A stretch of DNA of 64,000 bases from Bordetella genomosp. 12 (GTDB lineage: Bacteria; Pseudomonadota; Gammaproteobacteria; Burkholderiales; Burkholderiaceae_B). The stretch spans positions 434,001 to 498,000 of the forward strand of contig NZ_NEVU01000003.1 of the NCBI RefSeq assembly GCF_002261355.1, read 5' to 3'. Below, one piece after another: positions 1 to 64,000 of the stretch (position 1 is the stretch's first letter; each line of letters begins with the position of its first letter). The position numbers and the translations under genes were made by a program. The notes under the pieces were generated by a model, which searched no databases, was not told the origin of the DNA, and worked only from the letters and a program-made list of their open reading frames with translations.

Positions 1-267
1 CAGCCACAGGCCGCTGCCCAGGCCGGCCACCGTGCCGATGACGAAGGCCAGCACGGTTTCGGACAGCGTCACCCACAGATGCTTGTAGATATCGGCGTCG
101 GTCACGAACCAGGACCAGATGCGCTCGGCGACCTTCAGGGGTTGGCCGAAAAAGAAAGCCACCTTGCTGTCGAGGGAGGCGAAATGCCAGACGAGCAGAA
201 TGACGACCAGCAGCAACAACTGCCAGAAACGCAGGCTCGCCGAGCCGGGTTTGATCAACTTAGCCAT
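1..267 (-). CDS. ABC transporter permease, SsuC/TauC type (C-terminus cut by the window edge)
   Basis: Reading from the ATG at 267, the first 89 residues are visible and the frame runs off the window start. The N-terminus has one hydrophobic helix (about residues 12-27), a short periplasmic stretch, and then the beginning of the next helix after a WVTLSETVLAF segment. This is the usual layout of inner-membrane permeases of nitrate/sulfonate/taurine (BPD_transp_1) importers. It lies 5 bp after the ATPase gene and on the same strand as the ATPase and binding-protein genes, so the three form one importer operon in the order binding protein, ATPase, permease. Substrate is not determinable from sequence. 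Confidence 0.85.
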   Translation of the reverse strand, partial: MAKLIKPGSASLRFWQLLLLVVILLVWHFASLDSKVAFFFGQPLKVAERIWSWFVTDADIYKHLWVTLSETVLAFVIGTVAGLGSGLWL

Positions 268-272
268 GGTTT

Positions 273-1082
273 TCAGGCCCGCTTTTGCTGGGCATAGCCT
301 TTCAGGACTTCTTCACGCAACACGCCCCAGATGGCCGCGTGCAGTTCAACGAAGCGCGGATGCATGCGCACTTCCGCCACGTCGCGCGGGCGGGGCAGAT
401 CGATGACGAACTCGCCGATCGGATGCGTGCCCGGGCCGGCCGATAGCACGACCACGCGGTCGCTCATCGCAATCGCTTCGTCCAGATCATGGGTGATGAA
501 CAACACCGCCTTGCGCCGCGCCATCCAGAGATCGAGCACCTCGTTTTCCATGAGCTGCCGGGTCTGGATATCCAGCGCGGAAAAAGGCTCGTCCATCAGA
601 ATGATGTCCGGGTCGCGGATCAGCGTCTGAGCCAGCATCACGCGCTTGCGCATGCCGCCGGACATCTGATGCGGATAACGGTGTTCGAAGCCGCCCAGGC
701 CCACGCGGCGCATCCAATCGCGCGCCTGCGCCTCGGCCTGTTCGCGCGCCACGCCGGCGAATTCCAGGCCGGCCATGACGTTGTCCAGCGCATTACGCCA
801 AGGCAGCAAGGCCTCGCCCTGGAACATATAGCCGGCCCGGGCATTGATGCCCGAGAGGACTTCACCGAACACCCGCACCTGCCCCGACGACGGCGAGAGC
901 AAGCCCGCGCCGACGTTGAGCAGGGTGGACTTGCCGCAGCCTGTGGGGCCCACCACGGAGACGAATTCGCCGGGAGCGATCGTCAGCGTGGTGTCGGCCA
1001 CGGCGGTATAACGTTGCTTGCGGTCATCACGGGACACAAAGGTGCAGGTGATGTCTTCAAGCGAAAGTGCAGCTTCAACCAT
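273..1082 (-). CDS. ABC transporter ATP-binding protein, SsuB/TauB type
   Basis: This 269-residue cytoplasmic ATPase powers the importer encoded with its neighbours. A Walker A motif GPTGCGKST is near residue 45, the signature LSGG-like SGGMRKR follows, then Walker B ILMDEPFSALD and the switch histidine in FITHDLDEA. A longer open frame extends upstream to 1364, but that part only overlaps the binding-protein gene in another frame. The ATG at 1082 gives a standard family N-terminus. This start overlaps the binding-protein stop by 8 bp (ATGGTTGA), which suggests translational coupling. Sulfonate, taurine, nitrate or pyrimidine-precursor transport are all possible. Confidence 0.92.
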   Translation of the reverse strand: MVEAALSLEDITCTFVSRDDRKQRYTAVADTTLTIAPGEFVSVVGPTGCGKSTLLNVGAGLLSPSSGQVRVFGEVLSGINARAGYMFQGEALLPWRNALDNVMAGLEFAGVAREQAEAQARDWMRRVGLGGFEHRYPHQMSGGMRKRVMLAQTLIRDPDIILMDEPFSALDIQTRQLMENEVLDLWMARRKAVLFITHDLDEAIAMSDRVVVLSAGPGTHPIGEFVIDLPRPRDVAEVRMHPRFVELHAAIWGVLREEVLKGYAQQKRA

Positions 1083-2115
1083 TGGGATACTTCTCGTTGG
1101 CGCGACGGGTGAATTCATTGGTCCAGACCTTGGACGTATCGATCTTGGCCAGGTCGATTTCGCCCGCATAGGCTGCCAGCGCCTTGGCCGCCGTGGCCGC
1201 GCCGTCTTCCGGAATGACGCCATCGGGCGACAGCCCTTCGAGGCTGGCCTTGACGGCGGCCTTGTAAACCTCGGGATCACCCAGCAGATAGTTGGTCGGC
1301 ACGGTCTTGGCGATCTCGTCGACACCGGCCTTCTGTATCCACTTGTCGGCGCGCACGATGGCATTGGTCAGCGCCTGCACCGTGTTGGGGTTGGCGTCGA
1401 TGAAGGCCTGGGGAGCGTAGAGGCTGCCGGCCGGCATATTGCCGCCGAAGATCTCCAGCGTGTCCTTCAGCGTGCGCGTATCGACGATGATTTCCATATC
1501 GCCGCCCATCGTCAGCATGGACACCACCGGATCGGTGTTGGACATCGCGTCGACCTGGCCGCTGCGCAGCGCCGTCACCGCGCCAGCGCCCGCGCCGACA
1601 CCGATGAAGGACACATCGCTGGCCTTCAGGCCATGCTTGGCCAGGAAGAAGCTCACGACCATGTTGGTCGACGAACCCGGCGCGGTCACGCCGATTTTCT
1701 TGCCCTTGAGATCGGCAGCGCCCTTGTAGTTGGGCACCGCTTTTTTCGACACGCCCACGCCGATCATGGGCGCGCGGCCCTGCAGCACGAAGGCGCGATA
1801 GGCCTGGCCCTTGGACTGCATGGCGATGGTGTGCTCGAAGGCGCCGGACACCACGTCGGCGCTGCCGCCCACCACGGCCTGCAAGGCCTTGGAGCCGCCG
1901 GCGAAATCCGCAATGCTGACATCCAGCCCTTCATCCTTGAAGTAGCCTTTGATTTCAGCGATGGTCAGCGGAAGATAGTAGATCAGGGGCTTGCCGCCCA
2001 CGGCGATCTGCACTTTGGTCTTTTCGAGTTTTTGCGCACGAACGATGGCCGGAGCCATGCTCATGGCACCGGCCGCGCCGGCGAGCTTGAGCAGATCACG
2101 ACGAGTGACTGACAT
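1075..2115 (-). CDS. ABC transporter substrate-binding protein, NMT1/SsuA family
   Basis: A 346-residue periplasmic solute-binding protein, first gene of the importer operon. The N-terminus carries TRRDLLKLAGAAG followed by a hydrophobic stretch ending AIVRAQ, a twin-arginine-like signal peptide. The mature part resembles NMT1/SsuA proteins: a GGKPLIYYLPLTIAE segment, then GLDVSIADFAGGSKALQAV, and a central LKGKKIGVTAPGSSTN. These proteins bind small organic anions or thiamine/pyrimidine precursors, and the ligand cannot be told here. The ATPase gene starts inside the last codons. Upstream is a 90-bp spacer after a CoA-transferase gene on the same strand. Confidence 0.88.
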   Translation of the reverse strand: MSVTRRDLLKLAGAAGAMSMAPAIVRAQKLEKTKVQIAVGGKPLIYYLPLTIAEIKGYFKDEGLDVSIADFAGGSKALQAVVGGSADVVSGAFEHTIAMQSKGQAYRAFVLQGRAPMIGVGVSKKAVPNYKGAADLKGKKIGVTAPGSSTNMVVSFFLAKHGLKASDVSFIGVGAGAGAVTALRSGQVDAMSNTDPVVSMLTMGGDMEIIVDTRTLKDTLEIFGGNMPAGSLYAPQAFIDANPNTVQALTNAIVRADKWIQKAGVDEIAKTVPTNYLLGDPEVYKAAVKASLEGLSPDGVIPEDGAATAAKALAAYAGEIDLAKIDTSKVWTNEFTRRANEKYPNG

Positions 2116-2205
2116 CGGTTGTCTCCTGTGTGCCGCCGCAAGGCAGCGTGTGGACAGGTGGCCGGCATGGCCACCCGCTCCGGGGCCGGTCCGCTTACCA
2201 GCGCC

Positions 2206-3456
2206 TCAGGTACTGATTGCGCCGGTCTTTGCCAGCTGTTCAATCGCCGCTGCATCATACCCCAGCGACTTCAGGACGGCCTCGGTATGTTCCCCTAAAC
2301 GCGGCCCCAACCAGCGCGTGCCGCCTGGCGTGAGCGACATTTTGGGGACGACGGCGGGTAATTTGACGGGGCTGCCATCCGGAAAATGATGCTGCTCGAC
2401 CATCCCGCGCGCCAGAAACTGCGGGTCGGCGAACATATCGGCCACACTGTAGATCTTGCCGACCGGCACATCGGCATCCCGCAAGCGGCCCAACGCCTGA
2501 TCGATGGTCTGCCCGTCGCACCAGGCCTGGATGGCGCCGTCGATCTCGGCCGCGCGGCGCGCACGTCCGCCGTTACGCAGCAATTGCGGATCATGCGCCA
2601 TGTCCTCGCGCCCGATGGCCAGCATCAGGCGATGAAAAATCGCGTCGCCGTTGCCGGCGATGACGATATTCTGCCCATCGGCAGTGGTGTAGGTGTTCGA
2701 GGGCACGATGCCCGGCAAGGCGCCGCCCGTGCGCTCGCGCACCACGCCCGCCACGTCGTACTCCGGCACCAGGCTTTCCATGACGTTGAAGACCGACTCG
2801 TACAGCGCGACGTCGACCATCTGCCCTTGTCCGGCCTGGCAGTCATCGCCCGTCTTGCCGTTCCAGCGCCCGCCCGTGGCGTCGCGGTGGCGCAGCGCCA
2901 TCAACGCGCCGATCACGCCGTGCAGCGCAGCCAGCGAATCGCCGATAGAAATACCCACGCGCAAAGGCGGACGATCCGGATGACCCGAGACATAACGCAA
3001 GCCGCCCATGGACTCGCCGATCGCGCCGAAACCGGGCTGATCGCGCATGGGCCCGGTTTGTCCGTAGCCGGAGAGCCGCACCATGATGGTGGCGGGGTTG
3101 ATCGCGCGCAGATCCTCGTAACCCAAGCCCCATTTTTCGAGTACACCGGGGCGGTAGTTCTCGATGATGATGTCGGCTTGCAGGGCCAACTGACGCGCGA
3201 TCTCGCGCCCGCGAGGATCCTTCAGATTCAGGCTGATGGATTGCTTGTTGCGCGCCTGCACCGTCCACCAGAGCGAATTGCCCTCGTGCAGGTGGCGCCA
3301 ACTGCGTATGGGATCGCCACCGCCCTGCCCGTCCGGACCCGGCGGCGTTTCGACCTTGATGACGTCGGCACCGAATTCGCCGAACATGCGTGCGGCGAAC
3401 GGACCGGCGATGAGCGTGCCCAACTCGAGCACCTTCATGCCTTGCAAGGCTGACAT
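2206..3456 (-). CDS. CaiB/BaiF family (class III) CoA-transferase
   Basis: A 416-residue cytoplasmic enzyme that moves CoA between carboxylic acids. It shows the family start GMKVLELGTLIAGPFAARMFGEFGADVIKVE, the ENYRPGVLEKWGLGYEDL segment, and the catalytic aspartate in IGDSLAALHG (Asp173). Length fits formyl-CoA transferase relatives. It lies between an organic-anion ABC importer and recR, on the same strand as both. A role activating the imported acid is possible but only inferred from position. The acid substrate cannot be read from the sequence. Confidence 0.9.
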   Translation of the reverse strand: MSALQGMKVLELGTLIAGPFAARMFGEFGADVIKVETPPGPDGQGGGDPIRSWRHLHEGNSLWWTVQARNKQSISLNLKDPRGREIARQLALQADIIIENYRPGVLEKWGLGYEDLRAINPATIMVRLSGYGQTGPMRDQPGFGAIGESMGGLRYVSGHPDRPPLRVGISIGDSLAALHGVIGALMALRHRDATGGRWNGKTGDDCQAGQGQMVDVALYESVFNVMESLVPEYDVAGVVRERTGGALPGIVPSNTYTTADGQNIVIAGNGDAIFHRLMLAIGREDMAHDPQLLRNGGRARRAAEIDGAIQAWCDGQTIDQALGRLRDADVPVGKIYSVADMFADPQFLARGMVEQHHFPDGSPVKLPAVVPKMSLTPGGTRWLGPRLGEHTEAVLKSLGYDAAAIEQLAKTGAIST

Positions 3457-3551
3457 TTGTCTCTTCCACCCGACTGTTTATGGCTATGGGCCACGACTGC
3501 CCAGCAGGCCAACAGTCATGGTCAGGCAAAGTCGGACCCGCGGGCTAAGCC

Positions 3552-4160
3552 TCAGGTCGCGCGGCGCTCCATCAGTGCCCAGGCGATGGTGCCGGCATCC
3601 ACATACTCGAGTTCGCTGCCCGCGGGAACACCGCGCGCCAGGCGCGTGACCTTCAGACCGCGGTCGGCCAGCGCCTCACCCAGAAAGTGCGCGGTCGTCT
3701 CGCCTTCGGCCGTGAAATTGGTCGCCAGGATGACCTCCTGGACCTGCCCGTCACAGGCGCGGTCCAGCACGCGCTGGAAGTCCAGCGCACGCGGCCCCAC
3801 CCCCTCGAGCGGCGCTAAGCGCCCCATCAAGACATAGTACAGACCGCGGTAGCCATGACTGGACTCGATGACGTTCTGGTCGGCGGGGGTCTCGACAATG
3901 CACAACTGCGTGGCGTCCCGCTTGGGATTGGCGCAGATGAGACAGACCTCGTCTTCGGTAAAGCTATTGCAGCGCGAACAATGGCGCAGATTCTGCACCG
4001 CGCCGGCCAGCGCACGCCCGAGCAGATCGGCCCCTTGCAGGTCATGTTGCAGCAGGTGATACGCCATGCGCCTGGCCGAGCGCGCGCCCACGCCAGGCAA
4101 GCGCCGCAAGGCCTCGATCAAGGCCAGCAGCGGTTCGGGTTCGGGTAGCGAATTGTCCAT
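3552..4160 (-). CDS. recR: recombination mediator protein RecR
   Basis: A 202-residue protein that acts with RecF/RecO to load RecA on gapped DNA. The sequence has the N-terminal helix-hairpin-helix ([20 protein letters not shown]), the four-cysteine zinc finger ([16 protein letters not shown]) and a Toprim domain beginning [12 protein letters not shown], with the conserved GPRALDF and [15 protein letters not shown]. It is the third gene of the classic dnaX-ybaB-recR order, 14 bp after ybaB. Length is normal for the family. Confidence 0.97.
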
Positions 4161-4174
4161 CAGGACAGCGGGCC

Positions 4175-4501
4175 TCAGAAGGGCAGCTTCATGCCCGGGG
4201 GCAGCGGCAGGCCGGCGGTCAGCGAAGACATTTTTTCTTGCGACGTCGCTTCGGCCTTGCGCAGCGCGTCGTTGAACGCGGCGGCAACCAGATCTTCGAG
4301 CATGTCTTTGTCATCGGCCAGCAGGCTGGGATCGATGGCCACGCGCTTGACGTCGTTGCGGCAGGTCATGGTCACCTTGACCAGGCCGCCGCCAGCGGCG
4401 CCCTCGACCAGGATGTCGGCCAGGGCTTCCTGGGCCTTCTTCATGTTTTCCTGCATTTGCTGGGCTTGGCGCATGAGGCCGGCCAGTTGTCCTTTCATCA
4501 T
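4175..4501 (-). CDS. ybaB: YbaB/EbfC family nucleoid-associated protein
   Basis: A 108-residue DNA-binding protein of the YbaB/EbfC family. It begins [27 protein letters not shown], the long N-terminal helix typical of the family, continues with the [25 protein letters not shown] strand region, and ends with a glycine/proline-rich tail ([12 protein letters not shown]). It sits between dnaX (40 bp upstream) and recR, as in most proteobacteria. The two adjacent ATG codons leave the first residue ambiguous. Confidence 0.96.
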
Positions 4502-4541
4502 GGTGAAGTCTTCCTTGGGGAATCAGGGGGAAACGCCGGCC

Positions 4542-6611
4542 TCAAGCGGCCGGCGGCTCGACGGCGCGCACCGAATTCGGCACGACATGTCCGCCAAAAT
4601 CATTGACCAGCGCCTGTACGAAGGGATCGACGGCGACGGCTTGCTCGGCGGCCTGCTGACGCGCGGCGCGCTCGATGCGGGCCACGGCGTGCGCGGTGGC
4701 ATCACCGGTATTGCCGACTTCGATCTCCAGCCGCAAGCCTTGGCCGAAATGTTCGCACAACACCGTCTGCAGACGCACCCGGCTTTCGCTTTCGGCCAGC
4801 GTACGCACGGCGACCCGCAACATGACCGCATCGCCCTGCACGCCGGCCCACTCGCTCTGACGTGCGAGTTCGGCGGCCAGGCCGGTGACCGGCAGGCGCG
4901 CGGCCAATTCCGGCCAGTTCTGGGGCGACATATCGCTCAGGCGCGAGCGCGGTTGGCGTGGCGCGCGCGCGGCCCGGGGCGCCGCGGCGGCGCGCGGGGC
5001 CGGCGCGGGCGCCGCGTCGGTGGCGAGGGTTTCGAAATCGTCGTCCGGGTCTTGCGTATAGGCTTGCGTGGGGGCATAGCCCCCCTCGGCATCGTCGGGG
5101 ATGGCTTCATCCACCCAAGACGGCGGGCCCGCTTCGTCGGCCGCCACCGCATCGGTCTTTATCTCCGTGACGGGTGCCGGCGCGGGTTCGGGTTCGGGTT
5201 CGGGTTCGGGTTCGGGTTCGGGCGCAGCCGGCGGCGCGGTCACGACAGCAGGCGCGGCGCTGGCGCGCGCGATGGCGGCCTCGGCCGCCTGCTCGGGGCT
5301 TTCTTCCCAGGGCGGCACCGCCGTCGCCGCGGCAGGCGCGTTGCGCGCCAGGGCCGCCGACGGCGTGCGCGGCTCGGCCGTGACGGCCGTGGCAAGCGGG
5401 ACAGCGGGTGCGGCGGCAGGCGCCGGCGCGGCCTGGCTCGGCATCGCCGGCGCGCTGGCTGCCGGCAAGGCGGGCGCACTGGCGGCGGGCGCGGCCCGCG
5501 GTGCCTCGATCTGCGTGGCCGGACCGGCCTCGCCGTTGAGGGCCAGCATGCGCAGACAGGCCATGACGAAACCGGCGTACTCGTCCGGCGCCAGGCTGAG
5601 TTCGCTGCGGCTATGGACCGCAACGGAATAGAAAAGCTGTGCCGCATCAGGATGCAGGCTGGCCGCCAGACGCGCGATGTCCTGGCCCAGCGGATCATCC
5701 GCGGGGGTCAATCCGCTGACGCGCTGCTCGATCGCGATACGCGAGAGCAACACGGCAAAATCGGCCAACGCCCCGGCATAGGACAGCCCACGGGTGGCCA
5801 GTTCATCGGCCACGGCCAGCACGCCCCGCGCATCGCCCACGGCCAGCGCATCCAGCAGACGCACCAGATGACGCTGGTCGATGGTGCCCAACATGCCGCG
5901 CACGGCGTCTTCGGTCAGGTTACCGGCGCTGTAGGCGATGGCCTGGTCCGTCAGCGACAGAGCGTCACGCATGGAGCCCGAGGCAGCCTGGCCAATCAGG
6001 CGCAGGGCCGGCACCTCGAAGCCGATCTGCTCCTGGCCCAGCACGGCCTGCAAATGGCCCACGATGGATTCCGGCGGCATCTGCTTCAGATTGAACTGCA
6101 GGCAGCGCGACAGCACGGTCACCGGGATTTTCTGCGGATCCGTCGTGGCCAGGATGAACTTGACGTGCGGCGGCGGCTCTTCGAGCGTTTTCAACATCGC
6201 GTTGAAAGCGTGCCCGGTAAGCATGTGGACTTCGTCGATCATGTAGACCTTGAAGCGGCCCGCGCCAGGCGCATAGACCGCCTGCTCGAGCAGCTGGGTC
6301 ATTTCCTCGACGCCGCGATTGGAGGCGGCGTCAAGTTCGAGGTAATCGACAAAGCGGCCGGCGTCGATCTCCGTGCAGGCGCGGCAGACGCCGCAGGGCT
6401 TGGAGGTGATGCCGGTTTCGCAATTCAGGGATTTGGCGAGGATGCGCGACAGCGTGGTCTTGCCGACACCGCGCGTACCGGTAAACAGCCAGGCGTGGTG
6501 CAGGCGCTGGGTATCCAGGGCATGCGTCAGGGCGCGCACGACGTGATCCTGGCCAACCAGGGTATCGAAGGATCGCGGACGCCACTTGCGGGCCAGAACC
6601 AGATAAGTCAT
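4542..6611 (-). CDS. dnaX: DNA polymerase III subunits gamma/tau
   Basis: A 689-residue clamp-loader ATPase of the replisome. Walker A GTRGVGKTT lies at residues 45-53, zinc cysteines are at C64, C73, C76 and C79, Walker B is in MIDEVHML, and the sensor region ATTDPQKIPVTVLSRC follows. After about residue 370 comes a long Ala/Pro-rich linker containing an uninterrupted Glu-Pro dipeptide run encoded by a hexamer repeat. The C-terminal tau domain (NWPELAARLPVTGLAAELARQSEW) binds the polymerase alpha subunit. I saw no obvious A-rich slippery heptamer, so whether a shorter gamma form is made is unknown. First gene of the dnaX-ybaB-recR operon. Confidence 0.97.
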   Translation of the reverse strand: MTYLVLARKWRPRSFDTLVGQDHVVRALTHALDTQRLHHAWLFTGTRGVGKTTLSRILAKSLNCETGITSKPCGVCRACTEIDAGRFVDYLELDAASNRGVEEMTQLLEQAVYAPGAGRFKVYMIDEVHMLTGHAFNAMLKTLEEPPPHVKFILATTDPQKIPVTVLSRCLQFNLKQMPPESIVGHLQAVLGQEQIGFEVPALRLIGQAASGSMRDALSLTDQAIAYSAGNLTEDAVRGMLGTIDQRHLVRLLDALAVGDARGVLAVADELATRGLSYAGALADFAVLLSRIAIEQRVSGLTPADDPLGQDIARLAASLHPDAAQLFYSVAVHSRSELSLAPDEYAGFVMACLRMLALNGEAGPATQIEAPRAAPAASAPALPAASAPAMPSQAAPAPAAAPAVPLATAVTAEPRTPSAALARNAPAAATAVPPWEESPEQAAEAAIARASAAPAVVTAPPAAPEPEPEPEPEPEPAPAPVTEIKTDAVAADEAGPPSWVDEAIPDDAEGGYAPTQAYTQDPDDDFETLATDAAPAPAPRAAAAPRAARAPRQPRSRLSDMSPQNWPELAARLPVTGLAAELARQSEWAGVQGDAVMLRVAVRTLAESESRVRLQTVLCEHFGQGLRLEIEVGNTGDATAHAVARIERAARQQAAEQAVAVDPFVQALVNDFGGHVVPNSVRAVEPPAA
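5185..5220. repeat. six perfect tandem copies of the hexamer GGTTCG inside dnaX
   Basis: Six head-to-tail GGTTCG units. On the coding (minus) strand they encode a Glu-Pro dipeptide run in the tau linker. Because the unit is 6 bp, gain or loss of copies keeps the reading frame. Two further copies occur near the start of recR (about 4133-4145), also as Glu-Pro codons. Confidence 0.9.
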
Positions 6612-6680
6612 GCGGGGATTGTAGAGCCTGATGAGCCAGCCGGCGACGGAACACGACGATAACGGCCATGGGGCGGAAAC

Positions 6681-6742
6681 AAAAGGGGCGCCGCGTGGGA
6701 AATCGGTGCAACGACCGACATTCCGTACGCGGCGCCCCTTTT
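6681..6742 (-). terminator. long nested terminator hairpin downstream of the SRP RNA
   Basis: Arms 6681-6696 and 6727-6742 are perfect 16-bp inverted repeats. Inside the 30-nt loop, further complementarity (GGAA with TTCC, TCGGT with ACCGA) extends the structure. On the minus strand the second arm ends in TTTT followed by GTTT, as in an intrinsic terminator. It lies directly 3' of the SRP RNA and upstream of dnaX. Confidence 0.8.
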
Positions 6743-6755
6743 GGGAAAACCGGGA

Positions 6756-6850
6756 GGCGAGCCTTACTCCGGCACTGGCCCTAAACGACTATGGCTGCTT
6801 CGTTCCCGACCTGACCAGGTTCACCGTCGAACCATGCGAAGGGGCCCGCC
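6756..6850 (-). ncRNA. ffs: signal recognition particle RNA (4.5S RNA)
   Basis: The minus strand contains the strongly conserved SRP RNA core CAGGTCGGGAACGAAGCAGCC (positions about 6798-6818), preceded by GGTGAACCTGGT as in the symmetric-loop domain that binds Ffh. The ends pair as an 8-bp helix (6756-6763 with 6843-6850, one G-U pair), which fixes the approximate boundaries at 95 nt. This small hairpin form is normal for proteobacteria. A strong terminator hairpin follows within 15 bp. Ends are inferred from base pairing only. Confidence 0.93.
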
Positions 6851-6922
6851 AGCACGCATTCTATCAGAGCCGAAGAAAGCCTGCTTTGCCCCCGCGCGCC
6901 CCTCGCCGGCCGGCCCGATGCC

Positions 6923-9900
6923 TCATAGTTCGATCCAGGCCTGAGCCCGGGGAAAATACAGCGCGGCGCGCGCCGGGCGGCCGTCCAGCGCGGTGACCTG
7001 GGCGCAATAGCGCCTGAGCTGTTCGCCGTGACGCAGCCGCATGCGCTGGGCGAAATGCGCCGGCGTTTCTCCGGCCTGGGCCTGGCCGGTCTTGTAGTCG
7101 ACGATCAGCCAGCCATCCTCGGTGCTCAGCGCCAGGTCGATGACCGAAACCCGGCCGGCGGCATCGATGAGTGGCCATTCGCGCCGCGCGCGCGACTGGC
7201 GTAGCAGCCAAAGCCCCTGTTCGTGCGCCAGCGTGGCCTGCAGCGTCTGCAACACGGCCTCGGCCGCGGCGTCGGCCTGGCTGTCGGGGATGCCGGCGCG
7301 CGTCAATTGCCGCCGCATGGCCGGCAGCTGCTGACGCAGACGTTCGGCGTCCCAGTGTTCGCCGCCCTCTTCGCCCATGCGGGCCAGCCAGGCATGCGCC
7401 AGGGTGCCGACCGCGGCCTCGTAGCCGGCTTCCAGTTGCCAGGCAGGATGTTCGGCATCGGCCGCCAGACCCGCGACCTGCGCAACACGCCGGGGCATCG
7501 CGGCCAAGGCCGCCACGCTGGCGTCATCCAGCCGCATCAAGGGCCCGCCCTGCCAGGCCGGCAGATTGTCGGCGTCGGGCAGCGTATCGCCGTCAGGCCG
7601 CGGCGCCGCGCCGGCATCGACGTAGGGCCACAGCCGCCCCAGCAGACTGGAGGCTGCCGGCGGCCGCGGGCCTTTTTCTTCATCGCACGCCACACTGCCC
7701 ACCAAATGCAGGCGTTTGCGCGCACGCGTGGCGGCCACATAGAGCAGACGATCGGTCTCGTAGGCAGCCCGGCGGGCCTCGCGGGCGCCCAGATAGCGCG
7801 AGATCGGATCGGCCTCGGTGTCGGCACGGGCTTTGATCGGCCCCATCAACACCCGTCCCTCGTGGTGTTCAAAGCGCACCAGCGGCGCCTGATCGCCGCG
7901 CGGCACCCGATGCAGGCCATACAGGATGACGCTATCGAACTGCAGACCCTTGGATTTATGCATGGTCATGATCTCGACCGCACCCTGCTCGCCCGCCACA
8001 TCAGGCGCGGCGAACAGCCGCGCCACCGCCGTATCCAGCGCGGCGATATCCAGGCCGCCGTGCGGCGCGAGCCGCTCGACCAGTTGGAACAGGCTTTCGG
8101 CATCCGCCGCCGCTCCGACCCCGGCGTACAGACCGGCTCCGCCCAGCGCCTGCCAGGCGTTCTGCAGCCATGCGGCCAGGGGCCAGGCGCCCGAGTCGTT
8201 GCCGCGATCGAGCAGAATGTCCGCCACGCGCGATAGACGCGCGTACTCGTCGGGCGACAGGCAGCGCCGCGCCGCGCCGCTGCCGGTCTCGGGCGGCGCA
8301 TCGAACAGCCCGCCCTGCGGCGAGGCGGCCACCGGCTCGGCCAAAGCCTGGCGCAGCAAATCGGGAATCGGCGCCCGATGATCGTGGCCGAACAAGCGCT
8401 GCAGACTCTCCAGCGTCAGACCACACCAGGGGGCACGCAATACGGACAGCCAGGCCATGCGATCGGCCGGATGCGTGAGCGCGCGCAACAACTGCACCAG
8501 ATCGGCCACCACGGGCCGCAAGCGCAACGGCACCAGTTCCACGGCGCGGCTGGGGATGCCTTCCTGCGCGAGCCTGCGCGACAAACTGCCCAGGTGCGAA
8601 CGCGCCCGGACCAGTATGGCCACCGGATGCGCGCTGCCGGCATGCTCGGCCAGCGCGGCTCGGGTCAGGGCCACGGCGATATCCTCGGCCGCGGCTTCCC
8701 CCGAGGCCAGGCCGGCCATGCCCCATGCCGGATGAAAACTGACCGCCGCCCCGTCGAGCGCGGGATGAAACGCGGCCGACGCGCTGTAGCGGATGGCGCC
8801 GGCCAGGGCATCGTTGTCGGCCGGCAGCAAGTCGCCAAAGGCCCGATTGACCCACTCGACCACACCGCCTTGCGACCGGAAGTTATCGGTCAGGCGCAGG
8901 AACTCGAGCGGCAGCTCGCCGATGCCGTTCTCGGTGGCGCCGAGAAACAGGCCGACCTCCGCCTTGCGAAAGCGGTAGATGGATTGCATGGGGTCGCCCA
9001 CCAGAAAGAGCGTGTGGCCATCCCCCGGCTGCCAGCCCGACGTGAGCGTGGTCAGCAAATCGATCTGCGTCTGGCTCGTGTCCTGAAACTCATCGACCAG
9101 CAGATGGCTGATGGAGGCATCGAGTTTAAGCAGCAGCTCGCCCGGGTCATGGGCAGAGCCGAGCGCGCGTTGCGCCCGCTGCGCGATCTCGATGAAATCG
9201 ACCTCCCCGGCATCGGCGAAGACCTGCTGCAACTGGCCGACCGCCAGCGCCAGCGTGACCAGCTGCGAACTGAGTATGTCCCATTGCGTATCGCTGAAAA
9301 AAGCGTCCGGCATATCGCCCACGGACGCCAAACGCGCCACCCAGGGCTCGCTGCCGTTATAGCCCGACAGCCATTGGACAAAGGCTTCTTTGTGGGCGCA
9401 CTTGGCCGGAAAGCCCAGTGTTTTGGTGACCCCTTTCGGGCTGCGCAGCGTGCCCGAGCCCGTCAGCAACAAATGCCCCAGCGCGCGCCAGCGCGGCAAG
9501 GCGCTCGCCTCGGCGGGCAGCGGACCATTCCAATCCTGCAACGGGGCCAGGCGCCGGTCCTCGCCCGCGGCAAGCTCCGCCGCCGCCAGCCGCGCCAACC
9601 CGCACAGATCGGTATCGAAGCCGCGCGGCATGAGACCGCGCAAGGTCTGCAGTTCCACGGTCAGCGTCTGCGCCAGATGGGCCTGCAGGCGCTCCCGGTC
9701 CAAGCCGTGAGCCAGCAGCGGTAACCACTGATCGCGTTGACCCAACATGTCCGAGATGGCTTGCTCGGCGGCCATGACATCCACGTCCAGGTGAGCCAGC
9801 AGGTTGACGATGGACTCCTGCTCGTCGGCCAAGGCCAGCGTGGCGCGCGCGGCCGCTTCGTAAAGCGCCCGGGCGTCATCGGTGATCTCCGGCATACCGC

Positions 9901-10312
9901 CCAGCCCGGACAGCCAGGGCATGCCCCGCACCAGCCCGGCGCAGAAAGAATCGATAGTGCGGATGGCCAGTCGCGCGGGATGCCGCAGCACCTGCCAATC
10001 CTGCTCGGCATCGCGATTGAGCGCGGCACGCGCCAGCAACCAACTGCGGCGCTCATGTTCGGCCTGGGGCTCGGGCCCTTTACCGCGGGCCAGTTTTTCC
10101 AGCACCCGCGCATGCATCTCGGAGGCCGCTTTGCGCGTGAAGGTGATGGCGACGATTTCCTCGGGCCGCTTGACGGTGGCCAGCAGCGCCAGGATGCGGT
10201 CGGTCAACAGTTCGGTCTTGCCCGAACCCGCGGGTGCCTGCACGATGAAAGAGGTTTGCGGATCCAGCGCACGCAAGCGCGCCGCATGGTCCTGGGGTTG
10301 GCGGTCGCTCAT
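6923..10312 (-). CDS. UvrD-family helicase-nuclease, AddA-like
   Basis: A 1129-residue DNA end-processing enzyme. Walker A APAGSGKTELL is near residues 25-35, followed by TFTRKAASEMHARV (motif Ia). Walker B-like LLVDEFQDTSQTQIDLL and motif IV-VI elements (LVGDPMQSIYRFRKAEVGLF, TMHKSKGLQFDSVILYG, LLYVAATRARKRLHLVG) follow. The C-terminus has a PD-(D/E)XK nuclease signature with LIVDYKTG. It starts 3 bp after the stop of the partner nuclease gene, so both are probably made together. In betaproteobacteria such pairs replace or accompany RecBCD in double-strand-break repair. Confidence 0.93.
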   Translation of the reverse strand: MSDRQPQDHAARLRALDPQTSFIVQAPAGSGKTELLTDRILALLATVKRPEEIVAITFTRKAASEMHARVLEKLARGKGPEPQAEHERRSWLLARAALNRDAEQDWQVLRHPARLAIRTIDSFCAGLVRGMPWLSGLGGMPEITDDARALYEAAARATLALADEQESIVNLLAHLDVDVMAAEQAISDMLGQRDQWLPLLAHGLDRERLQAHLAQTLTVELQTLRGLMPRGFDTDLCGLARLAAAELAAGEDRRLAPLQDWNGPLPAEASALPRWRALGHLLLTGSGTLRSPKGVTKTLGFPAKCAHKEAFVQWLSGYNGSEPWVARLASVGDMPDAFFSDTQWDILSSQLVTLALAVGQLQQVFADAGEVDFIEIAQRAQRALGSAHDPGELLLKLDASISHLLVDEFQDTSQTQIDLLTTLTSGWQPGDGHTLFLVGDPMQSIYRFRKAEVGLFLGATENGIGELPLEFLRLTDNFRSQGGVVEWVNRAFGDLLPADNDALAGAIRYSASAAFHPALDGAAVSFHPAWGMAGLASGEAAAEDIAVALTRAALAEHAGSAHPVAILVRARSHLGSLSRRLAQEGIPSRAVELVPLRLRPVVADLVQLLRALTHPADRMAWLSVLRAPWCGLTLESLQRLFGHDHRAPIPDLLRQALAEPVAASPQGGLFDAPPETGSGAARRCLSPDEYARLSRVADILLDRGNDSGAWPLAAWLQNAWQALGGAGLYAGVGAAADAESLFQLVERLAPHGGLDIAALDTAVARLFAAPDVAGEQGAVEIMTMHKSKGLQFDSVILYGLHRVPRGDQAPLVRFEHHEGRVLMGPIKARADTEADPISRYLGAREARRAAYETDRLLYVAATRARKRLHLVGSVACDEEKGPRPPAASSLLGRLWPYVDAGAAPRPDGDTLPDADNLPAWQGGPLMRLDDASVAALAAMPRRVAQVAGLAADAEHPAWQLEAGYEAAVGTLAHAWLARMGEEGGEHWDAERLRQQLPAMRRQLTRAGIPDSQADAAAEAVLQTLQATLAHEQGLWLLRQSRARREWPLIDAAGRVSVIDLALSTEDGWLIVDYKTGQAQAGETPAHFAQRMRLRHGEQLRRYCAQVTALDGRPARAALYFPRAQAWIEL

Positions 10313-10315
10313 GGT

Positions 10316-12970
10316 TTAGGCCTCGTCCACATCCAGATCCAGGCGCAAAAACGGCATGGCATCGCAGTATTTCAGGTCATCGCGGCCCCAGGCCACGTTG
10401 GGCGCATGACCGCGGGCGTACTCGTCGGCGAGGTTTTCGATGGCGCCGCGCCAGCCCGCCAAAATCTGTTCCCAGCTGCGTCCGACGAAGGCCTCGCTGT
10501 CGGCGGCCACGCGCACACCGTCCATGCCCAGATCTTCTTCGGCCAACCCTTGCGCACCGACGTTGCGCGCATGGATCTGTCCCAGCAACAGGCCGGCCAC
10601 ATGCGTGTCCGGCGCGTCACCGGCCAGCACGGCGGCATAAAAGGGCAATTGCAGATTGATGGGCCGTGCACGCGACCAATCGGCTTCCGGACGCGCCTGC
10701 GCGGAACCGGTCTTGTAATCGAGAATCACGGCCCGCCCATCGGCCAACCTGTCCATGCGATCCAGGCGCAGCTTGAGCGAGAGCGGGCCGCGCCGCCAGC
10801 GATGATCGTCTTCGAGCCCCTGCACGACAAAGGGCAAGCGGCCGGCCTCGAGCGCCATCCAGCGCGCCAGCACCGACTCCGCACGCGTGCACTCCAGCAC
10901 GCGCAGGGCGGGAGGATAGGCGGCCAGCTCTTCTTCGGCCGCCTGCTGCACGGCTTCGCGCAGCAAGCCGGCCAGGCGCGCCTGGCTCATGGCCAGATGC
11001 AGCGCCTCCTGATCAGGCAGCATGCGCCAGGCAAGTTCCAGCGCACGATGCAGAAACTGCCCGCGGACATTCTGCGCCGCCGCCTGCGCATACGGCGCCA
11101 GCTCGCGCGCGCCCAGCCGATGCCGCACGAAGGCCCACAAGGGATTACGCGCCTGCGTGTCGAGCACATCCAGCCCGCCGGTGCTGTCGCCTTTGTTTTC
11201 AAGCGGCGGCCCGGACTCGTCGAGCAGACTTTGCTGCGGCCAGGCTCGCGCTGCCTGCTGCACGCCTTCGGCCGCAAGCAAGGGCGCGGCGGCGATCAAG
11301 GGCGAAGGCCGCAATTCGCGCTCGCCCTCATGTTCGGCGCAACTGACCACCAGCTCGGGCGCGCAAGCGCGCAAGGCCTCGAAGATGTTTTCGGCCCACT
11401 CCCGTTCGCGTTCGGGCGTGGCGCGCGGCGCACCCGCCTGCCGCAACACGCTCAATGGCAGCAAAGGGTTGGGCTTGGGGGAAGCGGGCAACACCTCGTC
11501 GGTCAGGCCCAGCATCCACACGCCATCCCAACTGCCGCCCTCGGCTTCCAGCAAACCCAGCACGTCCAGACGCGCCCGGGGATCACGCTGCGGCTGGAAG
11601 CTGCCGGCGCGCGCCGCGCTGATCAACAGGCGCACCGCCGAGCGGCCGTTCAAAGGGCCGGCGGCCGGGGCCAGGGCCGCGAAATCGCCCAGCAACTCAC
11701 CCAAGGCGCCCAGCACCTGATAACCCACACTATCGACCGCCTGCTCACCAGGAAAACCCAGCGCCTTGAGCGCCTCGCGCATGCGCGGCGCCCAGACATC
11801 GCACGTGGCGCGTGCCGGCCCGGCGCGCCACAGCGACATCGCCGCCTCCCAAGCCTGGGCCAGCCGCGGGCTGTACTGCAGATCGCTGCGCCAGGCGGCT
11901 TCACTGACTTCGATGCGCCCCAGGCGGCGCCAGCGGGCATCCAACACCGCATGCCGCTCGCCGCGATCGCCGGCGCAATGCCCGGCAAGCAAGGCCGCGC
12001 CCAGCACGGACACGGCCACCTTGCCCGTGCGGCCCATCTCCGCCAGGGCCTGCAACCAGGACAAGGCCGCGCGCAGCGCCGGCCACTCGATGAGCGAGCG
12101 GCCGACCGCCACGTTGAACGGGAGCTCGGCTTCGCCGGGCGCGCCCTGCAAAGCCTGCATCAGCACGCGGCGCGCAAACGGCGCTTCGCTTTCCAGTTGC
12201 GAGGAGACAATGGCATAGCGGCGCGTGGGATGTTCCCGCAAACGCGCCGCGGCCCAGGCGGCGGCGGCGCGCCATTCGGCGGCGTGATCGGCCACGAGCA
12301 CTCGCGCGGGTTCAGCCAGCGCGCGCTGGCCCTCGCGCCATATGAGCAGTTGCGCCCCGCCCTCCTCCAGCGCCGCGAGCAAGCGCGCGAAACGCGGGGA
12401 CAACTCGCCGAAGCCGGCCAGCACGATGCGCTCAGGCGGGATCAGCTCGCCCGCGCGCAGGGCGCGCAACACGCGCTCATAGCCCTGATTGGCATCATCG
12501 GCGTCGAGTTCGGCCAACAACTGGCGATAGCGTGCGCGCCAGCGGGCAAAACCCAGGTGTTCGTCGGTTTGCGCCGGTTCCGGGACCTGCAGGCGCCATT
12601 CGTCGCACAGCATGTCCGCGTCCATGGCCAGCCGCGCGGCCTGATCGATATCGAGCAAGGCGCGCTCGGCTTCCTCCTGCTGGATGGCCTCGCGCCAGAC
12701 CAACTGCGCGGCAAATCCGCCCAGCCGATAGGCCGGCAACTCTGCCTGAGCGGTGAAGGACAACTCATCGGCGGCGCTGGCCAGCCAGGCTGACAGCGGC
12801 AGGATGCGCGGCAGCTCGCTGACCTGGCGATCGGCCCGCAGGCGCGCGGCCAGTTCCAGCGTCAGCCGGCGCGACAGGCGATTGTTGACGGTGAGCACCA
12901 GTGTGCCCGCGCAAGGCAGGTCACCGAGTTGCGCGGTATCGCAGGCAGGCAGTTGGGCAAGAGAAGACAT
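10316..12970 (-). CDS. AddB-like PD-(D/E)XK nuclease, partner of the AddA-like helicase
   Basis: An 884-residue protein matching the layout of the betaproteobacterial 'probable DNA repair protein' group related to AddB. The N-terminal segment (LVLTVNNRLSRRL) sits where other helicase-like proteins have Walker A, but no GKT is present, so it is probably not an active ATPase. The C-terminal third contains RAVILDYKTGSAQARPE followed by LQLPFYAAVL, a RecB-type nuclease motif with the catalytic D and K. The AddA-like gene follows after 3 bp. Identification of the exact family is moderately sure; partnership with the helicase is inferred from adjacency. Confidence 0.85.
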   Translation of the reverse strand: MSSLAQLPACDTAQLGDLPCAGTLVLTVNNRLSRRLTLELAARLRADRQVSELPRILPLSAWLASAADELSFTAQAELPAYRLGGFAAQLVWREAIQQEEAERALLDIDQAARLAMDADMLCDEWRLQVPEPAQTDEHLGFARWRARYRQLLAELDADDANQGYERVLRALRAGELIPPERIVLAGFGELSPRFARLLAALEEGGAQLLIWREGQRALAEPARVLVADHAAEWRAAAAWAAARLREHPTRRYAIVSSQLESEAPFARRVLMQALQGAPGEAELPFNVAVGRSLIEWPALRAALSWLQALAEMGRTGKVAVSVLGAALLAGHCAGDRGERHAVLDARWRRLGRIEVSEAAWRSDLQYSPRLAQAWEAAMSLWRAGPARATCDVWAPRMREALKALGFPGEQAVDSVGYQVLGALGELLGDFAALAPAAGPLNGRSAVRLLISAARAGSFQPQRDPRARLDVLGLLEAEGGSWDGVWMLGLTDEVLPASPKPNPLLPLSVLRQAGAPRATPEREREWAENIFEALRACAPELVVSCAEHEGERELRPSPLIAAAPLLAAEGVQQAARAWPQQSLLDESGPPLENKGDSTGGLDVLDTQARNPLWAFVRHRLGARELAPYAQAAAQNVRGQFLHRALELAWRMLPDQEALHLAMSQARLAGLLREAVQQAAEEELAAYPPALRVLECTRAESVLARWMALEAGRLPFVVQGLEDDHRWRRGPLSLKLRLDRMDRLADGRAVILDYKTGSAQARPEADWSRARPINLQLPFYAAVLAGDAPDTHVAGLLLGQIHARNVGAQGLAEEDLGMDGVRVAADSEAFVGRSWEQILAGWRGAIENLADEYARGHAPNVAWGRDDLKYCDAMPFLRLDLDVDEA

Positions 12971-13024
12971 GCGCGGCGCACAGGCAAATTCGACAAACCG
13001 AAGGATAGCCTGCCTGATGCCGCA

Positions 13025-13156
13025 TCAGAAGCCGCACAAGGCAGCCACGTTCTCCCAGCTCAGCCGCATTTGCGGCGACAGATAACCCGCAAAACCCACG
13101 GCCAGCACCGCGACCAGCGCCAGACCGGCGAGCCAGCGTGCCCACCGCGTCCTCAT
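13025..13156 (-). CDS. predicted 43-residue single-pass membrane protein
   Basis: A small ORF that fills most of the gap between the MFS transporter and the nuclease gene. Its ATG overlaps the transporter stop codon as ATGA. The protein starts MRTRWARW, then has one hydrophobic segment (about residues 9-25, LAGLALVAVLAVGFAG), and ends in SWENVAALCGF. Arg/Trp residues before the helix suggest an inside N-terminus. Third codon positions are G/C-rich as in the neighbours. I do not recognise a family. Translational coupling to the transporter is the main support for it being real. Confidence 0.6.
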   Translation of the reverse strand: MRTRWARWLAGLALVAVLAVGFAGYLSPQMRLSWENVAALCGF

Positions 13157-14343
13157 GCCGGCGCTCCGACGACGCGCTCACGCACGGGCAGGCACAGCAC
13201 CATGGCCAGCAGCGCCAACGCCAGACCCATCCACCACACGCCGTTATAGCTGCCCGTATGCGCATAGACGTATCCGCCCAGCCAGACGCCGATGAAACTG
13301 CCGATCTGATGGAACAAAAAGGCGATGCCCGACAGGGTGGCGGCGAACCGCAGGCCGTAGATTTCGCCGATCAGGCCCTGCGTCAGCGGAACGGTGCCCA
13401 GCCAGAACAAGCCCATCCAGGCCGAGAATAGATAGAGCACGAAGGGGGTAAGCGGCACGGCCAGCACCAGCACGATGCCAAAGGCGCGCAAGCCGTACAG
13501 CGCGGCCAGCAACCACTTTTTGCTGTAGCGCCCGCCCAGTTTGCCGGCGTAGAACGACCCGAACACATTGAACAGGCCGATCAGGGCGATGGCGGTCGCG
13601 CCATAACTGGCGTTCAGGCCCGCGTCGGCCACGAAAGCCGGCAAGTGCAGGGTGATGAACGCCGTATGAAAGCCGCAGACGAAATAGCTCCACGACAGGA
13701 AATGAAATGACGGATGCACCAGGGCCTGGCGCACGGCGAATCCCAAGGTCTGCGCGCCCGTGTGCGGTTGCGGCTTGCCGCGCAGAAACCAGGCCAGCGG
13801 CATGGCGGCGGCCACCAGCAAGGACAACAGCCACAGTGCCCCGGTCCAGTCCAGGTGCGTGATGGCGAACTGCCCGCCCGGCACCACCAGGAACTGCCCC
13901 AAAGAGCCGCCCGCGCTGGCGATCCCCATGGCCGTGCTGCGATAGGCCGGGGGCACGGCGCGCGCGATGACGGGCAGAATCACCGGAAACGTCATACCGG
14001 CCTGCCCCAACCCGACCACGACGCCGCTCGTAAAGCACAGGGTGAACGCATCGGCGGCGTAACGGGTGCCCAGCATGCCGAGAAAATACAGCACCGCGCC
14101 CAGGACGATCGTACGGCCCGACCCATAACGGTCGGCCATGATGCCCATGAAAATACAGGAGACGCCCCACACCAGGTTCTGCAGGGCGAAAGCGAAGGAA
14201 AACAATTCCCGGCCCCAGCCATGCGCCAGGCCCATGGGCTGCATGAACAGCCCGAAGGTGGCACGCACGCCCATGGCAAGGAGCACCACTACCGTGCCGG
14301 CCACGATCGTGCGCACGGATATTGCATCTGCGGTTTTGGACAT
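13153..14343 (-). CDS. MFS transporter
   Basis: A 396-residue inner-membrane transporter with about twelve hydrophobic segments in two halves. MFS-like loop motifs include MADRYGSGRTIVLGAVLY after helix 2 and GLFNVFGSFYAGKLGGRYSKKW in the middle. The overall style (ATFGLFMQPMGLAHGWGRELFSFAFALQNLVWG) is that of the oxalate/formate-antiporter-like or monocarboxylate MFS branch. Start is uncertain: in-frame ATGs at 14388, 14367 and 14343 are possible, and the last gives the shortest cytoplasmic N-terminus. The substrate is unknown. A tiny membrane ORF overlaps its stop. Confidence 0.85.
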   Translation of the reverse strand: MSKTADAISVRTIVAGTVVVLLAMGVRATFGLFMQPMGLAHGWGRELFSFAFALQNLVWGVSCIFMGIMADRYGSGRTIVLGAVLYFLGMLGTRYAADAFTLCFTSGVVVGLGQAGMTFPVILPVIARAVPPAYRSTAMGIASAGGSLGQFLVVPGGQFAITHLDWTGALWLLSLLVAAAMPLAWFLRGKPQPHTGAQTLGFAVRQALVHPSFHFLSWSYFVCGFHTAFITLHLPAFVADAGLNASYGATAIALIGLFNVFGSFYAGKLGGRYSKKWLLAALYGLRAFGIVLVLAVPLTPFVLYLFSAWMGLFWLGTVPLTQGLIGEIYGLRFAATLSGIAFLFHQIGSFIGVWLGGYVYAHTGSYNGVWWMGLALALLAMVLCLPVRERVVGAPA

Positions 14344-14579
14344 CAGGGTCGGCTTGTCTCGAGTCATCTTCTGGCGTCGCGGCGCCATGTTCTGTCAGTC
14401 CGCCATGCCGGGCATCGCGGTCGCGCCCCTCCTGGCGCCTAAGACGAATAATAGACCTCCCCTCCGCCCGCGAAAAGCCGCGACAGCAATGCTAGAATGC
14501 CGTTCCTTCCTTCGCCGCCACCGCTTAAAATCCAGGCTTTTCAAGCACTTAAGATTCAAGCCGGTGGCGCGCGCAAGTA

Positions 14580-14654
14580 CTCGCCGTAGTTAAATGGATA
14601 TAACCGGCCCCTCCTAAGGGTCAATTGGTGGTTCGATTCCACCCGGCGAGGCCA
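14580..14654 (+). tRNA. tRNA-Arg (anticodon CCT)
   Basis: A complete cloverleaf. The 7-bp acceptor stem CTCGCCG/CGGCGAG pairs perfectly. The D-arm includes TAGTTAAATGGATATAA, and the anticodon loop CTCCTAA has CCT at 14613-14615. The T-arm is GGTGGTTCGATTCCACC, the discriminator is G, and CCA is encoded at 14652-14654. The body closely resembles E. coli tRNA-Arg(CCT). No integrase gene or duplicated 3' end was noticed nearby. Confidence 0.97.
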
Positions 14655-14966
14655 GCCTGCCCCCTGCCCGGGGCGGCGTCCGGCGCCCCGCAGCCATGCG
14701 GCCCCGTCTACGCCACGGCCCGTTCCGATTCCCCTTCCGTTCAGCCAGCTGCAGGACAAATTGGTATACGCTCGCGCCTCCATGGGATGTTCGCGATGAA
14801 GCGTCATCAGTTTTTTTACGCAAATAACCGCAATGCCCCCTTGCGCGCCAGTTCAAATTGCTGTTTAAATTTGGCCCGTAAGCCCATAATTCACTTGGTT
14901 TTTTTCTAGTCTTATCCTAGACGTGACCGGGTTGTACTTTCATACAGACAGATAAGGCCTGTAATC
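14655..14966 (+). other. 312-bp intergenic region ahead of the PBP7-type gene
   Basis: No convincing gene. The first part is GC-rich and the second part (about 14800-14940) is distinctly AT-rich, with runs of T and a CTAGTCTTATCCTAG dyad near 14907-14921. That is consistent with a promoter region for the downstream peptidase gene. No -35/-10 pair was good enough to call. Confidence 0.5.
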
Positions 14967-16127
14967 ATGGCATTTCCCTGGATACGCGCGGTCGCATCGG
15001 CACTCGCCCCTCTGGCGCTGGCCGTCGCGACCCTGCACTCGGCTAGCGCCCTGGCGGCCAAGCCGGCGGATCCCTGCAAGACCAACGCCAAGTCGGCCGA
15101 GTGCAAGGCGGCCAAGAAAAAGGCCGCGAGCGCCAAGTCCACCGGCAAGACCAGCGCCAGCAAGAGCACCAGCAGCGCCAAAAAGACGACCAGCAAGGCC
15201 AGCAGCACGAAAGCCGCCAGCAGCAAAACGGCCACCAAGACGGCCACCAAGAATTCCACGCAGGCGCAGAAAAAGAGCGCCGCCAAGACCGCTTCCAGCA
15301 AAAAGACGACCACCCGCGCCAAGGCCCGCGCCGTGAGCAGCGCGGCCCTGCCGGCCGCGGCGGCCTCGCCCGCCGCCGAGGCGCGCGCGCTGCGCTCGTC
15401 CACGGCGTATGTCCAGGATCTCGAAACCTCGACGGTGCTGTTCGCCAAGAACGAAAACGTCGTGCGCCCCATCGCCTCCATCTCCAAGCTCATGACCGCG
15501 CTGGTCGTGGTGGACGCCAATCAGCCGATGAACGAGATCATCGAGGTCACCGACGAGGACGTCGATACGCTCAAGCACACGACCTCGCGCCTGCGCGTGG
15601 GCACGCGCCTGTCGCGCGGCGACATGCTCCACCTGGCGCTGATGTCCTCCGAGAACCGTGCGGCCCACGCGCTGGGCCGCAACTATCCTGGCGGCCTGAG
15701 CGCCTTTGTGCAGGCCATGAACGCCAAGGCCCGTTCGCTGGGCATGCTCAACACGCATTTCATCGAGCCGACCGGCCTGTCGAGCGAAAACGTCTCCTCG
15801 CCCCATGATCTGGCCCGCCTGTTGCGCGCCGCCGCGCAGCGCCCCCTGATCCACCGCTACTCCACCGATACCGAGTACGACGTCGAGATCAACAAGCGCA
15901 CGCAGACCTTCCGCAATACCAACCTGCTGGTGCGCAAGCCGGATTGGGATATCAAGGTCTCCAAGACGGGCTTCATCAACGAGGCGGGCGAGTGCCTGGT
16001 CATGCTGGCACGCATCAATGGGCGTGACATGGCCATCGTGCTGCTCGATTCGCAAGGCAAGTTTTCGCGTATCGGCGATGCCGTGCGCATCCGCCGCATT
16101 CTGCAAAGCGACGTGGCGATGCTCTGA
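14967..16127 (+). CDS. D-alanyl-D-alanine endopeptidase (PBP7/PbpG-like, peptidase S11) with a Lys/Ser/Thr/Ala-rich linker
   Basis: A 386-residue periplasmic peptidoglycan hydrolase. A signal peptide (residues 1-31, ending SALA-A) precedes a low-complexity region of about residues 38-122, made almost only of Lys, Ala, Ser and Thr and resembling a histone H1 tail. The catalytic S11 domain then shows SISK (Ser171, Lys174), the SEN motif (Ser228-Asn230) and KTG (333-335). PBP7-type enzymes cleave DD-crosslinks between peptide side chains. The basic linker is unusual and could contact anionic murein or teichoic-like polymers, which is inference. A terminator follows 17 bp after the stop. Confidence 0.92.
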   Translation: MAFPWIRAVASALAPLALAVATLHSASALAAKPADPCKTNAKSAECKAAKKKAASAKSTGKTSASKSTSSAKKTTSKASSTKAASSKTATKTATKNSTQAQKKSAAKTASSKKTTTRAKARAVSSAALPAAAASPAAEARALRSSTAYVQDLETSTVLFAKNENVVRPIASISKLMTALVVVDANQPMNEIIEVTDEDVDTLKHTTSRLRVGTRLSRGDMLHLALMSSENRAAHALGRNYPGGLSAFVQAMNAKARSLGMLNTHFIEPTGLSSENVSSPHDLARLLRAAAQRPLIHRYSTDTEYDVEINKRTQTFRNTNLLVRKPDWDIKVSKTGFINEAGECLVMLARINGRDMAIVLLDSQGKFSRIGDAVRIRRILQSDVAML

Positions 16128-16143
16128 TCGGCATCTGCCCCAA

Positions 16144-16167
16144 AGGCCGCGTAAGCGGCCTTTTTTT
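16144..16167 (+). terminator. intrinsic terminator after the PBP7-type gene
   Basis: Stem AGGCCGC/GCGGCCT with a GTAA loop, followed by seven T residues on the plus strand. Confidence 0.9.
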
Positions 16168-16218
16168 CGCCCGTCCGCAAGCGCGGCCAACCCGGGCCGC
16201 GCCGTCACGGCGGGCGAA

Positions 16219-16590
16219 TCAGGCCGGCTCGGGAAAAAGGTCGTAGCAATGCGCAGGCAGGCCCTCGAGCACGGCGGCCGCGTCCAGCGAGGCAATGGGC
16301 ACCCGGGCATCCCGCGGGATGCGACCCTCAAGCTGCAAGAGCTGATAGCGCAGGCAGCACACCCTCAGGAAGGATGTGAAATTGACCACCTCGCCGCGAT
16401 AGGCCATGAGCTCGTCATATAGCTTTTCGATCAATTGATTGACACGCAGGCCGTCGCGTTGCGCCAGCTCCTGCAGCACGGCCCAGAACAGCTTCTCCAG
16501 CCTGACGCTGGTCGCCACGCCATGCAGCCGCAACGAGCGGCTTTCGGTGGCATAGGATTGCGCGTTGGCGCGTATGAAAATCTCGCACAT
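16219..16590 (-). CDS. ribbon-helix-helix domain protein
   Basis: A 123-residue protein. The first third (SYATESRSLRLHGVATSVRLEKLFWAVLQELAQRDGLRVNQLIEKLYDEL) matches the RHH_4 (PF13467-like) fold: a short beta strand with SLRLHG and the pattern TSVRLEKLFW, then two helices. Such domains bind DNA as dimers. The rest (NFTSFLRVCCLRYQLLQLEG) is helical. The C-terminal 30 residues have no clear fold. Its target is unknown, and the flanking genes give no clear hint. Confidence 0.8.
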   Translation of the reverse strand: MCEIFIRANAQSYATESRSLRLHGVATSVRLEKLFWAVLQELAQRDGLRVNQLIEKLYDELMAYRGEVVNFTSFLRVCCLRYQLLQLEGRIPRDARVPIASLDAAAVLEGLPAHCYDLFPEPA

Positions 16591-16664
16591 GGCCCCCTCC
16601 TCGATGGCCCACTGTACGGTCTGGCCGGTGCAGGCGGCAAGCGCCGCCCGCGCCGCCGCGGGCT

Positions 16665-17243
16665 TCAGTGCGAAATCCGGGTACCCAACACGGCCAGAAA
16701 CTGAGCCAGCCAGGCCGGATGCGCCGGCCAGGCTGGCGCGGTCACCAAATGGCCATCGGTATGGGCCTGGTCGATGCCGATGTCGGCGTAGGTGCCGCCG
16801 GCCAGCCGCACTTCGGGAGCGCAGGCCGGATAGGCCGAGCAGGTGCGGCCTTCGAGAATGCCTGCCGCGGCCAGCAATTGCGCGCCATGGCAGACCGCCG
16901 CGATGGGTTTACGCGCCGCATCGAAATCACGCACGATCTGCAGCACCCTGGCGTCGAGCCGGAGATACTCGGGCGCCCGCCCGCCGGGGATGACCAGACC
17001 GTCGTAGTGCTGCGCCTGGACGCCGGCGAAATCGTGGTTGAGCGTGAAATTGTGCCCGCGCTTTTCGCTGTAGGTTTGCGCGCCTTCGAAATCATGGATG
17101 GCCGTGGCGATCGTATCGCCCGCCTTTTTATCGGGGCAGACGGCATGAACCACATGGCCCACCGCCAGCAGCGCCTGAAAGGGCACCATGGTTTCGTAGT
17201 CTTCGGCGTAATCGCCGACCAGCATCAAGAGCTTTTTGCTCAT
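16665..17243 (-). CDS. DJ-1/PfpI family protein
   Basis: A 192-residue protein of the glutamine-amidotransferase-like class I fold. It starts [23 protein letters not shown], with the conserved acidic residue of the active site. [16 protein letters not shown] is the nucleophile-elbow partner strand, and AVCHGAQLL has the catalytic cysteine followed by His. [14 protein letters not shown]-like sequence closes the fold. Family members act as proteases, glyoxalases or deglycases, so the exact activity cannot be chosen. Monocistronic, transcribed away from the PBP7 gene. Confidence 0.9.
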
Positions 17244-17329
17244 TGTCGTCTCCTGTCCCGGCTCAGGCGTGGCGGGTGCGCCTATTGTGGCGCGGCCGGG
17301 CAGGATCGGGGTGGTACAGGATTACCGCG

Positions 17330-17818
17330 TCACTCCAGACCCACGCTGACAGCCTGAGCACCCAGGAGCTGCGTGAGCACGGCCGGGGCGAGACCCACCA
17401 GATAGCCGCGCCGGCCGCCGTTGATATAGACCTCGGGAAAGGCAAGGATGCTGTCCTCGACATAAACCGGCATGCGCTTGCGAGTGCCGAAGGGCGAGGT
17501 GCCGCCCACCTGGTAGCCCGAATGCCGCTGCGCCACCTCGGGCTGGCAAGGGGCGACTTTCTTCAGGCCCGCCTGCCGCGCGAGATTCTTGGTCGAGACC
17601 TCGCGGTCTCCATGCATGATGACCACCAGCGGCCGGGCGGCCTCGTCTTCCATGATGAGCGTTTTGACCACGGCGTGCGGGTCCAGGCCCAATTGCCGCG
17701 CCGCCTCGCCGGCGCCGCCGTGATCGACGTAATCGTAGGTGTGCTCGGTGAACGCCACCTTGTGCTGCTTGAGAAACTGGGTGGCGGGCGTCTCGGAAAC
17801 GTGGCGGGATTTGCTCAT
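17330..17818 (-). CDS. ybaK: Cys-tRNA(Pro)/Cys-tRNA(Cys) deacylase YbaK
   Basis: A 162-residue editing protein that hydrolyses cysteine mischarged onto tRNA-Pro. The YbaK/EbsC fold is seen in TPATQFLKQHKVAFTEHTYDY, the VVKTLIMEDE strand, the conserved lysine region STKNLARQAGLKKVAP, and the GYQVGGTSPFGTRKRMPVYVE loop with its GGxSPFG-like motif. Length is as expected. It lies 13 bp downstream of xerD on the same strand. Confidence 0.95.
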   Translation of the reverse strand: MSKSRHVSETPATQFLKQHKVAFTEHTYDYVDHGGAGEAARQLGLDPHAVVKTLIMEDEAARPLVVIMHGDREVSTKNLARQAGLKKVAPCQPEVAQRHSGYQVGGTSPFGTRKRMPVYVEDSILAFPEVYINGGRRGYLVGLAPAVLTQLLGAQAVSVGLE

Positions 17819-17831
17819 GGGTGACAGGCGG

Positions 17832-18758
17832 CTAGGCGCGCGGGTGATGAACGGCGTGCAGCGACTTCAAGCGCTCGCGCGCCACATGGGTGTAGATCTG
17901 GGTCGTGGAGATATCGGCGTGCCCCAGCAGCAATTGCACCACGCGCAGATCCGCGCCGTGGTTGAGCAAATGGGTGGCAAAGGCGTGCCGCAGGGTATGC
18001 GGTGACAGGGGAGCCTGGACATCGGCAAGCCGGGCGTACTTTTTGACCAATTGCCAGAAAGCCTGGCGCGACATGGCTTGCGCGCGGCTGGTGACAAAGA
18101 GCGCATCGGCCATGCGCGGGCCGGCCAGCTCCAGGCGTGCTTGGTCCAGATAGCGCTGCAACCAATGCGCGGCCTCGGCGCCCAGCGGCACCAGGCGGTC
18201 CTTGCCGCCCTTGCCCTGCACCACCCGCAACACGCCATCGCTCAGGCTGACATCCAGCGTCTTCAGGCCTACCAGCTCCGAGACCCGCAATCCGGTGGCA
18301 TACAGCGTCTCCAGCATGGCGCGGTCGCGCAGCCCCCGGGCAGTGTCCAGGTCAGGCGCGGCCAGCAAGGCTTCGACCTGGGCTTCGGACAAGGTTTTGG
18401 GCACGCGCAGCGGCTGCTTGGCCGCTTCCAGCGTCAGGCAGGGGTCGGCGGCGGCACGCTTCTCGCGCAACGCCCAGGCGTAGAAGCGGCGTAATGTCGC
18501 CAGCCTGCGGTTGGCCGTGGTGGGGCGGCTTTCTTCGTGCCGTTGCGCAAACCAGGCTTCGATGTCGGCGCTGCCGGCCGCGCATAGCTCGCCGCCGGTC
18601 GAAAGCCCCGAGGCGGGCGACTGCAGCCAGTGCGCAAACGCGCTCAGGTCGCGCCGGTAGGCGGCCAGGGTGTTGGCCGCCAGGCCGTCCTCGAGCCAGA
18701 TGGCATCGATGAAGGCGTCGATGTCGGGCTGAGAGACGAGTGCGGGCGATTCGGGCAT
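17832..18758 (-). CDS. xerD: site-specific tyrosine recombinase XerD
   Basis: A 308-residue recombinase that resolves chromosome dimers at dif with XerC. The N-terminal SAM-like core-binding domain (DAFIDAIWLEDGLAANTLAAYRRDLSAF) is followed by the catalytic domain: TGLRVSELVGL (first Arg), the lysine in GKGGKDRLVPL, SPHTLRHAFATHLL (His and second Arg), LLGHADISTTQIYTHV (His and the tyrosine nucleophile). The ATG at 18758 is preferred over an in-frame GTG at 18779. It reads toward ybaK. Confidence 0.94.
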   Translation of the reverse strand: MPESPALVSQPDIDAFIDAIWLEDGLAANTLAAYRRDLSAFAHWLQSPASGLSTGGELCAAGSADIEAWFAQRHEESRPTTANRRLATLRRFYAWALREKRAAADPCLTLEAAKQPLRVPKTLSEAQVEALLAAPDLDTARGLRDRAMLETLYATGLRVSELVGLKTLDVSLSDGVLRVVQGKGGKDRLVPLGAEAAHWLQRYLDQARLELAGPRMADALFVTSRAQAMSRQAFWQLVKKYARLADVQAPLSPHTLRHAFATHLLNHGADLRVVQLLLGHADISTTQIYTHVARERLKSLHAVHHPRA

Positions 18759-18785
18759 GGCGGACAAGGAAGGAGGCACTCCATT

Positions 18786-19697
18786 TTAGGGGTTGCGCAG
18801 CGCCTCGCGCGCGGCCGTGGCCTTGAGCCAGACCTCGAAAGCCTTGAGTGCGCCCGAACGCTCGCTGTGCTGCGGGTAGCCAAAGTAATAACCCTGGCTG
18901 ACCTGCAGCGCCTGCGGCGCGGGCATGACCAGGGTGCCGGCCTCCAGGGCCGGCTGGGCCAGAAAACGGGGCATCAGGCCCACACCCAAGCCTGCCTGCA
19001 CGGCGGCCATCACCATGGTGAACAGCTCGTAACGCGGCCCGCCGGCTGCCTGGGGACCATAGACCTGGCCGGTGGCGCCGTACCATTGCCGCCAGGCGTC
19101 GGGGCGCGACGCCAGGTGCAAGTGCGTCATGGCCGACAAGGCGCAAGCGCCCGGCTCGCGCGTCTGCTCGGCCAGGCCGGGCGCGCAGACGGTCACGAGT
19201 TCGCGCTCAGGAAACAGCAGCACGCCCTTGGTGCCGGGCCAGATGCCGTCGCCATGATAGAGGGCGCCGTCGAAGGGATGGTCCTTGAACTGGAACGGCA
19301 GCGTGCGCACCGACAGGCTGACGGATATGTCGGCATGCGCCTGCTGGAAATCCGCCAGCCGCGGGATCAGCCAGGTGGTGGCCAAGGTGGGGACGACGGC
19401 GATATGGATGCTGCGCCCCATTCCCGTGCGGCTGACCAGACCGAAGGTGTCCTTCTCGATCTGATCCAGATGGTGGCGGATGCGCCCGGCGTACTCCGCC
19501 CCCTGATCGGTCAGGACGATGCGCCGCCTGACGCGGGTGAACAGCTGCACCCCCAGGCGCGACTCCAGGCTGGCCACCTGGCGATACACCGCGCTGTGGG
19601 TCAGGGACAGCTCCTCGGCGGCGCGCGAAAAGCTGCCCAGACGCGCCGAGGCTTCGAAGGCCTGCAGCGCGCTCAGATTGGGGATGCCGTTTCTCAT
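18786..19697 (-). CDS. LysR-family transcriptional regulator (GcvA-like)
   Basis: A 303-residue regulator. The winged helix-turn-helix occupies residues 5-65 (LSALQAFEASARLGSFSRAAEELSLTHSAVYRQVASLESRLGVQLFTR), and the effector-binding domain follows (IHIAVVPTLATTWLIPRLADFQ, FDGALYHGDGIWPG). The subgroup with NLSALQAFEA and SAVYRQVASLE is GcvA/AmpR-like. It is divergent from the acetolactate-synthase-like gene, with an LTTR-type operator between them, so it probably controls that gene and gcdH. The effector is unknown. Confidence 0.92.
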   Translation of the reverse strand: MRNGIPNLSALQAFEASARLGSFSRAAEELSLTHSAVYRQVASLESRLGVQLFTRVRRRIVLTDQGAEYAGRIRHHLDQIEKDTFGLVSRTGMGRSIHIAVVPTLATTWLIPRLADFQQAHADISVSLSVRTLPFQFKDHPFDGALYHGDGIWPGTKGVLLFPERELVTVCAPGLAEQTREPGACALSAMTHLHLASRPDAWRQWYGATGQVYGPQAAGGPRYELFTMVMAAVQAGLGVGLMPRFLAQPALEAGTLVMPAPQALQVSQGYYFGYPQHSERSGALKAFEVWLKATAAREALRNP

Positions 19698-19841
19698 AAT
19701 CGATGATCCATACTGCGTGTCACTCCGGGCAGACCCGGCTAGGCGCGGCGCCCGCGGGCCGATAGGCTTACCCCGGCCCGCCGCAAGACGGACCCATGCT
19801 GCGATGCAGCACTGCGGTCAAGTGCCGGCAGCTCACTATCA

Positions 19842-19870
19842 TGTGCAATTTTATCAATTGCTTTGTGCAA
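19842..19870. promoter_or_regulatory. candidate LysR operator with repeated TGTGCAA
   Basis: TGTGCAA occurs at 19842-19848 and again at 19864-19870, spaced 22 bp (two helical turns). Overlapping this is the inverted repeat GCAATT-TTATC-AATTGC (19845-19861), an A/T-rich dyad like LysR-type boxes. A possible -35 TTGCTT (19858-19863) and -10 TATTCT (19882-19887), 18 bp apart, read toward the plus-strand gene. Confidence 0.55.
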
Positions 19871-19914
19871 GTCTGGAACATTATTCTGGCGCGATATTCC
19901 CGGTAAACCCATCT

Positions 19915-21630
19915 ATGAACACCCAATCCTCCGCGACCTCCTCCTCCTCCGGCAAAGGCCCCCGCATGGGCGGCCACATTCTGGTCGACCAGTTGGCCGC
20001 CCATGGCGTCAAGCATGTCTTCTGTGTGCCGGGCGAAAGCTACCTGGCCGTGCTCGACGGCCTGCATGACGCCAGCATCGAAGTCACCGTCTGCCGCCAG
20101 GAAGGCGGCGCGGCCATGATGGCCGACGCGCATGGCAAGCTGACCGGCGAGCCTGGCATCTGCATGGTCACCCGCGGCCCGGGCGCCTCCAATGCCCTGG
20201 CCGGCGTGCACATCGCCAAGCAGGATTCGACGCCGCTGATTCTGTTTGTCGGCCAGATCGAACGCGGCATGCGCGAGCGCGAAGCCTTCCAGGAGATGGA
20301 TTACCGCGCGGTCTTTGGCACGCAGGCCAAATGGGTCACCGAGATCGACCAGGTCGAACGCATTCCGGAACTGATTTCACGCGCCTTCCACGTCGCCACT
20401 TCGGGCCGCCCCGGGCCGGTCGTCATTGCCCTGCCCGAAGACATGCTGGTCGAAATGGCCGACGTGCCGGATGCGCCGCACTACGAAGTCATCGATGCCG
20501 CGCCCGCCACCGGTCAGATGCAAACCCTGGCGCAGATGCTGGCCAGCGCCCGCAAGCCGGTCGCCATCCTGGGCGGCACCCGCTGGGATGCCGAAGCCGT
20601 CGGGCGGTTTGCCGACTTTGCCGGCGCGCATGCGCTGCCGGTGGGGGTGTCCTTCCGCCGCCAGATGCTGTTTCCCGCCGATCATCCCTGCTATATCGGC
20701 GACGTGGGCCTGGGCATCAACCCGGCGCTGCTGGCTCGCGTGCGCGAAGCCGACCTCATCGTGCTGGTCGGTGGCCGCATGTCGGAAAACCCCAGCCAGG
20801 CGTACACCTTGCTCGACATCCCGGTGCCGCGCCAACAACTCGTGCACGTGCATCCGGACAGCGCCGAGCTGGCCCGCGTGTACCGCCCCAATCTGGCCAT
20901 CAATGTCTCGCCGGCCGCATTCTGCGCCGCGCTGAGCGAAATTCCCGCTCCGCAGACGACGCCGGTCTGGGCCGCGGACACCGAAGCCATGCGCCAGAAC
21001 TATCTGGCCTGGAGCGACCCCAGTAAAGTCAAAACGCCGGGCAAGCTGCAGATGGGCGAAGTCATGAGCTATCTGGAAGACAAGCTGCCGGCCGACGCCA
21101 TCATGACCAACGGCGCCGGCAATTACGCCACCTGGCTGCATCGTTTCCATCGGCATACCCGCTATGCGACCCAGTTGGCCCCGACCTCGGGCTCCATGGG
21201 CTATGGCCTGCCCGCGGCGGTCGGCGCCAAGCGTGTGTGGCCGGAAAAAACCGTGATCTGCTTTGCCGGCGACGGCTGCTTTCTCATGCACGGCCAGGAA
21301 TTCGCCACGGCGGTGCAATACGATCTGCCCATCATCGTCGTGCTGGTGGACAACGGCATGTACGGCACCATCCGCATGCACCAGGAAAAACACTATCCGG
21401 GCCGCGTGTCGGCCACGCAACTGAAGAACCCCGATTTCGCCGACTATGCCCGCGCCTTTGGCGGACATGGCGAACGCGTGGAGACGAGCGCCGAATTCGG
21501 CCCCGCCTTCGAACGCGCGCTGGCCAGCGGCAAGCCCGCCATCCTGCACTGCCTGATCGACCCCGAGACCATCTCGCCGTCGACCACCCTTGAGAAGATT
21601 CGCGCCGCCGCGTTGCAGGCCCAAGCCTGA
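19915..21630 (+). CDS. acetolactate-synthase-like ThDP-dependent enzyme
   Basis: A 571-residue cytoplasmic enzyme of the IlvB/POX family. The N-terminal Pyr domain shows FCVPGESYLAVLDGLHD and the activating glutamate in CRQEGGAAMMADAHGKLTG. The middle domain is present (PVAILGGTRWDAEAVGRF). The C-terminal PP domain has CFAGDGCFLMHGQEFATAVQYDLPIIVVLVDNGMYG, the GDG...N ThDP motif. The open frame extends upstream to 19519 through the LysR gene; the ATG at 19915 (MNTQSS) gives a normal length. Followed 54 bp later by gcdH. It is not clearly the biosynthetic synthase: no small-subunit gene is present. The substrate is unknown, and an oxo-acid decarboxylase or carboligase is likely. Confidence 0.88.
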   Translation: MNTQSSATSSSSGKGPRMGGHILVDQLAAHGVKHVFCVPGESYLAVLDGLHDASIEVTVCRQEGGAAMMADAHGKLTGEPGICMVTRGPGASNALAGVHIAKQDSTPLILFVGQIERGMREREAFQEMDYRAVFGTQAKWVTEIDQVERIPELISRAFHVATSGRPGPVVIALPEDMLVEMADVPDAPHYEVIDAAPATGQMQTLAQMLASARKPVAILGGTRWDAEAVGRFADFAGAHALPVGVSFRRQMLFPADHPCYIGDVGLGINPALLARVREADLIVLVGGRMSENPSQAYTLLDIPVPRQQLVHVHPDSAELARVYRPNLAINVSPAAFCAALSEIPAPQTTPVWAADTEAMRQNYLAWSDPSKVKTPGKLQMGEVMSYLEDKLPADAIMTNGAGNYATWLHRFHRHTRYATQLAPTSGSMGYGLPAAVGAKRVWPEKTVICFAGDGCFLMHGQEFATAVQYDLPIIVVLVDNGMYGTIRMHQEKHYPGRVSATQLKNPDFADYARAFGGHGERVETSAEFGPAFERALASGKPAILHCLIDPETISPSTTLEKIRAAALQAQA

Positions 21631-21684
21631 GCGCGCCCGCCGATTTATATTTAAACTTAAAGCATCCATACACTGGAGTACCGC

Positions 21685-22878
<1,194 letters not shown>

Positions 22879-22904
22879 GCCTGTCCGCCGCGGGCAAGTC
22901 CGCC

Positions 22905-22934
22905 AACCCCAGGCCTGCGCGCCTGGGGTTTTTT
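22905..22934 (+). terminator. intrinsic terminator after gcdH
   Basis: Perfect 10-bp stem AACCCCAGGC/GCCTGGGGTT with a CTGCGC loop and a run of T residues. Confidence 0.93.
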
Positions 22935-23066
22935 CTTGGCCGGCCGCCCTTGCTTCGGCGCGGGCGAAGCCCGTCTTTCCGCATTACTAATAGCCCAAGC
23001 CGCTGTCTCTGTTTAGGGTAGAGCCTGGTCCCGCAGAGGACCTGACTCACAATAATCGGAGACACC

Positions 23067-24062
23067 ATGCAGACTTTCCGCCGTCTGGCCGCAATTGCGG
23101 CCGGCACGCTCGTGGCCGGGCTGAGCCTGGCCACAGCCACCGCCCAGGCCGCCGAGGCCGACTGGCCGCAACGCCCCGTCACCCTGTACCTCGGGTTTCC
23201 ACCCGGCACGTCCACCGACATGGTGGCCCGCCTGCTGGGCGAACAGTTCAGCAAACGGTGGGGTCAGCCTGTCATCGTGGAGAACAAGCCGGGCGTGGGC
23301 GGCAGTCTGGGCGCGGCCACCGCCGCGCGCACGCCGCCCGACGGCTACACCCTGCTGCTCAGCGCCTCCGGCCCGATGAGCATCAATCCCCATGTCTACA
23401 AGAATGTGGGCTACGACAGCGCCACCAGCTTCGCGCCCATCACCCAGACGACCTGGCTGCCTTATGCGCTGGTCGTGCGGCCGGACTTCCCGGCCAAGAA
23501 CCTGCAGGACCTCATTGCGCTGGCGCGCAGCCAACCCGGCAAGCTCACCTTCGCGAGCACCGGCGTGGGCACCAACAGCCATCTCATCATGGCGATCCTG
23601 CAGGCCAAGACCGGCATGAAGCTGACCCACGTGCCCTACAAAGGCAGCTCGCAGAGCCAGGCCGATGTGCTGGGGGGCAATGTAGACATGACCTTCGATA
23701 CGCTGGCCTCGGAACTGCCCATGATCCAGAACAAGCGCCTTTTGCCGCTGGCGGTCAGCAAAGGCCAACGCACCGATCTGGCGCCCGACGTGCCCACGGT
23801 CGCCGAGCAGGGCTTTCCGAATTTCGAAGTGGGCGCCTGGCTGGGGCTGTTCGCGCCGGCCGGCACGCCGGACGCCGTGGTGCGCAAGGTTTTCGACACG
23901 ACGCAGCAAGTCATGGCCGACCCGGCTGTCCGGCAGAAAATGATCACCCTGGGCTCGGAGGTGCGGCTGAGCCAGAGCCCGGAGGCCTTCGCCGCAATGA
24001 TGCGCGATGACTATGCCATGTGGGGCAAGGTCGTCGAAGAAACTGGAGCGAAATCCCAATGA
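23067..24062 (+). CDS. Bug-family (tripartite tricarboxylate transporter) periplasmic binding protein
   Basis: A 331-residue secreted solute-binding protein. The signal peptide (residues 1-29, cut near AQA-AEA) is followed by the Bug hallmarks: WPQRPVTLYLGFPPGTSTDMVARLL, VIVENKPGVGGSLGAATAARTPPDGYTLLL, INPHVYKNVGYD and HVPYKGSSQSQADVLGGNVDMTFD. Bug proteins capture carboxylates for TctAB-type transporters or act in sensing; many are not linked to transporter genes, and this one is not. Its stop overlaps the next start as ATGA, so expression is coupled to the aldolase. The ligand may be that enzyme's substrate. Confidence 0.93.
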   Translation: MQTFRRLAAIAAGTLVAGLSLATATAQAAEADWPQRPVTLYLGFPPGTSTDMVARLLGEQFSKRWGQPVIVENKPGVGGSLGAATAARTPPDGYTLLLSASGPMSINPHVYKNVGYDSATSFAPITQTTWLPYALVVRPDFPAKNLQDLIALARSQPGKLTFASTGVGTNSHLIMAILQAKTGMKLTHVPYKGSSQSQADVLGGNVDMTFDTLASELPMIQNKRLLPLAVSKGQRTDLAPDVPTVAEQGFPNFEVGAWLGLFAPAGTPDAVVRKVFDTTQQVMADPAVRQKMITLGSEVRLSQSPEAFAAMMRDDYAMWGKVVEETGAKSQ

Positions 24063-24835
24063 AGCAGATGGACCCCTCCACGGCCGAACGCGCGCCCGGA
24101 ATCTCGGACAGCGAATGGAAGACCCGCGTGGATCTGGCCGCGTGCTACCGCCTGATTGCCCTGTTCGGCATGAGCGATCTGATCTACAACCACATCACGG
24201 CGCGCATTCCCGGCACCGAGAATGAATTGCTGATCAACCCGTATGGCCTGATGTATGAGGAGATCACGGCCTCGAGCCTGGTGCGCATCGACATCGACGG
24301 CAACGTGTTGCACAACCCCGACCCCGAGCTGGGTATCAACCAGGCCGGCTACGTCATCCACAGCGCCGTGCATGGCGCACGCCACGACGTGGCCTGCGTC
24401 ATTCATACGCACACCCGCGCCGGCATGGCTGTCTCGGCCATGCAATGCGGCCTGCTGCCGCTGACACAGACGTCGATGCGTTTTGCCGATATCGCTTACC
24501 ACGACTATGAAAGCGTGGCGATCGACCTGGACGAGCGCGCCCGGCTGGTGGCGGATCTGGGTCAGAAGGAGGCGATGATTCTGCGCAACCACGGCTTGCT
24601 GGTGGCCGGCGCGTCCATCGCCCAGGCCTTCAACAGCATGTATTGGCTGGAGATGGCCTGCAAGGCGCAGGTCGACGCCATGCACAGCGGCGTGGCCTTG
24701 CACACCCCTTCGCAAGCCGTGGTCGACCGCACCTGCCATCTGTACAAACCGACCACCCGCAGGCCGTTCGGCGAGATGGAGTGGCCCGCCATGCTGCGCC
24801 TGCTGGAGCGCCGCGACCCGGGCTTTCGCCATTGA
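24059..24835 (+). CDS. class II aldolase/adducin family protein
   Basis: A 258-residue protein with the class II aldolase fold. Zinc-ligand histidines are in VIHTHTRAGMAVSAMQ, the phosphate/substrate loop is NHITARIPGTENELLINPYGLMYEEITASSLV, and ILRNHGLLVAGASIAQAF carries the third histidine. The ATG at 24059 overlaps the Bug-protein stop (ATGA), with GGAG about 12 bp before it. An upstream in-frame start at 24020 lies inside the Bug gene and is less likely. This subgroup often appears in catabolic clusters; the substrate is unknown. Confidence 0.9.
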   Translation: MKQMDPSTAERAPGISDSEWKTRVDLAACYRLIALFGMSDLIYNHITARIPGTENELLINPYGLMYEEITASSLVRIDIDGNVLHNPDPELGINQAGYVIHSAVHGARHDVACVIHTHTRAGMAVSAMQCGLLPLTQTSMRFADIAYHDYESVAIDLDERARLVADLGQKEAMILRNHGLLVAGASIAQAFNSMYWLEMACKAQVDAMHSGVALHTPSQAVVDRTCHLYKPTTRRPFGEMEWPAMLRLLERRDPGFRH

Positions 24836-24853
24836 TGGCCGGCGCGGGCCGGC

Positions 24854-25297
24854 TCAGGCCTGCCCGCTCAGATCGAACAGGCTGGTGGCCTCGAGCTCCA
24901 GCACGACCTCGTCGTGCTGGTTGTAGATGAACCAGGTCCAGTTGATGATGCCGAGATCCTCGCGCGACGCCGAGGTGCGCGCCGCCTGCACGCGCGCGTG
25001 CAGCGTGAGCGTATCGCCCGGGCGAACCGGCACACGCCAACGTACCTCGCCCAGGCCCGGCGAGCCGAAGGACTCGGAATCGTGCAGCACCGTGTCCACG
25101 GCCATGCGCATGGCCAGCGCGCAAGTATGCCAGCCGCTGGCGATCAGGCCGCCCCAGCGGCCCTCCTGAGCGCGCTGCTCATCGACGTGAAACCATTGCG
25201 GGTCATACTTGCTCGCGAACTCGAGCACCTCTTCACGCGAGACCTTGACCGGCCCGCCCTTGATCACCATCCCCTGGCGCAGTTCGGCAAACTTCAT
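24854..25297 (-). CDS. MaoC-family dehydratase
   Basis: A 147-residue hot-dog-fold protein. The hydratase segment FASKYDPQWFHVDEQRAQEGRWGGLIASGWHT contains the D...H active-site pair typical of MaoC (R)-specific enoyl-CoA hydratases, and VRWRVPVRPGDTLTLHARV is the usual second strand block. It is convergent with the aldolase gene (18 bp apart), and the ThDP enzyme gene upstream on the same strand starts at 26943. It may hydrate an unsaturated CoA ester in the same catabolic block. Assignment to family is firm; the substrate is not known. Confidence 0.9.
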   Translation of the reverse strand: MKFAELRQGMVIKGGPVKVSREEVLEFASKYDPQWFHVDEQRAQEGRWGGLIASGWHTCALAMRMAVDTVLHDSESFGSPGLGEVRWRVPVRPGDTLTLHARVQAARTSASREDLGIINWTWFIYNQHDEVVLELEATSLFDLSGQA

Positions 25298-25383
25298 GGC
25301 TTGTCCTGTAGAAAGCAGGCCCTGGTGCGGGCCTGCCCTAAAGCATATCGCGCCCGGGCCGGCGCGCGCGAGCCCGGCCGCGC

Positions 25384-26943
25384 TCAGATCTGCGCTTCGA
25401 TGACGAAGGGGCCGTTGTGCTTGAGGCCGGCCAGCAGCGCCTGCGTGAACGCTTCGATGCTATCGACCCGCACGGCCTCCACCCCCATGCCGCGCGCCAG
25501 GCTGACCCAGTCCAGGCTGGGATCGACCAGATCCAGCATGCGCTGCGCATTGCGGCCCGGCTCCTGCACGCCCACATTGCGCATTTCGCCATGCAGCGTC
25601 TGGTAGCTGTTGTTGGCGTAGATGATGGTCAGGCAATTCAGGCGTTCGCGCGCCTGCGTCCACAAGGCCTGCACGGTGTACATGCCGCTGCCATCGGCCT
25701 GCATGGTGATCACCTTGCGGTCCGGGCAGGCGATGGCGGCGCCCGCCGCCATGGGCAGGCCGATGCCAATCGCGCCGCCGGTCAATTGCAGCCAATCGTG
25801 CGGCGCGGCATTGACGTTGTGCAAACCGATCTCGCGGCCCTGGGTGATGGACTCGTCGACGACGATGGCCTGCTCGGGCAGATGACGCATGGTGATCAGG
25901 TTGATCGCCGCGCTGGTGAGCTTGCCCGAGGTGGGCAACGGCTCGCGCCAGCCCGGGGCAGCCAATTGCGGCGCATCGGCCTTGATGCCCAGTTCCTCGG
26001 CCAGCCACTCCAGCGCTTGCGCCAGATCCTGCTCCTGCGTGGCCAGCGTCACGGCCTCGCAGCCCTGCGGCGCGAGCAGACTCGGTTTGCCGGGATAGGC
26101 GAAGAAGGCCACCGGCGCGCGCGCGCCCACCAGCACCAGATGGCGCACATCGGCCAGGAAGGCCAGCGCCATATCCACCGGATAGGGAAGGCGGTCGACC
26201 GGCACGCGGGTGACGCCGCGTTCGATACGGCGGTTGGAGGTCTCGCTGGCCAGACGCACGCCGGTCGCCTGGGCGATGCGGCCGGCCGCGGCCAGCGCGC
26301 GCCCGCGCAACGCCGTGCCGCCCAGCATCAGCATGGTGTGCTCGCCAGAACGGATGGCCGCGGCGGCGGCGCGAATCGCGGCGCCGTCGGGACGCGCCGG
26401 CGGCTCGATGCCGACGGGCACGGGCGCGGGCGTCTGCGCGGGCAGATCGGTCCAGGCGGCATCGGCCGGCAGAAACAGCGTGGCGACATTGCCGGGCGCC
26501 TGGCGTGCCACGCGGATGGCCTCGCTGGTGCGCGCGGCCACGGCGGCCGCGTTTTCGATGCGCCCGACCCAATGCGACATCGGCTTGGCCACGGCTTCGC
26601 CATCGCTGGTCAGCGGTGCATCGTATTGCACGTGATAGGTCGCGTGATCGCCCACCACGTTGACCATGGGCGTGCGGGCACGGCGGGCATTGTGCAGATT
26701 GGCCAGGCCGTTGCCCAGGCCCGGGCCCAGGTGCAGCAAGGTCGCCGCCGGCTTGTCCGCCATGCGGGCATAACCGTCCGCGGCGCCCGTGACCACGCCC
26801 TCGAACAACCCCAGCACACAACGCATGCGAGGCTTGCGGTCCAGCGCGGCCACAAAATGCATTTCCGAGGTGCCGGGGTTGGCAAAACAGACATCGATGT
26901 CGTTGGCAAGCAGGGTATCGCAGAGGCTGTCGGCGCCGTTCAT
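25384..26943 (-). CDS. acetolactate-synthase-like/benzoylformate-decarboxylase-like ThDP enzyme
   Basis: A 519-residue ThDP enzyme, second of its kind in 6 kb. The N-terminus MNGADSLCDTLLANDIDVCFANPGTSEMHF leads to LFEGVVTGAADGYARM with the catalytic glutamate. The C-terminal ThDP motif is ADGSGMYTVQALWTQARERLNCLTIIYANNSYQ, with ADG in place of the usual GDG. Lack of an anchoring second half and the overall style resemble the 'possible carboligase or decarboxylase' branch of COG0028. The start at 26943 is preferred to 27042 because the extra 33 residues have no family likeness. 86 bp separate it from the MaoC gene. Confidence 0.87.
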   Translation of the reverse strand: MNGADSLCDTLLANDIDVCFANPGTSEMHFVAALDRKPRMRCVLGLFEGVVTGAADGYARMADKPAATLLHLGPGLGNGLANLHNARRARTPMVNVVGDHATYHVQYDAPLTSDGEAVAKPMSHWVGRIENAAAVAARTSEAIRVARQAPGNVATLFLPADAAWTDLPAQTPAPVPVGIEPPARPDGAAIRAAAAAIRSGEHTMLMLGGTALRGRALAAAGRIAQATGVRLASETSNRRIERGVTRVPVDRLPYPVDMALAFLADVRHLVLVGARAPVAFFAYPGKPSLLAPQGCEAVTLATQEQDLAQALEWLAEELGIKADAPQLAAPGWREPLPTSGKLTSAAINLITMRHLPEQAIVVDESITQGREIGLHNVNAAPHDWLQLTGGAIGIGLPMAAGAAIACPDRKVITMQADGSGMYTVQALWTQARERLNCLTIIYANNSYQTLHGEMRNVGVQEPGRNAQRMLDLVDPSLDWVSLARGMGVEAVRVDSIEAFTQALLAGLKHNGPFVIEAQI

Positions 26944-27124
26944 GGTGTCTTTATCTGAGGAGGAAAAGATGGGCGGGCCAATCGGCTGTCCGCCCTTGCG
27001 CTGGACATGATAGGGACAGCCGGCGGGTGCGCCTAGGTCCATTTCAAAACCGCGTCATGGAACCACTCGGCCTGGCGGCCGCAAACCTAGGGTAGACCCG
27101 CATGAAGCCGGACAATTCGGGCTG

Positions 27125-28051
27125 TCAGTCGGACTGCGCCCAGCAACTGGGCGGCACTCCCTTGGCCTGACGAAACATCTTGCTGAAATGGCTCAGGCTG
27201 GAAAAGCCAATGGCCAGCGCCGTGTCGGTAACGCTGTGCCCGCTGGCCAGCATGGCGGCGGCGGCGTCCAGCCTGACCTGCAATAGATAGGCGTGCACCG
27301 AACGGCCCGCCACTGAACGGAAACCGGCCTTGAGGCGTTTTTCGCTCATGCCTACGGCCTGCGCCAGCCGCCGCACGCTCCAGTCTTCTTCGTAACGCGC
27401 CTCGATGAGATGGCGCGCGCGCGCCAGCAGGCGGCGCTCGCGCGGGTCGTCGGGCAGGTTGCCCACGCGATTGACCATGTCCAGCACCACGGCCAGCGCT
27501 TCCAGACCCTTGGCGCGCAGATACAGCCGCCGCGTCTGGGGATCGGCGTAAGGGCAGTCCACGACATCGGCGGCCAGCCGCAGCAATTGGGCCGGCGCGC
27601 GGAACCCGGCCATCAACGAGCCGCCGGCACTGCAGTCCTGCAGAAAATCGCCTTGCAGGGCCGCCAGCGGCCGTCCGCCGGCGCGCAGCAGTCCGGCCGG
27701 CGTGTAACGGATATCGATCAAGCGCACCCGCTGTCCGCCGGGCATGCGGAATCGCCCGCGCACCCATTGGTCACCCGTCTGTATGACCGCCATGCCCGGC
27801 CCCGCGTGCAGGGGTGGCCCGCCGTCGATGCTCATGTGGGCCTCGCCATCGAGAAAGACGGCGATGCACAGCATGGGCGGGCCCTCGGCCTGCACATCCA
27901 GCGACTGGGCCGGCATGCCGTGCCAGGCGGTGATGGTCAGTTCGTCATCCAGGCCGTCGATGCGCGACATGCTGGCCCAGTCGGTGGGCAGTCTGACATC
28001 GGGCAGCAGGGGATGCGCTTCATGAAAAGGCGCCGGGACGGATAAGGACAT
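27125..28051 (-). CDS. AraC-family regulator of the siderophore locus (PchR-like)
   Basis: A 308-residue regulator. The N-terminal sensor part includes MLCIAVFLDGEAHMSIDGGPPLHAGPGM. The C-terminal 100 residues form the double helix-turn-helix: SVRRLAQAVGMSEKRLKAGFRSVAGRSVHAYLLQVRLDAAAAMLASGHSVTDTALAIGFSSLSHFSKMFRQ. PchR/AlcR-type regulators sense an iron-loaded siderophore and activate the adjacent receptor. It is divergent from the TonB receptor with a Fur box between. The ATG at 28051 is chosen because the longer start at 28114 would lie in the Fur box. Confidence 0.9.
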   Translation of the reverse strand: MSLSVPAPFHEAHPLLPDVRLPTDWASMSRIDGLDDELTITAWHGMPAQSLDVQAEGPPMLCIAVFLDGEAHMSIDGGPPLHAGPGMAVIQTGDQWVRGRFRMPGGQRVRLIDIRYTPAGLLRAGGRPLAALQGDFLQDCSAGGSLMAGFRAPAQLLRLAADVVDCPYADPQTRRLYLRAKGLEALAVVLDMVNRVGNLPDDPRERRLLARARHLIEARYEEDWSVRRLAQAVGMSEKRLKAGFRSVAGRSVHAYLLQVRLDAAAAMLASGHSVTDTALAIGFSSLSHFSKMFRQAKGVPPSCWAQSD

Positions 28052-28108
28052 GGTGACCCCGAAAACGACAACCACGGCCCCGAAAGTGTTAGCGGCAGCC
28101 GCGACGAA

Positions 28109-28123
28109 TGACAATAATTCTCA
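28109..28123. promoter_or_regulatory. Fur box between the AraC regulator and the TonB receptor
   Basis: On the minus strand TGAGAATTATTGTCA, against the 7-1-7 core TGATAATNATTATCA, has only two mismatches. It lies 33-47 bp before the receptor ATG. It would allow iron repression of the receptor operon and probably of the regulator. Confidence 0.8.
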
Positions 28124-28155
28124 TTAATCATTCTAACGAATAATACGAGGCCCTC

Positions 28156-30228
28156 ATGAAACATCCGCAAGTCTCGCGCCTGGCGGCGCTGGCCCTGCTG
28201 TCGCTACCCGTCTCGGCCGCTCTGGCCGAGACCCCGGCCGAACTCGAGGCCGTCACGGTGACGGCGTCCAAACGGGACCAGAAACTCGACAGCATCAATG
28301 GCGCGGCTTACGTGCGCGGGGCGGACGAACTGGCCGCCAACCAGGTCGAAAATACACTGCAACTGGGGCGCGTACTGCCAGGCGTGCAATTTGCGCAAAG
28401 CGGATCTTTCCTATTTCCCATCATCTCGGTGCGCGGGGTGACCTCGGCGCAGGACTTCTACAACCCGGCGCTGACCGTCTACGTCGATGGCGTGCCGCAA
28501 TTACCTGTGGCCGCCTCGCAACAGTTGCTCGACGTCGAACAGGTGGAACTGCTCAAGGGGCCGCAGTCGACCCTTTACGGCAGAAGCGCGTTGGGCGGCG
28601 TGCTGAACGTGGTGACCCGCCAACCCGACAATGACACGCATGTGCGCGCCTCGGCGGGCGTGTCCAGCCGCGACGGCTATATTTTCAAAGGGGGTGCCAG
28701 CGGCGCGCTGGTCAAGGACATGCTGTACGGCTCGGTCAGCGTGGCCACCTCCGACGCGCCGGGCCGCCTGGACAACCCCATCACCGGCAAGGACGGCGTG
28801 GGCGGCAGCAGCACCAACGCCGGCGCGGCCAAGCTGCGGCTGGCGCCGGCCGGCAGTCCCTGGGAGATCGGTCTGGCGGTCAGCGGCGAATGCACGCGCG
28901 CCAGCCAGGACGCCTATGTCCCCTTCGATGACCCGGGCGCCGGCCAGGCCTATGTGATGCCGGGCTTCCCGGCCGACAAAGCCGATTTCAAACAGCGCCG
29001 CTGCGGCGGCAGCCAGGCGCTCAACGCACAGTACGACTTCGATGGCTGGCGGCTGTCCGCGCTGGCGGCATGGCAACGCCTGCACTACAGCCGCGAGTAT
29101 CCCATCGGGCCGTACTTCACCCAGCAACCCGAGCACTGGCGCCAACAAGTGCAGGAAATCCGCCTGGCCTCGACCGGCAAACGCACGGTCGACAGCGTGT
29201 TCGGCCTGTACCGCCAGCGCGTGACGCAATCGCGCGACTACATCAATGACCTGGTCGCGCCCATGGCCATCCAGGCGCTGAACACCCACTCCCGCAACAC
29301 CAGCGAATCGCTGGCGGCCTACGCGGACCTGACCTGGCACGCCACCGAAGCGCTCGATCTGTCGGCCGGCCTGCGCTGGTCGCGCGACAAGACCACGATC
29401 GATTACAGCGGCCAGTCCCTGAACTACACGACCTTCGGGCAGGATCCCTTCGGCGGGCAGGACAGCACACGCGGCAATACCGTGCTGGGCCGCGTGTCGG
29501 CCGGCTACCGCCTCGATCAGGCCTGGCGCGTCTACGCCAATGCCTCGCAGGGCTATAAGCCCGCCGGCTTCAACCTCGCCCCCTCTTCGGCGGCCGATGC
29601 CCAGGCCTATGGCCGCGAGAAAGCGGTGAGCTATGAACTGGGCGCCCGTTACCAAGGCGACGCGCTGCGCGCCGGCATGGCGCTCTACCGCATCGACGTG
29701 CGCGACGCCCAACTCTATGTCAGCGACCAGATCGGCTACCAGCACCTGGAAAATGTCGGCAAGACGCGCTCGAGCGGGGTGGAGCTCGACGCCGCCTGGG
29801 ACGTCAACGACATGTGGACGCTGGGCCTGCAAGGCAATTGGACCCGGGCGCGCTTCCGCTCGCTCACCCAATCCGCCTGCGCCGCATGCGACGACAATCG
29901 CGTGCCCTTCACGCCCGCCTATATGGTGGCTGCCAGCGCCCAGGCCAACATCGGCACAGCGGCCGGCATGCTGCGTCCGCGCGTGGAGGTGCGCCGCGTC
30001 GGATCACAGTACTTCGATATCGGCAATACCTTGCGTCAGGATGCCTACACCCTGATCAACGCCAGCCTGGCCTGGCAGCCGCGCAGCGGCGTCACGGTAA
30101 CGGCCTATATCAACAACCTGACCGACAAGCGTTACCGCACTTACGCCTTCGCCGGCGGTACGCTGGGTAATTACGCCCTCGTGGATCCGGGCCGCACGGT
30201 GGGCGTGAATGTCGCGTACGAATACTGA
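28156..30228 (+). CDS. TonB-dependent siderophore receptor
   Basis: A 690-residue outer-membrane receptor. The signal peptide (residues 1-24, ending ALA-E) is followed by the TonB box region EAVTVTASKRDQ. The plug domain (LGRVLPGVQFAQSG, ISVRGVTSAQDF, YVDGVPQLPVAASQQLLDVEQVELLKGPQSTLYGRSALGGVLNVVTR) and a 22-strand barrel follow, ending VGVNVAYEY. No N-terminal FecA-type signalling domain is present, so regulation is probably through the AraC protein. The permease gene begins 20 bp inside its 3' end. A xenosiderophore is the likely ligand, but its class is not readable. Confidence 0.94.
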   Translation: MKHPQVSRLAALALLSLPVSAALAETPAELEAVTVTASKRDQKLDSINGAAYVRGADELAANQVENTLQLGRVLPGVQFAQSGSFLFPIISVRGVTSAQDFYNPALTVYVDGVPQLPVAASQQLLDVEQVELLKGPQSTLYGRSALGGVLNVVTRQPDNDTHVRASAGVSSRDGYIFKGGASGALVKDMLYGSVSVATSDAPGRLDNPITGKDGVGGSSTNAGAAKLRLAPAGSPWEIGLAVSGECTRASQDAYVPFDDPGAGQAYVMPGFPADKADFKQRRCGGSQALNAQYDFDGWRLSALAAWQRLHYSREYPIGPYFTQQPEHWRQQVQEIRLASTGKRTVDSVFGLYRQRVTQSRDYINDLVAPMAIQALNTHSRNTSESLAAYADLTWHATEALDLSAGLRWSRDKTTIDYSGQSLNYTTFGQDPFGGQDSTRGNTVLGRVSAGYRLDQAWRVYANASQGYKPAGFNLAPSSAADAQAYGREKAVSYELGARYQGDALRAGMALYRIDVRDAQLYVSDQIGYQHLENVGKTRSSGVELDAAWDVNDMWTLGLQGNWTRARFRSLTQSACAACDDNRVPFTPAYMVAASAQANIGTAAGMLRPRVEVRRVGSQYFDIGNTLRQDAYTLINASLAWQPRSGVTVTAYINNLTDKRYRTYAFAGGTLGNYALVDPGRTVGVNVAYEY

Positions 30229-31420
30229 CGCGCAAGGTGCGGTCCTGGCCGCCATTGGCGGCGTCTACGCGGCCCAGGGCCTGGTGGGCGGCATCACGTT
30301 GCAGGGCATGCCTGCCGTGTTGCGCGCCAGCGGCGCCGAATTAGGCCAGATCGGCCTGATGTCGCTGGCCATCCTGCCCTGGGCGCTGAAGTTCCTCTGG
30401 GCGCCTGCGCTGGAGCGGGCCCGGCTGCCGGCTGGCGGCGGGCCGCGCCGCACCCGGGCCATCGTGCTGACCTGCCAGGCGGGCATGCTGGCGCTACTGC
30501 TGGCGCTGGCCGCTCACGGTCAGCCCAGCGTGCCCGCCCTGCTGCTGATGCTCAGCCTCCTGGCCGTACTGGCCTCCAGCGCAGACATCGCCTGCGACGC
30601 CTATGCGGTGGAGCAGTTGCAACCGGCCCGGCGCGGCTGGGGCAATGCCGCTCAGGTCGGCGGCAGTTATCTCGGCATGTTCGCCGGCGCGGGCCTGTTT
30701 CTGCTGTTGCGGGCCCAATATGGCTGGACGGTGGCGCTGGCCGGCATGGCCGCCTTGCTCCTGCTGCTCAGCCTGCCCTTTACGCGCGCGCCCGAACCCA
30801 TGGCGCGGCCCGCCCAAGCGCACCGGCCCAGCCTGGCCGCCGCCTGGCGCCGGCCGCAAGTCCGTGGCGGTCTGCTCATCACGGTGCTGTTTCAATCCGG
30901 CTCGCGCCTGGTCATGACCCTGAGCGGCCCCCTGCTGCTGGATCGCGGCGTGGCGCTGTCGACCGTGGGCTGGCTCAGCGGCGCGGGCGGCGTGGCCGCC
31001 GGCCTGGCCGGCACAGGGCTGGGCGTCTGGCTGCAAGGACATTGCCGCAATGCCCTGCCCCTCGGTCTCGCGCTGCAGGCGCTTGGGCTGGCCGCCATCG
31101 CCGCAGCCGTGCTGGCCGGCGGCGGCGCAATGCTGCTGATGGCCCTGCTGCTGGTGCAAACCGCGCTGGCGGCGGCCGGTTTTGTCGTGCTCTATGCCTA
31201 TCTGATGGGCCAGGCTTCGCCCTTGCAGGCGGGCGTGGACTTCACGCTTTTCCAATGCGCCGATGCGGCCATCGCCGCGCTGGCCGGCGTGACCGGCGCG
31301 GCCCTGGCCCAGGCCCTGGGCTACGGCCCCGGCTATGTATTCGCCGCCGCGTGGACGCTGGCGGCCTGCTGCGCCCTGCCGCGCGTGGCCAGACATTTTT
31401 CTCAAGGAGATCTCGTTTGA
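30209..31420 (+). CDS. MFS permease, FptX/RhtX-like siderophore transporter
   Basis: A 403-residue inner-membrane protein with about twelve hydrophobic segments. The start AAIGGVYAAQGLVGGITLQGMPAVLRASGAELGQIGLMSLAILPWALKFLWAPALERA is that of the RhtX/FptX family: single-protein carriers that import siderophores without an ABC system. DIACDAYAVEQLQPARRGWGNAAQVGGSYLG is the conserved mid-region. It overlaps the receptor gene by 20 bp in another frame and is followed by a TTG-start monooxygenase gene overlapping by 4 bp. The position after a TonB receptor supports siderophore import. Confidence 0.9.
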   Translation: MSRTNTDAQGAVLAAIGGVYAAQGLVGGITLQGMPAVLRASGAELGQIGLMSLAILPWALKFLWAPALERARLPAGGGPRRTRAIVLTCQAGMLALLLALAAHGQPSVPALLLMLSLLAVLASSADIACDAYAVEQLQPARRGWGNAAQVGGSYLGMFAGAGLFLLLRAQYGWTVALAGMAALLLLLSLPFTRAPEPMARPAQAHRPSLAAAWRRPQVRGGLLITVLFQSGSRLVMTLSGPLLLDRGVALSTVGWLSGAGGVAAGLAGTGLGVWLQGHCRNALPLGLALQALGLAAIAAAVLAGGGAMLLMALLLVQTALAAAGFVVLYAYLMGQASPLQAGVDFTLFQCADAAIAALAGVTGAALAQALGYGPGYVFAAAWTLAACCALPRVARHFSQGDLV

Positions 31421-32580
31421 CAAATCAAGCCCCTTTAGCGGTCATCGCCGGCGCCGGCGTAGCCGGCCTGTCGCAAGCCTGGTGGCTGACGCGGGCTGGC
31501 TGGCGCGTCGTCCTGGCCGAGCGTGCGGCGCATCTGCGCGACGGCGGCTACATGATGGGGCTTTCCGGCCCCGGTCTGCACACCGCGCGCAGCATGGGTT
31601 TGGTGCCGGCCCTGCGCGCCGTCGAACACGACATCGGCGAAAACGTCTACCGCGACCGCGCCGGGCGCGAAATCATGCGCATCCGCTATCGCGATCTGCT
31701 GGAGCAATTGGATTGGATCACGCTGCGCCGTAGCGATCTGGTGCGTGTGCTGCACGAGGCGACCCGCGATCACTGCGATCTGCGCCTGTCCTGCACCGTG
31801 GCGCAGTGGCAGGACGACGGCAATCAAGTAGCGGTCACCCTCTCCGACGGCAGCCAATGGCAGGCCGACCTGCTCATCGGCGCCGATGGCGTGCACTCGA
31901 CGCTACGCGCAGGGGCCTTCGACGCCCGCTACGAAGCGTTGGGCTATCGCTATGCCGCCTACGATGTGGCCGACTCGCTGGGTCTGTCGCCCGACTTCGT
32001 CTCCTATGCCGCGGTCGGCCAGCAGGTCGAGTACCACGGCCTGGGGCAAGAGCGCCTGGCCGTGCTGCACGTCTGGCGCAGCGCAGAGAGCGGGCTGGTG
32101 CCCGCGTCACAGCGCCGGGCGCTGCTGCAGGAGCTGGCCGGACACACCCACCCGCAGGTGCGCCGCGTGCTGGACAGCCTGCCCGCGGACGCGCCCATCG
32201 TGATGGACGATCTGGCCATGATAGACATGCCGAGCTGGCACCGGGGCCGCGTGCTTCTGGCCGGTGATGCGGCGCATAGCCTGTCGCTGATTTCCGGCCA
32301 GGGTGCGGGCATGGCCATGGCCTCGGCGGCCGTATTGGCCCAGGAGCTGCAGCGCCAGCCGGTGGCTGGCGCGCTGCAGGCCCACGACGCACGGCTGCGG
32401 CCCATCATCGTGCAGTTGCAAGCCCGCAGCCGCAAGCTCGCGCCGATGTATGTGCCCGCCGCGCCGTGGAGCTTCCGCCTGCGCAACACCGCCATGCGCT
32501 ATCTGCCCAAGCTGGTGCTCAAGCGCTACTTTCTCAGTGGACTCAAATCAGAGGCCGAAGCCGCGCGGGCCTTGGCCTGA
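31417..32580 (+). CDS. FAD-dependent monooxygenase of the siderophore operon
   Basis: A 387-residue flavoprotein of the PHBH/TetX-like class. The FAD-binding beta-alpha-beta is AVIAGAGVAGLSQAWWLTRAGWRVVLAERAA, the second motif is DLLIGADGVHSTLRAG, and the ribityl-binding GD motif is RGRVLLAGDAAHSLSLISGQGAGMAMASA. The start is TTG at 31417, which overlaps the permease stop (TTGA) and has AAGGAGA at 31404-31410. An ATG 375 bp upstream in the same frame lies within the permease gene and is rejected. Hydroxylation of an aryl siderophore or of its breakdown product is possible, but this is inference. Confidence 0.9.
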   Translation: MTNQAPLAVIAGAGVAGLSQAWWLTRAGWRVVLAERAAHLRDGGYMMGLSGPGLHTARSMGLVPALRAVEHDIGENVYRDRAGREIMRIRYRDLLEQLDWITLRRSDLVRVLHEATRDHCDLRLSCTVAQWQDDGNQVAVTLSDGSQWQADLLIGADGVHSTLRAGAFDARYEALGYRYAAYDVADSLGLSPDFVSYAAVGQQVEYHGLGQERLAVLHVWRSAESGLVPASQRRALLQELAGHTHPQVRRVLDSLPADAPIVMDDLAMIDMPSWHRGRVLLAGDAAHSLSLISGQGAGMAMASAAVLAQELQRQPVAGALQAHDARLRPIIVQLQARSRKLAPMYVPAAPWSFRLRNTAMRYLPKLVLKRYFLSGLKSEAEAARALA

Positions 32581-32634
32581 CCCGAGCGCGCGCGCCCTGG
32601 GCCGGGAGAAGTGACGGCAGCCTGCGCGGCGCGC

Positions 32635-33663
32635 TCAGGCGCCTCGCAGGCCCTCGGTATCCAGTGTGAAGGCCGCCGCGGCGCGCCCAATGCGATCGTT
32701 GACGGCGTCCCAGGCCGGATCGGCCGGCGGCGTCTGCACCCAGATGCGGGCATAGCCCTGCACATCGAGTTCGCGCAAGGTCGCGTAGAGCGCCTGGGCG
32801 TAACGGGCCGGATCGGCGGGCACGGGATGCCATTCCAGACCGTCGCCGGCCTCGCCGCGCCAACCGTAGGCCACCATGGCGATGCGCCCTGCGGGCCGGT
32901 CGCCGGCGCGCAAGCGCGCCCAGTTGGCCTCATCGATGAGTTCGAGCTGCGTATGCGGCGCGTAATGCGCCCTGAGCGTGCCCGACGCACGCGGGGCGGC
33001 GGCGTCCGGGCGGCCCACGGGCACACCCAGAACCCGGGACAGCTGCAAGGCGCTGATATGGCCGGGCCGCAGGAGAACGGGACCCACGCCCAGGTCCAGG
33101 CGCGAAAGGTCGATAATGGTGGACTCGATGCCCACCTCGGAGGCGCCGCCATCCAGCACCGGCATGCCGGCGGCGACTTCTCGCGGAAACTCGGCGCGGA
33201 CATGATCGGCGCGCGTGGGCGACACATGGCCGAAGGTGTTGGCCGACGGTGCCGCCACGCCCCCCTGGCCGCCCGGTTTGAGCGCGGCAAACGCGCTTAG
33301 CAGCGCCTGCGCCACCGGATGCGAGGGGCAACGCAAGCCGATGCTGTCCTGCCCGCCGCTGACGGCTTCGCCCACACCCGGGCGGCGCTTGAGAATCAGC
33401 GTGAGCGGTCCGGGCCAGAACGCGTCGATCAGGCGTTGCGCCTCGGGCGGCACCTCGCTGGCCCAATGCAACAGATCCGCGCCTGGCGCCACATGGACGA
33501 TGACGGGATGATTGGCCGGCCGGCCCTTGGCGGAATAGATCCCGGCCACGGCCTGAGCACTCTCGGCGTCCGCGCCCAGCCCATAGACGGTCTCGGTGGG
33601 AAACGCAACCAGGCCGCCGTCAGCCAGGCGCTGCGCGGCCGCCGCGATTGCCTGATCAATCAT
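32635..33663 (-). CDS. L-threonylcarbamoyladenylate synthase, Sua5-type with extra C-terminal domain
   Basis: A 342-residue enzyme making the threonylcarbamoyl-AMP used for t6A37 in tRNAs. The YrdC fold spans residues 1-205: LVAFPTETVYGLGADAESAQAVAGIYSAKGRPANHPVIVH, APSANTFGHVSPT and STIIDLS. A second Sua5 domain (GTLRAHYAPHTQLELI... to the end) makes it the long form rather than the short TsaC. It overlaps the purK stop by 8 bp, so it is probably translated from the purEK transcript. Whether both forms exist elsewhere in the genome cannot be seen. Confidence 0.94.
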   Translation of the reverse strand: MIDQAIAAAAQRLADGGLVAFPTETVYGLGADAESAQAVAGIYSAKGRPANHPVIVHVAPGADLLHWASEVPPEAQRLIDAFWPGPLTLILKRRPGVGEAVSGGQDSIGLRCPSHPVAQALLSAFAALKPGGQGGVAAPSANTFGHVSPTRADHVRAEFPREVAAGMPVLDGGASEVGIESTIIDLSRLDLGVGPVLLRPGHISALQLSRVLGVPVGRPDAAAPRASGTLRAHYAPHTQLELIDEANWARLRAGDRPAGRIAMVAYGWRGEAGDGLEWHPVPADPARYAQALYATLRELDVQGYARIWVQTPPADPAWDAVNDRIGRAAAAFTLDTEGLRGA

Positions 33664-34834
33664 GGTTGATATCCGGCAAGCCCAGGGCGCGCGCCACCCT
33701 GGCGGCGTCGTGATGGGCCTGCTCCAGCGTCTCGCCCAGAATGGTCACATGGCCCATCTTGCGGCCAAACCGCGCGTCGTGCTTGCCGTAAAGATGCAAC
33801 TTGGCCGTGTCCACCGCGAGCGCCTCGTCCCAGGCGGGTTCGCGTTGCGTCTGGCCCTCATACCAGATGTCGCCCAGCAAATTGAGCATGACCGCCGGAC
33901 GCAGCAGCGCCGGGCTGCCCAGCGGCAGGCCGGCCATGACACGCGCCTGTTGCTCGAACTGGCTGGTCAGGCAGGCATCCATGCTGTAGTGGCCACTGTT
34001 GTGCGGCCGCGGCGCGATCTCGTTGACGACCAGCGCGCCGCTTTGCAAGACAAAGAATTCCACGCACAGCACGCCGTGGTAATCCAGGCCCTGGGCGATG
34101 GACTGAGCCGCGTCACGCGCCTGAGCCTGCACCGAACCGCTTTCTTCGCCTCCCACGGTGGACACGGCCAGAATGCCATCACGATGGACATTGCGCGCGA
34201 TGGGGAAGACGACGCTGTCGCCCTCGAAGCCCCGCGCGATGACGACCGAAATTTCATGGTCCAGCGGCAACAGCGCTTCAAGGACACAGGGCACGCCACC
34301 GAACTCGGCATAGGCGGACAAGGCTTCGGCGCGTGTGGATACACGGGCCTGGCCTTTGCCGTCGTAGCCCAGCCGCGCGACCTTGAGAATGCCGGGAAAG
34401 AGCGCCTCGTCCGCTGCGGCCAGGTCTTCCTTGTCGAGGATGGCGGCATGCGGCGCCACCGGGATGCCCTGCGCGGCGATGAACGCCTTTTCCGCGATGC
34501 GATCCTGTACGACGGCCACCGCCTCGCCCGAGGGACTGACGCGGCAGCGCTGCGCCAGCGTGCGCAGGCTGTCGGCCGGCACGTTCTCGAATTCCGTGGT
34601 CACGACCGTGCAGCGATCGGCCAGGGCTTTGAGGCCCTGCGCGTCGTCATAGGCCGCGCGGATGTGCATATCGGCCACCATGCCGGCCGGGCATTCCTCG
34701 GCCGGGTCCAGCACGGCCACGCGGTAGCCCAGGCTTTGCGCGGCATGGCAGAACATGCGGCCGAGCTGGCCGCCGCCCAGCAGGCCCAGCCAGGCGCCGG
34801 GAGCGAGAAAGGAATTGGATCGAGATTGCGACAT
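33656..34834 (-). CDS. purK: N5-carboxyaminoimidazole ribonucleotide synthase
   Basis: A 392-residue ATP-grasp enzyme of purine synthesis that carboxylates AIR using ATP and bicarbonate. LGLLGGGQLGRMFCHAAQSLGYRVAVLDP is the N-terminal PreATP-grasp domain. KVARLGYDGKGQARV and VCVEFFVLQSGALVVNEIAPRPHNSGHYSMDAC are ATP-grasp and metal-binding parts. 87 bp downstream of purE and overlapping sua5, in one operon with them. Length is normal. Confidence 0.96.
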   Translation of the reverse strand: MSQSRSNSFLAPGAWLGLLGGGQLGRMFCHAAQSLGYRVAVLDPAEECPAGMVADMHIRAAYDDAQGLKALADRCTVVTTEFENVPADSLRTLAQRCRVSPSGEAVAVVQDRIAEKAFIAAQGIPVAPHAAILDKEDLAAADEALFPGILKVARLGYDGKGQARVSTRAEALSAYAEFGGVPCVLEALLPLDHEISVVIARGFEGDSVVFPIARNVHRDGILAVSTVGGEESGSVQAQARDAAQSIAQGLDYHGVLCVEFFVLQSGALVVNEIAPRPHNSGHYSMDACLTSQFEQQARVMAGLPLGSPALLRPAVMLNLLGDIWYEGQTQREPAWDEALAVDTAKLHLYGKHDARFGRKMGHVTILGETLEQAHHDAARVARALGLPDINHD

Positions 34835-34921
34835 GGTCAGACCCGCAAGAGGCGGGAGAATCTGGGCGCCAGGCGCCCCGGTCAGGTGAACGCCGGCGCC
34901 TGAGGGCGGCCGGCACGGCGG

Positions 34922-35443
34922 TCAGGCGGGCAAGGTCATGTTGCGCGCGGCTTCGGTCTGGGCCGCGCGAAAGGCCACGAGTTTGGCGTGCAGGGCGTCA
35001 TCGGTGGTCGCGATGGTGGCCACGGCGTGCAGGGCCGCATTGGCCGCACCCGCCTCGCCGATGGCGAAGGTCGCCACCGGCACGCCCTTGGGCATCTGCA
35101 CGATGGACAAGAGCGAGTCTTCGCCCCGCAGATACTTCGACGGTACGGGTACGCCAAACACCGGCACCTCGGTCAGGGCCGCCATCATGCCCGGCAGATG
35201 GGCCGCGCCGCCCGCGCCGGCAATGATGGCCCGCAGGCCGCGCGAACGCGCCACGGCGCCATACTCGGCCATGTCCTGGGGCATGCGATGCGCCGAAATC
35301 ACGCGCGCCTCGAAGGGCACGCCGAAGGATTCCAGCATCGCCACGGCGTTTTTCATGATGTCCCAATCGCTGGAAGACCCCATGATGACGCCCACCACGG
35401 GCGCGGCGCAGGAAGTATTCAAATCCGAGGTTTGTGTGCTCAT
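34922..35443 (-). CDS. purE: N5-carboxyaminoimidazole ribonucleotide mutase
   Basis: A 173-residue class I PurE that moves the carboxylate from N5 to C4. Conserved [38 protein letters not shown] has the substrate serine, aspartate and catalytic histidine. [64 protein letters not shown] follows. First gene of purE-purK-sua5; a terminator after purC separates the upstream unit. Confidence 0.96.
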
Positions 35444-35621
35444 GAGCAGCTCAGCGCGCCACGCGGGCGCAGAAGAATAAAGCCAGGCCGGACAGCGCCG
35501 GCCGCGAAGCCCGCTATTTTACCTGCGTCGCCGTCCGGCCCCGCCGGACCCGCTTTTTGGGCCCAGCCGGCGGGCGCCGGCCGGCCCTCGGGCGGCCAGG
35601 CCGTCCGCCGCTGGCGCCAAC

Positions 35622-35647
35622 AAAAAACGGCGCGATTGCGCCGTTTT
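35622..35647 (-). terminator. intrinsic terminator after purC
   Basis: Stem AAAACGGCGC/GCGCCGTTTT with a four-base loop. On the minus strand the T run extends to 35622. It is near symmetric but lies 18 bp after the purC stop. Confidence 0.85.
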
Positions 35648-35664
35648 CTGCCGAGCGTGCCGGA

Positions 35665-36546
35665 TCAGGCCATCAGGCGATCCAAGGCCTCACGATACTT
35701 GGCTGCGGTCTTGGTCAGGACATCGGCCGGCAGGCGCGGCGCCGGAGGCGTCTTGTCCCAGGTCTGGGTTTCCAGCCAATCGCGCACGAACTGCTTGTCG
35801 AACGACGGCGGGCTGATGCCTTCGCGATAGCCTTCGGCCGGCCAGAAACGCGAGGAGTCCGGCGTCAGCACTTCGTCCATCAGATGCAGGGTGCCCGCTT
35901 CATCGAGGCCGAACTCGAACTTGGTGTCGGCGATGATGATGCCTTTGGTGGCGGCGAACTTGGCTGCCTCATCGTACAGGCGCAGCGTCACGGCGCGGAT
36001 ACGCTCGGCCATCTCCTGGCCGACTTCCTTGACGACGTGAGCGAAATCGACGTTCTCGTCGTGCATGCCGAACTCGGCCTTGGCCGCCGGCGTGAAAATC
36101 GGTTCGGGCAGTTTGCTGGCCTGTTGCAGACCGGCCGGCAGCGAAATGCCGCACACCGCGCCGCTGGCCTGGTAGTCCTTCCAGCCCGAGCCGATCAGGT
36201 AGCCGCGGGCAACGGCCTCAACCAGAATGGGCTTGAGCCGCTTGACCACGACCGCGCGGCCTTTGACCTGCTCGACTTCGTCGGCGGCGACGACGTCCTC
36301 GGGCTTCACGCCGGTGGAGTGGTTGGGCAGGATGTGAGCCAGCTTCTGGAGCCAGAACTCGGTCAGCTCGGTCAGCACCTGACCTTTGCCCGGGATCGGG
36401 TCGTCCAGAATGACGTCGAAAGCGGAAATGCGGTCGGTCGCCACGATCAGCAACTTGTCGTCGCCGACCGCGTACATATCACGCACCTTGCCGCGCCCCA
36501 GAAGAGGCAGGGACTTGATGCTGGATTCATGCAAAGCGGAAGTCAC
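35665..36546 (-). CDS. purC: phosphoribosylaminoimidazole-succinocarboxamide synthase
   Basis: A 293-residue SAICAR synthase that joins CAIR and aspartate. Family landmarks are [114 protein letters not shown]. The start codon is GTG. It is upstream of purE-purK on the same strand but separated by its own terminator, so it is probably a distinct transcript. Confidence 0.96.
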
Positions 36547-36677
36547 GGAATGGGCCTATGGCAGTAAAGATCCCCGTCGGCGGCTGACGGGAGAGGCCGG
36601 CAGGTCAGGAGGCGGCCGGCAGGGGGCTATAGATTACTGCAAAAGCCCCCACGGGCGCTGCCTGTGCCGGAAAGCGA

Positions 36678-36699
36678 GAAAGCCCCGCGAGGGGCTTTC
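36678..36699 (-). terminator. probable terminator after fba
   Basis: Stem GAAAGCCCC/GGGGCTTTC with a four-base loop, 40 bp after the fba stop. No long T run follows, so it is a weaker call than the others. Confidence 0.6.
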
Positions 36700-36738
36700 C
36701 GGTGCACGGTCGCTGCCCGGTCGGGCAGCGTCAGGCGC

Positions 36739-37803
36739 TTATTGCACAACCTGGGACAGCTTGCCCGCGGCGTAGAGCTGAGCCACGTCGGCCAGCGGCG
36801 TGGGCTTGATCTTGCTGCCATTGCCGGCGGCGCCGAACTCGGTGTAGCGCGCCACGCAGATGGCCTTGGCGGCGGCGCGAGCCGGCTTGAGGTATTCGCG
36901 CGGGTCGAACTTCGAGGGATTCTCGGCAAAGAAGCGGCGGATGGCGCCGGTCATGGCCAGACGGATATCGGTATCGATATTGATCTTGCGCACGCCGTAC
37001 TTGATGGCTTCCTGGATTTCCTCGACGGGCACGCCGTAGGTTTCCTTCATGTCGCCGCCGAATTCGCGGATCTCGGCCAGCAGCTCCTGCGGCACGCTGG
37101 AGCTGCCATGCATCACCAGGTGGGTGTTGGGCAGGCGGGCGTGGATTTCCTTGATGCGCTGAATCGAGAGGATGTCGCCGGTGGGCTTGCGCGTGAACTT
37201 GTAGGCGCCGTGGCTGGTGCCGATGGCGATGGCCAGGGCGTCGAGCTGCGTCTTGCGCACGAAATCGGCGGCTTGCTCGGGATCGGTCAGCAACTGGTCC
37301 ATGGTCAGCTTGCCGTCGGCGCCGTGACCGTCTTCCTTGTCGCCTTCCATGGTTTCCAGCGAGCCCAGGCAGCCCAGTTCGCCTTCGACCGTCACGCCCA
37401 GCTTGTGCGCCATGTCCACGACCTTGCGCGTGACGTCGACGTTGTAATCGTAGTCAGCGATGGTCTTGCCGTCTTCCTTGAGCGAGCCGTCCATCATGAC
37501 GCTGGAAAAGCCCAGGTTGATGGCGCCCTGACAGATGGCGGGCGATTGGCCGTGATCCTGGTGCATGACCACCGGAATGTGCGGATAGGATTCCACGGCA
37601 GCCTGAATCAGGTGCTTGAGGAAGGTCTCGCCGGCATATTTGCGGGCGCCGGCCGAAGCCTGCATGATCACCGGGCTGTCGGTCTCCGCGGCGGCTTCCA
37701 TGATGGCCTGGACCTGCTCCAGATTGTTGACGTTGAAAGCGGGGATGCCATAACCATGCTCGGCCGCGTGGTCGAGCAATTGGCGCATGGAAACGAGGGC
37801 CAT
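36739..37803 (-). CDS. fba: fructose-bisphosphate aldolase, class II (Calvin-cycle subtype)
   Basis: A 354-residue zinc aldolase of glycolysis and gluconeogenesis. The start [30 protein letters not shown] and motifs [30 protein letters not shown] and [27 protein letters not shown] fit the FbaA subtype related to CbbA. Zinc ligands lie in the QDHG, GELG and MHGSSSVP regions. The ATG at 37803 is preceded by AGGAG 8 bp before it. The frame stays open upstream to 37923, but that part has no family likeness. Usually one of the tkt-gap-pgk-fba genes, which sit 24 kb away here. Confidence 0.95.
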
Positions 37804-38077
37804 AACAAGGACTCCTGAATTCTCGTATTGGTGGATAGATGAAATCCGGCTGAATCGCATGATTTTAGCCGGGGTTTGCCTGGCGGTCTTGTCCGAGGCC
37901 GACAAGCGGTAACTTGTTGGCACCGTCCCCGCCCGCCGGCCAGGCCCTGCCAGACGAAACTGACAACTCGCTGTCAGCTATAAACGACTATTATCTGTCC
38001 GTTGTTTTGTCCACCTGCCGGACGCCTTCCTTCCCGGCCGGCCGCGCGCGGGCGCCCGGTCTTCCTCTGTAGTGATC

Positions 38078-39346
38078 ATGGATACAAAAAAACTGACACG
38101 CTATATCGGCATCGCAATGGTGCTCGGTATCGCGGTGGGTTACGTCTGCAACCGCTTTGCGCAGGATGCGCAGCATGCCAAGGAGCTGGCCTCCTATTTC
38201 AGCATGGTGACGGATATCTTCCTGCGCCTGATCAAGATGATCATCGCGCCGTTGGTGTTCGCCACCCTGGTCTCGGGCCTGGCCAGCATGAGCGATGGCG
38301 CCGCCGTGGGCCGCATCGGCTTTCGCGCCATGGTCTGGTTCGTGCTCGCCTCGGCCGCCTCGCTGCTGCTGGGCTTGCTGCTGGTCAACATCTTCCAGCC
38401 GGGCGCCAGCCTGAATCTGGCCTTGCCCGACGCCGGCGCGACCACCGCGCTCAAGACGGGCGACTTCACGCTCAAGGCCTTCATTACTCACGTCTTCCCG
38501 CGCAGCATCGTGGAAGCCATGGCCAACAACGAGATCCTGCAGATCCTGGTGTTCTCGCTGTTCTTTGGCGCGGCCCTGTCCTTCGTGCGCCGCGGCGGCC
38601 ACACGACCATCGTCACCGCCATCGATGAACTGGCGCGTGTGATGTTCCGCGTGACCGATTACGTGATGCGCTTTGCGCCGGTCGGTGTGTTCGCCGCCAT
38701 GGCCGCGGCCATCACCACCGAAGGCCTGGGCGTACTGGTGAGCTACGGTAAGCTGATCGGCGAGTTCTATCTCGGCCTGGCGCTGTTGTGGGCCCTGCTC
38801 TTTGGCATCGGCTATCTCTTCCTGCGCCGCGACGTTCTGCGTCTGGGCGGCCTGATCAAAGAGCCGACGCTGCTGGCCTTTTCGACGGCGAGCAGCGAAT
38901 CGGCCTATCCCAAGACCATCGAAGCGCTCACCCGCTTCGGGGTGCCGCCCCGCATCTCCGGCTTCGTGCTGCCCCTGGGCTACTCCTTCAACCTGGACGG
39001 CTCGATGATGTATCAGTCCTTCGCGGTGCTGTTCATCGCGCAGGCCTATGGCATCCACATGACCTTCGCCCAGCAATTGATGTTGCTGCTGGTGCTCATG
39101 GTGACCAGCAAGGGCATGGCCGGCGTAGCCCGGGCCTCGCTGGTGGTGGTGGCGGCGACATTGCCGATGTTCAACCTGCCCGAAGCCGGCCTGCTGCTCA
39201 TCATGGGCATCGACCAGTTCTTCGACATGGGCCGCACGGCCACCAACGTGGTGGGCAACAGCCTGGCCACGGCCGTGATTTCCAAGCTGGAAGGCGGCCG
39301 GGCCACGAACGACGAAATCGCCGCGGCCAGCAACGACGACGCCTGA
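38078..39346 (+). CDS. dicarboxylate/amino acid:cation symporter (DAACS family)
   Basis: A 422-residue inner-membrane carrier of the GltP/DctA type with about eight helices and two re-entrant loops. ASYFSMVTDIFLRLIKMIIAPLVFATLVSGLASM is the family N-terminal signature, FSTASSESAYPKTIEALTRFGVPPRISGFVLPLGYSFNLDGS holds HP1 and the NMDG-like motif, and MGIDQFFDMGRTATNVVGNSLATAVISK closes the transport core. The ATG at 38078 is preferred over a GTG at 38072. Likely substrates are C4-dicarboxylates or glutamate. Its stop abuts the acetyltransferase stop from the other strand. Confidence 0.93.
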   Translation: MDTKKLTRYIGIAMVLGIAVGYVCNRFAQDAQHAKELASYFSMVTDIFLRLIKMIIAPLVFATLVSGLASMSDGAAVGRIGFRAMVWFVLASAASLLLGLLLVNIFQPGASLNLALPDAGATTALKTGDFTLKAFITHVFPRSIVEAMANNEILQILVFSLFFGAALSFVRRGGHTTIVTAIDELARVMFRVTDYVMRFAPVGVFAAMAAAITTEGLGVLVSYGKLIGEFYLGLALLWALLFGIGYLFLRRDVLRLGGLIKEPTLLAFSTASSESAYPKTIEALTRFGVPPRISGFVLPLGYSFNLDGSMMYQSFAVLFIAQAYGIHMTFAQQLMLLLVLMVTSKGMAGVARASLVVVAATLPMFNLPEAGLLLIMGIDQFFDMGRTATNVVGNSLATAVISKLEGGRATNDEIAAASNDDA

Positions 39347-39799
39347 TCAGCCCAGCGCCTGCTCGCCGGTATCGGGGATCAGGCGCTTGCCCAGGCTGAT
39401 GACGTCGTCCAGCGTGTACCCCAATGCGTGGTAGAAGTGCTGGACGGCCGCATTGTCTGCGCGCACCAACAGATTGATCTTGGGGCAGCCGGCGGCAAGC
39501 AGCCGGGCCTGCACCGCCTCCATCAAGGCCCGCCCGTAGCCGCGCTTCTGGCTCGACGGGTCCACCGCCAGGTAGTTGACCCACCCACGGTGGCCGTCAT
39601 AACCGGCCATGACGGTCGCGACGACGCGGCCATCGACCTGCCCCACCAGAAACCACTCCGGCTGCACCGTCAGCTTGCGCTGCACGTCCTTGTGCGGGTC
39701 GTTCCAGGGCCGCGTCAGGCCGCAGGCCTGCCATAGACCGATGACGGCCGGTTCGTCCTGCGGCGCAAAGGGCCGGATGTTCAAGGGCGGAAAACTCAT
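39347..39799 (-). CDS. ypeA: GNAT-family acetyltransferase, YpeA-like
   Basis: A 150-residue N-acetyltransferase. The stretch LTRPWNDPHKDVQRKLTVQPEWFLVGQVDGRVVATVMAGYDGHRGWVNYLAVDP closely follows E. coli YpeA. The acetyl-CoA loop is QKRGYGRALMEAV and the C-terminus is HALGYTLDDVISLGKRLIPDT. The substrate is unknown. Its stop adjoins the symporter stop. Confidence 0.93.
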   Translation of the reverse strand: MSFPPLNIRPFAPQDEPAVIGLWQACGLTRPWNDPHKDVQRKLTVQPEWFLVGQVDGRVVATVMAGYDGHRGWVNYLAVDPSSQKRGYGRALMEAVQARLLAAGCPKINLLVRADNAAVQHFYHALGYTLDDVISLGKRLIPDTGEQALG

Positions 39800-39865
39800 G
39801 CTTGCACTCCTTCAGGGTTGAATCAAGATCGGCTGACCCGACTGCCCCTGGCGCGTACAAACAAC

Positions 39866-39895
39866 AAGGCCACGAAGCAAAGTCGTGGCCTTTTT
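39866..39895 (+). terminator. terminator-like hairpin without an upstream plus-strand gene
   Basis: Stem AAGGCCACGA/TCGTGGCCTT, 10 bp perfect, with a 7-base loop and five T residues on the plus strand. The minus strand after the stem is also T-rich (TTGTTGTTTG), so it may work both ways. Confidence 0.7.
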
Positions 39896-39935
39896 CATCA
39901 CGGGCGCCAGGCACATGCCGGCGCGCAAGCGCAGC

Positions 39936-39954
39936 CACTCAACGTCGTTGAGTG
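39936..39954. promoter_or_regulatory. perfect 19-bp palindrome, operator-like
   Basis: CACTCAACG, then T, then CGTTGAGTG. No T run follows, so it is more likely a protein-binding site than a terminator. No regulator gene is adjacent. Confidence 0.45.
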
Positions 39955-40008
39955 AATCGTCGCAGCGCGGCGAGAAGAGACTGGGCTTGGTGATCCATGA
40001 CGCCAAGA

Positions 40009-40161
40009 CTACCGCGCAAGCGCGGCCGCCGCAAGGCCGGCGCAGGCCAGCGCGCCCAGCCAGAAAGGCGGCACAACCCGGCCGCGGCGCACCTTGAGAA
40101 AACTGACTTCATTCTGAACAAAAATCACTAAAACCCCTTGTTTTAAGGGGTCATCTGACAT
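40009..40161 (-). CDS. possible 50-residue membrane-anchored small protein
   Basis: An ORF from ATG at 40161. It begins MSDDPLKQGVLVIFVQNEV and ends with a hydrophobic stretch (PFWLGALACAGLAAAALAR). The later codons are G/C-rich at position three, as in real genes here. Against it, the first codons overlap an intrinsic-terminator-like hairpin, and another frame also looks fairly coding-like. I do not recognise it. Confidence 0.25.
   Translation of the reverse strand: MSDDPLKQGVLVIFVQNEVSFLKVRRGRVVPPFWLGALACAGLAAAALAR
40130..40150 (-). terminator. terminator-like hairpin on the minus strand
   Basis: On the minus strand CCCCTT-AAAAC-AAGGGG is followed by TTTTAG and a further T run (GATTTTT). 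No minus-strand gene is found before it, so it may end a small RNA. Confidence 0.55.
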
Positions 40162-40199
40162 GATCCTGAATGATTTAAACAGGGTGTGGTTTTGGCGCA

Positions 40200-40217
40200 C
40201 TAGGGACTTACGCCTAG
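40200..40217. promoter_or_regulatory. CTAGG dyad upstream of tctBA
   Basis: CTAGG at 40200-40204 and CCTAG at 40213-40217, separated by eight bases, about 175 bp before tctB. It could be an operator. Evidence is symmetry only. Confidence 0.3.
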
Positions 40218-40391
40218 TTGAACACTTTCCCCCAAACCTGAAAGCCGACTGACAGCCCCCCTCTCTAGTATCGCGCCCAGCACCTCCGGCACCACGTCCG
40301 GACGAGGTGTGTCAAACAACGAAAGTAGAGGGAGGCCATCCATCATGGCTGAGAGTAAATGCAGCGTGTTCCTCGCGGGAGAACGCACATC

Positions 40392-40820
40392 ATGAACATG
40401 ACCAATCGCAATTTTGTCCGTGGACTGTTCATCATGCTGATCGCACTCGGATTCGGCGGCGCGGCCTTGCGCTATCCGATCGGTACGCTCAGCCGATTCG
40501 GCCCGGGCCTGTTCCCGTTGATGATCAGCGGTCTGTTGTTTCTGGTCGGCCTGGCCACGGTGATACGCGCGCGTTTCACCGCTCCCGAGCCGCTTAACTA
40601 CAACTTCAAGAACATCCTCATCATCCTGGTCGCCCTCTGCGGTTTCGTGGTGGTGTCGCACTTTCTCAACATGCTGCTGGGCATTGTGTTCCTGGTCTTC
40701 GTCTCGACGCTGGCCGGCACTTCGTACTCGGTGGTGCGCAACCTGAAGATCTCCGCCGGCCTGATTGCTGTGGCTTACGGCTTCAAATACCTCCTCGGCC
40801 TGAATCTGCCCCTGCTATGA
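40392..40820 (+). CDS. tctB: tripartite tricarboxylate transporter, small subunit TctB
   Basis: A 142-residue membrane protein with four hydrophobic segments. GFGGAALRYPIGTLSRFGPGLFPLMISGLLFLVGLATVI is the TctB signature (a conserved RFGPGLFPL). It forms the small membrane subunit of a TctABC carrier driven by a cation gradient. The ATG at 40392 is chosen over a start at 40359; GGGAGA is about 10 bp before it. Its stop overlaps the tctA start (ATGA). No binding-protein gene is adjacent. Confidence 0.9.
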   Translation: MNMTNRNFVRGLFIMLIALGFGGAALRYPIGTLSRFGPGLFPLMISGLLFLVGLATVIRARFTAPEPLNYNFKNILIILVALCGFVVVSHFLNMLLGIVFLVFVSTLAGTSYSVVRNLKISAGLIAVAYGFKYLLGLNLPLL

Positions 40821-42331
40821 CTGAAATTCTCAACAATCTCGCGTTCGGCTTCGAACATGCGCTGACGCTGCAGAACCTGTTGTACTGCGCGATCGGCTGC
40901 GTCGTGGGCACGCTTATCGGCCTGCTGCCGGGTCTGGGTCCGCTGTCGACCATCAGCCTGCTGCTGCCGCTGACCTACTCCATCCCCACCGGCGGCGCAC
41001 TGATCATGCTCGCCGGCATTTACTACGGCGCGCAATACGGCGACAGCGTGAGCGCCATCACCATGAAGATCCCGCACGCCAGCAGCATCGTGGCGTGTAT
41101 CGATGGCTACGCCATGAACCTCAAGGGCAAGACCGGCCTGGCCTTGTTCACCGCGGGGGTGTCCAGCTTCATCGGCGGCACCGTGGCCATCATCGTGCTG
41201 GCCACCATGGCGCCGGCGCTGGGCGAAGTCGGCCTGCTGTTCGGGCCGGCCGACTACTGCGCGCTGATGCTGCTGGGCTTTTTCTGCGTGAGCTTCGTCA
41301 GCGCGGGCAATCTGCTCAATGGCCTGGCCATGGCCATGATCGGCGTGTTGCTGGGCGTGGTGGGCACCGACGTCAACAGCGGCATGCCGCGCTACACGCT
41401 GGACCTGGTCTTTCTGCAGGACGGCATCGGCCTGATCAGCATCGCGCTGGGCTGCTTCGGCATCGCGGAAATCGTCAAGAACCTCGACAACCGCAATACG
41501 CTCACGCCCTTTAACGGCAAGATCAAGCTCATGCCGACCTGGCCCGAGTTCAAGCGCATCATTCCCAGCGCCCTGCGCGGTAGCGTGATCGGCTCGGTGC
41601 TGGGCATTCTGCCCGGCGGCGGCCCGACCATCGCGCAGTTCGCTGCCTACGCGGCCGACAAGCGCTTCAGCAAGTACCGCCACGAAATCGGCACCGGCGC
41701 CATCGAAGGCGTGGCCGGCCAGGCCGCCGCCGACGAGTCCGCCGCGCGCACCAGCTTCATTCCGCTCATGGCCATCGGCATCCCCGAGAACGCGGTCATG
41801 GCGCTGATGCTGGCCGCCTTCATCGTCAAGGGCATCCAGCCGGGCCCCAACATGATCGCCACTCACCCGGACCTGTTCTGGGGCCTGGTGGCCAGCATGT
41901 GGGTGGGCAACTGCTTCTTGCTGATCCTGAACGTGCCGCTGGTGCGCTACTGGCTGTCGGTGTTCAAGATCCCGTACACGGTGCTCTTCCCGTCCATTCT
42001 GTTTTTCTGCTGCATCGGCACGTACAGCATCAACAACAGCCTGGATGACATCTTCATCACCGCGTTCTTCGGGGCGATCGGCTACATCTTCATGCGCCTG
42101 GGCATGGAGCCGGCGCCGTTGATGCTGGGCTTCATCCTGGGCCCCATGCTGGAAGAAAACTTCCGGCGCGCGATGCTGTTGAGCCGGGGCGACTTCGGCA
42201 TCTTCGTGACGCGTCCGATCAGCGGCACCTTGCTGGGCGTCATCGCGCTCATCATCCTGTTCCAGTTCCGCGGCTTTCTGCGCAAACGAAAACAGGTGGA
42301 ACCCTTAGAGAGTCACACCGACCACGCCTGA
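40817..42331 (+). CDS. tctA: tripartite tricarboxylate transporter, large subunit TctA
   Basis: A 504-residue permease with ten to twelve hydrophobic segments. The family signature GLLPGLGPLSTISLLLPLTYSIPTGGALIMLAGIYYGAQYGDSVSAITMKIP lies at the start. GILPGGGPTIAQFAAYAADKR and GIEGVAGQAAADESAARTSFIPLMAIGIPENAVMALMLAAF-like sequence is the central repeat. It works with TctB and a periplasmic Bug protein that must come from elsewhere. A strong terminator follows. Confidence 0.95.
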   Translation: MTEILNNLAFGFEHALTLQNLLYCAIGCVVGTLIGLLPGLGPLSTISLLLPLTYSIPTGGALIMLAGIYYGAQYGDSVSAITMKIPHASSIVACIDGYAMNLKGKTGLALFTAGVSSFIGGTVAIIVLATMAPALGEVGLLFGPADYCALMLLGFFCVSFVSAGNLLNGLAMAMIGVLLGVVGTDVNSGMPRYTLDLVFLQDGIGLISIALGCFGIAEIVKNLDNRNTLTPFNGKIKLMPTWPEFKRIIPSALRGSVIGSVLGILPGGGPTIAQFAAYAADKRFSKYRHEIGTGAIEGVAGQAAADESAARTSFIPLMAIGIPENAVMALMLAAFIVKGIQPGPNMIATHPDLFWGLVASMWVGNCFLLILNVPLVRYWLSVFKIPYTVLFPSILFFCCIGTYSINNSLDDIFITAFFGAIGYIFMRLGMEPAPLMLGFILGPMLEENFRRAMLLSRGDFGIFVTRPISGTLLGVIALIILFQFRGFLRKRKQVEPLESHTDHA

Positions 42332-42348
42332 CTCCGCCTTCCCTGAGC

Positions 42349-42378
42349 AACGCCCGGCCCTCGCGCCGGGCGTTTTTT
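42349..42378 (+). terminator. intrinsic terminator after tctA
   Basis: 10-bp stem AACGCCCGGC/GCCGGGCGTT with a CCTCGC loop and a T run. Confidence 0.93.
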
Positions 42379-42383
42379 GGGAT

Positions 42384-43274
42384 TCAGTCGCGTTTGGTCC
42401 GCAACCAGCGGGGGCGCAGCTCGCTGACGACAATGCCCAGCACGATCAGCGCGCCGCCAAGCAAGGCCAAAGGCGGCAGGCGTTCGCCAGCCAGACGGCC
42501 AAAGGCCGCGGCCCATATCGGCTCGCCGGCATAAATGATGGCCGCGCGCGAGGGCTCGACGGTCCGCTGCGCCCAATTCATGGTGGCCTGAATCGCGGCG
42601 CTGGCCAGCCCCAGACCGGCAGCCAAGCCGAAGAGCGGCCAGGAAAACGCCGGGATCTGCGTCTCGCCCGCCAGGGGCATCAACAAAAACGCGAACAGCG
42701 CGGCGAATGCCAATTGCGCCACCGTCACGCGGCGCAAATCAACGCGGGGCGCGAAATGGCTGATGAGAACGATCTCCACCGCAATGGCCAGCGCCCCAGC
42801 CAGGGTCAGCCACTGGCCATAGGAAAAGGACAGACTGAAGCCACTGCCCGCAAAGCACGCCAAGCCGGCAAACGCGCACAGCGCGCCGGCCAGGCACATC
42901 AGGTGCGGGCGGCGGCGCCAGAACATCCATTGCAGCAAGGGCACCAACGGTACGTACAAGCCCGTCAGCAGGCCCGACTCGGAGCTGGGGATGTAGCGCA
43001 AGCCCAGGGTCTGCAGGCCGTAGCCCAGCGCGATCATGGCTCCGATGCCCATGCCAGCCAGCAGATCCTGGCGGGTCATGCCGGGCAGGATGCGCCAGGA
43101 CAATAGCCCGACGGCCAGCGCCGCGGCCGCAAAACGGCAACCGACGAAAAACAGCGCGCCGCTGTATTGCATCGCCAACTGAACCAGCAAGAACGTGCCG
43201 CCCCAGACCATGGTGATCACGACCATGGCGAATTCGGGCAGGCGGGACGACGGCGAAGGACGGGATGTACGCAT
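42384..43274 (-). CDS. EamA-family (DMT) transporter
   Basis: A 296-residue inner-membrane protein with ten hydrophobic segments in two EamA repeats. VVITMVWGGTFLLVQLAMQYSGALFFVGCRFAAAALAVGLLSWR opens the first, and ASAAIQATMNWAQRTVEPSRAAIIYAGEPIWAAAFGRLAGERLPPLALLGGALIVLGIVVSEL ends the second. Such proteins export metabolites or amino acids; the substrate is unknown. It converges on tctA. Confidence 0.9.
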   Translation of the reverse strand: MRTSRPSPSSRLPEFAMVVITMVWGGTFLLVQLAMQYSGALFFVGCRFAAAALAVGLLSWRILPGMTRQDLLAGMGIGAMIALGYGLQTLGLRYIPSSESGLLTGLYVPLVPLLQWMFWRRRPHLMCLAGALCAFAGLACFAGSGFSLSFSYGQWLTLAGALAIAVEIVLISHFAPRVDLRRVTVAQLAFAALFAFLLMPLAGETQIPAFSWPLFGLAAGLGLASAAIQATMNWAQRTVEPSRAAIIYAGEPIWAAAFGRLAGERLPPLALLGGALIVLGIVVSELRPRWLRTKRD

Positions 43275-43358
43275 AATGGTGCGCAGTATAGAGAGATGCG
43301 CGCCCCTTAAGCCTGGAACAAGGCCCTGACGCGGTATCCGCGGCCGCCGCCCAGCGGG

Positions 43359-43994
43359 TCAGAAGCCTTCGGGCGCCGGAAAGCTCACCACGGGCTTACC
43401 GTCGCGGCGCTCCTGGACGAAGAACACCATGCTGCCCGCCGGCAGCGGCCCCCTCCCCTGCCGCCAATAGGGATGCGCATCGGGCGCGGCCGCTTGGTAT
43501 TGGTTGTAGCAGCCGATGTGCACCGCGTCGCTGCCCTGCTCGCTCAATGCCAGCACGAAGTCGCCCGTGCTTTTCTTGCCGGCCGCCAGCACGTTGACCG
43601 GCGCATAGCGCGTATGCGCGAAGCGCTCGCGCACGACATCCTTGTAATAGGTCCGCACGGCCAGCTCGATGCGCGCGCGCAGAGCCGGGTCGGTCTGCGG
43701 CGCATCGCCCCCCATGCGGCGCACGATGCCGGCCGCCTGACGGCACACCGCCTGCACGCTGGCTTGCAGGTCCTGCCTGAGCCCGGCCGCCAATTGCGCA
43801 CGCCGGGACTCCCCCAGCATCAAACCGGCCAGCGACAGCACGCACAACCCCAGCCCCAGACGCCGGGCCCACGTGGGACGGGCCGCTCCCATCCTGTCGG
43901 CCGCCCACACCACCAACAACACATGCAGACCGGCAGCCAGCAAAGCAAAGGCCGCCACCATCCACACATGATAGAAAGAGAACGCCGCGAGCAT
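43359..43994 (-). CDS. unrecognised membrane protein, second gene of a two-gene operon
   Basis: A 211-residue protein of no family I recognise. Two hydrophobic segments lie at about residues 10-30 (VWMVAAFALLAAGLHVLLVVW) and 46-60 (LGLGLCVLSLAGLML). A soluble part of about 140 residues contains LAVRTYYKDVVRERF, VNVLAAGKKSTGDFVLALS and GPLPAGSMVFFVQERRDGKP. The ATG at 43994 shares its first base with the last base of the upstream stop codon (TGATG), so coupling is likely. A longer frame to 44471 is only a shadow of the upstream gene. Confidence 0.7.
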   Translation of the reverse strand: MLAAFSFYHVWMVAAFALLAAGLHVLLVVWAADRMGAARPTWARRLGLGLCVLSLAGLMLGESRRAQLAAGLRQDLQASVQAVCRQAAGIVRRMGGDAPQTDPALRARIELAVRTYYKDVVRERFAHTRYAPVNVLAAGKKSTGDFVLALSEQGSDAVHIGCYNQYQAAAPDAHPYWRQGRGPLPAGSMVFFVQERRDGKPVVSFPAPEGF

Positions 43995-44413
43995 CACACG
44001 GCCTTGCGGCAGGCGCGCAGCCAGAACGTGAACATCGTCATCATGGCCAGCGTGAGGCTGGCCAGCAGCGCCAGCGTCAACAAGGGCAGCACATCGGCCG
44101 CCCAGGCCTGCAGGCCCCCGAAGTCGAGCAAGGCGGCCACCTGGGCCCGATAGTCGTCCAGACCAGCCAGCAAGCGGGTCCAGACGCAGACCGCCAGCGC
44201 GGCATGCACCCACAGCCCGAACACCAGACGCCAGCGATAGGCCAGCGCAGCCAGCGCCAAGCCCCCCAGCCAGGCGGCGGACACGGCGGAAAGCCGGGCA
44301 TCGAAGAGCGGCATCCCGGGCTGCGACAGCATCCACACCGCGGCAAATACCATGACCGAGCAGGTCAGCCCCAGCGGCCAGGCAACAGGTGAAGGATTCA
44401 GTTTGGGCACCAT
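43994..44413 (-). CDS. unrecognised polytopic membrane protein, first gene of a two-gene operon
   Basis: A 139-residue protein with about four hydrophobic helices (AWPLGLTCSVMVFAAVWML, LSAVSAAWLGGLALAALAY, LVFGLWVHAALAVCVW, VLPLLTLALLASLTLAMMTMF). The ATG at 44413 (MVPKLNPSPV) gives a clean short cytoplasmic start; the frame continues upstream to 44554 without membrane or family features. The next gene is coupled through TGATG. I do not recognise a family. Confidence 0.65.
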   Translation of the reverse strand: MVPKLNPSPVAWPLGLTCSVMVFAAVWMLSQPGMPLFDARLSAVSAAWLGGLALAALAYRWRLVFGLWVHAALAVCVWTRLLAGLDDYRAQVAALLDFGGLQAWAADVLPLLTLALLASLTLAMMTMFTFWLRACRKAV

Positions 44414-44883
44414 GCCGCGCACTATACGCAGCTTGCATGACAACATCCTGCAAGCCCGCCTGCGGCCGCACTGGCGGCGACTGATGCGTTTTGGCATCAA
44501 ACCGGCCCTCGGAAGCGCCCGGACAGAGCGGGTTCCAGGGTTTGTGCTAGGCACATCGTGGTATCCGCGCTACAATTGAAACAGTCCTATCCACTGGGTC
44601 TGGTCGGGTTCACTAATAGAGCGTCTTCGCGTTCTCCCTCCCCAGGCCCCGCGGGTTGTGGTTGTCCGCCACCCGCTGCGTCTTCCGGCAAGTCCGACTT
44701 GCCGCGACCAAGCCGCGCCTGACCGCGCACATTGCCCTCGCGGCGTGAGTACCCGCCTTATCCAGGCCCTCAGGGGCCGGCCCGTACCCGTGCCAGTTGC
44801 GGCGCCTTCGTGCCGCACTGCTCTCTTGCGCTGGGCGTTTGGCGTATGCCCTGGCATGCGCGCATTGATTAAGGAGTCTATAC
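44414..44883 (+). other. infA upstream region and long structured leader
   Basis: 470 bp without a convincing ORF. TACAAT at 44571-44576 is a good -10 element; a weak -35 (TAGGCA, 44548-44553) is 17 bp before it. This would give a leader of about 300 nt. Hairpins in it include CGGCAAGT-CCG-ACTTGCCG (44686-44704) and GCGTATGCC-CT-GGCATGCGC (44842-44861, one G-U pair). The second ends 9 bp before the ribosome-binding site AAGGAG (44871-44876). Confidence 0.6.
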
Positions 44884-45147
44884 ATGGCGAAAGAAGAACT
44901 CATCGAGCTGCAAGGCATCGTCGACGAAGTGCTGCCCGACAGCCGCTACCGCGTCACCCTGGACAACGGCGTTGAAGTCGGCGCATACGCGTCCGGCCGC
45001 ATGCGCAAGCACCGCATCCGCATCCTGGCGGGCGACCGTGTCACGCTGGAAATGTCGCCCTACGACCTGACCAAGGGCCGTATCAACTTCCGTCACAAAG
45101 ACGAGCGCCCCTCTGCCAGCCCGTCGCGCCCCATGGTGCGCCGCTGA
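44884..45147 (+). CDS. infA: translation initiation factor IF-1 (long form)
   Basis: An 87-residue OB-fold factor that occupies the ribosomal A site during initiation. [72 protein letters not shown] is the full IF-1 core, and about 15 residues ([15 protein letters not shown]) extend beyond it. Standing alone, away from ribosomal-protein genes, it is probably a second infA copy, as in other Burkholderiales. The long leader suggests post-transcriptional control. Confidence 0.95.
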
Positions 45148-45242
45148 TCGCTCGGCACTCCCTGCGCTGATTCGGGAACAGGGCCGCCTCACGGCCTGTC
45201 CTGACGCAATCGCCGCGGCCGCCGGCATGGGAAAATCGCGGC

Positions 45243-45557
45243 ATGAACACCCCCAGTCTCCCCCCCGCTGAAACGCTGCGCCAGGCCGCCGATCGCCTGG
45301 CTCGCGTTCGCCGCACGCACGAGCAGGGCGAACGCGGCCTCGCCTTGCTGATGCAATCGCGGGAAGCCTTCATCAACAGTCTGCGCAACACCGGCCTGGA
45401 TTATGCCCAGGCCAGGATCAAGTTCGACATTTGCCTCGAACAGCAGCGTGACCTGCACAGCCGCGTCACGCGGGAGCTGGAGTACGCCCAACGGGTGTAC
45501 GCCACCTGCATCGCCAGCCCCCAGACCACCGACGCCGACGCAGGCCTCAGCGAATGA
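45243..45557 (+). CDS. hypothetical protein, helical
   Basis: A 104-residue protein I do not recognise. It is predicted to be almost wholly helical and charged (TLRQAADRLARVRRTHEQGERGLALLMQSREAFINSL, then FDICLEQQRDLHSRVTRELEYAQRVY), possibly a coiled coil. Third-position G/C bias supports coding. Its 3' end overlaps the M23 gene on the other strand by 11 bp. Confidence 0.6.
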   Translation: MNTPSLPPAETLRQAADRLARVRRTHEQGERGLALLMQSREAFINSLRNTGLDYAQARIKFDICLEQQRDLHSRVTRELEYAQRVYATCIASPQTTDADAGLSE

Positions 45558-46398
45558 AAATCGCCGGGTCTACCCGCGCATCATTGAGGCTGACATTCCA
45601 GTGCAGGTGCGGGCCGGTCGCTCGACCAGTAGCGCCGACCCTGGCCACGACGGCGCCGCGCGCCACGTCATCTCCCGGTTTGACATCGATGGCCGACAAA
45701 TGGGCAAACATGCTGATCAATCCCTGTCCGTGGTCGATGAACAGCGTCTTGCCATTGAAGAAATAATCCCCCACCAGCACGACCTTGCCCGCCGCCGGCG
45801 CGCGGACTGGCGTACCCGCCGGCACCGCAAAGTCCAGCCCGGAGTGGGGATTGCGCTCTTCGCCATTGAAGAAACGCCGCAAGCCGAACGGACTAGACAG
45901 GCGGCCGCCCTGCACGGGACGGTCCAGGATCACATTGCTGGGGGTCACATCGGCGCGAAAGGCAGCATAGGCGGCATTCTGCGCCGCCAGCTCGCGCTCG
46001 ATGCGTTTCAGATCTTGCGGATCGGGATTGACCTGGCGCGGGTTCTTCAGGGTGATGTGCTGCGCCGCATAGGTTTTGCCGCGCACGGAAAATGCCAGCT
46101 CGCGGCTGCGCCCCTCCTGCGTGACGGTCAGCGTCTGCTGGCCCACCGGCACTTTGAGGCCCAACCCGACCACCGCCACCCAGGCGTTATCGCTGTCGCG
46201 CACCACCAGCACCTGCCGCCCCTGAAACCGGGCAGCGGGCCGCGGCCCGTCGCCCAGGCCGATGACAGCCACCCCGCCCGGCACCGGCTGATTCAGGCTG
46301 CGGGCGATATAGCCCCGTTCCTGCGCCGCGGCGGCGGCCAGCGGACAAGCCGACAGCGCCGCAGCCAGGCCCATGGCGAGCAAAGCGCGGCGCTTCAC
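45547..46398 (-). CDS. M23-family metallopeptidase
   Basis: A 283-residue periplasmic peptidoglycan endopeptidase or LytM-like regulator. The signal peptide (residues 1-25, ending AAAA-Q) is followed by a beta-rich domain of the peptidase_M23_N type (LVVRDSDNAWVAVVGLGLKVPVG). The LytM domain has zinc ligands in NPHSGLDFAVPAGTPV and GPHLHWNV. All four catalytic positions appear present, so it is probably active. The start is GTG, overlapping the lipoprotein stop (GTGA). Confidence 0.92.
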   Translation of the reverse strand: MKRRALLAMGLAAALSACPLAAAAAQERGYIARSLNQPVPGGVAVIGLGDGPRPAARFQGRQVLVVRDSDNAWVAVVGLGLKVPVGQQTLTVTQEGRSRELAFSVRGKTYAAQHITLKNPRQVNPDPQDLKRIERELAAQNAAYAAFRADVTPSNVILDRPVQGGRLSSPFGLRRFFNGEERNPHSGLDFAVPAGTPVRAPAAGKVVLVGDYFFNGKTLFIDHGQGLISMFAHLSAIDVKPGDDVARGAVVARVGATGRATGPHLHWNVSLNDARVDPAIFIR

Positions 46399-46733
46399 AG
46401 GCAGAGATTGGCCGACTCGACCAGCGGCTGCGAACGCTGCGGCAGCCGCGATGACAACTTCACATCGGTCTTGCCGCGGTAAGTGCTGGCACTGAGCACC
46501 GCCTCCACGCCCAGCGAACCGTCAACGACCAGCTCCAGGCCGTCGCGCAAGGGCTGCTGCGTGAACGTCACGCCCATGCCCTTCCAGGCCGCGCTGACGC
46601 ACTCGGTATATTGCTGCGCCGTGCGTTGCGTGGACCCATAGAACAACGGGTCCAGTGAGCGGATATTCTGGGCGGTCACGCAGGCGGCCAGAGGGGCGGC
46701 CAGCGCGACGATGAGGGCAATGCGGATTTTCAT
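46395..46733 (-). CDS. putative lipoprotein
   Basis: A 112-residue exported protein. The N-terminus IRIALIVALAAPLAAC ends in the lipobox LAAC, which predicts lipid attachment at Cys18. The mature part (DPLFYGSTQRTAQQYTECVSAAWKGMGVTFTQQPLRDG) has no motif I know. It is coupled to the M23 peptidase gene by a 4-bp overlap, suggesting a shared role at the envelope. Confidence 0.75.
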   Translation of the reverse strand: MKIRIALIVALAAPLAACVTAQNIRSLDPLFYGSTQRTAQQYTECVSAAWKGMGVTFTQQPLRDGLELVVDGSLGVEAVLSASTYRGKTDVKLSSRLPQRSQPLVESANLCL

Positions 46734-46786
46734 GAGGGATTCCAGACAGCGTCATGCTGCGTCCCACTATACCCCAGCGGCCCGGC

Positions 46787-47425
46787 TCACCCCTGGGCCT
46801 GGCGCTGCGCGGACTTGGGCCGGAAGGCCTTGACCACCTCCGGGCGCGTCTCGATGTAGGGCCCGCCGATGAGGTCGATGCAATAAGGCACGGCCGCAAA
46901 AATACCGGGCACGCGGCAAGCGCCGCTGTCGTCCCGCAGCCCCTCCAGGGTTTCGCGAATGGCCTTGGGCTGGCCGGGCAAGTTCAGGATCAGCGCGGCA
47001 TGCGCGTCCGTTTCGCGCAGCACCCCTACCTGGCGCGACAGAATCGCGGTCGGCACGAACTGCAGGCTGATCTGGCGCATTTGCTCGCCGAAGCCCGGCA
47101 TCTGCCGGGTGGCGACATCCAGGGTGGCTTCGGGCGTGACATCGCGGCGCGCCGGCCCCGTGCCGCCGGTGGTCAGCACCAGGTCGCAGCCGGCCTGATC
47201 CACCAAGGCGATCAGCGCCGCCGCAATCGCCTCGCGCTCATCCGGGACCAATTGTTCGACGGCTTGCCAGGGCGAGGTAAGCGCCTGGCCCAGCCAGTCG
47301 CGCAGCGCGGGCAGGCCCTGGTCGGCGTAGACGCCGGCGCTGGCCCGGTCGGAAACCGACACCAGGCCGACGATCAGTTCATCAGGGTGACTGCGGCGCA
47401 GCGGGGACAGGGAGACGGACGGCAT
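46787..47425 (-). CDS. mog: molybdopterin adenylyltransferase
   Basis: A 212-residue enzyme that adenylates molybdopterin before metal insertion. The MogA/MoaB fold is shown by IVGLVSVSDRASAGVYADQGLPALRDWL, LVLTTGGTGPARRDVTPEATLDVATRQMPGFGEQMR (GGTG substrate loop and catalytic aspartate), and HAALILNLPGQPKAIRETL. The ATG at 47425 is preferred to the one at 47440. It is divergent from the phosphate transporter gene. Confidence 0.95.
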   Translation of the reverse strand: MPSVSLSPLRRSHPDELIVGLVSVSDRASAGVYADQGLPALRDWLGQALTSPWQAVEQLVPDEREAIAAALIALVDQAGCDLVLTTGGTGPARRDVTPEATLDVATRQMPGFGEQMRQISLQFVPTAILSRQVGVLRETDAHAALILNLPGQPKAIRETLEGLRDDSGACRVPGIFAAVPYCIDLIGGPYIETRPEVVKAFRPKSAQRQAQG

Positions 47426-47546
47426 GACGGTTTCCAGCATAGGCTTGGGGCGAGGCCCGAAGCCAAAATGCTACCGCAAGGCCCGCCGGGCCGGGAACGG
47501 GTCACAAATCTGCAATAATCTCGGGACTCCACATCGGCTCGCACCC

Positions 47547-49022
47547 ATGCTCGATCTCTTCTCCGGCCTGGACCTCTGGGTAGGTCTCAGCCTAGTCTTG
47601 GCCCTCGCTTTCGTCCTCGCTTTCGAATTCATCAACGGTTTCCACGATACGGCCAACGCCGTGGCAACCGTGATCTACACCAAGGCCATGCCGCCGCATC
47701 TGGCCGTCGTGCTCTCGGGCATCTTCAATTTTCTGGGCGTGCTACTGGGCGGCGTGGGCGTGGCGTATGCCATCGTGCATCTGCTGCCGGTCGAACTGCT
47801 CATCAATGTCGATACCGGCCGCGGGCTGGTCATGGTCTACGCCATGCTGGCCTCGGCCATTGCCTGGAACCTCGGCACCTGGTATTTCGGCATCCCGGCC
47901 TCGAGCTCGCACACGCTGATCGGCTCCATTCTCGGGGTGGGCCTGGCCAACGCCCTGCTGACGGACCTGCCTTTGAGCGCGGGCGTGAACTGGGGCAAGG
48001 CCATCGACATCGGCTTGTCGCTGCTGGTTTCGCCAGTCGCGGGCTTTGTGATCGCCGGCGGGGTGCTGCTGCTGCTCAAACGCTTCTTCCCGCTATCGAA
48101 GATGCACAAGACGCCGGAGCAGCGCCGCGCCCTGGATGCCAAAAAGCACCCGCCCTTCTGGAACCGCCTCGTGCTCGTGCTCTCGGCCATGGGCGTGAGC
48201 TTCGTGCACGGCTCCAATGACGGCCAGAAAGGCATCGGGCTCATCATGCTGGTGCTCATCGGCATCGTGCCCGCCAAGTTCGTGCTGGACGTCAACGCCA
48301 CCACCTACCAGATCGATCGCACCCGCGATGCGGCCTCGCACCTGTCGGCCTTCTATGAGCGCAATGCCCCGACCCTGGGCGACTACCTCGCGCTGTCGCG
48401 CGGCGGCAAAGGCAGTGATCTGCCGGCCAATTTCCGCTGCGATCCTGAGCTGACCACGGCCACCATCGATGCGCTGCAGACCCGCCTCAAGGGCGTGCAC
48501 CACTACACCGAACTGGCGCCGGACAGCCGCGTCGCGGTGCGCCGCTACCTGCTCTGCCTGGATGACACCGCCAAAAAAGTGCTGGCCCAGCAAAACCTCG
48601 ATACGCGCGAACGCACGGACCTGCAGCGACTGCGAGCCGACCTCACCGCCACGACCGAGTACGCACCCCTGTGGGTCATCGTTGCGGTGGCGCTGGCGCT
48701 GGGCATAGGCACCATGGTGGGCTGGCGGCGCGTGGTGCACACCGTGGGCGAAAAAATCGGCAAGCAGGGCATGACCTACGCCCAGGGGATGTCGGCGCAG
48801 GTCACCGCCGTGGGCGCCATTGGCCTGGCCAATGTGTTCAGCCTGCCGGTCTCGACCACGCATGTGCTGTCTTCGGGCGTGGCCGGCACCATGGTGGCCA
48901 ACCGCAGCGGCCTGCACGGCAGCACCGTGCGCAACATCCTGCTGGCCTGGGTGCTGACGCTGCCGACCTCCATGCTGCTTGCCGCCGGGCTGTACTGGCT
49001 GGGGCTGATGATCGTCGGCTGA
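47547..49022 (+). CDS. inorganic phosphate transporter, PiT family
   Basis: A 491-residue inner-membrane symporter. Both PiT signature repeats are present: FEFINGFHDTANAVATVIYTKAMPPHLAV near the start and GAIGLANVFSLPVSTTHVLSSGVAGTMVA near the end. A soluble loop of about 120 residues (RDAASHLSAFYERNAPTLGDYLALSRG to RADLTATTEYAP) divides the membrane halves, as in long PitA proteins. The frame is open upstream, but the ATG at 47547 gives the family N-terminus. Confidence 0.93.
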   Translation: MLDLFSGLDLWVGLSLVLALAFVLAFEFINGFHDTANAVATVIYTKAMPPHLAVVLSGIFNFLGVLLGGVGVAYAIVHLLPVELLINVDTGRGLVMVYAMLASAIAWNLGTWYFGIPASSSHTLIGSILGVGLANALLTDLPLSAGVNWGKAIDIGLSLLVSPVAGFVIAGGVLLLLKRFFPLSKMHKTPEQRRALDAKKHPPFWNRLVLVLSAMGVSFVHGSNDGQKGIGLIMLVLIGIVPAKFVLDVNATTYQIDRTRDAASHLSAFYERNAPTLGDYLALSRGGKGSDLPANFRCDPELTTATIDALQTRLKGVHHYTELAPDSRVAVRRYLLCLDDTAKKVLAQQNLDTRERTDLQRLRADLTATTEYAPLWVIVAVALALGIGTMVGWRRVVHTVGEKIGKQGMTYAQGMSAQVTAVGAIGLANVFSLPVSTTHVLSSGVAGTMVANRSGLHGSTVRNILLAWVLTLPTSMLLAAGLYWLGLMIVG

Positions 49023-49058
49023 GGGGCCGCCCCGGCGCCCGCGCGCCGGGGCCGGTTG

Positions 49059-49400
49059 TCAGGTCACGCCGGCCAGCACGCCACCGTAGACGAGCAAGCC
49101 GGCGATAACCGCCACCCCGCTATTGCCGGCCAGGCGGGCCGTCAGGGCCGTCGCGGCCAGGCCGGCCAGATAGGGTGCCAGATCCGCCGCGCGCTGCTCG
49201 GCCCACAGGTCCGGCACGATCACGGCGGCCGCGATCGCCGCCAGCAACGCCGGGCCCAGCGCCGACAGCGCCGAGCCCTCTTCGGCCAGTTTGCGCAGCA
49301 GCCGGTTACGCGGCGGCAGCATGAAGGGCAGGCTGCGCGTCAGATAGGTGATGACCGCCATGGCCATCACGGCAACCCAGAACGCCAGGCCGCCGCTCAT
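49059..49400 (-). CDS. azlD: AzlD-family branched-chain amino acid exporter subunit
   Basis: A 113-residue protein with four hydrophobic segments. MSGGLAFWVAVMAMAVITYLTRSLPFMLPP is the AzlD start. It pairs with AzlC to export branched-chain amino acids or similar compounds. It overlaps azlC by 4 bp (ATGA). The ORF is open farther upstream, but the ATG at 49400 matches the family length. Confidence 0.88.
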   Translation of the reverse strand: MSGGLAFWVAVMAMAVITYLTRSLPFMLPPRNRLLRKLAEEGSALSALGPALLAAIAAAVIVPDLWAEQRAADLAPYLAGLAATALTARLAGNSGVAVIAGLLVYGGVLAGVT

Positions 49401-50095
49401 GGTTTTTCCTGGCGAAAACACAAACAACCCGCCAGCGCGCCCAGCAGAATGCCCAGCGTGCCCTGGCCGGCGATCGTCAGCAGCGCGCTCACGCCGAAGC
49501 CGGCGCACAGCGGCACCATCATGCCGCGCCTGGCGGTCTGGCAAACCAGCGCCAGAAACAGCGCCGGCAAGGCAAAGCGCATGACGCGTGACAAGACGGG
49601 GTAGTGTTGCTCCAGGCTGTCGCCGGCGAACACGCCGACGGCCGTGCCCGCGATCCAGGTCAGCCACGCGCCCAATCCCAAGGCGGTCATCCAGCGCGCG
49701 CGCTGCGCGGGGGTGACATCGCCCAACTGATGCAAGGCGGTGGCGAAGACCTCGTCAGTCAGCAGAAACGCCAGGCGCAGGCGGGTACGCAACGACTCCG
49801 GCAACAGCCGCGCCAGAATCGGGCCATAAAGCAGGTGGCGGGCATTGAGCAGGGAGCAGAGCGCCACCACCCATATCCAGGGCGTGCCCGATTTGATGGA
49901 AGCCAGCAACAGAAACTGGCTCGCGCCGGCATAGACCAGGACGGAGATGAGAACCACCTGGTAAGGCGCCAGGCCCACCCCGGAGGCGGCAATCCCGAAA
50001 GCCACCGCCACGGGAAAATAACCGATCATCACGGGCAGGCAGGCCTTCAAGCCGGCCACCGTGCCCGTCGGCGCCTCTACAGCATTGGATGTCAT
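49397..50095 (-). CDS. azlC: AzlC-family branched-chain amino acid exporter subunit
   Basis: A 232-residue inner-membrane protein. GLKACLPVMIGYFPVAVAFGIAASGVGLAPYQVVLISVLVYAGASQFLLLASI and LCSLLNARHLLYGPILARLL are AzlC landmarks, with about seven hydrophobic segments. It is the large subunit of the AzlCD exporter. Its stop overlaps azlD. No Lrp-type regulator gene is adjacent. Confidence 0.92.
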   Translation of the reverse strand: MTSNAVEAPTGTVAGLKACLPVMIGYFPVAVAFGIAASGVGLAPYQVVLISVLVYAGASQFLLLASIKSGTPWIWVVALCSLLNARHLLYGPILARLLPESLRTRLRLAFLLTDEVFATALHQLGDVTPAQRARWMTALGLGAWLTWIAGTAVGVFAGDSLEQHYPVLSRVMRFALPALFLALVCQTARRGMMVPLCAGFGVSALLTIAGQGTLGILLGALAGCLCFRQEKP

Positions 50096-50146
50096 GGGGT
50101 TTGCAGCTTGTGTAAACCCCTATTGTAAAGAGACGGCGCCGTGCGT

Positions 50147-50461
50147 TCAGCGACTCAACCCCAGGGCACGCAGTTGCCCCTTGAGGCGGCGGATCTCCTG
50201 CTCCATGTCCAGGATGAGCGCCGCCGCATCCAAGCCCGCGCCGAAATCCCGCTCCAGGCGGCGCGCATCCAGCGCGCGGCGCAGATCGGTGCTCTCGAAA
50301 CGCCAGGCGGCCGGATGATGGCCGTGCGCGGCCACGATGCCCACCTCGACCAGGCGGGCGACCCAGTCGATCTCCGCTTCGCAGGCCCGCGCCAGTTCCT
50401 CGGCGGTCAGCGGATCGGTGGGGCAGATGACAGTGGTATGGGTGATGGTGACGGATTTCAT
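50147..50461 (-). CDS. cbpM: chaperone modulator CbpM
   Basis: A 104-residue MerR-like protein that inhibits the co-chaperone CbpA. LTAEELARACEAEIDWVARLVEVGIVAAHG is the DNA-binding-like helix region that contacts the J domain, and a helical C-terminus follows (LDAAALILDMEQEIRRLKGQL). The ATG at 50461 follows the cbpA stop by 2 bp; a TTG at 50467 overlapping the stop is an alternative. Confidence 0.9.
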   Translation of the reverse strand: MKSVTITHTTVICPTDPLTAEELARACEAEIDWVARLVEVGIVAAHGHHPAAWRFESTDLRRALDARRLERDFGAGLDAAALILDMEQEIRRLKGQLRALGLSR

Positions 50462-50463
50462 GT

Positions 50464-51411
50464 TCAAACCCCGAGATGGCGCCGCGGATTGAACGGCAGA
50501 CTTTCAGCCAGCGTTTGATAGGCCTTGCGCGCCGCGTCGGTGTCGGCCGGCGGCAGCACCAGGTCGAGAACCAGATAGAGATCGCCCGGCGGGTCGCCCG
50601 GGATGCCTCGCCCGCGCAGCCGCAGCTTGCGGCCGTTCTTGGAGCCTGCCGGCACCGAGACTTCGAGTTGGCCGCCTGGCGTCGGGATCGGAATGGACGC
50701 GCCCAGCGCGGCCTCCCACGGCGTGATGGGCAGGTCCATGTACAGATCGCGGCCGTCGGCGCGATACCGGCCGTGCGGGCGGAAGCGGATTTCCAGATAA
50801 AGATCCCCGGCTTCGCCGCCGCCATAGCCAGGCATACCCTGGCCGGCCAAACGGATGAACTGCCCTTCCTTCACGCCGGCCGGGATGTTCACGCTGAGGG
50901 TGCGGGTTTGCAGTTGCGGTTGCCCCTGGGCATCCGCTTGCATGGAGCGCAGGCTGATTTCGCGCGTGGCGCCCCGCAAGGCGTCCTCGATGTCGACCTC
51001 GATGGCGGCATGCTGATCCTGGCCGCGCGCACGGAAATTCTCCTGGCGGGCACGGCTGCGTTGCTGGCCGCCGAACAAGGCCGAGAAAAAGTCGCTGAAG
51101 TGCCCCTCGTCGCCCCCCTGACCCTCGCCAGGCTGGTAATGAAACTCAAACCCTTGATCCCAGCCCGGCGGCGGCTGAAAGCCCCCATCGGGCGACACGC
51201 CTGCGGCCAGGTTGTCGTACGCCTGGCGCTTTTCCTTGTCGCGCAGGACATCGTAGGCTTCGTTGACCTCGCGCATGCGGGTTTCCGCATCCGCCTCTTT
51301 GCTGACGTCCGGGTGGTATTTGCGTGCGAGCTTGCGATAGGCGCGGCGAATATCGTCTTCGGAGGCGGAGCTCTCCACGCCGAGAATCTTGTAGTAGTCC
51401 TTGAACTCCAT
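50464..51411 (-). CDS. cbpA: curved DNA-binding protein CbpA (DnaJ-class co-chaperone)
   Basis: A 315-residue J-domain protein. Residues 1-70 are the J domain with the HPD motif (KYHPDVSKE), followed by a Gly-rich linker (GEGQGGDEGHFSDFFSALFGG). Two DnaJ C-terminal domains follow without a cysteine zinc finger, which separates it from DnaJ. It stimulates DnaK and binds nucleoid DNA. It shares a transcript with cbpM. A sigma-32-like promoter lies about 118 bp upstream. Confidence 0.95.
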   Translation of the reverse strand: MEFKDYYKILGVESSASEDDIRRAYRKLARKYHPDVSKEADAETRMREVNEAYDVLRDKEKRQAYDNLAAGVSPDGGFQPPPGWDQGFEFHYQPGEGQGGDEGHFSDFFSALFGGQQRSRARQENFRARGQDQHAAIEVDIEDALRGATREISLRSMQADAQGQPQLQTRTLSVNIPAGVKEGQFIRLAGQGMPGYGGGEAGDLYLEIRFRPHGRYRADGRDLYMDLPITPWEAALGASIPIPTPGGQLEVSVPAGSKNGRKLRLRGRGIPGDPPGDLYLVLDLVLPPADTDAARKAYQTLAESLPFNPRRHLGV

Positions 51412-51528
51412 ATTCCGGCTCTCTTTTAGGAACAGGTACCCGCGAAACAGGCCCAGCGGGAATCAACGGCCCGCCGCGCAACGCCGCGCGCAAGGCCGGC
51501 GCCGGCACGAGCGGCCGTGCCACCTACA

Positions 51529-51556
51529 AGATAGGGGTTATGGCGTGAATTTTCAA
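51529..51556 (-). promoter_or_regulatory. sigma-32 (heat-shock) type promoter for cbpAM
   Basis: On the minus strand TTGAAA (51551-51556) is followed after 13 bases by CCCCTATCT (51529-51537). Compare the heat-shock consensus CTTGAAA, 13-15 bp, CCCCATNT. It points to cbpA. Confidence 0.65.
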
Positions 51557-51610
51557 TCACGGCAAAGACCCTGCCCGCACACGGCATAATCATGGGTCCG
51601 CCCCACCCCT

Positions 51611-52108
51611 GTGTCAGAGAGTGCTGTGATCGTCATTACCCAAGCCGATTTTGAAAACCCCAGCCATGCGCAGGCCGTACTGGCCTTGCTGGATGAATAT
51701 GCCTGTGAGCCCATGGGCGGGTCACAGCCCCTGTCGGCCCATACCCGGGCCAACCTGATCGCCGAGCTGGCGCGCCGGCCCGGTGCCCGCGCGCTCATCG
51801 CCTGGTCGCAAAGCGAGCCGGCGGGGCTGGCCATCACCTTCGAGGGCTTCTCGACCTTCGCCTGTCAGCCGCTGCTGAATCTGCACGACTTCATGGTGTC
51901 GGCGCGGTTTCGGGGCCAGGGCGTGGGGCTGAAGCTGCTGGCCGCGCTGGACGATCTGGCGCGTGAGCTGGGCTGCTGCAAGATCACGCTGGAAGTCCTG
52001 GAGGGCAACGAGCCGGCCCGCGCGCTCTACCGCAAAGCCGGCTACGAAGGCTATGCCCTGCACGCCGATACCGGCCAGGCGCAATTCTGGCAACGCAAAC
52101 TCGCTTGA
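51611..52108 (+). CDS. GNAT-family N-acetyltransferase
   Basis: A 165-residue acetyltransferase. LNLHDFMVSARFRGQGVGLKLLAALDDLARELGCCKITLEVLEGNEPARALYRKAGYEGYAL contains the acetyl-CoA loop RGQGVG and the C-terminal beta-strand/helix of the fold. The start is GTG at 51611; the GTG at 51626 is an alternative. The substrate is unknown. It is the first of a plus-strand run with the cupin gene. Confidence 0.88.
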   Translation: MSESAVIVITQADFENPSHAQAVLALLDEYACEPMGGSQPLSAHTRANLIAELARRPGARALIAWSQSEPAGLAITFEGFSTFACQPLLNLHDFMVSARFRGQGVGLKLLAALDDLARELGCCKITLEVLEGNEPARALYRKAGYEGYALHADTGQAQFWQRKLA

Positions 52109-52133
52109 ACCGCCCTCCACCAGGAACTCCCTC

Positions 52134-52463
52134 ATGAAGATCCAAGACATCCCCTTTGGCGTGACCGACTGGGACGCCGTGCCCGTCACCGAGCACCCTG
52201 GCGACAGCGGCAAAGCCCTCTGGCGCACCCGGCAGTTTGGCGATATCCGCGTGCGCATGGTGCAGTACACGCCCGGATATCTGGCCGATCACTGGTGCAG
52301 CAAGGGCCATATCCTGTTCTGCCTCGACGGAGAATTGCACACCGAACTCGAGGACGGCCGGCGCTTCGTGCTGACGCCCGGCACCAGCTATCAAGTGGCC
52401 GATCAGGCCGAGGCCCATCGTTCATCCACGCCGGTGGGGGCACGCCTTTTCATCGTCGATTGA
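52134..52463 (+). CDS. DHCW-motif cupin-fold protein
   Basis: A 109-residue small cupin. MKIQDIPFGVTDWDAVPVTEHPGDSGKALWRTRQ and GYLADHWCSKGHILFCLDGELHTELEDGR carry the DHWC and KGH features of this conserved family; a single beta-barrel is expected. Function is unknown. It is 25 bp after the acetyltransferase gene and has AGGA before its ATG. Confidence 0.88.
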   Translation: MKIQDIPFGVTDWDAVPVTEHPGDSGKALWRTRQFGDIRVRMVQYTPGYLADHWCSKGHILFCLDGELHTELEDGRRFVLTPGTSYQVADQAEAHRSSTPVGARLFIVD

Positions 52464-52549
52464 GGCCACCGCGCCACAGGCCCGATGACCCGGCGCAGCG
52501 CTTGCGCTACGCTTGGAGGGCAGACGCACTGCGCTGTCGGAGATTTCTG

Positions 52550-53185
52550 TTGAACCCTGCTCTCACCCTGTATCTCGATTCGAACTTTCTCAGCCCCTAC
52601 GCTATGTCGGCGCACGTGGGCCTGCAAGAAAAAGGCCTGCCGTTCGAAATCCGCCTGGTGGACCTGGAGGCCCGTGAACAATTCATGGCGCCGTACACCC
52701 AACGCGCGCCTACCTGCCGGGTTCCCGCTCTCACGCACGAGGGCTTTCACCTGACCGAGTCGAGCGCCATCCTCGAGTACCTCGAAGAGGCTTTTCCGGC
52801 GCCGCAATACCCCGCGCTCTATCCGGCCGACCCCCAGGGCCGGGCGCGGGCGCGCCAGCTTCAAGCCTGGTTGCGCAGCGATCTCATGGCCTTGCGCGAA
52901 GAGCGCAGCACCGTCGCGGTGTTCCATGCCGAAGCCGAGGCGCCTCTGAGCGACGCCGCCCTGCCGGCCATGGCCAAACTGCTGCGCGTCGCAGAATTGC
53001 TGCTCAAGCCGGGCCAGCAGACCTTGTTCGCGTCCTGGTGTATCGCGGACACCGAACTGGCCCTGATGCTCAAACGCCTGCGGCGCGCCGAATTGCCCGA
53101 TTGGCTGGCCGATTATGCCGACGGGCAATGGCAAAGGCCGGCGGTTCAGCGCTGGTTGCGGCACAATCGGGAGGCTCGCGGCTGA
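52550..53185 (+). CDS. yfcF: glutathione S-transferase, YfcF-like
   Basis: A 211-residue protein. LTLYLDSNFLSPYAMSAHVGLQEKGLPFEIRLVDLEARE, RVPALTHEGFHLTESSAILEYLEEAFPAPQYPALYPAD and ARQLQAWLRSDLMALREERSTVAVF match E. coli YfcF closely (thioredoxin-like domain, then helical domain). The start is TTG at 52550, with GGAG seven bases before it; no ATG is in-frame near. It is plausibly a stress-related peroxidase-type GST. Confidence 0.88.
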   Translation: MNPALTLYLDSNFLSPYAMSAHVGLQEKGLPFEIRLVDLEAREQFMAPYTQRAPTCRVPALTHEGFHLTESSAILEYLEEAFPAPQYPALYPADPQGRARARQLQAWLRSDLMALREERSTVAVFHAEAEAPLSDAALPAMAKLLRVAELLLKPGQQTLFASWCIADTELALMLKRLRRAELPDWLADYADGQWQRPAVQRWLRHNREARG

Positions 53186-53300
53186 TCCGCCGGGCGCCGG
53201 GGGCTGTCGGAACGCGCCCGGTCCGCCGTGATCCGGCCGGCGCGCGCCGGTCGTCCCGATCTTGTTTGGCACCGGTTAGATGCAGGTCAAATCCGCATTG

Positions 53301-53330
53301 TTGCAGCGCAGCATGGGTTTGGGGTGTAAT
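53301..53330 (+). promoter_or_regulatory. candidate sigma-70 promoter of the DUF3141-pta-ackA-fabI operon
   Basis: TTGCAG (53301-53306), an 18-bp spacer and TGTAAT (53325-53330), about 60 bp before the ATG. The -10 matches TATAAT at five of six positions. Overlapping TGC-AGC-GCA resembles the TGC/GCA sites of PHA regulators, but this is weak. Confidence 0.5.
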
Positions 53331-53389
53331 GGAGCTATCCACCCCCTTCCGGGGGAGCCGGCCAAAAGCCGATCAAGCAGGAGACCGCC

Positions 53390-56023
53390 ATGGCAGTTAA
53401 GGGCAACGCCCCCAAGTCCCTCCCCGCTGGCCAGCCCGCGGGCGCCCAGGACGATTCTATTACGTCACTATTTTCGTCCTGGTTCAAACCCACCCTGCCC
53501 GGGCTGTCGGCCGAAACCCTGCAAGCCCTGCCCGGCCCGGCGCTTCTGCAAGCCGCCTACGCTTATGGCGTGGATGCCTGGCAACGCGGCGTGCTCTATA
53601 CCGACGTCATGCGCCAGCGCGGCAATCAGTATCTGGTGCATATGGCCAAGCGCGAACCGAATGTGCTGGCCATGGAGTCCGAGGTCCTGCTCGATGGCCG
53701 CGAGTTCGAGCGCCCGGTCAACTACATGCTGCTGCGCATCGTTCCTCCGGCCGATACGCCGGCAGACCCCGAAAAGCGCCCCTTTCTGGTGGTGGATCCC
53801 CGCGCTGGCCACGGGCCGGGCATAGGGGGATTCAAACCGGAGAGCGAGATCGGTGTGGCGGTGCGTGCCGGCCACCCCTGCTACTTCGCTTCCTTTCTGC
53901 CCCAGCCCACGCCGACCCAGACGGTCGAGGACGTCATGCGCGCCGAAGCGCGCTTTCTGGAAACCATCATCGACCGCCACCCCGACGCCGAAGGCAAGCC
54001 CGTGGTGGTGGGCAATTGCCAGGCCGGCTGGCAGATCATGATGACCGCCGCCATGCGCCCCGAGCTGTTCGGCCCCATCATCGTGGCCGGCGCGCCACTG
54101 TCGTACTGGGCGGGCTGGCGCAACAAGAATCCCATGCGTTATTCGGGCGGGCTGCTCGGCGGCTCCTGGCTCACCGAGATGACCAGCGATATGGGCAACG
54201 GCAAGTTCGACGGCGCCTGGCTGGTGCAGAACTTCGAGAATCTCAACCCCGCCAACACCTTGTGGAGCAAACAGTACAACCTGTACTCCAAGGTCGACAC
54301 GGAAGCGCCGCGCTATCTCGAGTTCGAGAAGTGGTGGGGCGGTCATGTTTTTCTCAATGCCCCGGAGATCCAGTACATCGTCGACAACCTGTTCATCGGC
54401 AACCGGCTCGCCACCGCCGGCCTGGTGACCTCCGACGGCATCCGGATCGATCTGCGCAACATCCGCTCGCCCATCATTGTGTTCTGCTCCAAGGGCGACA
54501 ACATCACGCCCCCGCCACAGGCGCTGGGCTGGATCACCGACCTTTACCAGGACGACAAGGAAGTCATCGCCCACGGCCAGACCATCGTCTATGCCGTGCA
54601 TGAAAGCGTCGGCCATCTGGGCATCTTCGTCTCGGGCAGTGTCGCGCGCAAAGAGCATCTGGAATTCACCAGCAATATCGACATGATCGATGTGCTGCCG
54701 CCCGGCATCTACCAAACCGAAATCGCCGACAAGACGCCGGAAACCGCCAATGCCGATCTGGCGCAAGGCAATTACGTGCTGTCTTTCGCGCGCCGCAATC
54801 TGGACGACGTGCGCCAGATCGTCCAACGGCTGGAAGAAGATGACCGCCGTTTTGCCGCCGTGGCGCGCATCTCGGATATCAATCTGGGCATGTACCGCAG
54901 CTTCCTGCGTCCCTGGGTGCAGGCTGTCGTCACGCCGCAGACGGCGGAGTGGGCGCAACGCCTGCATCCGCTGCGTCTGCCCTATGAATTGATCTCCGAC
55001 CGCAACCCTTCGATCGCTCCCATTGCCCAGGTGGCCGAACAGGTGCGCGAGCACCGCGAGCCGGTGGCCGCCGACAACCCCTTCCTCGTGGCGCAGCAGA
55101 TGGTCTCGCAGGCCATCGTGGCCGGGCTGGAGATTTTCACTGAATTGCGCGATGCGGCCGTCGAGCGCACCTTCATGAATGTCTTTGGCTCGCTGCCGGC
55201 GCAGAACCTGGCCGGACTGGGCGCGCGGCCCGGCGCGCCACGCAAGCATCCGGGCGTATCGCCCGAGCATCTGGACTTCATGCGCAGGCGGCAGGACGAA
55301 CTGCGCGCGCGCATCAGCCAGGGCGGCGCCCGCGAGGCGGCCATCCGCATGGTGCTGGCTGTCTCCGGCGCCGGCGGCGGTCTGGACGAACGCAGCTACG
55401 CCATGATCCGCCGTCTGCGTGCCGACTCCGAAACCAGCATCTCCCTGCAGGACTTCAAGGACGCGGTGCGCGATCAGGCGCTGCTCATGCTCATGGACGG
55501 CCCGGCTGCCGTGCGCGCCATCCCCAAGCTGCTGGAGAACGTATCGGCCGACGGCATCCGCCTGACGCTGGCCACCATGCGCCATATCGTGGAAGCCACG
55601 CAGCCGCTCACGCCGCGCGCCCAAGAGGCGCTGCAGGAAATGGAACGCCTGTTCGAGACGGCTGAGCGCCGCGCACGGCGCCGCGAAGGCGGGCAGCCTC
55701 AGGATCTGTCGCAACTGCCCTTGATCGACGCCTTCAGCGCCACCGACGTGGGCCGCGAGGCCTTGCAGGTCGCCGGCCTGGATCTGCCCGCCACGCGCAG
55801 CGCCAGCCGTCTGGCGGACAAGCCTGCTGCCAAGCCAGGCCGCAAAACGGCCGCCAGGCCCGCGAGCAAGCGCGCCGCCAAGACGCCGGCCAAGCCCGCC
55901 GCGGCCAAGAAGGCAACACCCAAAAAGGTGGCGCCAGCGGCGGCGAAAACCGCCGCGAAACCGGCGCGCAAGTCCGCGGATGTCATTCCGCTCACACCGC
56001 CGCGTGCCCGCAAACGCGGCTAA
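53390..56023 (+). CDS. DUF3141 protein, PHA-synthase-like alpha/beta hydrolase with a lysine-rich tail
   Basis: An 877-residue protein. The alpha/beta-hydrolase domain (about residues 130-420) has a lipase-like box GNCQAGW with a cysteine nucleophile (Cys210), Asp370 in FCSKGDNITPP and His409 in VHESVGHLGIF, the same triad as PhaC polymerases. The next 370 residues are helical (LRPWVQAVVTPQTAEWAQR, EHLDFMRRRQDELRARI). From about residue 803 to the end it is rich in Lys, Ala, Pro, like histone H1. It may bind polymer granules, DNA or acidic lipids. It leads an operon with Pta, AckA and FabI proteins, suggesting acyl-CoA or hydroxyacyl metabolism. The reaction is unknown. Confidence 0.88.
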   Translation: MAVKGNAPKSLPAGQPAGAQDDSITSLFSSWFKPTLPGLSAETLQALPGPALLQAAYAYGVDAWQRGVLYTDVMRQRGNQYLVHMAKREPNVLAMESEVLLDGREFERPVNYMLLRIVPPADTPADPEKRPFLVVDPRAGHGPGIGGFKPESEIGVAVRAGHPCYFASFLPQPTPTQTVEDVMRAEARFLETIIDRHPDAEGKPVVVGNCQAGWQIMMTAAMRPELFGPIIVAGAPLSYWAGWRNKNPMRYSGGLLGGSWLTEMTSDMGNGKFDGAWLVQNFENLNPANTLWSKQYNLYSKVDTEAPRYLEFEKWWGGHVFLNAPEIQYIVDNLFIGNRLATAGLVTSDGIRIDLRNIRSPIIVFCSKGDNITPPPQALGWITDLYQDDKEVIAHGQTIVYAVHESVGHLGIFVSGSVARKEHLEFTSNIDMIDVLPPGIYQTEIADKTPETANADLAQGNYVLSFARRNLDDVRQIVQRLEEDDRRFAAVARISDINLGMYRSFLRPWVQAVVTPQTAEWAQRLHPLRLPYELISDRNPSIAPIAQVAEQVREHREPVAADNPFLVAQQMVSQAIVAGLEIFTELRDAAVERTFMNVFGSLPAQNLAGLGARPGAPRKHPGVSPEHLDFMRRRQDELRARISQGGAREAAIRMVLAVSGAGGGLDERSYAMIRRLRADSETSISLQDFKDAVRDQALLMLMDGPAAVRAIPKLLENVSADGIRLTLATMRHIVEATQPLTPRAQEALQEMERLFETAERRARRREGGQPQDLSQLPLIDAFSATDVGREALQVAGLDLPATRSASRLADKPAAKPGRKTAARPASKRAAKTPAKPAAAKKATPKKVAPAAAKTAAKPARKSADVIPLTPPRARKRG

Positions 56024-56040
56024 GCCCTGGAGGCCGACCC

Positions 56041-56979
56041 ATGACAGAGACGCGTGCTCCCCACTATGAACGCCTGATCGAACGGGCGCGTGAGTTGCCG
56101 GCGGCAACCTGCGCCATTGCTCATCCCTGCGACGAGACCTCCTTGAGCTCGGCGCTCGAAGCGGCTCGCCTGGGTCTGCTGGTGCCCATTCTGGTGGGTC
56201 CGCAGCGCAAGATCCGCGAGGTGGCCGAGCAATGCGGGCTGGACCTGACGTCGGTCGAGATCGTCGACACCCCGCATAGCCATGCCTCGGCCGCCGCGGC
56301 GGTCGAACGCGTACGCAGCGGCCATGCGTCGCTGCTCATGAAAGGCAGCCTGCATACCGATGAATTGATGCACGATGTCGTGGCGCGCGATACCGGCCTG
56401 CGGACCGGGCGGCGCATCAGCCATGTTTTCATCATGGACGTGCCCAGTTACGTCGAACCGCTGTTCATCACCGACGCGGCCATCAACATCTTTCCCGATC
56501 TGGACACCAAGGCCGACATCATCCGCAACGTGATCGAGCTGCATCTGGGCCTGGGGCTGGGCGCGCCGCGCGTGGCCATCCTGTCGGCCGTCGAACAGGT
56601 CACGCGCGCCATTCCCAGCACCCTCGAGGCCGCCGCGCTGTGCAAAATGGCCGACCGCGGCCAGATCATGGGCGGCGTGCTCGATGGTCCGCTGGCGCTG
56701 GACAACGCCATCAGCCCCGAAGCCGCCCGGGTCAAAGGCATCGTCTCGCCGGTGGCCGGCCGCGCCCAGGTGCTGGTGGTGCCCGATCTCGAGGCGGGCA
56801 ATATGCTGGCCAAGAACCTGACGTTTCTGGCCGGCGCCGATGCCGCCGGCATCGTGCTGGGCGCACGCGTGCCCATCATTCTGACCAGCCGCGCCGACAG
56901 CGCGCGCTCACGCCTGGCCTCGTGCGCGGTCGCCATGATCTACGCCAACCACCTGGCCCGCACCGCCCCCATCCAATGA
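56041..56979 (+). CDS. phosphate acyltransferase (Pta/Ptb family), no MaoC domain
   Basis: A 312-residue enzyme exchanging CoA and phosphate on an acyl group. ASLLMKGSLHTDELMHDVVARDTGLRTGRRISHVFIMDVPSYVEPLFITDAAINIFPDLDTKADII is the PTA/PTB core. The long bifunctional forms begin with a MaoC hydratase domain, which is absent. Acetyl, butyryl or other short acyl-CoA could be used; the partner kinase is next. It is 17 bp after the DUF3141 gene. Confidence 0.9.
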   Translation: MTETRAPHYERLIERARELPAATCAIAHPCDETSLSSALEAARLGLLVPILVGPQRKIREVAEQCGLDLTSVEIVDTPHSHASAAAAVERVRSGHASLLMKGSLHTDELMHDVVARDTGLRTGRRISHVFIMDVPSYVEPLFITDAAINIFPDLDTKADIIRNVIELHLGLGLGAPRVAILSAVEQVTRAIPSTLEAAALCKMADRGQIMGGVLDGPLALDNAISPEAARVKGIVSPVAGRAQVLVVPDLEAGNMLAKNLTFLAGADAAGIVLGARVPIILTSRADSARSRLASCAVAMIYANHLARTAPIQ

Positions 56980-56987
56980 GGCCGCCG

Positions 56988-58178
56988 ATGAACAGCCAGG
57001 ACACACTACTCGTCATCAACGCGGGCAGCTCCAGCATCAAGTTCTATCTTTACGGCATCAGCGCCGAGCGCGAGCTCAGCCCGATTCTTGGCGGCCAGCT
57101 CGAAGGCATCGGCACGCAGCACTCGCGCTTGCGGGTGCGCGACGCTCAGGGCCAGACCATGACCGAACGCCAGATCGCGCCGCGCCACGCCGCGGATGTG
57201 CGGGATGCCCAGGAAGTCGTGGGCACCTGGCTCAGCGGCCACTTGAGCGGCTCGCCGCTGGCCGTGGGCCACCGCGTCGTGCATGGCGGCCCGGATCTGC
57301 ATGCGCCGGTCCTGGTCGATGACGCCATCATCGAAAAGTTGCAGAGCTACACCTCGCTGGCGCCCTTGCATCAGCCCAATAATCTGGCGCCCATGCAGGT
57401 CATCCGCGAGCGGCTGCCGCACTTGCCCCAAGTGGCCTGCTTCGATACCGCCTTTCACCGCACGCACTCGGCGGTGGCGGATCGCTATGCCGTGCCCGAA
57501 GCGATGTATCAGGAAGGCGTGCGGCGCTACGGGTTTCATGGCTTGTCTTATGAGTATGTGGCGCAACGCGTCAAGCGCGCCCTGCCCGACCTGCAAGGCG
57601 GCAAAGTCGTCGCCGCCCATATCGGGTCGGGCGTGTCGGCCTGCGCCATGCTCGATGGCAAGAGCGTGGACAGCACCATGGGCTTTACCGCGCTCGAAGG
57701 CCTGCCCATGGGCACCCGGCCCGGGCGCCTGGACCCTGGCATCGTGCTGTGGCTGATGGAGCGCGGCATGAGCCATGACGAGATCCAGCATTTTCTCTAC
57801 CACGACTGCGGGCTCAAAGGCCTGTCGGGCATCGGCAACGATATGCGCGAACTCGAAGCCAGCGACGCGCCTGCCGCGCGGCTGGCGCTCGATTACTTTG
57901 CCTGGCGCGTCGCCGAGGGCATCGTCGGCCTGGGCTGCGCCATGAACGGCATCGACGCCATCGTGTTCACCGCCGGTATCGGCGAGAACTCCGCTGGCAT
58001 GCGCGCGCGCATCGCACGTCACTGGGAGTGGCTGGGCATCCGCATCGATGATGCACGCAATGCCGCGCACGGCCCGCGCATCAGCACCGAAGACAGCAAG
58101 ATCGGCGTGTATGTGGTGCGCACCAATGAAGAGCTCATCATCGCCCAGCACACCCTCGATCTGGTGTCGGCCCGATGA
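56988..58178 (+). CDS. ackA: acetate/propionate family kinase
   Basis: A 396-residue kinase that makes ATP from acyl phosphate. LLVINAGSSSIKFYLYGIS is the phosphate-binding start; GHRVVHGG, HNPANN-like HQPNNLAPMQ, FDTAFHRTHS, RRYGFHGLSYEYV, HIGSGVSACAMLDGKSVDSTMGFTALEGLPMGTRPGRLDPGI and FTAGIGENSAGMR are AckA motifs. The ATG at 56988 follows TGAGG by 6 bp; an upstream in-frame ATG (56976) overlaps the pta stop. With Pta it can couple acyl-CoA to ATP. Confidence 0.94.
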   Translation: MNSQDTLLVINAGSSSIKFYLYGISAERELSPILGGQLEGIGTQHSRLRVRDAQGQTMTERQIAPRHAADVRDAQEVVGTWLSGHLSGSPLAVGHRVVHGGPDLHAPVLVDDAIIEKLQSYTSLAPLHQPNNLAPMQVIRERLPHLPQVACFDTAFHRTHSAVADRYAVPEAMYQEGVRRYGFHGLSYEYVAQRVKRALPDLQGGKVVAAHIGSGVSACAMLDGKSVDSTMGFTALEGLPMGTRPGRLDPGIVLWLMERGMSHDEIQHFLYHDCGLKGLSGIGNDMRELEASDAPAARLALDYFAWRVAEGIVGLGCAMNGIDAIVFTAGIGENSAGMRARIARHWEWLGIRIDDARNAAHGPRISTEDSKIGVYVVRTNEELIIAQHTLDLVSAR

Positions 58179-58939
58179 ACGCCCTGGCGGGCAAGCGCGG
58201 TCTGATCACCGGCATCGCCAACGACAACTCCATTGCCTGGGGCTGCGCCAAAGCCTTCCGCGCCATGGGCGCGGAGCTGGCTGTCACCTATCTAAACGAC
58301 AAGGCGCGCCACTACGTCGAACCCCTGGCGCGGCAAGTCGAGGCGCCCCTGCTCATGCCGCTGGACCTTAATCAACCCGGCCAGCTGGAAGACGTTTTCG
58401 AACGCCTCCGCGCCGAATGGGGCCGGCTGGACTTCGTGCTGCATGCCATCGCCTACGCCCCGCGCGATGACCTCCAGGGCCGCGTGACAGACTGCTCGCG
58501 CGCGGGTTTTCTGGCGGCCATGGATATTTCCTGCTGGTCCTTCATCCGCATGGCCCATCTGGCCGAGCCGCTCATGACCGATGGCGGCACGCTCTTTTGC
58601 ATGAGCTATTACGGCGCCGAGATGGTGGTGGAGCACTACAACATGATGGGGCCGGTCAAGGCGGCGCTCGAGTCGGCCACGCGCTATCTGGCCGCCGAAC
58701 TCGGCCCGCAGGGCATACGCGTGCACGCCATCTCGCCCGGGCCTTTGAAAACCCGCGCGGCCTCCGGCATCAGCGACTTTGACGCCTTGCTCTACAAAGC
58801 CCAGGAGAAAGCGCCGATCCGCAGCCTGGTGGACATCGATGATGTCGGCGAAGCCACCGCCTGGCTGGCGACCGACGCGGCGCGGCGCATGACCGGCCAG
58901 ACGCTGTACATCGACGGCGGCTACCACATCGTCGATTGA
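58175..58939 (+). CDS. fabI: enoyl-[acyl-carrier-protein] reductase FabI-like
   Basis: A 254-residue short-chain dehydrogenase. GKRGLITGIANDNSIAWGCAKAFRAMGAELAVTYLNDKARHYVEPLA is the FabI NADH-binding start. The catalytic Tyr-X6-Lys is in EHYNMMGPVKAALESATRYLAAELGPQGIRVHAISPGPLKTRAASGI. It overlaps ackA by 4 bp (ATGA), the last gene of the operon. In this context it may reduce enoyl-CoA rather than serve bulk fatty-acid synthesis; another fabI may exist elsewhere. Confidence 0.92.
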   Translation: MNALAGKRGLITGIANDNSIAWGCAKAFRAMGAELAVTYLNDKARHYVEPLARQVEAPLLMPLDLNQPGQLEDVFERLRAEWGRLDFVLHAIAYAPRDDLQGRVTDCSRAGFLAAMDISCWSFIRMAHLAEPLMTDGGTLFCMSYYGAEMVVEHYNMMGPVKAALESATRYLAAELGPQGIRVHAISPGPLKTRAASGISDFDALLYKAQEKAPIRSLVDIDDVGEATAWLATDAARRMTGQTLYIDGGYHIVD

Positions 58940-58946
58940 AGGCGGC

Positions 58947-60626
58947 TCAGGCCTTGCGGCCGCGCTGCTCGATGGCGGCCACGGCCTGCTCGACGCTGAT
59001 GAACACCTGCTCCGGCCCCACGGCCTCGATCAATCCGCTGCGCTCCATCGCGGTGCGGAACAGGCCATGGCCGCCCGCGATCATCATGACCGTCTCGCGC
59101 GCATCCAGCTCGCGCTTGAGCCTAAAAAGGGCCTCGACGGCGTCGGCATCGGCATGGGTCATGGCTTCGGCGTCCAGCACGAACCAGCGGGCGTTGCCGG
59201 CCAGCGAGACCACGTCGCGGGCACGGCGGCGAAAGGCGTCGGCATTGAAAAACCAGATGGACGACTCGAACAGCCAGATCACCGTGTCCGGCACCGGCTC
59301 GGCCGTGGGATTCAGATGCAGTTTGCACAACGCCCGGTCGCCCGGCAGGCGCCCGAGCAACGCATCGCGGGGATTGGCCGTGACATACATCACGTACATC
59401 AGCGTGGCCGTGACGGCCGTCATGACGCCGCCCAGCACACCGAAGAACACCACGCCCACCGCGGCCAGCATGGCAAAACCCAGCTCCGCCCGCGAAATCC
59501 GGGCCAGTTGGACAAAAGCCTCCCACTGGAACAGATGCAGGGCCGCGAAGAACAGGATCGCCGCCAGCGTGGCCTGCGGCAGCCAATAGAGCAGCCCGGT
59601 CGCCAGGCTCAGGACCGCTCCCAAGGCCAGGGCCGCCACGACACTGGCCAGCGGCGAGCTGGCGCCGGCGGCCAGGCTGACGGCGGTGCGCGAATCCGCG
59701 CCGGTCACGACGAAACCCTGAAACAGCCCGGAGGCCAGATTCGCGCCGCCCAGCCCGACCAATTCGCGGTTGGGCTCGACGTCCTCGCCGCTGACGGTGG
59801 CGAAACTGCGCGCCGTGACGATGCCGCTGGAAAAGCTGACGAGCAGCACACCCGCGGCGCCCAGCAGAAAACCCGGCACATTGCGAAAGTCATCCGGCAG
59901 CTTGAACACCGGCAGACCCGCCGGCACATCGCCCACCACCGCGATGCCCAGCTTAGGGAAATTCAAGAGCCAGGACAGCAGGCAGGTGACGGCGACCAGC
60001 ATGATGGCGCCCGGCCAGCGTGGCCGCCAGGCCCGTTGCGCGGCCAGCGCGGCGCAGCAAAGCACGCCCAGCACCAGCGTGGCGGGATGCGCCTGGGTGA
60101 GCAAGCGGGTGACGGCCTCGAAAGGCCGCAGCAGATCCGCCGCGCGCGCGCCCGCGCCAGTCAGCGCGCCCAGTTGCGACCAAGCCAGCGTGAGCGCCAC
60201 GCCGGCCATATACCCCACCAGCACCGGCCGCGACAGCAGGTTGGCCAGCACACCCAGGCGAAACAGCCGCGCCAGCAGACAACCCACCCCCACCACGACG
60301 GCCATGCCGGCTGCCGCGGCAAGCCGGGCTTGCGGCTCGACGATGGACAGCCCCGTCAGGGTGGCTGCGATCAGGGTGCAGGTGGCCGTATCCGGCCCGA
60401 CGATGAGCGTACGCGAAGCGCCGAACAGGGCATAACCCAGCATGCCGGCCATCGCGGCCCACAAGCCGCTGGCGGCGGGCAAGCCCATCATGCTGGCGTA
60501 GGCCAGGCCCACGGGCAGCGCCACGGCCGCGACGCTCAGACCGGCCAGGGCATCCTGGCGCGCGGACGCGGCCGTGATGCCGCGCCATTTGGCCAAATTC
60601 GGTCCGAGCAGGGATTTGAGATTCAT
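58947..60626 (-). CDS. SulP-family inorganic anion transporter with STAS domain
   Basis: A 559-residue inner-membrane anion transporter. DALAGLSVAAVALPVGLAYASMMGLPAASGLWAAMAGMLGYALFGASR is the SulP start, and about twelve helices follow. A C-terminal STAS domain (about residues 440-550: VIWLFESSIWFFNADAF, WFVLDAEAMTHADADAVEALFRL) may regulate it. The start at 60626 avoids a long hairpin that covers the farther start at 60662. Sulfate or bicarbonate are plausible substrates. Converges with fabI, 7 bp apart. Confidence 0.9.
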   Translation of the reverse strand: MNLKSLLGPNLAKWRGITAASARQDALAGLSVAAVALPVGLAYASMMGLPAASGLWAAMAGMLGYALFGASRTLIVGPDTATCTLIAATLTGLSIVEPQARLAAAAGMAVVVGVGCLLARLFRLGVLANLLSRPVLVGYMAGVALTLAWSQLGALTGAGARAADLLRPFEAVTRLLTQAHPATLVLGVLCCAALAAQRAWRPRWPGAIMLVAVTCLLSWLLNFPKLGIAVVGDVPAGLPVFKLPDDFRNVPGFLLGAAGVLLVSFSSGIVTARSFATVSGEDVEPNRELVGLGGANLASGLFQGFVVTGADSRTAVSLAAGASSPLASVVAALALGAVLSLATGLLYWLPQATLAAILFFAALHLFQWEAFVQLARISRAELGFAMLAAVGVVFFGVLGGVMTAVTATLMYVMYVTANPRDALLGRLPGDRALCKLHLNPTAEPVPDTVIWLFESSIWFFNADAFRRRARDVVSLAGNARWFVLDAEAMTHADADAVEALFRLKRELDARETVMMIAGGHGLFRTAMERSGLIEAVGPEQVFISVEQAVAAIEQRGRKA

Positions 60627-60660
60627 CGGTGGCGGCTGAGAGCGGAACAAACCCAATGAC

Positions 60661-60696
60661 ATCGGGGCCTGGCCGCACAGGCGGCCAGGCCCCGAT
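60661..60696 (-). terminator. perfect 16-bp inverted repeat between pgk and the SulP gene
   Basis: ATCGGGGCCTGGCCGC, ACAG, then its exact reverse complement. No T run follows on the minus strand. It lies 30 bp after the pgk stop and covers the alternative SulP start at 60662. A pgk terminator, processing stem or translation-blocking hairpin are possible. Confidence 0.6.
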
Positions 60697-60725
60697 CTTA
60701 CCCCTGACGCGGCAAATCCGCGTCC

Positions 60726-61919
60726 TTAGACCGCGCGCGCCTCGAGCACCGCCACGGCCGGCAGGGACTTGCCCTCCAGAAACTCCAGGAACGCGCCGCC
60801 GCCGGTCGAAATGTAGCCGACCTTATCGCCGATGTTGTACTTGGCGATGGCGGCCAGCGTATCGCCGCCGCCCGCGATCGAGAAGCCCTCGGAGTCGGCG
60901 ATGGCTTCGGCCACCACCTTGGTGCCGTTGGCGAACTGGTCGAATTCGAACACCCCTACCGGGCCGTTCCAGACAATGGTGCCGGCCTGCTTGAGGATAT
61001 CGGCCAACGTCTGGGCGGTCTGGGGACCGATATCCAGAATCATGTCATCCTCGGCCACGTCAGCGGCCGCCTTGGTGGTCGCCTGGGCATCGGCGCCGAA
61101 CGCCTTGGCGCACACCACGTCGGTCGGGATGGGCACGGCCGCGCCACGCTCGGCCATGATATCGATCACAGCGCGCGCCTGCGCGATCTGCTCCGGCTCG
61201 GCCAGCGACTTGCCTATGGGCAGCCCGGCGGCCAGCATAAAGGTATTGGCGATGCCGCCGCCGACCACGAGCTGGTCGACCTTGCCGGCCAGTGCCTGCA
61301 GGATGGACAACTTGGTCGACACTTTGGAGCCGCCCACGATGGCCACCAGCGGACGCTTGGGATCATGCAAGGCACGGCCCAGCGCATCGAGCTCGGCTTC
61401 GAGCAGCGGGCCGGCGCAGGCGACCGGCGCAAAGCGCGCGATACCGTGCGTGGTGGCCTCGGCGCGGTGCGCGGTGCCGAAGGCATCGTTGACGTAGACA
61501 TCGCAAAGCGCGGCCATCTTGCGCGCCAGGCCTTCGTCGTCCTTCTTCTCGCCCACATTGACGCGGCAGTTCTCGAGCAAAACCACGCGGCCCGGTTCGA
61601 CCTTGACGCCGTCGACCCAGTTCTGCACCAGCGGCACGGGCATGCCCAGCAGCTCGGACAGGCGCTGAGCCACACGGGCCAGCGAATCCGCTTCGGTGAG
61701 CACACCTTCCTTGGGACGCCCCAGGTGCGAGGTGACCATCACGGCCGCGCCGGCGTCCAGCGCCAGCCGGATGCCGGGCACCGACGCGCGGATGCGGGTG
61801 TCTTCGCTGATGCGGCCGGCATCGTCAAAAGGCACATTCAGATCGGCGCGGATAAAGACGCGCTTGCCGGCCAGATCGCCTTGCTTGGCCAGCGCGGACA
61901 GGGTGTTCACTTTGGACAT
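60726..61919 (-). CDS. pgk: phosphoglycerate kinase
   Basis: A 397-residue glycolytic enzyme making ATP from 1,3-bisphosphoglycerate. [54 protein letters not shown] has the substrate arginines; [36 protein letters not shown] and [27 protein letters not shown] are nucleotide-domain motifs, and the C-terminal [12 protein letters not shown] loop is present. It follows gap on the same strand, separated by a terminator. Confidence 0.97.
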
Positions 61920-61954
61920 GTTGTCTTCCTTCTTTTATGAGCTTGCCTGGACGA

Positions 61955-61982
61955 TAAAAAGGCCGGCACCTGGGGTCCGGCC
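61955..61982 (-). terminator. intrinsic terminator after gap
   Basis: On the minus strand GGCCGG, a 10-base loop, CCGGCC and then TTTTTATCG. It lies 50 bp after the gap stop and before pgk, so it may reduce read-through. Confidence 0.85.
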
Positions 61983-62031
61983 CGTTGTCCAAGCCGAAGC
62001 CCCCCGCGGGAGGCTTCGCGCTTATGGCAAC

Positions 62032-64000
<1,969 letters not shown>

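Follow-up and report, generated by a model that had tools for sequence, protein, structure and literature searches.

Why does a gene for an uncharacterised DUF3141 protein stand at the head of an operon with pta, ackA and fabI, and what would the four enzymes do together? The question arises in a 64,000-nucleotide stretch of Bordetella genomosp. 12 DNA (the window), in which four genes follow one another on the plus strand: the DUF3141 gene (53390-56023; 877 aa, with a PhaC-type alpha/beta hydrolase domain, a helical domain and a Lys/Ala/Pro-rich tail), pta (56041-56979; a 312-aa phosphotransacylase of subfamily PRK11890), ackA (56988-58178; a 396-aa acetate/propionate-family kinase) and fabI (58175-58939; a 254-aa PRK07533 enoyl reductase of a module-specific clade). 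For ackA we used the start at 56988; the mechanical ORF list begins the gene further upstream. Pfam matches came in the same order: DUF3141 (PF11339; 967 bits, over the Pfam cut-off, model positions 1-581 of 582), PTA_PTB, Acetate_kinase and enoyl reductase. The reading frames, order, strand and junctions described in a first-pass annotation all agreed with the coordinates, with a 17-bp gap between DUF3141 and pta, an 8-bp gap between pta and ackA and a 4-bp overlap of ackA with fabI. Together with a single candidate sigma-70-like promoter (53301-53330, plus strand; TTGCAG at 53301-53306, an 18-bp spacer and TGTAAT at 53325-53330), these junctions support the co-expressed unit proposed there, and the four genes are probably co-transcribed. 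The promoter layout is also visible upstream in Bordetella and Achromobacter relatives. Downstream, 7 bp separate the end of fabI (58939) from a convergent sulfate-permease-family gene (58947-60662, minus strand), which leaves hardly any space for a terminator. As an answer, to which we give about an even chance, we propose that the four genes form a module for PHB-linked disposal of acyl-CoA, controlled by PhaR, a repressor that senses PHB, and in some lineages also by an oxygen-responsive activator of the FNR/FixK type.

The operon had been called undescribed, which is wrong. Its one-strand order, DUF3141-pta-ackA-fabI, is that of the ORF-pta-ackA-fabI operon type, known from Sinorhizobium since 1999 and common to S. 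medicae, Bradyrhizobium, Achromobacter and Paraburkholderia loci; the S. meliloti unit, with the same four-gene order, is reportedly controlled by PhoB. On S. medicae pSymA, DUF3141, phosphate acetyltransferase, acetate/propionate kinase and FabI are annotated in the window's order, and the S. meliloti Rm41 DUF3141 protein shares 56% identity across 79% of the query, in a region without gene annotation in the record. The available text of PMC8231600 cites Summers et al. (1999) for S. meliloti ORF-pta-ack-fabI as co-transcribed and PhoB-controlled. It also describes phaC-pta-ack-fabI clusters, with a phaJ-pta fusion, in Burkholderia sensu lato (group D, phaC-(phaJ-)pta-ackA-fabI), and the available part of PMC8686332 describes phaC1-fabI-bi-pta with ackA nearby in Cobetia/Halomonas. 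Both clusters hold the window's partner enzymes beside a PhaC-type protein, PhaC in the papers' naming, where the window has DUF3141. In Bradyrhizobium, the available part of PMC10888616 lists blr3456-blr3459 as one PhaR-repressed unit (values 7.2 and 7.2) and reports that pta (blr3457) and ackA (blr3458) were strongly induced in a phaR mutant. This B. diazoefficiens unit resembles the window in running from a hypothetical gene through pta and ackA to a further gene, and blr3456 and blr3459 would correspond to DUF3141 and FabI.

A comparison of gene order, which the first-pass annotation had set as a test, found that the linkage recurs without being universal. DUF3141 matches over the cut-off were present in 59 of 398 genomes drawn evenly from the phylum, many of them short, weak PhaC-like matches, and linkage was counted in the regions around 27 long matches from 26 other genomes (4 of the 27 cut by contig ends). 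All of pta, ackA and fabI lay within 9 kb of DUF3141 in 17 of these 27 loci, against 0/27 for three genes that adjoin the operon in the window (pgk, sulP and a dnaJ-like gene), and 12 of 18 genera held at least one full set; one locus had fabI alone. Matches to housekeeping FabI, malic enzyme and PhaR likewise numbered 0/27 (fabI identity threshold 44% in the linkage tallies, 48% for the housekeeping control). Because the order varied, with fabI before or after and pta-ackA sometimes divergent, it is the gene set and not the layout that is kept. MaoC-Pta fusions occurred at 4 and CoA-transferase genes at 7 of the 27 loci. Named loci were taken as the best 80 of 585, a choice biased towards the window; all three partners were found in 28 of these 80 and none in 39, with contig ends cutting 17. 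Halomonas was frequent among the 39, and some Bordetella were also there. The loci without any partner (9/27 in the phylum sample, 39/80 among the best 80 of 585) count against the disposal reading. All seven named Bradyrhizobium loci had the order DUF3141-pta-ackA-fabI, and a Desulfobacteraceae MAG (L147) held one full set. A further set (A3) comprised 41 of the 80 named loci plus the window at mutual identity below 82%. The Halomonas neighbours (topA and others, identified by eye) resembled plain local synteny. In a family sample outside the linkage tallies, DUF3141 exceeded the cut-off in 89 of 200 genomes. Thirteen regions (L183-L195) also stood outside the tallies: five weak phylum-sample matches and eight picked from the family sample, of which L188, L189 and L194 were without partners and the remaining five had one or more. 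In the sister clusters L183, L185, L186 and L271, PhaC-like proteins replace DUF3141 (protein families determined for L183 and L271). Several genera have a fused ABC-ATPase/ABC-2 permease gene beside DUF3141 or beside PhaC-like clusters (L098 5943-8726, identified by Pfam; further copies in L151, L154, L159, L186 and L195, by tblastn).

Literature labels for DUF3141, in the sources as available, are limited to depolymerase, synthase or hypothetical. The PHA-synthase-like triad proposed for the protein was borne out: Cys210, Asp370 and His409 were conserved without exception in the 17 DUF3141 proteins aligned, and the predicted fold was closest to PHA synthase (PhaC), with Foldseek ranking other hydrolases among the PhaC matches and VIA-align alone putting PhaC apart at the top. 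The three residues align with a class III-like PhaC profile, in a profile alignment rather than a spatial superposition. The protein differs from class I PhaC in its 14-18% identity, its extra C-terminal helical domain and the lack of a PhaC_N (PF07167) match at E ≤ 0.001, and it scored 21.7 bits against the class I PhaC model TIGR01838, whose cut-off is 622.65. Its nearest named relative among the best 80 of 585 is that of Bordetella hinzii (91% identical). Stop codons interrupt some DUF3141 copies elsewhere (G187, G253 (L041, L042), G440, G596 and G515). The 4.5-Mb genome contains one DUF3141 match, one stand-alone Pta, one other FabI-like protein (43% identical), two PhaC_N proteins, one PhaR and one phasin; both class I PhaC genes are located away from the operon, which counts against the disposal reading.

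We then considered how the operon might be controlled. A candidate PhaR operator, TTGTTGCAGCGCAGCAT (53298-53314, plus strand), overlaps the -35 element and differs at one position from the PhaR consensus of R. eutropha, YTKNTGCRNYGCANMAR, as given in the available part of PMC12849132. The 64-kb window held one such one-mismatch site, with 1.08 expected, so the weight of the observation rests on the position of the operator and its recurrence rather than on number. Upstream of the phasin gene of the same genome are two such palindromes (0 and 1 mismatch), which by eye flank a -35/-10-like pair. Upstream counts covered 114 of 121 loci, many from congeners; in these the DUF3141 core matched at E ≤ 1e-30 and 500 bp or more of upstream sequence was present. 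The R. eutropha consensus was present in 16 of 114, compared with a background of 0.0055 per 600 bp. The narrow palindrome TGTTGCRNYGCARCA was present in 53 of 114 (background 0.0044 per 600 bp), a count that is partly circular, as the pattern was derived from these promoters and congeners are included; the 53 extend to Halomonas, Chromohalobacter and an Ectothiorhodospiraceae MAG. Genome-wide, TGTTGCRNYGCARCA occurred exactly at two places, one of them the DUF3141 operon, and with one mismatch at 18 forward and 21 reverse sites versus 6 and 5 for a reversed-pattern control; at seven other sites in the genome, inspection by eye recognised no PHB gene alongside. The other exact copy (G000:C2:1284814-1284828, L197) is followed, some 140 bp further on, by an ORF whose product presumably resembles a periplasmic tripartite-transporter receptor. 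Some Bordetella and Achromobacter loci lack part of the operon: no fabI match was obtained in L077 and L084, and in L085, L086, L088 and L152 DUF3141 alone remains, with the palindrome still upstream.

The palindrome over the -35 of the operon and the pair flanking the phasin promoter appear to be new here, and PhaR may bind the candidate operator. Three points count against PhaR control: the EMSA-tested promoters in the available part of PMC10888616 did not include blr3456; the main text of PMC12542648, on the S. meliloti PhaR regulon (2025), is silent on ackA, pta, fabI and acetate kinase; and in Sinorhizobium the upstream regions contained nothing closer to the PhaR consensus than 3-mismatch matches. 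The palindrome also bears on a different role for DUF3141, that of a mainly granule-associated or regulatory PhaC-like protein with the other three enzymes merely co-regulated. Halomonas and B. ansorpii DUF3141 genes without the three enzymes nearby still have the palindrome, and the window protein's Lys/Ala/Pro-rich tail would suit such a role, but the invariance of the triad and the recurrence of the same three enzymes beside DUF3141 in differing orders argue against it, and we rate it as highly improbable.

A second class of site may mark control by oxygen. A degenerate FNR/FixK-type box, TAGATGCAGGTCAA (53277-53290, plus strand), with one mismatch to TTGAYNNNNRTCAA by eye, sits where Achromobacter has intact boxes; its degeneracy counts against the oxygen-control part of the disposal reading. 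TTGAYNNNNRTCAA itself was found upstream in 19 of 114 loci, compared with a background of 0.0154 per 600 bp: 7 of 9 named Achromobacter, 5 of 7 named Bradyrhizobium, 2 Microvirga and 5 others. In a first scan the strict FNR box TTGAT-N4-ATCAA had matched 1 of 81 upstream regions. The Bradyrhizobium relatives differ from the window in having a FixK-type box where the window has a clear palindrome. Boxes of this type before the operon in Achromobacter and Bradyrhizobium are apparently new here, and they are candidate sites for FNR binding.

The PhoB control reported for S. meliloti contrasts with the PhaR-type site of the window, which showed no sign of a Pho box. That report (Summers et al. 1999, as cited in the available text of PMC8231600) would fit a phosphate- or stress-responsive operon for acetyl-phosphate and acetate overflow, with fabI as a surplus reductase for fatty acids and no specific PHB chemistry. 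Pho-box-like sites were, however, not enriched (with up to 4 mismatches allowed, 45/114 vs 0.48 per 600 bp, a loose test), and Sinorhizobium upstream regions contained Pho-box-like matches at 4-5 mismatches only. Also consistent with overflow, ackA is the only PF00871 match, and hence the only acetate kinase found, in the genome, and the best model for Pta (PRK11890; 519 bits, over its cut-off of 413) carries the name phosphate acetyltransferase, which likewise counts against disposal of a C4 acyl group. Against overflow, Pta appears from its scores to be nearer phosphate butyryltransferase (Ptb) than canonical Pta, a placement that is new here: butyryl models gave 290-319 bits, the branched-chain phosphotransacylase model 128 and canonical Pta 65. 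It reached no butyryl equivalog cut-off (307 bits vs 410.5 for TIGR02706, phosphate butyryltransferase), a further point against C4 disposal. The first-pass annotation had allowed a short or a branched acyl group; a short-chain acyl or hydroxyacyl group is supported, and a branched one is not favoured, its 128 bits lying above 65 but far below 290-519. The three other PTA_PTB proteins of the genome, considered as housekeeping pta, are malic-enzyme fusions (L002, L003 and L004; 760-775 aa).

AckA is of the acetate/propionate type, scoring 341 bits compared with 34-61 for butyrate kinase models, and 54 of 56 module AckAs have Val at a pocket position where we take acetate kinases to have this residue. 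Both observations count against the disposal reading. The kinase type instead favours the reverse direction, in which AckA and Pta would activate acetate, propionate or butyrate to acyl-CoA for PHA, with DUF3141 as an auxiliary synthase. AckA and Pta reactions are reversible, of the 80 named loci (best 80 of 585) 2 have phaB and 3 have phaC-like genes nearby, and PMC8231600 and PMC8686332, in their available parts, lean to assimilation for related clusters. However, assimilation needs no enoyl reductase, and FabI would presumably divert crotonyl-CoA from PHA. PhaR control, moreover, would place the operon among phasin genes, and in S. meliloti also among depolymerase genes (PMC12542648, available part), a grouping that suggests use at or after granule formation. 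On balance we think assimilation unlikely.

The module FabI is set apart from the enzyme of fatty-acid synthesis. It matched PRK07533 with 461 bits (cut-off 337) and retains the Tyr-x6-Lys pair, the motif Y[NGD].MG..KA being shared by 49 of the 52 module FabIs and 28 of the 30 housekeeping copies. The module set comprised locus matches of at least 44% identity and more than 200 residues, from which L139 (41%, short) was removed by hand. These FabIs form their own clade, apart from housekeeping FabI. The window protein has Asp203 where housekeeping FabI has Arg or Lys and so lacks the basic docking residue expected of a fatty-acid-synthesis FabI; Asp or Glu replaces the corresponding Arg, which we take to be the ACP-docking Arg204 of E. 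coli FabI (the FabI-ACP structure presumably being PDB 2fhs), in 50 of 52 module FabIs. The literature searched on FabI ACP-patch residues offered nothing useful on this point. The separate clade with an acidic residue at this position appears to be new here. Because of the changed docking patch, the module FabI may act on CoA rather than ACP substrates; the literature found, in searches with other aims, proposes no such specificity. The first-pass annotation had raised the prospect that the partner enzymes are ordinary housekeeping copies. This does not hold for fabI, given its clade, and ackA, as the sole acetate kinase of the genome, may also serve general acetate metabolism. The separate clade and the reversed docking patch also argue against fabI as a spare reductase in an overflow operon, which we regard as decidedly improbable.

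Returning to PHB-linked disposal under PhaR, the four enzymes would be made together when PHB granules form and titrate PhaR, or when oxygen drops. DUF3141 would serve as an acyltransferase of PhaC type, with a Cys-Asp-His triad and with PHB or (R)-3-hydroxyacyl-CoA as its substrate; its likeliest task would be to transfer hydroxybutyryl units from the polymer to CoA. Crotonyl-CoA would come from a MaoC/PhaJ hydratase, an enzyme that other lineages carry fused to Pta, and FabI would reduce the crotonyl-CoA with NAD(P)H to butyryl-CoA; the Ptb-like Pta would form the acyl phosphate, and AckA would convert this to the free acid and ATP. The net effect would be to remove reductant and gain ATP, both from storage carbon, with acetate as a possible second product beside butyrate. 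The window operon contains no MaoC/PhaJ gene, which counts against this route. The short-chain acyl or hydroxyacyl module with energy recovery that had been put forward is supported, and its PHB link is made firmer by the PhaR-type operator, the PhaC-like sister proteins, the MaoC-Pta fusions, the CoA-transferase genes and the PhaC-like fold.

A bolder and more doubtful extension, which we hold only tentatively, is PHB fermentation, in which at low oxygen DUF3141 would thiolyse granules to 3-hydroxybutyryl-CoA, to be converted to butyrate with a CoA-specific crotonyl-CoA reductase (FabI), one ATP per monomer and net re-oxidation of NADH. If true, this would be a widespread form of anaerobic PHB use regulated by PhaR and FNR/FixK, and would include an enoyl reductase that has moved out of fatty-acid synthesis. 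Such a dedicated fermentation of a storage polymer would bear on anoxic survival and on PHB yield in biotechnology. The operator, the partner enzymes and the FabI signature turn the uncharacterised DUF3141 into a function that can be assayed.
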